A DNA stretch of 22,492 bases from a virus: positions 1 through 22,492 of IMG/VR virus record IMGVR_UViG_3300018405_000067; one strand, written 5' to 3'. How positions within the stretch are numbered: position 1 is the stretch's first letter; every line of letters starts with the position of its first letter. The position numbers and the translations under genes were made by a program. Below are positions 1-22,492 of this stretch, piece after piece. Below the pieces are notes generated by a model. That model saw nothing but the letters and a program-made list of their open reading frames with translations, made no database searches and was not told the DNA's origin.

Positions 1-213
1 AAAGTTTGCGCTGATCCGATGTTTGTTATGCAGCAGCTACAAAACAGGCTCGACACAACTCCAGCCCAATGCCTAGCAGAAATCAAAGCGCAGGCTGTTG
101 ATGACTTTGCAGACGAACTTATTGAGTTTCACAATTTTCACCCCTACGCAAAGTCGGTCATCTACGCTAGAGAATGCGCCAACCAACTACGCCAGCAGGC
201 TAAGGGGGAGTGA
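1..213 (+). CDS. Small phage protein, probably 5'-partial
   Basis: The frame is open to the left edge of the window, and neither internal ATG (19 or 28) has a Shine-Dalgarno sequence, so the true start probably lies outside. The visible product is a helical, Ala/Gln-rich peptide of about 64-70 residues ending NQLRQQAKGE. I recognise no domain. The stop codon overlaps the next start (TGATG), which indicates translational coupling. The last 25 bases or so of coding sequence are repeated almost exactly at 967-991, so the 3' end of this gene took part in a duplication or cassette insertion. Function unknown. Confidence 0.6.
   Translation, partial: KVCADPMFVMQQLQNRLDTTPAQCLAEIKAQAVDDFADELIEFHNFHPYAKSVIYARECANQLRQQAKGE
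181..205 (+). repeat. 25-bp direct repeat, left copy
   Basis: This 25-base stretch begins AACCAACTACGC and ends GCAGGCTAAGG. It matches 967-991 in 23 of 25 positions. It encodes the C-terminal NQLRQQAK of the first gene. The two copies bracket the two-gene block 213-967. Confidence 0.8.
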
Positions 214-581
214 TGGCTACCTATAACAATTTTAATAGCATCGAAGATATACAGCGCCGAGGTGAGTTTTTTAAACGCGGCCAAATAATCCCCCAGAGGA
301 TTTTAAAGTGTAACAAAAGACGTCACGCGCACAGAAAGGTTTTTGGCAGTAATTCGTATGCCATACCTGTAAATGGTGGGTATTTGGTGGCTTGTTTTCA
401 CAGCGATGATAATTCAAGCGCTATAAGGATTTTGCTCGGCATGAAAAGTTGTCTAGTGCTAGGCTCTCCTTACGGGATGCGCGGCACTTGGTGGGTTGGA
501 AATTACCAATTATCCGATGATGATTTTATAAAGCTTCTAAACGAAACCCTTATGAAAATGACTAAGGCAGGTGAGCAATGA
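213..581 (+). CDS. Hypothetical protein in AT-rich cassette
   Basis: Product is about 122 aa if it starts at ATG 213; a GTG at 210 is also in frame. ATG 213 is preferred because the purine run AAGGGGGAG (202-210) would be too close to the GTG. No domain is recognised. The N-terminal half is basic (KRGQIIPQRILKCNKRRHAHRK), and the middle looks like a beta-rich fold with GYLVACFHSDD and GTWWVGNY. It is coupled to the previous gene by a TGATG overlap and to the next by an ATGA overlap. Codon use looks unlike the tail genes, with more AGA, AGG, ATA and TTT. That fits recent acquisition together with the next gene. Confidence 0.7.
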   Translation: MATYNNFNSIEDIQRRGEFFKRGQIIPQRILKCNKRRHAHRKVFGSNSYAIPVNGGYLVACFHSDDNSSAIRILLGMKSCLVLGSPYGMRGTWWVGNYQLSDDDFIKLLNETLMKMTKAGEQ

Positions 582-967
582 GAAATTTTTTAATAAAAAT
601 GCTTGGTGGTATGACAAGATTGCGCCATTTGGAAGAAATGGAGCATTTGAGAGAGGCGAGCGAGCAATTTGCCAAAGAGTATTTGTGTGCAAAGAAAGGT
701 ATAACGCTGCAAGGGGATGGCTTTATTGAGTATGCAGACTGTGACCTTGATTTTGTTGTGACTGGATCAAGGACAAGAATTAATAACTGTAGGCTTGGCG
801 GGATTTATGTTGCGCCGTGGGTTAAATATGCTTCATTAATCAGTTGCGTTGCAGGTGAATCTAATCTTTTAAGAAAAGATCAACCGGTATTACATAACTC
901 CTTTGTTTACGCAAAAGACGAACACTTAGAGCTTTTAAGCAAAGCAAGGTATTCAACTTGTGATTAA
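578..967 (+). CDS. Hypothetical protein in AT-rich cassette
   Basis: 129 aa, starting in an ATGA overlap with the gene before. The N-terminus is helical and charged (residues 1-40). The rest is rich in Cys and aromatic residues, with a right-handed-helix-like feel around DGFIEYADCDLDF and SRTRINNCRLGG, but I cannot assign a family. Codon use is AT-rich (runs such as AATTTTTTAATAAAAAT near the start, many AGA/AGG), like its upstream partner. Its stop codon TAA (965-967) runs directly into the right copy of the 25-bp direct repeat, so this gene is the last in a likely inserted two-gene cassette. Confidence 0.7.
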   Translation: MRNFLIKMLGGMTRLRHLEEMEHLREASEQFAKEYLCAKKGITLQGDGFIEYADCDLDFVVTGSRTRINNCRLGGIYVAPWVKYASLISCVAGESNLLRKDQPVLHNSFVYAKDEHLELLSKARYSTCD

Positions 968-991
968 ACCAACTACGCTGGCAGGCTAAGG
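967..991 (+). repeat. 25-bp direct repeat, right copy
   Basis: Second copy of the repeat at 181-205, with 2 mismatches. Read in the frame of the first gene it still encodes NQLRWQAKD followed by TAA. It is therefore a decapitated 3' end of a gene-1-like ORF, left between the cassette and the Cro-like gene. The AAGGA at its end also lies 8-12 bases ahead of the ATG at 999. Confidence 0.75.
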
Positions 992-998
992 ATTAACA

Positions 999-1172
999 AT
1001 GCAAACACTAACCGATTACATCAAAAAACACGGCCTTAAATCAGTCGCCGAGAAGTTAGACTTTAGCGAGGCGGTTTTGTACCGCCTAAAGAATCGGGGC
1101 GCAGTGGTGATTAATGGCGTAGTTTATGCGCCTATTGCCAAGCGGGTGACAAGAAAGGACAGCAAGGAATGA
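999..1172 (+). CDS. Cro-like helix-turn-helix protein (57 aa)
   Basis: Encodes a 57-residue protein beginning MQTLTDYIKKHGLKSVAEKL and continuing LDFSEAVLYRLKNRG, with a basic C-terminus (AKRVTRKDSKE). The size, the N-terminal helix, the KSVAEKLDFSEAVLYRLKNR helix-turn-helix and the short beta strand VVINGVVYAPI are the pattern of lambdoid Cro proteins, which dimerise and bind operator DNA. The SD is AAGGA (988-992 region), contributed by the end of the direct repeat. It overlaps the next ATG by four bases. No CI-type partner or integrase is visible nearby, so its operator and role are unknown; it could act at the divergent promoter near 17000, but nothing shown here proves that. Confidence 0.72.
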   Translation: MQTLTDYIKKHGLKSVAEKLDFSEAVLYRLKNRGAVVINGVVYAPIAKRVTRKDSKE

Positions 1173-1390
1173 AAGCCTATTTAAAAACAATGGCAGAGCT
1201 ATTCAAGCTGGCTGCGATGTATCAAGACAAATTCGCCACGGCTTACCTGGCTGAGCTACTTGAGCGCAGCACAGAGCCAGCGGCGGCTCTTGAGCATTGG
1301 CGGGGTTGTAAAAAATACCTAGCTTGCATAGCTGATACTTTGCTATTGCAACAGGTAGAGGACTATTTAACTGAACAGGTGAAGCAATGA
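1169..1390 (+). CDS. Hypothetical helical protein (73 aa)
   Basis: 73 aa, overlapping the Cro-like gene by ATGA and the next gene by ATGA, so it belongs to a tightly coupled small-gene operon. It is predicted almost all alpha-helical (MAELFKLAAMYQDKFATAYLAELLERS; EHWRGCKKYLACIADTLLLQQVEDYL), with two Cys residues and no signal peptide. No family recognised. Start supported by AAAGGA a few bases upstream. Confidence 0.65.
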   Translation: MKAYLKTMAELFKLAAMYQDKFATAYLAELLERSTEPAAALEHWRGCKKYLACIADTLLLQQVEDYLTEQVKQ

Positions 1391-1749
1391 CCTACACAGA
1401 CAAAAACGGCAACACATACCGTAATCAGGGCGGCGAATGGCAGGTGCTAAAACAAGGCATTGGCTGGTCTAGCTTTAGCTGCCCGGTTGATATTGGGCTT
1501 AAAGATGGCACGATAATTCCGGCGCAAGTCAGCCAGAAAGATTTGCCTAAATTCAGCGAGGCTGAGAAGTCGATTTTGATTAGCCATGTTAGGGACGTTC
1601 ATTTGCAGATTTCAGCGTCTGAATTGGCTAATCCAACTGGCGACAAGGTAGAAGCCTTAATTGATGGAATTGCAGAATCCGCTGCTGACTTGGCAAGCTC
1701 CCTTATTAGAGAGTTGAGAGGCGCTGGCGCTTTTGGTTGCAACAATTAA
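1387..1749 (+). CDS. Hypothetical phage protein (120 aa)
   Basis: 120 aa. The N-terminus MTYTDKNGNTYRNQGGEWQVL has a short beta-hairpin look, with repeated aromatic and Gly residues. The middle (KFSEAEKSILISHVRDVHLQ) and the C-terminus (EALIDGIAESAADLASSLIREL) are helical. The family is unknown to me. It is the last gene of the left-hand small-gene block. It is followed by about 145 bases without a clear gene, which hold a possible 24-codon reading frame and the hairpin at 1836-1891. Confidence 0.65.
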   Translation: MTYTDKNGNTYRNQGGEWQVLKQGIGWSSFSCPVDIGLKDGTIIPAQVSQKDLPKFSEAEKSILISHVRDVHLQISASELANPTGDKVEALIDGIAESAADLASSLIRELRGAGAFGCNN

Positions 1750-1835
1750 TATTTGATGTATGATCACGAAATCAGCAAGGAGTAGTGCCCAAGTTGATTG
1801 ACCGCCAAAAACGGAATAAAACAGGTAGCAAATTT

Positions 1836-1891
1836 TTGAACCCTTGCGATGGTGACTAGCTACAGTCCGCACTAACATCGCAGGGGTTTAA
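1836..1891 (+). promoter_or_regulatory. RBS-sequestering stem-loop of the homing endonuclease gene
   Basis: The arms TTGAACCCTTGCGATG (1836-1851) and CATCGCAGGGGTTTAA (1876-1891) pair over 16 consecutive positions, two of them G-U, around a 24-nt loop. The only good Shine-Dalgarno for the ATG at 1895 is AGGGG at 1882-1886, which lies wholly inside the right arm. In RNA starting upstream, the site would be masked. Known precedent: several T4 homing endonuclease genes, including I-TevI, are translationally silenced on early transcripts by a hairpin over the RBS. That this one works so is inference. Confidence 0.7.
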
Positions 1892-1894
1892 TTT

Positions 1895-2488
1895 ATGGTG
1901 ATGATCATGCATGGTAACAAAAAGATAATCCTTGGTGTGGCTATTAATGATGCTGATTATGTTGTTTGCGGAATATTTAAAGGAAAAAGAGTTACTTGTC
2001 CATTCTACTCAACATGGAAAAGCATGCTAAACAGGTGCTATGGCATAAAGTATATATCAAGAAAACCTTCATACAAAGACTGCCAAGTTTGCAGGGAGTG
2101 GTTATTGTTTAGTAATTTTAAGGCGTGGATGGAAAAACAAGACTGGCAAGGGAAAGAGCTTGATAAAGATTTAATTACTAAAGGCAATAGAATATATTCT
2201 GAAAAAAACTGTGCATTTATTAGTAAATGTTTAAATAATTTTATAGTTGAGGGCGGAATTAAAAGGGGCAATTTTTTGCTTGGCGTTACTTGGCACAGAA
2301 GGAACGGATCTTTTCAAGCTCAGTGCCGCAACCCAATAACAAAGAAATGCGATTATCTGGGCCAGCACAAAACGCAGGAATCCGCTCATTTAGCATGGAA
2401 AAGACGAAAGCACGAATTAGCTTTGCAATTAGCTGAAATGCAGGCAGACCCTAGAGTGGCTAACGCGCTAAGGACAAGATATCTGTAA
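1895..2488 (+). CDS. AP2-domain homing endonuclease (free-standing)
   Basis: 197 aa. Residues 38-120 carry the conserved pattern of phage HNH/AP2 homing proteins: YSTWKSMLNRCY, then CQVCREWLLFSNFKAWM, then LDKDLITKGNRIYSEKNCAFIS and a following Asn-rich stretch. Residues 129-172 (GVTWHRRNGSFQAQC...YLGQHKTQESAHLAW) form an AP2/ERF-like DNA-binding domain. Such enzymes cut alleles lacking the element, so that the gene is copied in during repair. It stands alone between small genes and the first tail gene, AT-rich against its neighbours, with a masked RBS in front and a terminator behind. This marks it as a selfish insertion. Starts at 1895 because AGGGG lies 8 nt upstream. The catalytic residues of this subfamily are not certain from sequence alone. 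Confidence 0.85.
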   Translation: MVMIMHGNKKIILGVAINDADYVVCGIFKGKRVTCPFYSTWKSMLNRCYGIKYISRKPSYKDCQVCREWLLFSNFKAWMEKQDWQGKELDKDLITKGNRIYSEKNCAFISKCLNNFIVEGGIKRGNFLLGVTWHRRNGSFQAQCRNPITKKCDYLGQHKTQESAHLAWKRRKHELALQLAEMQADPRVANALRTRYL

Positions 2489-2493
2489 TACTG

Positions 2494-2514
2494 GCCGCTT
2501 AATTGCGGCTTTTT
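2494..2514 (+). terminator. Rho-independent terminator after homing endonuclease
   Basis: GCCGC (2494-2498), six-base loop TTAATT, GCGGC (2505-2509), then five T. It lies 5 bases after the endonuclease stop codon. It would stop transcription coming from the left-hand genes, which makes a new promoter ahead of the tail module at 2579 likely. Confidence 0.8.
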
Positions 2515-2543
2515 CTTGCCACTACCCAATAAGCCTGGCTGGT

Positions 2544-2568
2544 GCTAAACTGTATCTATTACTTTACA
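2544..2568 (+). promoter_or_regulatory. Candidate tail-module promoter / shared motif, copy 1
   Basis: The stretch TGCTAAACT (2543-2551) reads as an extended -10 (TGn + TAAACT), without a good -35. It runs into ACTGTATCTATTACTTTACA (2549-2568), which matches 10270-10289 in 17 of 20 positions. Both copies end 10-11 bases before a structural-gene ATG. This copy follows a terminator, as a tail-operon promoter would. It could be a binding site for a phage late activator rather than a plain sigma-70 promoter. Confidence 0.45.
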
Positions 2569-2578
2569 GGTCGCAGCT

Positions 2579-2989
2579 ATGGCAAAAACAGCATCAGATG
2601 TAAAGCGTCAGATTGCCGAGATAAATCGGCGAAGCGCTGAGGTTTTTACGCAAACAATACCGCGCAAGATTGAGCGGGCGCTTACTGCTGCCGCCATAGT
2701 TGTCGGTAATAAAGCGATCGAGTACACGCCAACCGAGTATGGTTTATTGGCCAATAGCCAATACCGCGAGGTGCGCGACAATGGCGCTGGCGGTTATTTC
2801 GCCAGAATCGGATACACCGCTGATTACGCTTTACCACTGCACGAGCGTACGGACTGGAGTCCTAGACCGCCGGAGCTTAAATCAGGTCCGAGCTGGAACA
2901 GTCGCGCTAAACCAGGCTATCTATCTGCTGCTGGTGAGGAAACAAAAGTGACAGTCAGGCGAATCATGTTAGGCGACCTTAAATTATGA
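2579..2989 (+). CDS. Head-tail connector / tail completion protein, HK97 gp10-like
   Basis: 136 aa. The N-terminal helix (SDVKRQIAEINRRSAEVFTQTIPRKIERALTAAAIVV) is followed by the signature region NKAIEYTPTEYGLLANSQ and YTADYALPLHERTDWSPRPP, typical of HK97 gp10-family neck or tail-completion proteins. These join the tail to the portal complex. It is the first gene of the tail module and overlaps the tail terminator gene by ATGA, the standard siphovirus order. The head genes that usually sit just upstream are absent, displaced by the small-gene block and the homing endonuclease. Family assignment is good; the exact position in the neck is inferred. Confidence 0.82.
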   Translation: MAKTASDVKRQIAEINRRSAEVFTQTIPRKIERALTAAAIVVGNKAIEYTPTEYGLLANSQYREVRDNGAGGYFARIGYTADYALPLHERTDWSPRPPELKSGPSWNSRAKPGYLSAAGEETKVTVRRIMLGDLKL

Positions 2990-3381
2990 CCACAATACTG
3001 CAAGACATAACCGCAATCGTTGGCGATGAAACCGGCTTGCCAATATCTCTTTGGCGTGATGATGATTTGGCCCCGTTTAAAAACCTGTCGCAACCTTGCT
3101 TGCTAATCCGTAATCAGTCCGGATCGGCAGATAAAGATATTGCTCAGCAGACTGTCGATATCTGGTTTTTCAGCAAGGCCCAGGGCAGTCAACAGGACAT
3201 GATTAGCACGCTAAACGCTTGCCAAGCGCTTGAGGACTTTTTTCATACTAATTTTGTCAGCGGTAGAATTTACGATATTCAGATTTTAGGCTCAACCGGC
3301 GCACCGCTAAAAGACGGCCAGGGGCGCTGGGCTGTGCCACTCAACATTCAGGTGCGCCGATCAACCGGCGTATCGGGATAA
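2986..3381 (+). CDS. Tail terminator protein
   Basis: 131 aa. The compact alpha/beta pattern (TTILQDITAIVGDETGLPISLW; PCLLIRNQSG; TVDIWFFSKAQG; ALEDFFHTN; RWAVPLNIQVRRS) and the position between a gp10-like gene and the tail tube gene fit the tail terminator (gpU-type or minor capsid) family. That protein caps the growing tail tube as a hexameric ring and joins it to the neck. Overlaps the upstream gene by four bases. The assignment rests on context plus overall pattern, as this family is poorly conserved in sequence. Confidence 0.75.
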   Translation: MTTILQDITAIVGDETGLPISLWRDDDLAPFKNLSQPCLLIRNQSGSADKDIAQQTVDIWFFSKAQGSQQDMISTLNACQALEDFFHTNFVSGRIYDIQILGSTGAPLKDGQGRWAVPLNIQVRRSTGVSG

Positions 3382-3408
3382 ACCAACCTTAGCTAAGAGG
3401 ATATAAAT

Positions 3409-3906
3409 ATGGCTTTTGAAAACAAGGCAGCAGTAGGTAAGAGCTTCGGCATCTTCCTTGCGCTGGAAGATTCAACCACACCGCCGCTTGATGCGAATTT
3501 TACCGCATTGGCAGCAACACGCGACCTAACCTTTGGCCCGGAGTGGGAAACCGCCGATACTACTGCCCGTGGTACTGGCAACACTTCTACCAGCTTGGTT
3601 ACGTTTAAGAACAACAACATTGAAATCACCGGTTTATTTTTGATTGACTCGGCGTTTCAGCGTTTAGTTGAAGATCACATCGAAAACCCGCCAGCAGAAA
3701 TGAATGGTCAGCCTTACGCTTGGCTGCGCATTTTTGAGCCGCGTGATGCCGGTGCTGGTGAAACCAAGGATTACCCGGTAACGCTGCAATCATTCCGTAA
3801 GTCAGCAAGCTATAACGCCGAAGTGACTTATGATCTGACTGCTGGCGCTCAAGGTGATCCAGTTGTAACAGCCGTGCCAGCTCCAGTCGTGCCACCTCCG
3901 ATCTAA
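3409..3906 (+). CDS. Major tail tube protein
   Basis: 165 aa, with a strong SD (GAGGATAT) ahead of the ATG. It has the tube-protein pattern: N-terminal KSFGIFLALEDSTTPP, then FTALAATRDLTFGPEWETADTTARG, a beta-rich centre (NNNIEITGLFLIDSAFQRLVEDH; YAWLRIFEP) and YPVTLQSFRKSASYNAEVTYDLTA. The C-terminus ends in a Pro/Val-rich tail (VVTAVPAPVVPPP). In siphoviruses this protein stacks in hexameric rings to form the tail tube around the tape measure. A 27-base gap separates it from the tail terminator. Its stop codon overlaps the chaperone start (TAATG). Slightly short for the family but apparently whole. Confidence 0.82.
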   Translation: MAFENKAAVGKSFGIFLALEDSTTPPLDANFTALAATRDLTFGPEWETADTTARGTGNTSTSLVTFKNNNIEITGLFLIDSAFQRLVEDHIENPPAEMNGQPYAWLRIFEPRDAGAGETKDYPVTLQSFRKSASYNAEVTYDLTAGAQGDPVVTAVPAPVVPPPI

Positions 3907-4553
3907 TGGAGCATGCCGTGGCTCACGTAAACACCTCGATAGGTGAAGCTGTGATCTACATCGGGGAGGCGCAGCATTTGTTGCGCCCATCCTTTCGCGC
4001 ATTGCAATCAGTGGGCAATAGCGAAGATTTAGAGTATTCAATCAATGCCATTTGCAACGCCTATCAGGTGCTGCTATCTGGATTGGTGCCAAAGCCAACT
4101 GATATAGCCTGTTGCGGTAATATGCTGGACGCCTGCTCAGATTTAACCTTTGACTCTATCGGACAGATAGTGCCAAGCGTAAAGAATGGGTTACGCTGGA
4201 AAGCTGGAAAATTACCCTATGAGGACGTTGTCATTTTGGCGCACCACTGTATTAAGTGGGGCGTTTATGGCGAGCCAAAGGAAAAGCTGACCCGGCAAGC
4301 AAAAAAGAAAATGGCACAGGAAGAACAGCGGCCATTTGATCCGGCTGAGTTTGTAGCAATCCTGATAGATGAATTTGGCCTTAGCTCACAAGATGCCTGG
4401 AATAGCACAATGACAGAATTTCAGCGGCTGTGTGAACACCGAAACCGCAAGAATTGGGGCGATAGGCCGCCACCGATTGACGATGAAGAACGCGATAAGC
4501 TGCTTGACGGTTATCAGGCATTTTTAAAGAACAAGCAAAAGCTCAAGGGGTAA
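3906..4553 (+). CDS. Tail assembly chaperone-like protein (DUF6246-like)
   Basis: 215 aa, between the tail tube and tape measure genes. Lambda-type phages encode gpG/gpGT chaperones there, which bind the tape measure during tail assembly. The N-terminus (IGEAVIYIGEAQHLLRPSFRALQSVGN) and the middle (LRWKAGKLPYEDVVILAHHCIKWGVYGEP) recall DUF6246-type phage proteins. The C-terminal third (FVAILIDEFGLSSQDAWNSTMTEFQRLCEHRN) looks like the T-type half. So G-like and T-like parts seem to be in one reading frame, not joined by frameshift. A perfectly phased A AAA AAG heptamer at codons 132-134 could give a shorter second product. Starts in a TAATG overlap; ends three bases before the tape measure start. 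Confidence 0.7.
   Translation: MEHAVAHVNTSIGEAVIYIGEAQHLLRPSFRALQSVGNSEDLEYSINAICNAYQVLLSGLVPKPTDIACCGNMLDACSDLTFDSIGQIVPSVKNGLRWKAGKLPYEDVVILAHHCIKWGVYGEPKEKLTRQAKKKMAQEEQRPFDPAEFVAILIDEFGLSSQDAWNSTMTEFQRLCEHRNRKNWGDRPPPIDDEERDKLLDGYQAFLKNKQKLKG
4301..4307 (+). promoter_or_regulatory. Possible -1 frameshift site A AAA AAG
   Basis: Within codons GCA AAA AAG of the chaperone gene (residues 132-134), the heptamer AAAAAAG stands in the X XXY YYZ phase. This is the same heptamer as in E. coli dnaX. Slipping -1 would add ten codons and stop at TGA 4337-4339, giving a product of about 144 aa against the full 215 aa. No convincing downstream hairpin was found, and the run also simply encodes a Lys cluster. 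Confidence 0.3.
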
Positions 4554-4556
4554 CAC

Positions 4557-6893
4557 ATGGCTGAAAGTGTAGGCGGCATCTATTACGACATTGAAGCCAG
4601 AACTGACGGCCTAATTCAAGGGCGGCGAGCGGTTAAATCATCCGCTACCGCCATTGGTGCAGATATGCAGCGCATAGGCGCATCAGCAGAAAGAATGAAT
4701 ACTCAGGTTAGCACATCAGCAAAAGGCGTAACTAACGCGCTGGCTGGCGTTGGCCGCTCTGCCGGTCAAGCTGGTATTCAAATTCAGCAATTTGTCGGAC
4801 AGATTCAGGGCGGAGTTAGCCCTATGGTTGCGCTGTCACAGCAAGGCGCTGACTTGGGCTTTATGCTTGGCGCTCCGCTATTGGGTGCTATTGTTGGTAT
4901 ATCTGCATCAATTGCAGGAATGCTTATCCCGTCTTTATTCGATAGCACAAACGCAACAGAAGCGCTTGAAAAGGCGATGATCAATTTGGATAAAGTTGTC
5001 ACCAAAACAGATGATGGCGTTTTGGTTTTATCCGAGGAGATTAGAGAGCTTGCGAAAGTAAGCGAGGCCGCAGCAAGAGCGAGGATAGCAACCGCTATGC
5101 TCGATGTACAGGACGCACTAAAGCAAGCTGGAGCGGCTGCTGTTGATACTTTTGACGCTCTTGATGCTGGGTTTGGCCTATCATCAATTGGTGACTACAC
5201 AAACAGAGTTCGATACGCACACGACAACACAGAGGGCTTTTTAAAGACCTCTATGGAGCTTGGAAAAGAGCTTGGCTATACAGGGCAGCAAGCGCAGCAA
5301 GCAGGCAGGGATATGCTTGTAACGCTATCTCAGGTGGCTAACGCGCCAACTCCAGAGGCGTTTAATCGGCTGCAAGAGCAAATAGCAGCAGCGGTAAATG
5401 ACGGCAAGGCAAGTGACGGCATAAAGCGGCTTTATAACGACCTCGCAGGGATTATAGCTCAAGCAAATAGCGCAGCGGAAGCGCAGGAGATGCTCAACAA
5501 GGCGCTTGCCAATTTCCCTGAATTTTTAGCTCAGTCTCAATCTGCTGCCGCTGGGTTTAAGACTCAAATGGATGGGCTGCTATCATCTATTAAAGCCCAG
5601 GCTGACACGGCGGGCATGACAGCAAAGCAAGTTGCAATCTATACAGCTGAGCAGTTAGCAGCAAAAGATTCAACAATAGACCTGAATAAAGCATTAGCTG
5701 AAATCGATCAGTATTTTGAAAGAATTGAGGCGCAAGAACTGCTAACCCAAAGGACGAGGGAGCAGCAGCAGGCTATAACTCAGGCAAAAACCGCTTGGGA
5801 CAACTACGCAAAATCAATCGAAACGCAATCAGCAAAAGCAGAAAGCGCGGAGGCATCTAACGCGCTAATGATTCAGCGCATCCGTGAAACTGGCGCTGCG
5901 GCTGGGAAATCGGCAGCGGAAATACAGTCTTTAGTTGATGCACAGCAAAGATTGTTTGAGCAGCAACAGCAGCAGGAGGCTGACAAAGCAAAACAAAAAG
6001 TCGGTAGCGATGTAAGATTTGCCGGAGTTACAGACCAGCAAGCCGAGCTTACTCGATTGGCTGACAGCTATATGCAACAGCAGCTTTTACTGCAAACTGC
6101 CTTGGAAATGGAGCTGATCACAAGACAGGAATACGCAGACAGAAAATTACTGCTTGAGCAGCAGACGCAGGAGCAAATTAATCAGATTAATCAGCAAGGC
6201 ACCGCGTCACTGAAAGAGCAGTTAGATAGCGTTGGATTTAACCTTGATACATTCCAAAATCAGGCTATCGGCGCATTTGCTGCTGTAGCTACAGGGGCCA
6301 TGAGCGGAAAAGATGCAATTAGAGGGCTGGCTCAATCCATTCTAACGACTGCTATCGGCGCACTGATTAAAATGGCTGTCACGGCAGCAATCGGGCAGAA
6401 AGCAGCAACAGCAACCGGAGCGGCAACAGCGGCAGCATTAGGCGCAGCTTACGCAACGCCAGCGGCACTCGCTTCACTCGCGAGCTTTGGTGCTAACGCT
6501 GCGCCAGCGTCGGCTGGTATAGCCTCAACCGTTGCCTTATCTCAAGGTTTAGCTCTTGGCGGCGGGAGATTAAACGGCGGGCCAGTTCGCCCAGGCATGA
6601 TTTATCCGGTAACAGAGGACGGCAGGCCAGAGCTATTAATGTCAGGCGGCAAACAGTATTTATTGCCCGGTAGCCGCGGCGAGGTTGTCAGCAATAAAGA
6701 TATGGGGCGGGCTGGCGGATCTAATGTCACTGTGAACGTGATTAACAACGCATCAGGAACCAAGGTTGAAGAAAAACGCAGCCAGGGGCCTGACGGTGCG
6801 CAGATGATAGAAATCATCGTTGCAGATATTCAGCAGCGCGGAAAGGTGCATAATGCCATCACTAACACAACAACGGCGGGCAACAGAATATGA
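4557..6893 (+). CDS. Tail tape measure protein
   Basis: 778 aa, the longest gene before the tip protein. The start is set by AAGGGG 7 nt upstream. Residues 1-55 form a coiled coil. Residues 65-135 carry the TMP_2-type segment (AGQAGIQIQQFVGQIQGG...LSQQGADLGFMLG) followed by a hydrophobic, glycine-rich stretch (GAIVGISASIAGMLIPSLF). A long helical Gln/Ala-rich middle (300-570) follows. A second hydrophobic Ala-rich stretch spans about 575-665, and a conserved C-terminus (GGRLNGGPVRPGMIYPVTEDG, ELLMSGGKQYLLPGSRGEVV) closes the protein. It sets tail length; this length would give a tail of the order of 110-120 nm by the usual rule of thumb. It overlaps the next gene by four bases. Confidence 0.93.
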   Translation: MAESVGGIYYDIEARTDGLIQGRRAVKSSATAIGADMQRIGASAERMNTQVSTSAKGVTNALAGVGRSAGQAGIQIQQFVGQIQGGVSPMVALSQQGADLGFMLGAPLLGAIVGISASIAGMLIPSLFDSTNATEALEKAMINLDKVVTKTDDGVLVLSEEIRELAKVSEAAARARIATAMLDVQDALKQAGAAAVDTFDALDAGFGLSSIGDYTNRVRYAHDNTEGFLKTSMELGKELGYTGQQAQQAGRDMLVTLSQVANAPTPEAFNRLQEQIAAAVNDGKASDGIKRLYNDLAGIIAQANSAAEAQEMLNKALANFPEFLAQSQSAAAGFKTQMDGLLSSIKAQADTAGMTAKQVAIYTAEQLAAKDSTIDLNKALAEIDQYFERIEAQELLTQRTREQQQAITQAKTAWDNYAKSIETQSAKAESAEASNALMIQRIRETGAAAGKSAAEIQSLVDAQQRLFEQQQQQEADKAKQKVGSDVRFAGVTDQQAELTRLADSYMQQQLLLQTALEMELITRQEYADRKLLLEQQTQEQINQINQQGTASLKEQLDSVGFNLDTFQNQAIGAFAAVATGAMSGKDAIRGLAQSILTTAIGALIKMAVTAAIGQKAATATGAATAAALGAAYATPAALASLASFGANAAPASAGIASTVALSQGLALGGGRLNGGPVRPGMIYPVTEDGRPELLMSGGKQYLLPGSRGEVVSNKDMGRAGGSNVTVNVINNASGTKVEEKRSQGPDGAQMIEIIVADIQQRGKVHNAITNTTTAGNRI

Positions 6894-7393
6894 CAACACT
6901 GGCCGAGTTTTACAGCCGAAAAGACCTTGTCCGATATTATAAAACGCTTGAGATTTACCACCCGACTATCGGCGTTTTGCGTTACGTTGACGGCAGGATT
7001 GATCCGCTTAGTTTCACGCTTGAATCTGACGCGCCAAGAAATGCCGGGCAATCGGTTGAGTTTGTCGGCGGAGCTTTTAGCTTTGGCAAGCCAGACCAAG
7101 GGCAGCCGAACGTGTATGCTGATATTCAATTGGGCCGAGTTGGTTCGCAAGTAAAGCAACACTTAAAGCAAATTCGCGGCGCTGATAGAGCGCTGACAGG
7201 AGAGGTTATTTTGCGGGAGTACATCGGTGGGCAATTAGGCGCACCGGTTTTCGTTTTGCGGCTCTATCTATCGACTGTTACACTGACTAATGACGGCGCA
7301 GTGATCCGGGCAGAGCAATCAAACCCTGCTGACAGGAGTGTAAGCGAGTTTTATACATCGGACAGATTTCCCGGACTGGCAGAAGCATTATGA
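6890..7393 (+). CDS. DUF1833-family minor tail protein
   Basis: 167 aa. The motif YYKTLEIYHPTIGVLRYVDG near the N-terminus, followed by a beta-rich body (FTLESDAPRNAG; VFVLRLYLSTVTLTNDGAVIRAE) and a C-terminal RFPGL, fits DUF1833. This phage family is found between the tape measure and the peptidase gene, probably in the distal tail or baseplate. Its Asp-Pro-Leu region and NPADRSVSEFYT segment also fit. Overlaps both neighbours by four bases. The family function is not established; a baseplate-hub or distal-tail role is inferred from gene order. Confidence 0.75.
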   Translation: MTTLAEFYSRKDLVRYYKTLEIYHPTIGVLRYVDGRIDPLSFTLESDAPRNAGQSVEFVGGAFSFGKPDQGQPNVYADIQLGRVGSQVKQHLKQIRGADRALTGEVILREYIGGQLGAPVFVLRLYLSTVTLTNDGAVIRAEQSNPADRSVSEFYTSDRFPGLAEAL

Positions 7394-7821
7394 TGACAAA
7401 CATAGACTGGATAAACGCAGTAGTTGGCAAACCTTGGGTTGATCGCGCTTCCGGCCCTGATAGCTTCGATTGCTGGGGGCTTGTTATTGACTCATTCCGG
7501 CGCATTAACGGCGTAGAGCTGCCTGATGTAACTGGGTATGAGACTGGAGAGCCTATTGAGGTTATCGGCTCACCAGTGCGCGATAAATACGGCTGGCCGG
7601 AGTGGGATAATCCGCAAGACGGCGCAGTGTTTTGCATCTTTTTATCTAATGGCGACATGGTTCACGTAGGTCGAGTGCTTAACGTGCATAAAGCCGGATT
7701 GCACGCCATTCACGCAGCAGGAAAAGACGGCAAAGGACAGGTTGCAGCCGAGCCAATCCGGGCCTTATTAACTCGCTACGCTGGCAGAATTAAGTTTTAT
7801 ATGAGGCCGACCAATGGCTAA
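7390..7821 (+). CDS. NlpC/P60-type tail peptidase (C40)
   Basis: 143 aa. The catalytic Cys lies in SFDCWGLV (Cys28) after the usual W-hydrophobic N-terminal helix, and the catalytic His is in DMVHVGRVL (His92), with His105 or His108 as a possible third residue. These are the marks of NlpC/P60 cysteine peptidases, which cut peptidoglycan stem peptides. In tails (lambda gpK-like) they help the tail tip cross the cell wall. The protein is the bare catalytic domain, without the JAMM-type N-terminal domain of lambda gpK. Start ATGATG overlaps the preceding stop; the downstream gene begins 8 bases before its end. Confidence 0.88.
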   Translation: MMTNIDWINAVVGKPWVDRASGPDSFDCWGLVIDSFRRINGVELPDVTGYETGEPIEVIGSPVRDKYGWPEWDNPQDGAVFCIFLSNGDMVHVGRVLNVHKAGLHAIHAAGKDGKGQVAAEPIRALLTRYAGRIKFYMRPTNG

Positions 7822-10264
7822 TATCGTTGTTTATCGTGATCCGGCAGGGATTAAAGCGCCGGAAACCTATTATCTTAAAGGCGAAACGAACTTTGCCGAG
7901 TGGCTTTTAGATAATCTCGCTGAGGGATCGCAAGGCTTGCATATGCAGGTCGTGTTAAATGGCAGCGAGATCGTCAACACTGAAACAATGAGTGTGGAGA
8001 ATTGCTGCAAGGCATCTGCTATTAAAATCGGCCAGTTTGACAATGTGACGATACGATTCAGGCCGCAGGGCGTTGACCCTTTCACGCTGGCAATTATCGC
8101 CATTGTTGCCATCGGCGCAGCGGCTTTAACCATCGCCCTTGCTCCAAAGCCGAAAACGCCAGGGCAAGTCGATGCAGAGGGGCGGGATGGCAACAATCAA
8201 CTAAACAGCGCCTCAAACAATTTCAGGCCGCGCCAAGCTATACCGGATATAGCCGGGCAGGTTATCAGCTTCCCTGATTTTATTCAGCCGTCTTATTTTG
8301 AGTACGTAAACAATCAGCGGGTTTTCCGTGAGATATTTTGTTTCGGTGTCGGTCAGTATGTGGTCGAGGACGTTAAAGAGGGTGATACGCCGCTTGATGA
8401 CATTCTGCAAAGCGAGTACCAGATTTATAATCCTGGGGAAACACCAGCAGACCTACTAAACGTCAGAACGGCACAAAGCTCTGTTGATTTGGATTTACTA
8501 GGAGCCGATCAACAAACAAGAACGGGCTATCTTGAGTCGATAGATGGCGCACAAGTTAGCATTGGCAACATTCTTAGCGTACCAGAGTCGTTTATAACAC
8601 TGATTTCTCTTGCTGTTGGCAACACAGTTGATTTTGAGGTTCAGTACCTGGACGCAGAAAACAATCTAATCATTCAGACTGGAACAAACGTTGCGGTTTT
8701 GAACATTAACGCTGGCGATATTTTATTAAATTACTCTTTTGCCAGCACTGGCGCGGTGACGTTTGCATTTGTCACAAATAACGCTTTTCAGTTTGACAGC
8801 CCGTGGTTTGTGCTTGAGGGCGATCAGATTACAGAAGTTTGGTTTAATTTAGTAATGCCTCAGGGTATTAGGAAAGGCGATGGCACCACAGCGCAGGTAA
8901 GCGCAACGCTTGAGGCTCAGCCGATTGATATTAACGGCGATACGACCGGGCCAGCAATTCAGCGCGGCGCAACGTTTAGCGGCAATACGCTGTCAGCGCA
9001 AAGGCAAACTTTTAAGCTAACATCATCTGACGGCATTACGCCGGGTAGATACCGGGCGCGAGCTACTCGAATTACAAACAGCTTAGGTGATAACGCAGTT
9101 GATTTGTTAACGCTTGAAGGGGTCAGCTCTGTTACGCCTTACACTGCTGATTTTGGCAATGTAACTTTGCTTGAGGTTATCCGCAGAAGTAATCAGCGGG
9201 CAAACCGAGGCGCATCAAATAAGATAAACGCCAAAGTTACCCGCAAGCTGCAAACCTTTACCAGTGGCGGTGCATTTGTGCCTACTCGGTCTTTTGCTGA
9301 TTACGTTTATTACCTGCTATCGACAAAAGCCGGGGTGCCGGATAGTCAAATTAACACAGATGAGCTTTTCGGGATTTACAGCAGCCTCAGCGATGCGCAG
9401 CTTGGCTATTTCGATTTCACCTTTGACGATGGCAACATTTCTTTACGCGAGCGCATAGAGACAGCCTGCAACGTGGCGCGGGTACGCTATTGGAATGAGG
9501 GCTTACTATGGTCTTTCGTCCGCGAAGAAGCTAAACCGTTTAAGTCACTGATGTTTAACCGCCGAAACCTAGCGCCAGGCGCTGGGAGTTTTACACAGAA
9601 ATTCCGCAGGCCAGCCGACTATGATTCGGTAGTTGTCATTTACGTTGATCCGGTTAAAAACGCCGAGAAGCGCGTAGGGCGCAAGATAAACGGAAGCGGC
9701 AACATAGAGCCAGGATTAGGCATTAGGCCGCTTGAGATTCGACTGGCTGGCTGTAGAAACGACTTGCAGGCTCTCAATCGCTGCGAATTAGAGGTGCGCC
9801 GGTTAATTTATCAGTCAGTAAAAGTAAAAGACACTGCACTGATGGACGGGCAGCTTGCCCGCTTAGGAATGAGAGTGGATTGGGTTGACCAGTACGACCT
9901 CGATATGTTTGACGGCGAATTGCTATCCGTGTCTGGTAATCAATACAAAACATCTGAGCGATTCGAGCCAGAGCCAGGTGTTGATTATTGGGTTTACATC
10001 ACCGACCAAAGCGGCGAGCCGTCAAACTCAGTTAGAGCCTATCCGCGCGCAGACGGAAACATATTTGGCTTTCAAGCTGACGGCTTAACGGGTGCATTTT
10101 TCGCTAACGGCAAAATTCAATCAGGAAGTCGGTATTTTATTTGCTCCGATGAAGATGCGGCAGCTTCGACATTTACCGTTATCGGCAGGGGCAGGCCAAA
10201 TGATCGCGGAGAGTGCGAAATAGAACTAGCTGAATATAACAGCTTAATGTTTTCCGCTGATTAG
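7814..10264 (+). CDS. Tail tip / host specificity protein (lambda J-like)
   Basis: 816 aa. Residues 1-85 are an N-terminal domain (MANIVVYRDPAG...EWLLDNLAEGS...MSVENC) reminiscent of lambda gpI. Then come a hydrophobic, Ala/Ile-rich segment (about 89-112, TLAIIAIVAIGAAALTIAL) and the conserved FRPRQAIPDIAGQV motif. A long hub region follows (FREIFCFGVGQYVVEDVKEGDT; VRYWNEGLLWSFVREEAKP; FTQKFRRPADYDSVVVIYVDP). This matches the central tail or tip attachment proteins that form the tail-tip hub and contact the host. It starts inside the peptidase gene; SD is GAGG (7802-7805). The apparent absence of separate L and I genes makes a compact tail-tip locus, with the I-like part perhaps fused here. 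Confidence 0.82.
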   Translation: MANIVVYRDPAGIKAPETYYLKGETNFAEWLLDNLAEGSQGLHMQVVLNGSEIVNTETMSVENCCKASAIKIGQFDNVTIRFRPQGVDPFTLAIIAIVAIGAAALTIALAPKPKTPGQVDAEGRDGNNQLNSASNNFRPRQAIPDIAGQVISFPDFIQPSYFEYVNNQRVFREIFCFGVGQYVVEDVKEGDTPLDDILQSEYQIYNPGETPADLLNVRTAQSSVDLDLLGADQQTRTGYLESIDGAQVSIGNILSVPESFITLISLAVGNTVDFEVQYLDAENNLIIQTGTNVAVLNINAGDILLNYSFASTGAVTFAFVTNNAFQFDSPWFVLEGDQITEVWFNLVMPQGIRKGDGTTAQVSATLEAQPIDINGDTTGPAIQRGATFSGNTLSAQRQTFKLTSSDGITPGRYRARATRITNSLGDNAVDLLTLEGVSSVTPYTADFGNVTLLEVIRRSNQRANRGASNKINAKVTRKLQTFTSGGAFVPTRSFADYVYYLLSTKAGVPDSQINTDELFGIYSSLSDAQLGYFDFTFDDGNISLRERIETACNVARVRYWNEGLLWSFVREEAKPFKSLMFNRRNLAPGAGSFTQKFRRPADYDSVVVIYVDPVKNAEKRVGRKINGSGNIEPGLGIRPLEIRLAGCRNDLQALNRCELEVRRLIYQSVKVKDTALMDGQLARLGMRVDWVDQYDLDMFDGELLSVSGNQYKTSERFEPEPGVDYWVYITDQSGEPSNSVRAYPRADGNIFGFQADGLTGAFFANGKIQSGSRYFICSDEDAAASTFTVIGRGRPNDRGECEIELAEYNSLMFSAD

Positions 10265-10289
10265 CTTATACTGTAATTATTAATTTACA
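10264..10289 (+). promoter_or_regulatory. Candidate promoter / shared motif, copy 2
   Basis: TATACT (10267-10272) is a fair -10 element but its -35 is poor. It overlaps ACTGTAATTATTAATTTACA (10270-10289), which matches the motif ahead of the first tail gene in 17 of 20 positions and lies 11 bases before the next ATG. The 36-base gap it occupies is one of few in a module where most genes overlap. Confidence 0.45.
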
Positions 10290-10300
10290 CCGGGGGCACA

Positions 10301-10771
10301 ATGTACGTTTACCCGACTTTTTTACCAAAGCCGTTACAGTCTGGCTACTCGCGGGATGAGAGTTCCCGCTTTCAGATTAGCCAGCCAAGCGCAGGGGCTT
10401 ATTTTTCGCAGATTGTCAGCGATGATGCGCCGAGCTTTTTCAATTTACGCTTTGTCATGCCGCTGGCTCAAGCTCAGGTTTTCCGTGCATGGCTTCGGCA
10501 AGATAACTTTGCCATTTTAAACGGCGCACAGTTTGAAATTGATTTACCTACCGAAGATGGCGTGATAACGCAGGTTGCCAGCTTTTTACCTGACGGCATT
10601 CCGCAGCACACCGGTGAAGCCGGAAAGGTTTTATTTTATGACGCCCGCGTCATGGTTCGCAAATTAAACGAGCCATCATTAGGCGGAGAAGAGTTAATTT
10701 TAGGCGTTGCAGCTTTAGGCGGATCGCCCTTGCTTGACGTTATCGTAAACGTAGATTTACCGGAGATTTGA
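10301..10771 (+). CDS. Tail protein between tip and tailspike
   Basis: 156 aa, with a G-rich SD (CGGGGG, 10291-10296). The N-terminus MYVYPTFLPKPLQSGYSRDES, the beta-rich core (FFNLRFVMPLAQAQVFRAWLRQ; AQFEIDLPTEDGVITQVASFLP) and KVLFYDARVMVRKL resemble a conserved group of small tail proteins that follow J-like genes. It may be an adaptor linking the tailspike to the tail tip. That role is inferred from position only. It ends just before the tailspike SD, so the two are probably co-translated from the same message. Confidence 0.6.
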   Translation: MYVYPTFLPKPLQSGYSRDESSRFQISQPSAGAYFSQIVSDDAPSFFNLRFVMPLAQAQVFRAWLRQDNFAILNGAQFEIDLPTEDGVITQVASFLPDGIPQHTGEAGKVLFYDARVMVRKLNEPSLGGEELILGVAALGGSPLLDVIVNVDLPEI

Positions 10772-10773
10772 AC

Positions 10774-12807
10774 ATGCCATTAAACGATCCGATTGGCTCA
10801 ACCGCCTTAGATGTATTGAAGCGAAACGCGCAGGATACTGACCGATTTGTAAACCAGACTAGCGGCACGGTTATAAACCGTACTGGCGCACAGATTACGC
10901 CATTGCCGGTTATTGCTCAGCAGGCGCAGGACTTAGTTGATCAGACAGCGCAACAACTAGCTGCTGCCGTAACAGCTACAGGCTGGTTTGTTGTCGGAGA
11001 ATTTGCCACGGGCTTTACATTTACTGCGCGTAACCAGATTGGTTTTGATGCGAGTGGTAACACTTGGAGCTATAACGGCAGCTTACCGTTTACTGTGCCT
11101 GCTGGCACAGTACCATCTGAGCCAACATATACTAACCGTGGCGATGCAGCATTACGCAGCGCCCTAGCCGCCCCTGATAGCACTGTGCCGATTGGTGGGG
11201 TTGAGGCTGGTGATTTAGCGCGGAGATATCATGAAGCTGTTTCTGTTAAAGATTTTGGAGCAAAGGGTGATTGGGACGACAACACACACACCGGAGCGGA
11301 CGACACGGAAGCTATCCAAAATGCAGTGAATAGCGGCAATGCCATCCATTTTCCCAAGGGAAAGTACAAGGTTTCATTACCCATAACTCTGCCATCTGGC
11401 ACGTTAATATTTGGCGATGGTTGGAGTAAAACAAAGATATTTGCATACGGGTGTGATGCATTCAAGCTACTGCCTAATACTAACGTTGGCAATATTTCCC
11501 GTATGGAGATAAGCTCATATAGCGAGCTTAACGTGATAGACCCTAAAGTATTTTCAGGCATTTCATCTGAGGGTGTGGCTGGACAGATTAACTCATGGAT
11601 GACAATAAAAGATGTTAGAATGCGCGGCTGGGGTATTTGCGTCGATTGGCGCTATACGTGGAACAGCGTGCTAGATAACGTAGAGACAGGGTTCTGTGCG
11701 CAAGGCGTTAGGCTTTTCGGACAGTCAGTAAATAACAGCATCAACAATTCACGAATTCTTGCCGACGCAGGCGATTACAGCGTCAACTTGCAGAGCGACG
11801 CTGAAATTATTGGTGAAGGGTTAATGATTAGCAACAGCCTGCTTGCATCTGGTGCTTATGGTGTTTTCGGCAATAACGGATTCCTCGCACTAAATATCAG
11901 CAACAGTGTTATAGACCTGATAACGAACACCGCAATTCGCGTCACTGACCCTCGAGCAATGGTAATTAGCAATAGCTGGCTGTATGCAGCGCTTCGTGGC
12001 ATCGACTTTCCGGCGCTTGGTTTAGATGTAAACCTTGGCGCCTCAATTACAGGAAATAAGATAACCACCACCAACAGCAACGGCGTACCAGTTTATATTG
12101 GCGGGGCTAATGGCGGCATTAATATAAACGGCGGTTCGCTGGAAGCTATAAGCGAAAGCGCTGTGTATTCCGAGGGTTACAATATCGCAGTAACTGGCGC
12201 AAACATAGTTTCAGTTAACGCTAACGGTATTGATTTTAATGGCGGCGATGGCTGTGTTGCTCTCGCTAACACGGGTAACATTAATGTTCGTTACGGTAAT
12301 CGCGGATTTACGTCAAAGCAAATAGTACCAGCATCAGCCATTCAGTTTCCGGTTTCGCAAGTTGCATCCTCCGACCCAAACACACTGGACGATTACGAAG
12401 AGGGAATGTGGACACCAATTATATCAGCGGACGGCTCTGGTTCTCCCGCATTTAGCGCTGTGTCAGCCACAGGTCGGTACGTAAAAGTTGGCCGCCTTGT
12501 AACGCTCACTTGTAAGTATGAGTACAGTAGCATTGGGAGTGTGGGGGGGAGCTTTGCATTTATGCATGGCTTGCCGTTCGCTGCTGCTGAAGATGGGGTT
12601 GAAAGCGTTTTTTCAGTAGTGATTGAGCAAGATGCATTCGACACCAAGAATTACTACGGTTACAAAACAACAGGTGATTCCATTGTCAGATTCAGATTTG
12701 ATAATGCAAGAGGGGCGGTTTATAGCGGGGCGGCCTTTATGACAGGCAACGACTTCCCAGCAAGTGGTGTGGTTAGGTTTGTCATGAGCTTTTTGTCGGC
12801 CACCTAA
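10774..12807 (+). CDS. Tailspike with pectate-lyase-type beta-helix
   Basis: 677 aa from ATG 10774. This start is preferred to the in-frame TTG 10768, because GGAG (10762-10765) lies 8 nt before the ATG. Residues 1-150 are a virion-binding domain (GWFVVGEFATGFTFTARNQI; WSYNGSLPFTVPAGTVPSEP; GDAALRSALAAPDS). Residues 155-190 (VSVKDFGAKGDWDDN...DDTEAIQNAVNSG) are the entry motif of the pectate-lyase superfamily right-handed beta-helix, which runs to about 520. The C-terminal part begins LDDYEEGMWTP, common at the end of phage tailspikes. Such proteins bind and often cut host surface polysaccharide. The catalytic residues and the sugar target cannot be read from the sequence. Confidence 0.88.
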   Translation: MPLNDPIGSTALDVLKRNAQDTDRFVNQTSGTVINRTGAQITPLPVIAQQAQDLVDQTAQQLAAAVTATGWFVVGEFATGFTFTARNQIGFDASGNTWSYNGSLPFTVPAGTVPSEPTYTNRGDAALRSALAAPDSTVPIGGVEAGDLARRYHEAVSVKDFGAKGDWDDNTHTGADDTEAIQNAVNSGNAIHFPKGKYKVSLPITLPSGTLIFGDGWSKTKIFAYGCDAFKLLPNTNVGNISRMEISSYSELNVIDPKVFSGISSEGVAGQINSWMTIKDVRMRGWGICVDWRYTWNSVLDNVETGFCAQGVRLFGQSVNNSINNSRILADAGDYSVNLQSDAEIIGEGLMISNSLLASGAYGVFGNNGFLALNISNSVIDLITNTAIRVTDPRAMVISNSWLYAALRGIDFPALGLDVNLGASITGNKITTTNSNGVPVYIGGANGGININGGSLEAISESAVYSEGYNIAVTGANIVSVNANGIDFNGGDGCVALANTGNINVRYGNRGFTSKQIVPASAIQFPVSQVASSDPNTLDDYEEGMWTPIISADGSGSPAFSAVSATGRYVKVGRLVTLTCKYEYSSIGSVGGSFAFMHGLPFAAAEDGVESVFSVVIEQDAFDTKNYYGYKTTGDSIVRFRFDNARGAVYSGAAFMTGNDFPASGVVRFVMSFLSAT

Positions 12808-12861
12808 TCGGCTGAATTAATAAGCAAAACAATGGCATTACTACACCACCCTAACAAACAC

Positions 12862-12883
12862 CGCGCTGGCTAAGATCAGCGCG
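12862..12883 (+). other. Stem-loop after tailspike gene
   Basis: CGCGCTG (12862-12868) pairs perfectly with CAGCGCG (12877-12883) around an 8-nt loop. No T-tract follows, so it is not a classic intrinsic terminator. It may end or protect the tail mRNA. It stands at the head of the 360-base stretch (12808-13169) that holds no intact gene. Confidence 0.5.
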
Positions 12884-12886
12884 TAT

Positions 12887-12988
12887 ATGCAGGAGTGGCG
12901 CTTGATAGTAATCACCAGAGCATACTATTCAGACTGCACTTTGGGCGATTGTTTGCTTTTTGGTTTAGTTGTCACAAACGAGGTATCT
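12887..12988 (+). pseudogene. Possible 5' fragment of a DUF5675-like gene
   Basis: From ATG 12887 the frame encodes MQEWRLIVITRAYYSDCTLG and then DCLLFGLVV. The pattern R-x-YYSDCTLG near an N-terminus recalls DUF5675 phage proteins (typically R-Y...TLG..., then TLE), often found beside lysis genes. No further DUF5675 sequence follows; the frame runs on without a stop into the lysozyme-like fragment at 12989, giving one 54-codon ORF (12887-13051). It may thus be a degraded first gene of a lysis cassette. The short match makes this uncertain. Confidence 0.3.
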
Positions 12989-13051
12989 ATGATAGACAAA
13001 ATGCTAATCAGTGACGAGGGGCTTGAGCTAAAGCCTTATCGCTGCAAGTGA
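12989..13051 (+). pseudogene. 5' fragment of a phage lysozyme (endolysin) gene
   Basis: ATG 12989 has a good SD (GAGG, 12980-12983) but only 20 codons follow: MIDKMLISDEGLELKPYRCK, then TGA. ADEGLRLKPYRC-type sequence is the N-terminal start of phage lysozymes of the glycoside hydrolase type, where the Glu is catalytic and GKLTIGVG would follow. Here the frame stops one codon after the Cys. What is left is a start site plus the first catalytic segment, too short to be an enzyme. The next fragment starts 8 bases on, with an SD (GAGGTG) that overlaps this stop. Confidence 0.5.
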
Positions 13052-13059
13052 GGTGATTG

Positions 13060-13137
13060 ATGATTAACAAAATAGTAATCCACTGCGCAGATACATTTGC
13101 TGATATGGATATTGGCGCAAAGGAGATTTACCGCTAA
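13060..13137 (+). pseudogene. 5' fragment of an amidase (endolysin) gene
   Basis: ATG 13060, preceded by GAGGTG, encodes 25 residues: MINKIVIHCADTFADMDIGA followed by KEIYR and TAA. KIVIHCADT, with the first zinc-binding His, then MDIGAKEI, is the N-terminal pattern of T7-lysozyme-like N-acetylmuramoyl-L-alanine amidases, in which a Trp-His motif would come next. The rest of the enzyme is missing; 32 bases later the end of the opposite-strand DUF1367 gene begins. The module boundary therefore cuts the gene. No intact endolysin is seen in the window. Confidence 0.6.
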
Positions 13138-13169
13138 ATCGAGAAACAAAAGCCCATTCATCCGGGATT

Positions 13170-13736
13170 TTATTCAAACTGCAAAAGCTGCTCTGCCAGT
13201 TGATCTTTGTTTTGATACACGGAATGCAGGTAAAGCTGCCAGCAGACGTTTAAAATCTGCCGGTAATACTCTGCAAAATCTGTATCATCCATTGATGCGT
13301 AGCTGATTGACCTGGCAATGCGCCTTAATCCTGATGGCGTTATCACCGTGTCAAAATAACCCGCTTTAATCGTCACATACTCCCGGAAGCAATCAAAAGA
13401 CCTTTCGGCGGGTATGTTCTGGCGATGATTGTTAAGGTGCATCAAAAACGCCCCAGAAAGCTCTGTAAGCGATTCTGCGCTAACGCCTTGTGATTGCATG
13501 AACTGGCACAGTTTATCGACTGTGGCGCGCTCTACGTCTGAAATAAGGCTTTCCGGCTTCCAGTATCCGAATGCTAGGTTAAGCAGAGCAAATAATTTTT
13601 TATGGAAATGGTAATTCCTTGGCTGCTTAACGTCACCTCTCAACTCCACGCCGATTTTTAACTTGCGTAGCGCTTCAAGGTCTGATTGCTCAGCCGGGTA
13701 CAGTGCATCACCCCGGCGTATCAGTATCAACTCCAC
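13170..13736 (-). CDS. DUF1367 family phage protein
   Basis: 188 aa. The motifs MELILIRRGDALYPAEQSDL, EALRKLKIGVELRGDV and RNYHFHKKLFALLNLAFGYW near the N-terminus are the hallmark of DUF1367, found in lambdoid nin-type regions next to replication genes. The rest is helical (FREYVTIKAGYFDTVITPSG; IARSISYASMDDTDFAEYYRQIL). Biochemical role not established; the setting suggests a part in DNA recombination or replication. It is the last gene of the leftward operon and faces the tail module tail-to-tail. Confidence 0.82.
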   Translation of the reverse strand: MELILIRRGDALYPAEQSDLEALRKLKIGVELRGDVKQPRNYHFHKKLFALLNLAFGYWKPESLISDVERATVDKLCQFMQSQGVSAESLTELSGAFLMHLNNHRQNIPAERSFDCFREYVTIKAGYFDTVITPSGLRRIARSISYASMDDTDFAEYYRQILNVCWQLYLHSVYQNKDQLAEQLLQFE

Positions 13737-13888
13737 GGCCTAAGCCCCAATTTTATCCGCTGATTGTTCCACTTTACGCACAGCTTAACTGCATCGGCTA
13801 GGTCATTATCGTTTGGCTCGTCCCGGTTTCGCTCAAAGCAGAGCTGCTTGGCGGTTATTAGTTCGAATGGCGTGTGGAGTTTAAGCAT
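13727..13888 (-). CDS. Small hypothetical protein in replication operon
   Basis: 53 aa from ATG 13888 (MLKLHTPFELITAKQLCFER...), overlapping the previous stop by 8 bases, with AGG about 8 nt upstream. An in-frame ATG at 13945 would give 72 aa but would overlap the previous gene by 65 bases and lacks a good SD. Its C-terminus (ADAVKLCVKWNNQRIKLGLRPWS) overlaps the start of DUF1367 by 10 bases. It is helical and basic; the family is unknown. Its place resembles that of small nin-region proteins. Confidence 0.6.
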   Translation of the reverse strand: MLKLHTPFELITAKQLCFERNRDEPNDNDLADAVKLCVKWNNQRIKLGLRPWS

Positions 13889-14171
13889 CTTTGATGCCTG
13901 GCGCTTTAAATCCTGCCGCAAGGATGGCGTCAGCCAATGCGCCATCCGATAGATTTCCGCAACTTACTATTATATCAATTAGACGGTCACGATCTGATTT
14001 AATGGGATTAATTGCGTTAGCGGAAATCCTGCGATATTCACCGCCCTCTGCCATAACTATTACAACTCCGTTAACATCCTGCTCAGGCACAATTAAAACA
14101 CCAAAGCCTGATGGGAATTCAACTGGCAATCCTCGCTTCCAAGATTTGCCAGTAAGCTGCTGCTTATTCAT
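13881..14171 (-). CDS. Hypothetical protein (96 aa)
   Basis: Starts at ATG 14171 rather than the in-frame TTG at 14177, since ACGGAG (14183-14178 on the minus strand) is spaced 6 nt from this ATG. The first half is beta-rich (PVEFPSGFGVLIVPEQDVNGVVIVMAEGGEY, with a possible small barrel) and the second half is helical (RDRLIDIIVSCGNLSDGALADAILAAG). No family recognised. It overlaps the small membrane-protein gene upstream by 8 bases and the next gene downstream. Confidence 0.65.
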   Translation of the reverse strand: MNKQQLTGKSWKRGLPVEFPSGFGVLIVPEQDVNGVVIVMAEGGEYRRISANAINPIKSDRDRLIDIIVSCGNLSDGALADAILAAGFKAPGIKDA

Positions 14172-14283
14172 AATCAACTCCGTTTTTCTGTTTGTATGAT
14201 TTACTAACGCTGTGGATAAGATAGCAAACTACTAAATAGCAGGCAAGTAAAAAAGCTAAATAGCATAAAAATATCTTTGTCAT
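14164..14283 (-). CDS. Small membrane protein (39 aa)
   Basis: ATG 14283 lies 3 bases past the upstream gene's stop, and the reading frame gives MTKIFLCYLAFLLACYLVVC followed by YLIHSVSKSYKQKNGVDYE. A single hydrophobic helix (residues 4-23) has three Cys, followed by a basic tail. This is the pattern of a single-pass inner-membrane protein with its C-terminus probably in the cytoplasm. It fills what would otherwise be a gap in a closely packed operon, with AAGGA and GAG upstream. Its stop overlaps the next gene's start. Function unknown; small phage membrane proteins often alter host envelope behaviour. Confidence 0.55.
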   Translation of the reverse strand: MTKIFLCYLAFLLACYLVVCYLIHSVSKSYKQKNGVDYE

Positions 14284-14286
14284 TTC

Positions 14287-14496
14287 TCAATCCTTAGCAA
14301 GATTTCTTACTTTAAAAGTAAAAGTATTTCCGCGAGTTTTCATGGCGTGAACTTCAATGCCATAGTTTCCCCACACAGTTACCCAGCAATACTGATTTTC
14401 ACCGCTTTCAAAGCCGCGATTCATTACCACAGTTACAAACTGCATAGCCCTTACATCACTGAAAGATGATTCATTGTGTACGATTATCTTGCTCAT
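14287..14496 (-). CDS. Hypothetical protein (69 aa)
   Basis: MSKIIVHNESSFSDVRAMQFVTVVM followed by a beta-rich C-terminal half (QYCWVTVWGNYGIEVHAMKTRGNTFTFKV). The pattern 'SKI.VHNES...D..A' recurs in small phage proteins of unknown function near replication genes. SD is ACGGAG (minus strand, 14508-14503), 6 nt before the ATG. It lies 14 bases after the helicase gene. Confidence 0.65.
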   Translation of the reverse strand: MSKIIVHNESSFSDVRAMQFVTVVMNRGFESGENQYCWVTVWGNYGIEVHAMKTRGNTFTFKVRNLAKD

Positions 14497-14510
14497 TTTT
14501 AACTCCGTTG

Positions 14511-15878
14511 TTAGTCAAATTTCCTAAATTTCTTTTTGCCTTCTTCCGGCGCTGGTGCTGCTGGCAGCCTTTGCGTATCTCTGAACCGACTCATTGCAAG
14601 CTCAGGCTGTAAGAATGTCGATCCAGTCTCACCCATACGGTTTTTCGCCACGATAATCTCAGTCAGCGAATGATCACCCCGGCTACCCTGGTAATCTTCG
14701 TCATACAGAAACAAAATAATATCTGCGGTTTGCTCGATGATTGACGATCCGAGCAGGTTTTTCATTTCTGGACGACCAGCCAGGCCACGGTTAAGCTGTG
14801 ACAAAACTATGATCGGGCATTTCAGTTGCTTGGCCAGCCGCTTTAAGCCCTGAATGTTTTTTGTGATAGTCTCAATAGAGCTATCACTCTGGTTTGTCGG
14901 CTGTATCAGGTGCAGGTAGTCAACAACGATTAAGTCAAGACCGCCCATCTTCATAGCTGTGCGCTTAGCCCGCGCAGAAAGCTCCCCAATCGATTGTCCG
15001 GCCTTATCGTCTATCCTGTAATGCTTCCTGCGGCTTACTATGATTTCTTGCGCCTGTGCGATTCTGGCAACGTCTGCGTTATGGCCTAATGCCTTCCCTG
15101 ATTTGATTTTGTTTAGAAACAAGTTTCCAAGGTTGGAAATAGTCTTTTGCATCAGTTGTTCAGCGCTCATTTCCAAGCTAAAGAACAGCACGTTTTTCGG
15201 CTCTGGATCAAGAAATGCGGCATATTCCGCAAAGTTTAGCGTAAATGTGGTCTTGCCCATCGATGGCGGGGCCGCAACAACAATAACGTCCGGCGCTTGA
15301 AACCCGCTTGTAAACTTGTCGATATTTTCAAAGCCTGAGCTAATGCCTATCATGCCTTTGTCATTGCTGAACGCAGTTTCCATCATCTGAAAAACGTTCG
15401 ACATAACATCAACCGGATCTTTTATATCACCGTCCGATTCATCCTGCCCGATTGCTGAAACATAGCTAAGCGCTTTAGCAAGCCTTTCCTCTGGCTCACC
15501 CGGCCCGGTTATTTCGTTTATAGCATCCATGCAAAACCGCATTGCTTCACGCAGCCTGGAGTTTTCCTTAACTATTTTGGCGTAGTTTTTTACGTTAGCG
15601 TTGCTTGGCGTATTTCGTGAAATCTCGCCAAGATAAGAGAACGAGAAAACAATTTTCAAATTCTCAAGCCTGTTACTCAGCGTAAGGCCGTCAATGTGCA
15701 GATTCAGCTCTGCCATTTCTTTGATTGCTTGCCAGTAAGTCCGGTGTTCTGCTTTGTAAAAATCGTTTGGCGATAAAATCTCAATAGCTTCGATTGACGC
15801 TAGGCTGTCGCTGTAAAGCAATACGCAGCCGATAACAGATTGCTCGGCGTATTCATCGTAAAGGTTATCCATGCTCAT
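14511..15878 (-). CDS. dnaB: Replicative DNA helicase, DnaB family
   Basis: 455 aa, the normal DnaB length. The N-terminal DnaB domain (residues 1-105) starts YDEYAEQSVIGCVLL and includes the pattern FYKAEHRTYWQAIKEM. The RecA-like motor domain (170-455) has Walker A APPSMGKTT (203-211, Lys209), the catalytic Glu in FFSLEMS (Glu236), Walker B LIVVDYLHL (Asp320) and LSQLNRGL. DnaB-type helicases unwind DNA 5' to 3' at the replication fork as hexamers. Its gene follows the DUF1376 initiator, with a 14-base overlap, as in many temperate phages. A second in-frame ATG two codons in is an equal start candidate. The phage would not need host DnaB loading in the lambda way. Confidence 0.93.
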   Translation of the reverse strand: MSMDNLYDEYAEQSVIGCVLLYSDSLASIEAIEILSPNDFYKAEHRTYWQAIKEMAELNLHIDGLTLSNRLENLKIVFSFSYLGEISRNTPSNANVKNYAKIVKENSRLREAMRFCMDAINEITGPGEPEERLAKALSYVSAIGQDESDGDIKDPVDVMSNVFQMMETAFSNDKGMIGISSGFENIDKFTSGFQAPDVIVVAAPPSMGKTTFTLNFAEYAAFLDPEPKNVLFFSLEMSAEQLMQKTISNLGNLFLNKIKSGKALGHNADVARIAQAQEIIVSRRKHYRIDDKAGQSIGELSARAKRTAMKMGGLDLIVVDYLHLIQPTNQSDSSIETITKNIQGLKRLAKQLKCPIIVLSQLNRGLAGRPEMKNLLGSSIIEQTADIILFLYDEDYQGSRGDHSLTEIIVAKNRMGETGSTFLQPELAMSRFRDTQRLPAAPAPEEGKKKFRKFD

Positions 15879-16617
15879 TTTCTAATTGCCACTCCGCTTT
15901 GAATGCCTGCACAAATTCCGGGTTATCTTCCCAGCGCCGTTGATTTAGTAAAGTTGCTGCATGGAGTTTATCGGCTCCAATTTCTTCGCGCTCTATGCAA
16001 TCCATGTGATAACTAAGAATCATATCCACGTTAAACTTGACCTTGCCAGGCGTCTTTCCTTTTAGCAGTTTGAAAAACGCTTTTTGCGCAGGCAGCTTTG
16101 CTTTTTTTGTCGGGTAATTTCTCCAAAACCTTTCAAACTCAGATTGCAAATAGTTGTTTTGCACAGCAGGCGATTCGCCAGAATCGACAAGATCTTCTAA
16201 ATCGGTAATGGGTATCTGGGTATCTAGGTATTGGGTATTGGGTAGCATTGCGTCTGCATCATCTTGGCATTGCGTCTGCAATGCGCTCGCATTTTTAACT
16301 GGTTGATTTTTCCAGCGTTTATCTGCGGCTAATTTTGCTTTGATAGATTTGCTGTAAATCTTAGTCAAAACTGAATCGGCTTTTGCATTAATCCAGCCTT
16401 TATCGCTTAAAGTGAAAAACTCACGCAATACGTTGGCAATGCATTCGCAATGCGTCCGCATACGTATCAGCTTGGCGATCTCTTTAACATCATCTGGAAG
16501 CGGCGACTCGCGCAGGTAATACAGGTCTAACATACGCCGGTATGCCAAGTCCTCCATTTCATCTAAGTGCGCAGTGTCGCGCATATAGTCGCCAATGTTG
16601 AATTGATAGTAATGCAT
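15865..16617 (-). CDS. DUF1376 replication initiator-like protein
   Basis: 250 aa. Residues 1-90 carry the DUF1376 (YdaU-like) winged-helix pattern: MHYYQFNIGDYMRDTAHLDE, then AYRRMLDLYYLRESPLP and DKGWINAKAD. A low-complexity linker with Gln, Asp and Ala (105-150) follows, then a C-terminal helical region (FERFWRNYPTKKAKLPAQKAFFKLL) of the kind that interacts with helicase or DNA. This family sits ahead of helicase or helicase-loader genes in phages and probably binds the origin. A lambda-O-type protein often has its origin inside its own gene; I saw no clear iterons here. Start supported by GAGG about 11 nt upstream. Confidence 0.82.
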   Translation of the reverse strand: MHYYQFNIGDYMRDTAHLDEMEDLAYRRMLDLYYLRESPLPDDVKEIAKLIRMRTHCECIANVLREFFTLSDKGWINAKADSVLTKIYSKSIKAKLAADKRWKNQPVKNASALQTQCQDDADAMLPNTQYLDTQIPITDLEDLVDSGESPAVQNNYLQSEFERFWRNYPTKKAKLPAQKAFFKLLKGKTPGKVKFNVDMILSYHMDCIEREEIGADKLHAATLLNQRRWEDNPEFVQAFKAEWQLENEHG

Positions 16618-16643
16618 AGCTATAATTACCTCGGTTCCTAACT

Positions 16644-16670
16644 GCCCTTGCTTAATAGCGGGGCTTTTTT
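16644..16670 (+). terminator. Terminator-like hairpin, + strand, antisense to the operon
   Basis: GCCC (16644-16647) pairs with GGGC (16661-16664), with an inner GCT/AGC pair and a TAAT loop, followed by six T. It is oriented to stop + strand RNA, but both flanking genes are on the minus strand. Its right end touches the stop of the 16669-16956 gene. Confidence 0.5.
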
Positions 16671-16956
16671 ATTGGCTGCAAACCACCGTTGCGACACTAT
16701 GACCGCACTCTTTTACTGCGTTCATTGCCGAGTCTATAGAGGCAAATTCTCGCACTTTTCTTCTGGCGCTTCTCATTGTTATGCCGCCAACCGGTGAATC
16801 AAAAACAACCTTAAATCGACCTTTTTCAACTTGAACAACCCATGCTTCGAACGTGCCAAACTCTGATGTTGCATTGCCTGAAATGCAGGCCAGAGCCCTT
16901 TTTTCTTCATGTGATAAAATCATGGACTTAATTTCTTCAACCGTCTTTTCTAGCAT
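16669..16956 (-). CDS. First gene of leftward operon, hypothetical (95 aa)
   Basis: Starts at ATG 16956 (MLEKTVEEIKSMILSHEEKR), with GGTG about 9 nt upstream in AAAGGTGAAATAAAG. An ATG at 16992 is in frame but lies inside the -10 of the leftward promoter, so it would not be transcribed. The N-terminal helix is followed by beta strands (GTFEAWVVQVEKGRFKVVFDS). The C-terminal part RRKVREFASIDSAMNAVKECG has the pattern 'VREF.S.D.A...L..G' seen in small phage and plasmid proteins of unknown function. As the first gene after the promoter it could be regulatory; no DNA-binding motif is evident. Confidence 0.68.
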   Translation of the reverse strand: MLEKTVEEIKSMILSHEEKRALACISGNATSEFGTFEAWVVQVEKGRFKVVFDSPVGGITMRSARRKVREFASIDSAMNAVKECGHSVATVVCSQ

Positions 16957-16985
16957 CTTTATTTCACCTTTATTAAAAATAAGTA

Positions 16986-17013
16986 TTGACACTTTAGGCT
17001 AATGTGCTAGATT
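16986..17013 (+). promoter_or_regulatory. Rightward early promoter
   Basis: TTGACA (16986-16991, perfect -35), 16-bp spacer, TAGATT (17008-17013) with an extended -10 TG at 17005-17006. A start near 17020 gives a 36-nt leader up to ATG 17057. It is the best promoter match in the window. CTAAT (16999-17003) and ATTAG (17011-17015) form an inverted repeat across its -10, a candidate operator. Confidence 0.75.
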
Positions 17014-17019
17014 AGTCAA
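16991..17019 (-). promoter_or_regulatory. Leftward replication promoter
   Basis: On the minus strand: TTGACT (17019-17014), 17-bp spacer, TAAAGT (16996-16991). It overlaps the rightward promoter, sharing the outer dyad TTGAC...GTCAA (16986-16990 / 17015-17019). Predicted start near 16984, about 28 nt before ATG 16956. The two promoters face each other and overlap, so RNA polymerase cannot hold both. Confidence 0.6.
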
Positions 17020-17056
17020 CAAGCAAAACGCTTAAACCAACCAAACGGAGTTAAAC

Positions 17057-17383
17057 ATGAAAAAACTAATTTTAGCCGCAGCACTGATTTCTGGCTCAGT
17101 AATGGCGAATGATGGCGAGGCAACTCAAGAGCAAAAGCTGGAGTTCTGCAAGTCACTTAGCCAGATGGCAAGAAGTATTATGGACGCCCGCCAAAGCGGA
17201 GTAGAAATGTCGCAAATGGTGGAAATGGCTATGGATAACGACATGAAGTCAGTAATTCTCCCTGTCGTGAAAATGGCATACGAAGAAAGCCGATACAGCA
17301 CACCAGGTAATCAAGAAAAGTCTATTCAGGATTTCGGCAACCTGGTTTACTCTACCTGCATTAAAGAAACTGGCGCAATCTAA
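17057..17383 (+). CDS. Secreted/periplasmic small protein
   Basis: 108 aa. A clear Sec signal peptide: MKKLILAAALISGSVMA, with likely cleavage after Ala17. The mature part is helical, with Cys31 and a Cys in YSTCIKE near the C-terminus that could form a disulfide in the periplasm. A Met-rich stretch (EMSQMVEMAMDNDMKSV) is unusual. First gene after the strongest promoter; SD ACGGAG, 6 nt before ATG. Likely made early. A role in envelope modification or superinfection control is a guess from export and timing; similar exported proteins of unknown function occur in many phages. Confidence 0.7.
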   Translation: MKKLILAAALISGSVMANDGEATQEQKLEFCKSLSQMARSIMDARQSGVEMSQMVEMAMDNDMKSVILPVVKMAYEESRYSTPGNQEKSIQDFGNLVYSTCIKETGAI

Positions 17384-17405
17384 TCACTAAAAATACGGAG
17401 GTAAC

Positions 17406-17567
17406 ATGAAACCACAACGCAAATTTCTACCCGTCTTTATCATCCTGATTCTAGTCGCTGTAACTATGAACATGGATCACGATGATCAAATGTCACAGCA
17501 AGCGCATTACTGCGAAATGGTAGCAGATGGCATCTGGCCTGCTAAAAACGGAATGGAGTGTAACTAA
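17406..17567 (+). CDS. Small membrane or exported protein (53 aa)
   Basis: MKPQRKFLPVFIILILVAVT (one hydrophobic helix after a basic N-terminus), followed by an acidic, Met-rich region (MNMDHDDQMSQQ) and a Cys pair (HYCEMVADG, GMECN). This fits either a single-pass inner-membrane protein with a periplasmic C-terminal disulfide domain or a signal peptide plus a small secreted domain. SD ACGGAG lies 5 nt before ATG (17395-17400). The stop overlaps the RecT start as TAATG. The pattern YC..V...G.WP...G..C is common in short phage proteins of this type; function unknown. Confidence 0.65.
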   Translation: MKPQRKFLPVFIILILVAVTMNMDHDDQMSQQAHYCEMVADGIWPAKNGMECN

Positions 17568-18448
17568 TGTCTTTACCAGTAATTATCGAAAATCTTAAAC
17601 GTGACCTTGCTGGCGTTAGTCAGTTATTACCGGCTCACGTAAGCTATGAGCGCTTTGTCCAGTCTGCCGCTGTTGCGATTGCAAACAACGCTGGCTTAAT
17701 GGAAGCTGACCCGCAATCAGTTATAAACTCACTTACGCAGTGCGCTAAAGACGGATTGGTGGCAGATAACCGCGAAGCCGCCCTGGTTGTGTTCAGCTCA
17801 AAGCAGGGCAATAACTGGATTAAAAAAGCCCAGTATATGCCAATGGTTGACGGCGTGATGAAACGCGCCCGTCAGTCTGGTGAAATCACGGTTATTGCAA
17901 GCCGGGCCATTTACAAGAACGACCGCTTCCGCGCCTGGATGGATGGTGACGGCGAGCATATTGAGTACGAGCCGACACTGTTCGAGCGCGGGGACATGAT
18001 TGGTGTTTTTGCTTATGCCAAAATGAAAACCGGCGAAATCCAGTTCGAAGTAATGAACATGGACGACATTAACAAGGTTCGCGCGGCATCAAAAACCAGT
18101 GATACCGGGCCGTGGAAAGATTGGTTTGAGGGTATGGCTAAAAAAGCAGTAATGCACCGCCTATGTCGCAGATTGCCAAACAGCGCAGAGTTAATGGAAA
18201 TGCTGGAGCGTGGTCAAATGATGAACTGGCAAGTTGACAATAACCAGGCGGCACCGCAGCAAGAAAAGGTTGTGAACGCATTGCCAGAAATGCCATCGGA
18301 TAAGTGGCTAGAACTTTACCCGCAGTATCAAAGTCTGGTAGAGTCAGGCAAGAAAACGCCTACGGATATTATCAAAGCGGCATCTTCAAAATACATTTTA
18401 ACCGAAGATCAAAAAGAAGCCTTACGGCAGCTAGGAGAGCAACAATGA
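17567..18448 (+). CDS. recT: RecT single-strand annealing protein
   Basis: 293 aa. The family pattern is clear: RFVQSAAVAIANNAGLMEADP, then INSLTQCAKDGLVADNREAALVVF, YMPMVDGVMKRARQSGEI, IYKNDRF and FEGMAKKAVMHRLCRRLP. RecT coats single-stranded DNA and anneals complementary strands in phage recombination. The C-terminal 60 residues (from about 230) are a flexible linker and a helical tip. Overlaps the exonuclease gene by ATGA, the natural partner, as RecE-RecT and Exo-Beta pairs must act together. The SD region holds two GGA elements (ACGGA at 17548, TGGAG at 17554), which could be a CsrA double site. Confidence 0.95.
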   Translation: MSLPVIIENLKRDLAGVSQLLPAHVSYERFVQSAAVAIANNAGLMEADPQSVINSLTQCAKDGLVADNREAALVVFSSKQGNNWIKKAQYMPMVDGVMKRARQSGEITVIASRAIYKNDRFRAWMDGDGEHIEYEPTLFERGDMIGVFAYAKMKTGEIQFEVMNMDDINKVRAASKTSDTGPWKDWFEGMAKKAVMHRLCRRLPNSAELMEMLERGQMMNWQVDNNQAAPQQEKVVNALPEMPSDKWLELYPQYQSLVESGKKTPTDIIKAASSKYILTEDQKEALRQLGEQQ

Positions 18449-20037
18449 AAACAGTAGAGTTAGTTCAAGGCTCACAAGAGTGGCATCAGTTCCGCGCCAC
18501 AAAATTCACAGCATCAGACGCCCCGGCAATGCTTGGGCTTTCTAAATACAAAACGCGCCAGCAGTTACTGCATGAAAAATCCACTGGCTTAGCCGAAGAA
18601 GTGACGCCACAAATGCAGGCGTTATTTGATCGCGGCCATGCAGCAGAGGCAGAAGCCAGGCCGCTGGTCGAGGCTCAAATAGGCCAAGACCTTTACCCGG
18701 TGACTGGCGTATGTGATGAACCAGGCTTAGAGTTTCTGGCGGCATCGTTTGACGGCTTGACCATGTGCGAGACAACAGCCTGGGAGCATAAGCTGTGGAA
18801 TGAAAAGCTGGCGCAGTTCATTTCTGACAACCAAGATTTGCCCGATACGCACTGGCCGCAAGTGGAGCATCAGCTAATCGTTTCTGGCGCGTCTAGCTGT
18901 GTTTTTACGGTGTCTGACGGCACAGCAGAGCGCAAGGTTGACTTGGAATATAAAAGCCAGCCAGAGCGCCGACAGGCGGTTATCAATGGATGGAGTCAGT
19001 TCGCTAAAGACTTGGCCGGTTACGTGCCGGAAGAAAAAGCCGAAAAGATAACCGGCGAAGTGATCAGAGATTTTCCTGCACTAACTTTTGAGTTTAACCG
19101 CACAAGCCTGACTATCCAGTCAAACCTGACGGCGTACAAAGAGGCAGCAACTAACCTGGTTGAGCAGAGCAAAAAGCCGCTTGAATCAGATCAAGACTTT
19201 GCCAACGCTGAATCAATGGTTAAGTTTTTCAAAGCAGCCGAAGATAAGCTGTCAGCGGTTAGTGAGTCGGTAGTTGGTCAAGTTGCCGATATTGATCGCT
19301 TTGTCAAAGACCTAAAGGAAATCAGTGAGTCAATCCGAGCAGCCAGGCTTAATACTGAAAAGCAGGTTAAAACCCGTAAAGAGACGATCAAGCTGGAAAT
19401 CGTACAGGCTGCAAAAACTGATTTGCAGCAATACGCGCTTTCAGTTGAAAAGTCGATAGGCTACCCGTTGCCGCATTTGTCAGCAGACTTTGCTGGAGCC
19501 ATCAAAGGCAAAAAGACCGTCCAAAGCCTGAAAGATGCTTGTTCGGATGAATTGGCGCGGGCGAAAATCGAAGTTGACAGCCAGGCGGCGATCATCAGCA
19601 AAAACGCCGCAATCATTGCCGAGCATGGCAAGAGCTTAAACTTCCTGTTTAACGACTTTACGCAAATTTACCTAAAAGCGCATGACGACTTTTTGTTGCT
19701 AGTGCAGAGCCGGGTTAACGACTACGAGGCTGAGCAGCAACGTAAGGCAGAAGCCGAAAAGCTGCGCCAAGAAGAGCTAAAGCGCCAGCAAGAAGCCGCA
19801 GAGCAGGCCAGAATAGAGCGCGAAGCAATGTACGCGAAAGCGGCAGAGCAGGCAAACCAGCAGCAGTCCGAAACGGTTGCAGCTATCCAGCCAATGCAAA
19901 AGCCTGAATCATTCACCCGCGCTGGCGAAGCTCTAAAAAATGCGCCAGAATCGGTAGCTGTAACGGTAATTTTACCCGCTGATAAACTTAACGAGCTGTC
20001 AGCATTTGCAATCACAATCGGCGCAATTATTAAGTAA
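18445..20037 (+). CDS. YqaJ/lambda Exo-type exonuclease with long C-terminal extension
   Basis: 530 aa from ATG 18445; the frame continues upstream into recT, but that part is shadow. Residues 1-200 are the nuclease: GSQEWHQFRATKFTASDAPAMLG, RGHAAEAEAR (Glu68), AASFDG (Asp103), WEHKLW (Glu114, Lys116) and WPQVEHQL (about 137-143), matching the YqaJ/lambda Exo catalytic set (Glu, Asp, Glu-x-Lys). Such enzymes digest 5' ends to make ssDNA for the annealing protein. The remainder (about 210-530) is a long helical, coiled-coil-rich region with a Glu/Gln-rich stretch (YEAEQQRKAEAEKLRQEELK) and a C-terminal beta segment. Lambda Exo is only 226 aa, so this extension is large; it may hold the annealing protein, SSB or the fork. 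Confidence 0.9.
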   Translation: MKTVELVQGSQEWHQFRATKFTASDAPAMLGLSKYKTRQQLLHEKSTGLAEEVTPQMQALFDRGHAAEAEARPLVEAQIGQDLYPVTGVCDEPGLEFLAASFDGLTMCETTAWEHKLWNEKLAQFISDNQDLPDTHWPQVEHQLIVSGASSCVFTVSDGTAERKVDLEYKSQPERRQAVINGWSQFAKDLAGYVPEEKAEKITGEVIRDFPALTFEFNRTSLTIQSNLTAYKEAATNLVEQSKKPLESDQDFANAESMVKFFKAAEDKLSAVSESVVGQVADIDRFVKDLKEISESIRAARLNTEKQVKTRKETIKLEIVQAAKTDLQQYALSVEKSIGYPLPHLSADFAGAIKGKKTVQSLKDACSDELARAKIEVDSQAAIISKNAAIIAEHGKSLNFLFNDFTQIYLKAHDDFLLLVQSRVNDYEAEQQRKAEAEKLRQEELKRQQEAAEQARIEREAMYAKAAEQANQQQSETVAAIQPMQKPESFTRAGEALKNAPESVAVTVILPADKLNELSAFAITIGAIIK

Positions 20038-20051
20038 CGGAGAAAAATGGA

Positions 20052-20360
20052 ATGAACCAACCATTAGATAAAGGTCGCGTTGCTTTCATCGCGGAAAAGT
20101 ACCAAAGCCAAAACGGTGATAAAAATCGCTACGCAACATTAGGTAGGGCGACAAAATGGCCTGGCGATAACGGCGGGCCTGAAAACGTAACTATCGAGCT
20201 TGACTCTATGCCGATTGGTCACAGTGGACCGCTTAACCTGTTTATCTTTTGGGATAGCCAGCAGCAACAGGCGGCACCGCAGCAACAATACCATCAGCAG
20301 CCGCAGCAGTATCATCAGCAACCACAACAGCAGCCAGGTTACGGCTACCCGCGAAAATAA
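20052..20360 (+). CDS. Conserved phage protein with Q/H-rich tail, in SSB position
   Basis: 102 aa. The first 68 residues form an ordered domain (LDKGRVAFIAEKYQSQNGDKNRYATLGRATKW; NVTIELDSMPIGHSGPLNLFIFWDS) with the look of a small beta barrel. The remainder is low complexity, Gln/His/Pro-rich, with a 21-bp tandem repeat (YHQQPQQ twice) ending GYGYPRK. It follows the exonuclease, where SSB often sits, and the architecture (compact domain plus disordered Gln/Gly-rich tail) is SSB-like. But no acidic tip (DDDIPF type) is present and the fold is not proven. ACGGAG lies 9 nt upstream of ATG 20052; another ATG at 20047 opens a two-codon minigene. Confidence 0.72.
   Translation: MNQPLDKGRVAFIAEKYQSQNGDKNRYATLGRATKWPGDNGGPENVTIELDSMPIGHSGPLNLFIFWDSQQQQAAPQQQYHQQPQQYHQQPQQQPGYGYPRK
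20289..20330 (+). repeat. 21-bp tandem repeat encoding YHQQPQQ x2
   Basis: Two tandem copies of seven codons within the Q/H-rich tail, identical in protein and divergent at several third positions. That implies selection on the peptide or an old slippage event. Further CAG/CAA-rich codons flank it. Confidence 0.7.
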
Positions 20361-20361
20361 C

Positions 20362-20391
20362 ACGGAGGCGGGGCGAAAGCTCCGCGATTTT
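20362..20391 (+). promoter_or_regulatory. Hairpin-bridged (accommodated) ribosome binding site
   Basis: The SD ACGGAG (20362-20367) is 24 nt from the only available start, ATG 20392, too far to act directly. Between them lies GCGGGGC (20368-20374), loop GAAA (20375-20378) and GCTCCGC (20379-20385), a 7-bp stem (one G-U) with a GNRA loop. Folding takes out 18 nt and leaves an effective 6-nt spacing. Phage T4 genes 25 and 38 use the same device. Confidence 0.65.
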
Positions 20392-20580
20392 ATGCGACCA
20401 TTAAAAACAAGAATTGCTAATCTTGAATATAACATCAGGAACGCAAAGCAGGCCTTGCAATATGCGCCAGCAGATGACCGGGCGAGAGAGTTGCGGGAAA
20501 TCGCAAGGATGGAAGAAACTCTGCTTGCTCTGGAAAAGCAGCTTAACCAGGAGGCTAATAATGCTGGTACTAAGTCGTAA
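20392..20580 (+). CDS. Small coiled-coil protein (62 aa)
   Basis: MRPLKTRIANLEYNIRNAKQ, then ALQYAPADDRARELREIARMEETLLALEKQLNQEANNAG. Nearly all helix with heptad-like spacing, probably an antiparallel or dimeric coiled coil. No domain name known. ATG 20392 is the first start codon in frame after the previous gene's stop; the SD lies across a hairpin. Its 3' end overlaps the csrA start by 20 bases, so translation of csrA may be coupled to it. Possible roles such as an accessory recombination factor are only suggested by location. Confidence 0.65.
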   Translation: MRPLKTRIANLEYNIRNAKQALQYAPADDRARELREIARMEETLLALEKQLNQEANNAGTKS

Positions 20581-20752
20581 TATCGGATCATCGGTAATCG
20601 TTGGTGACGGTCAGGACGCTGTGAAAGTAACAGTGATTGACACTAACGGCTACCAGGTTAAACTAGGATTTGAAGCGCCGCGACATATCGCAGTTGACCG
20701 GGAGGAAATCCGCGAAGCCAAAGAAAAGGACGGCATTAAATCCCGAAAATAA
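20561..20752 (+). CDS. csrA: CsrA/RsmA-family RNA-binding translational regulator
   Basis: 63 aa. MLVLSRNIGSSVIVGD, VKVTVIDTNGYQVKLGFEAP and HIAVDREEIREAKE follow the whole CsrA pattern. Leu4, Arg6 and the Arg in VDREEI (Arg47, matching E. coli Arg44), all used in RNA binding, are kept. A 3-residue insertion occurs in the first loop (GDGQDAVKV). CsrA dimers bind GGA-containing RNA, mostly at ribosome binding sites, to block or stabilise mRNA. SD AGGAGG (20549-20554) is strong and GGA-rich, hinting at autoregulation. A phage copy could redirect host carbon and motility control or time phage translation. The C-terminus is basic (GIKSRK). Confidence 0.93.
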   Translation: MLVLSRNIGSSVIVGDGQDAVKVTVIDTNGYQVKLGFEAPRHIAVDREEIREAKEKDGIKSRK

Positions 20753-20765
20753 TTTACTATTTAGT

Positions 20766-20794
20766 ATTGCAATAACGGCAGCGGTGTATTACTA
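20766..20794 (+). promoter_or_regulatory. Weak candidate promoter ahead of 20838
   Basis: TTGCAA (20766-20771), 17-bp spacer, TACTAT (20789-20794), each four of six matches to consensus. The overlapping TGTATTACTATTTACA (20785-20800) is a TGTA...TACA dyad resembling the motifs at 2549 and 10270. It occupies an 85-base gap that is open in frame to the next gene. Uncertain. Confidence 0.3.
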
Positions 20795-20837
20795 TTTACA
20801 CATAGAGCAGCACCGCTCAAAACTACGGAGAGAAAAA

Positions 20838-21023
20838 ATGCAAACAGTAACTTTCAATAACCGCGAAATGAGAATTCACTCAACAGAGTCAATCGATGGT
20901 GCATTAGGCGAGGATTTGCAAAAGCGCGGTTTCGAGCCGGTGTTTTACACGCTTGTAGGCAAGCGCGGCGGCATGGTTACTTGCTTAAAAAGCATTAAAA
21001 CTGGCGACATGATCAAATTCTAA
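20838..21023 (+). CDS. Hypothetical protein (61 aa)
   Basis: MQTVTFNNREMRIHSTESID...VFYTLVGKRGGMVTCLKSIKTGDMIKF. Small alpha/beta pattern with a beta-rich C-terminal half; no known family. The start follows ACGGAG (20825-20830) by 7 nt. The frame is open upstream through the gap and across csrA, with a hydrophobic segment just ahead, but no start codon with an SD supports a longer protein. Between CsrA and the next gene it may be part of the same early operon. Confidence 0.6.
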   Translation: MQTVTFNNREMRIHSTESIDGALGEDLQKRGFEPVFYTLVGKRGGMVTCLKSIKTGDMIKF

Positions 21024-21031
21024 AAAACAAA

Positions 21032-21047
21032 GCCGGGGAAACCCGGC
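21032..21047 (+). other. Perfect GNRA-tetraloop hairpin between genes
   Basis: GCCGGG, loop GAAA, CCCGGC: six G-C pairs closing a GAAA loop, without a following T-tract. ACGGAG of the next gene lies 5 bases downstream. It is a stable mRNA structure that could pause polymerase, protect a 3' end or shape the start site. Confidence 0.65.
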
Positions 21048-21066
21048 AATATACGGAGATTATCCA

Positions 21067-21405
21067 ATGCAATTCAAACCATTCACCAAGTCAAATAAGG
21101 CGCACAAATTCGCAGCGCCTACACCAAAAGATGCAAAGACTTTACGCTTTAGTCAAGGCAATCGAGCAGCCGCGCCGATTAACGGGCAAGATTACGTTTA
21201 CGGGCTGGCGCATATCAAAGCGGCGAGAAAGAACATTGTGACGCCTTACAACGAATATCAGGTTAACCCTATGGGCTGGATTCTGCCCGGCGCAATCTGG
21301 ACTGATAATAACGGCCGAGTACAAGACGCAGCGCGTAAAATTGACCAGATGATCAGAATGGGCGGCGGCTTGCCTAAAAACTGGCTGACAGGTGGTGCGC
21401 AATGA
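21067..21405 (+). CDS. Hypothetical protein (112 aa)
   Basis: MQFKPFTKSNKAHKFAAPTP with a basic, unstructured N-terminus, then a compact region (DYVYGLAHIKAARKNIVTPYNEYQVNPMGWILPGAIWT) and a short helix (DAARKIDQMIRMGGGLP). No family recognised. SD ACGGAG (21053-21058), 8 nt upstream. It ends in an ATGA overlap with the next gene. The aromatic centre suggests a folded domain rather than a chance ORF. Confidence 0.65.
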   Translation: MQFKPFTKSNKAHKFAAPTPKDAKTLRFSQGNRAAAPINGQDYVYGLAHIKAARKNIVTPYNEYQVNPMGWILPGAIWTDNNGRVQDAARKIDQMIRMGGGLPKNWLTGGAQ

Positions 21406-21641
21406 AAAACAAACTTTCAGACCTGAATAATCACTTGTTTGCACAGCTTGAGCGTTTAGGCAATGAGTCGATTAAAACCGAAGAGTTGACTTTAGAGCTT
21501 CAACGCGCGGACGCAATCACATCGGTTGCAAAAGAGATTATCAGCAACGCCCGCTTAGTGCTTGACGCTCAAAAGCAGTACGACAGCGGCAACATTCACC
21601 GTCCCCACGCAATGCTTGAGGTGAATAAAAATGCGGTATAA
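21402..21641 (+). CDS. Conserved small phage protein (79 aa)
   Basis: MKNKLSDLNNHLFAQLERLG...ELTLELQRADAITSVAKEII and NARLVLDAQKQYD. This pattern recurs in short, helical phage proteins placed just ahead of HNH genes in temperate phages. Function is not known to me. It overlaps the previous gene by ATGA and the next by 11 bases. Mostly helical, acidic N-terminal half; no membrane segment. Confidence 0.75.
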   Translation: MKNKLSDLNNHLFAQLERLGNESIKTEELTLELQRADAITSVAKEIISNARLVLDAQKQYDSGNIHRPHAMLEVNKNAV

Positions 21642-22428
21642 ATACACTGACGAAATGGTCAGGTTTATGGCTGCCGGGTTTAAAAAGTGGGGAATCCCAG
21701 AACTGACTGAGCGGTTTAATAAAAAGTTTGGCACTGATAAAACAGAAAGCCAGCTTAAATCCGCAATGAGTAACCGGAAAATCAGATGCGGGCGCAAGAC
21801 TAACGAAATCACGCGCGGCGAATATCGGTTATTCACAAAAGAGCAAGCCGAGTTCATCAAGCGCGGCTACAAAAAATGGACGATTGAGCGCACAACTGAG
21901 GAATTTAATAAGCGGTTTGGCGATAATAAAACCGTGAGTCAGATTAGAGGTTTTACGCGCAATCACGGCATTTTGTCGGGCCGCACCGGGTGCTTTGAAA
22001 AGGGATTGATACCGCACAACAAGGGCGTAAAAGGCTGGCAGCCAGGCGGTAGAGCGCAAGAGGGCAGGTTTAAAAAAGGCAATATGCCTATGCAGCACAG
22101 ACCGGTCGGCTCTGAGCGAATAGACAGCAAAGGCGGCTTTATCATGGTTAAAGTCGCAGAGCCGAGAAAGTGGCGGGCAAAGCACGTAGTAGAATGGGAA
22201 AAGCATCACGGGCCGGTTCCGAAAGGTCATTGCGTGACGTTTAAGGATAATGATCAGCTTAACTGGGAAATTGATAATTTAATGCTCGCAACACGGGCGC
22301 AAATGGCGGTAATGAATCGATTTAAGCTCAATCTAGCCCCGGCAGAGCTGAAAGACGCCGCAAAAACTTGCGCAGAATTGATTATGAAAACAGGCAAATT
22401 ACGGAGAGAGGCAAATGAACAACGGTAG
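21631..22428 (+). CDS. HNH endonuclease with two N-terminal DNA-binding repeats
   Basis: 265 aa. Residues 6-55 and 69-118 are repeated modules (YTDEMVRFMAAGFKKW...RFNKKFGTDKTESQLKS; FTKEQAEFIKRGYKKW...EFNKRFGDNKTVSQIRG), probably DNA-binding helix-turn-helix units. A basic linker (120-160, HNKGVKGWQPGG) leads to an HNH_3-type nuclease at 180-220: KHVVEWEKHHGPVPKGH, FKDNDQLNWEIDNL. The first His is in AKHVV (185), with Asn211 and Asn216 as later conserved residues. SD GAGGTG. Such proteins often are homing enzymes, but long stable copies may act in phage DNA processing. Overlaps the next gene by 14 bases. Confidence 0.83.
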   Translation: MRYKYTDEMVRFMAAGFKKWGIPELTERFNKKFGTDKTESQLKSAMSNRKIRCGRKTNEITRGEYRLFTKEQAEFIKRGYKKWTIERTTEEFNKRFGDNKTVSQIRGFTRNHGILSGRTGCFEKGLIPHNKGVKGWQPGGRAQEGRFKKGNMPMQHRPVGSERIDSKGGFIMVKVAEPRKWRAKHVVEWEKHHGPVPKGHCVTFKDNDQLNWEIDNLMLATRAQMAVMNRFKLNLAPAELKDAAKTCAELIMKTGKLRREANEQR

Positions 22429-22492
22429 AGATTGCGTACACGGGCGGCAAGTCGGCAAGTGCGATACGTGCGATTTGATTGATGCAGAGCAG
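22415..22492 (+). CDS. Cys-rich phage protein, partial at right edge
   Basis: ATG 22415, 8 nt after ACGGAG (22401-22406). The 26 visible codons read MNNGRDCVHGRQVGKCDTCD and then LIDAEQ. The pattern DC.HG...GKCD.CDL recurs at the start of early phage proteins of the Ea22-like sort and may bind a metal with its Cys/His residues. It runs off the window. Its start lies within the end of the HNH gene, so the two are probably coupled. Confidence 0.65.
   Translation, partial: MNNGRDCVHGRQVGKCDTCDLIDAEQ

Follow-up and report, generated by a model that had tools for sequence, protein, structure and literature searches.

To our knowledge, ribosome binding sites that are bridged by a hairpin are known from two genes of phage T4 and from the thrS gene of E. 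coli. In T4 gene 38, according to the part of PMC3014915 that deals with it, the Shine-Dalgarno (SD) sequence and the AUG are 22 nt apart, and a structure between them brings this distance to 5 nt. The same part of that source describes a structure in T4 gene 25 that reduces the distance from 27 to 11 nt, and is present in close T-even phages and absent in distant relatives; changes that destabilize it reduce initiation. The thrS leader, as presented in the corresponding section of PMC3858243, has a split ribosome binding site, of which two single-stranded parts are interrupted by a hairpin. ThrRS binds this hairpin, which acts as an operator, and the second single-stranded part is rich in U.

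The leader described here was originally predicted from a single phage sequence, with T4 genes 25 and 38 named as its precedents, and the statements in PMC3014915 cited above confirm both. As in gene 38, a structure lies between the SD and the start codon, and the distance changes from 24 to 6 nt, compared with 22 to 5 nt in T4. Gene 25 keeps a longer remaining spacer (11 nt) than the present leader (6 nt). In contrast to gene 38, the leader is found behind a gene of a recombination cassette in a siphophage-like genome, and unlike the situation for gene 25, the comparison leaders assembled here span several kinds of downstream gene. Unlike the thrS hairpin, the present one is not known to be bound by a regulator.

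The leader is located in a 22,492-base virus record (hereafter, the window). This genome fragment is siphophage-like, and its tail and recombination genes are similar to those found in phages from, among other hosts, Vibrio, Shewanella and Thalassomonas. The gene immediately upstream comes after RecT and an exonuclease-like gene, and one base (C) separates its stop codon from the SD (Table 1). When the letters are read directly, the SD, the 7-bp stem with its GAAA loop, the ATG, and the distances between them (24 nt linearly, 6 nt without the hairpin) hold on every point as originally described. At its 3' end, the 62-aa open reading frame (ORF) that follows the leader overlaps a csrA-like gene by 20 nt.

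Table 1. Features of the window around the leader
Feature	Position	Strand	Remarks
Upstream gene, 102 aa	20052..20360	+	phrog_29348 (function unknown); Q-rich tail
Stop codon of upstream gene	20358-20360		TAA
ACGGAG, SD	20362..20367	+	24 nt before the ATG
Hairpin GCGGGGC-GAAA-GCTCCGC	20368..20385	+	7 bp, one G-U; flush with the SD
5' arm GCGGGGC	20368-20374
Loop GAAA	20375-20378
3' arm GCTCCGC	20379-20385
GATTTT	20386..20391	+	effective 6-nt spacer; also a weak T-run
ATG of 62-codon ORF	20392-20394
62-aa ORF	20392..20580	+	coding-like; homologue search negative
AGGAGG, ordinary SD of csrA	20549..20554	+	6 nt from the csrA ATG
csrA-like gene, 63 aa	20561..20752	+	phrog_9500, E 3.5e-20; PF02599, E 3.2e-16
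Second GAAA hairpin GCCGGG-GAAA-CCCGGC	21032-21047		just after a stop codon

A single-stranded DNA-binding protein (SSB) fold was considered for the product of the upstream gene and found no support. The gene belongs to phrog_29348, and its AlphaFold model (mean pLDDT 74) has no PDB fold match at E 0.001. In this respect the window differs from the L096/Gp157 group described below, in which the upstream gene is a phrog_743 SSB gene. Relatives of the upstream gene exist, and the 62-aa ORF is found behind none of them. In one Marinomonas MAG (L015, 2864-2890), a csrA-like gene lies directly behind a relative of the upstream gene, so this gene pairing recurs. A search of positions 20000-20900 with Rfam gave a sole match, to sucC, that is located elsewhere, scores 23.7 bits against a cut-off of 50, and was taken as chance.

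The best reading of the window hairpin, to which we assign a probability of roughly 0.6, is that it represents a spacer-folding element within a split (accommodated) ribosome binding site. In this model, the 30S subunit would pair with ACGGAG while the 7-bp stem remains folded and removes 18 nt from the path. The ATG at 20392 would then be effectively 6 nt from the SD and could reach the P site. That translation of the 62-codon ORF needs the stem is the step that we infer. The upstream gene may at the same time use it as a 3' end hairpin.

The predicted fold is consistent with this arrangement. The stem by itself is predicted at -12.8 kcal/mol, and leader pieces of 31 to 40 nt at -14.4 kcal/mol with the SD and the ATG almost unpaired (pairing probabilities per base of 0.01-0.23 and at most 0.06, respectively). 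The locus combines an SD that is too distant, a hairpin between SD and start, a workable remaining distance, and an SD and start codon that are unpaired in the predicted fold. Folding of the 39-nt leader stretch has a z-score of -3.71, with 1 of 200 shuffles as good; for an 81-nt stretch the z-score is only -0.97, which is not outstanding. This phage habitually uses ACGGAG as its SD. Ten copies occur in the window, a number reached by 8 of 100 shuffles, and six of them sit 5-9 nt before listed starts (17057, 17406, 20052, 20838 and 21067 on the + strand, and 14496 on the - strand).

The frequency of the layout by chance depends on how it is defined. A loose definition (an SD tetramer no more than 3 nt from a stem of at least seven pairs, a loop of 3-8 nt, and any of three start codons 3-9 nt further on) is matched on average 0.73 times when the window is shuffled, which makes it unremarkable to find a hairpin lying between an SD-like word and a start codon. 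A strict definition (GGAG within 1 nt of a stem of at least seven pairs, at least six of them G-C, a loop of 3-6 nt, and a start 4-9 nt further on) is satisfied in 2 of 300 shuffles.

Leaders with a similar layout are found in front of Gp157-type genes. A scan of viral contigs for GGAGGC-N5-GAAA-N5-GC-N5..7-ATG returned 89 stretches, 80 of which became loci, and all five N positions are paired in five of these (L065, L088, L085, L097 and L096). L085 has a run of six T residues and lacks an ORF, and L097 lies within a long ORF. L065 and L088 are identical in sequence; there, ACGGAG is flush with a GAAA hairpin, after which come another, normal SD and a 196-codon ORF, and bridging is not needed. 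L096 qualifies as a real leader, in the order of a phrog_743 SSB gene whose product ends in DDIPF, then GGAG, the hairpin GCGCGGC-GAAA-GCCGCGC, 7 nt, and a Gp157-type gene (phrog_253).

Homologues of the L096-type Gp157 gene were fetched by protein, which gave 36 loci. Nineteen match from an ATG, and the remaining 17, which start elsewhere or were skipped, are left uncounted. Bridged leaders precede 7 of the 19 (L147, L151, L154, L157, L158, L159 and L160), a set in which L158-L160 are near copies of one another and L157 is the pattern-found locus itself. In all seven, the SD ends 25-29 nt before the ATG, and a flush stem of at least seven pairs leaves 7-9 nt to the ATG. The other 12 leaders have no stem of six pairs in their last 34 nt; an SD-like tetramer lies 0-9 nt before the ATG in 11 of them and is missing in L152. 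Because L155 and L156 have a junction of like kind without a hairpin, with SDs 6 and 5 nt from the same start, the folded leader looks like a normal ribosome binding site into which a hairpin has been inserted.

Similar leaders also occur before other genes. A second scan, for ACGGAGGCGSGG-N5..14-CCGC-N4..9-ATG, yielded 43 stretches, every one of which was read. It recovered three known contigs (L197, L204 and L217) and revealed new Gp157 leaders, namely L182, whose gene was called by protein likeness, and L201/L220, for which the call was made by family assignment of L201. Additional leaders precede an exonuclease gene (L193 and L224; phrog_403, tested on L193), a gene for a 102-aa protein (L199 and L206), and a 144-aa ORF (L215). 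Each has the stop of a long ORF shortly upstream, and the gaps between stem and start are 6-7 nt, though the pattern allowed 4-9. The upstream proteins of L182, L193, L199, L201 and L206 end in a DDIPF- or DIPF-like tail. L215 is doubtful as a bridged leader because its upstream protein lacks such a tail and another ATG, directly after the stem, opens a 212-codon frame. The sequence TAACACGGAGGCGGGGC is common to L201 and the window. The other stretches were not counted as members: L185 lies within a long ORF, L191 and L209 have a gap of 3 and a 9-codon ORF, L192 and L214 have 6-pair stems at a loose fit, and the rest lack a flush stem.

Several further sites deserve mention. Vibrio phage 1.210.O has a tail protein akin to that of the window. 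In this phage, AAAGGA, a 6-bp GC stem and CTTTTCATT precede the annotated start of NVP1210O_47 (L013, 9335-9363), and this is possibly a further bridged site, with a T-run. At L046 (position 3886), a TAAGGAG that overlaps a stop codon is followed by a GAAA hairpin and a 123-codon ORF, which is likewise a possible candidate. Among the neighbors of phrog_743 SSB genes in 22 phage records, none of the five that were read is bridged, and 1 of 369 genomes matched. Behind phrog_743-type SSB genes in Acinetobacter phage 5W (L230) and Shewanella phage 3/49 (L232), the hairpin precedes the SD, which is the opposite of the order in bridged leaders. A search of the open-licence literature for such sites beyond T4 and thrS turned up no account of hairpin-bridged leaders in front of Gp157 or following SSB genes of phages. 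Hairpin bridging of a ribosome binding site is a known mechanism, and the layout before Gp157-type, exonuclease and 102-aa-protein genes would add cases outside the T4 group.

The arms of these leaders differ, and their pairing is preserved. In 12 distinct leaders including the window, all 83 foot pairs are standard, a count that leaves out L224, whose arms and loop are identical to those of L193, and in which L182, L193 and L215 sit one base off relative to the others, so that the number of changes looks larger than it is. When the 3' arms were re-dealt among leaders, pairing averaged 66%, and none of 5000 trials reached 83 of 83. Thirteen leaders had at first been aligned without a common register; this was reduced to nine rows (eight plus the window) for the structure count and to eight for a covariance model, with L151, L182, L193, L224 and L215 left out of both. 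Pairing is complete (63 of 63 cells) in the nine in-register leaders, two of the pairs having changed in both partners; 3 of 500 shuffles equal this pairing. The pairing evidence across leaders appears moderate, because some leaders were selected by window-derived patterns that fix part of the arms, while L147, L151, L154 and L158-L160 were fetched by protein.

The eight-leader covariance model, built without the window, ranks positions 20356-20394 first (31.9 bits, E 7.5e-6), a result that is partly circular. The next matches within the window are mostly ordinary SD-ATG sites with the stem deleted. The best score of this model among 100 other loci is 20.4; among 73 more, L185 scores 32.8 and the known leaders score 18.7-28.9. 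A model of four protein-fetched leaders gives the window leader 15.5 bits (E 0.08) and an ordinary site at 14494 15.7 bits, and a sequence-only model scores the window leader at 8.5 bits (E 0.077). As judged from these models, the resemblance of the window leader to Gp157-type leaders is clear in layout but gives no clear sign of common descent, the E-value being 7.5e-6 with the eight-leader model and 0.08 with the four-leader model.

A less probable explanation, although the best of the alternatives, is that the hairpin represents a 3' end element of the upstream gene, either an RNA stabilizer or a weak intrinsic terminator, and that the ORF is started by reinitiating ribosomes with no real need for an SD. 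The upstream gene ends 31 nt before the start of the ORF, and a terminator scan lists the hairpin, as one of 14 sites in a 6-kb region where 8.6 are expected. The exact 18-mer of the hairpin is present in 14 viral stretches, whose contexts repeat (L046 and L054 are alike, as are L049, L051 and L055), so there are fewer independent cases than 14. The stop of an ORF of at least 60 codons lies 11-41 nt upstream in 11 of the 14. The stem often extends further in these copies, and in some of them a T-rich tail follows. The copies indicate that phages use this GAAA stem-loop at the ends of genes, which is what weighs most against a reading in terms of translation alone. The end-of-gene hairpins and the window leader differ in one respect: where the next SD is clear among the exact copies (L047, L052 and L053), it comes after the hairpin, whereas the only SD of the window leader comes before it. 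In PVA1-type relatives of the upstream gene (L017-L019), a hairpin also lies between the stop and the following SD, and three different genes come next. Similarly, the second GAAA hairpin of the window (Table 1) is followed by a normal ACGGAG and a start at 21067.

The window hairpin is alone among the 12 leaders in having a T-run; its tail, GATTTTAT, has five T residues in eight after a G+C-rich stem and passes a loose scan only. However, this T-run is short and begins two bases past the stem. The 11 comparison leaders have 0-2 T residues in eight after the stem, yet stem and spacing are kept. A strong hairpin after the stop is found in 6 of 30 loci of the upstream gene (L017-L019, L036, L038 and the window). 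Moreover, an end-of-gene element would not account for an SD that directly abuts the stem or for an ATG placed 6 nt past it. The two roles, bridging and end-of-gene, may coexist.

The original proposal that the hairpin brings a distant SD to its start codon is thus upheld in part. It has good, though indirect, support from a separate family of phage leaders of like layout and effective spacing, in which pairing is kept as the arms change and the hairpin is absent where the SD is close. For the window leader itself the proposal is unproven, given that the ORF is without a homologue and that a terminator or end-of-gene hairpin is possible.

It is improbable that the 62-codon ORF is no gene, that its start is at another position, or that a +1 frameshift out of the upstream gene produces it, with ACGGAG and the hairpin being incidental. 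Such explanations draw on the chance frequency of the loose layout, on a reading frame that is open upstream to 20200 and corresponds to the +1 frame of the upstream gene, and on the result that no homologue of the ORF was found in viral contigs, genome contigs, phage records or 369 genomes of one class. Because homologues were not found, there is no covariation for the window hairpin itself. A match in L226 (E 0.008) was rejected as spurious since it lies inside a 171-codon frame, which, from a reading of its sequence, was taken as a RecX-like gene. The best family matches (PHROG, E 0.0018; Pfam, E 0.053) are too weak to name the ORF. Nevertheless, the ORF has gene-like codon usage. Its score of 0.229 bits per codon compares with an in-frame mean of 0.214 and an off-frame mean of -0.086, and is attained by 0.6% of 318 off-frame stretches, whereas the score of this frame ahead of the ATG is -0.05. 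The only in-frame ATG, GTG or TTG upstream of 20392 is the TTG at 20200, which is within the neighboring gene. Without this ORF, 200 nt would be empty in a dense array of genes, and its overlap with csrA is usual operon packing.

CsrA sites, whose core consensus is CANGGANG, are mostly located in loops. Binding of CsrA to the GGA at the stem foot was part of the original proposal. That a phage or host CsrA binds there, within CACGGAGG, and controls the ORF and, by coupling, csrA is very improbable and without specific support: positions 20361-20368 and 20504-20511 match the core, both within 200 nt before csrA and in the only such + strand cluster (5 of 2230 200-nt windows), but the window has 11 matches against 7.6 expected (14 of 100 shuffles reach 11), the GGA is unpaired beside the stem and outside the loop in the predicted fold, and CACGGAGG is also present in L147, L159, L160, L182, L193, L199 and L201, loci at which tblastn found no csrA.

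The layout precedes at least four kinds of genes (the 62-aa ORF, Gp157, exonuclease and 102-aa protein) in phages outside the T4 group. The relatives that have the same start and an SD at normal distance without a hairpin form a natural set for testing the tolerance of the 30S subunit for a folded spacer. Bridged starts would also be misjudged by gene finders with a linear score for SD spacing. A more speculative idea, which we regard as doubtful at present, is that a hairpin-bridged ribosome binding site acts in phages as a portable element, placed where modules meet behind recombination or SSB genes; the window would be a far-flung, marine-type instance of it. The hairpin would then end the upstream message and also set the spacing for a swapped-in gene. 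If so, such a portable site would let downstream genes be exchanged without re-tuning initiation, and it could also be a point of control.
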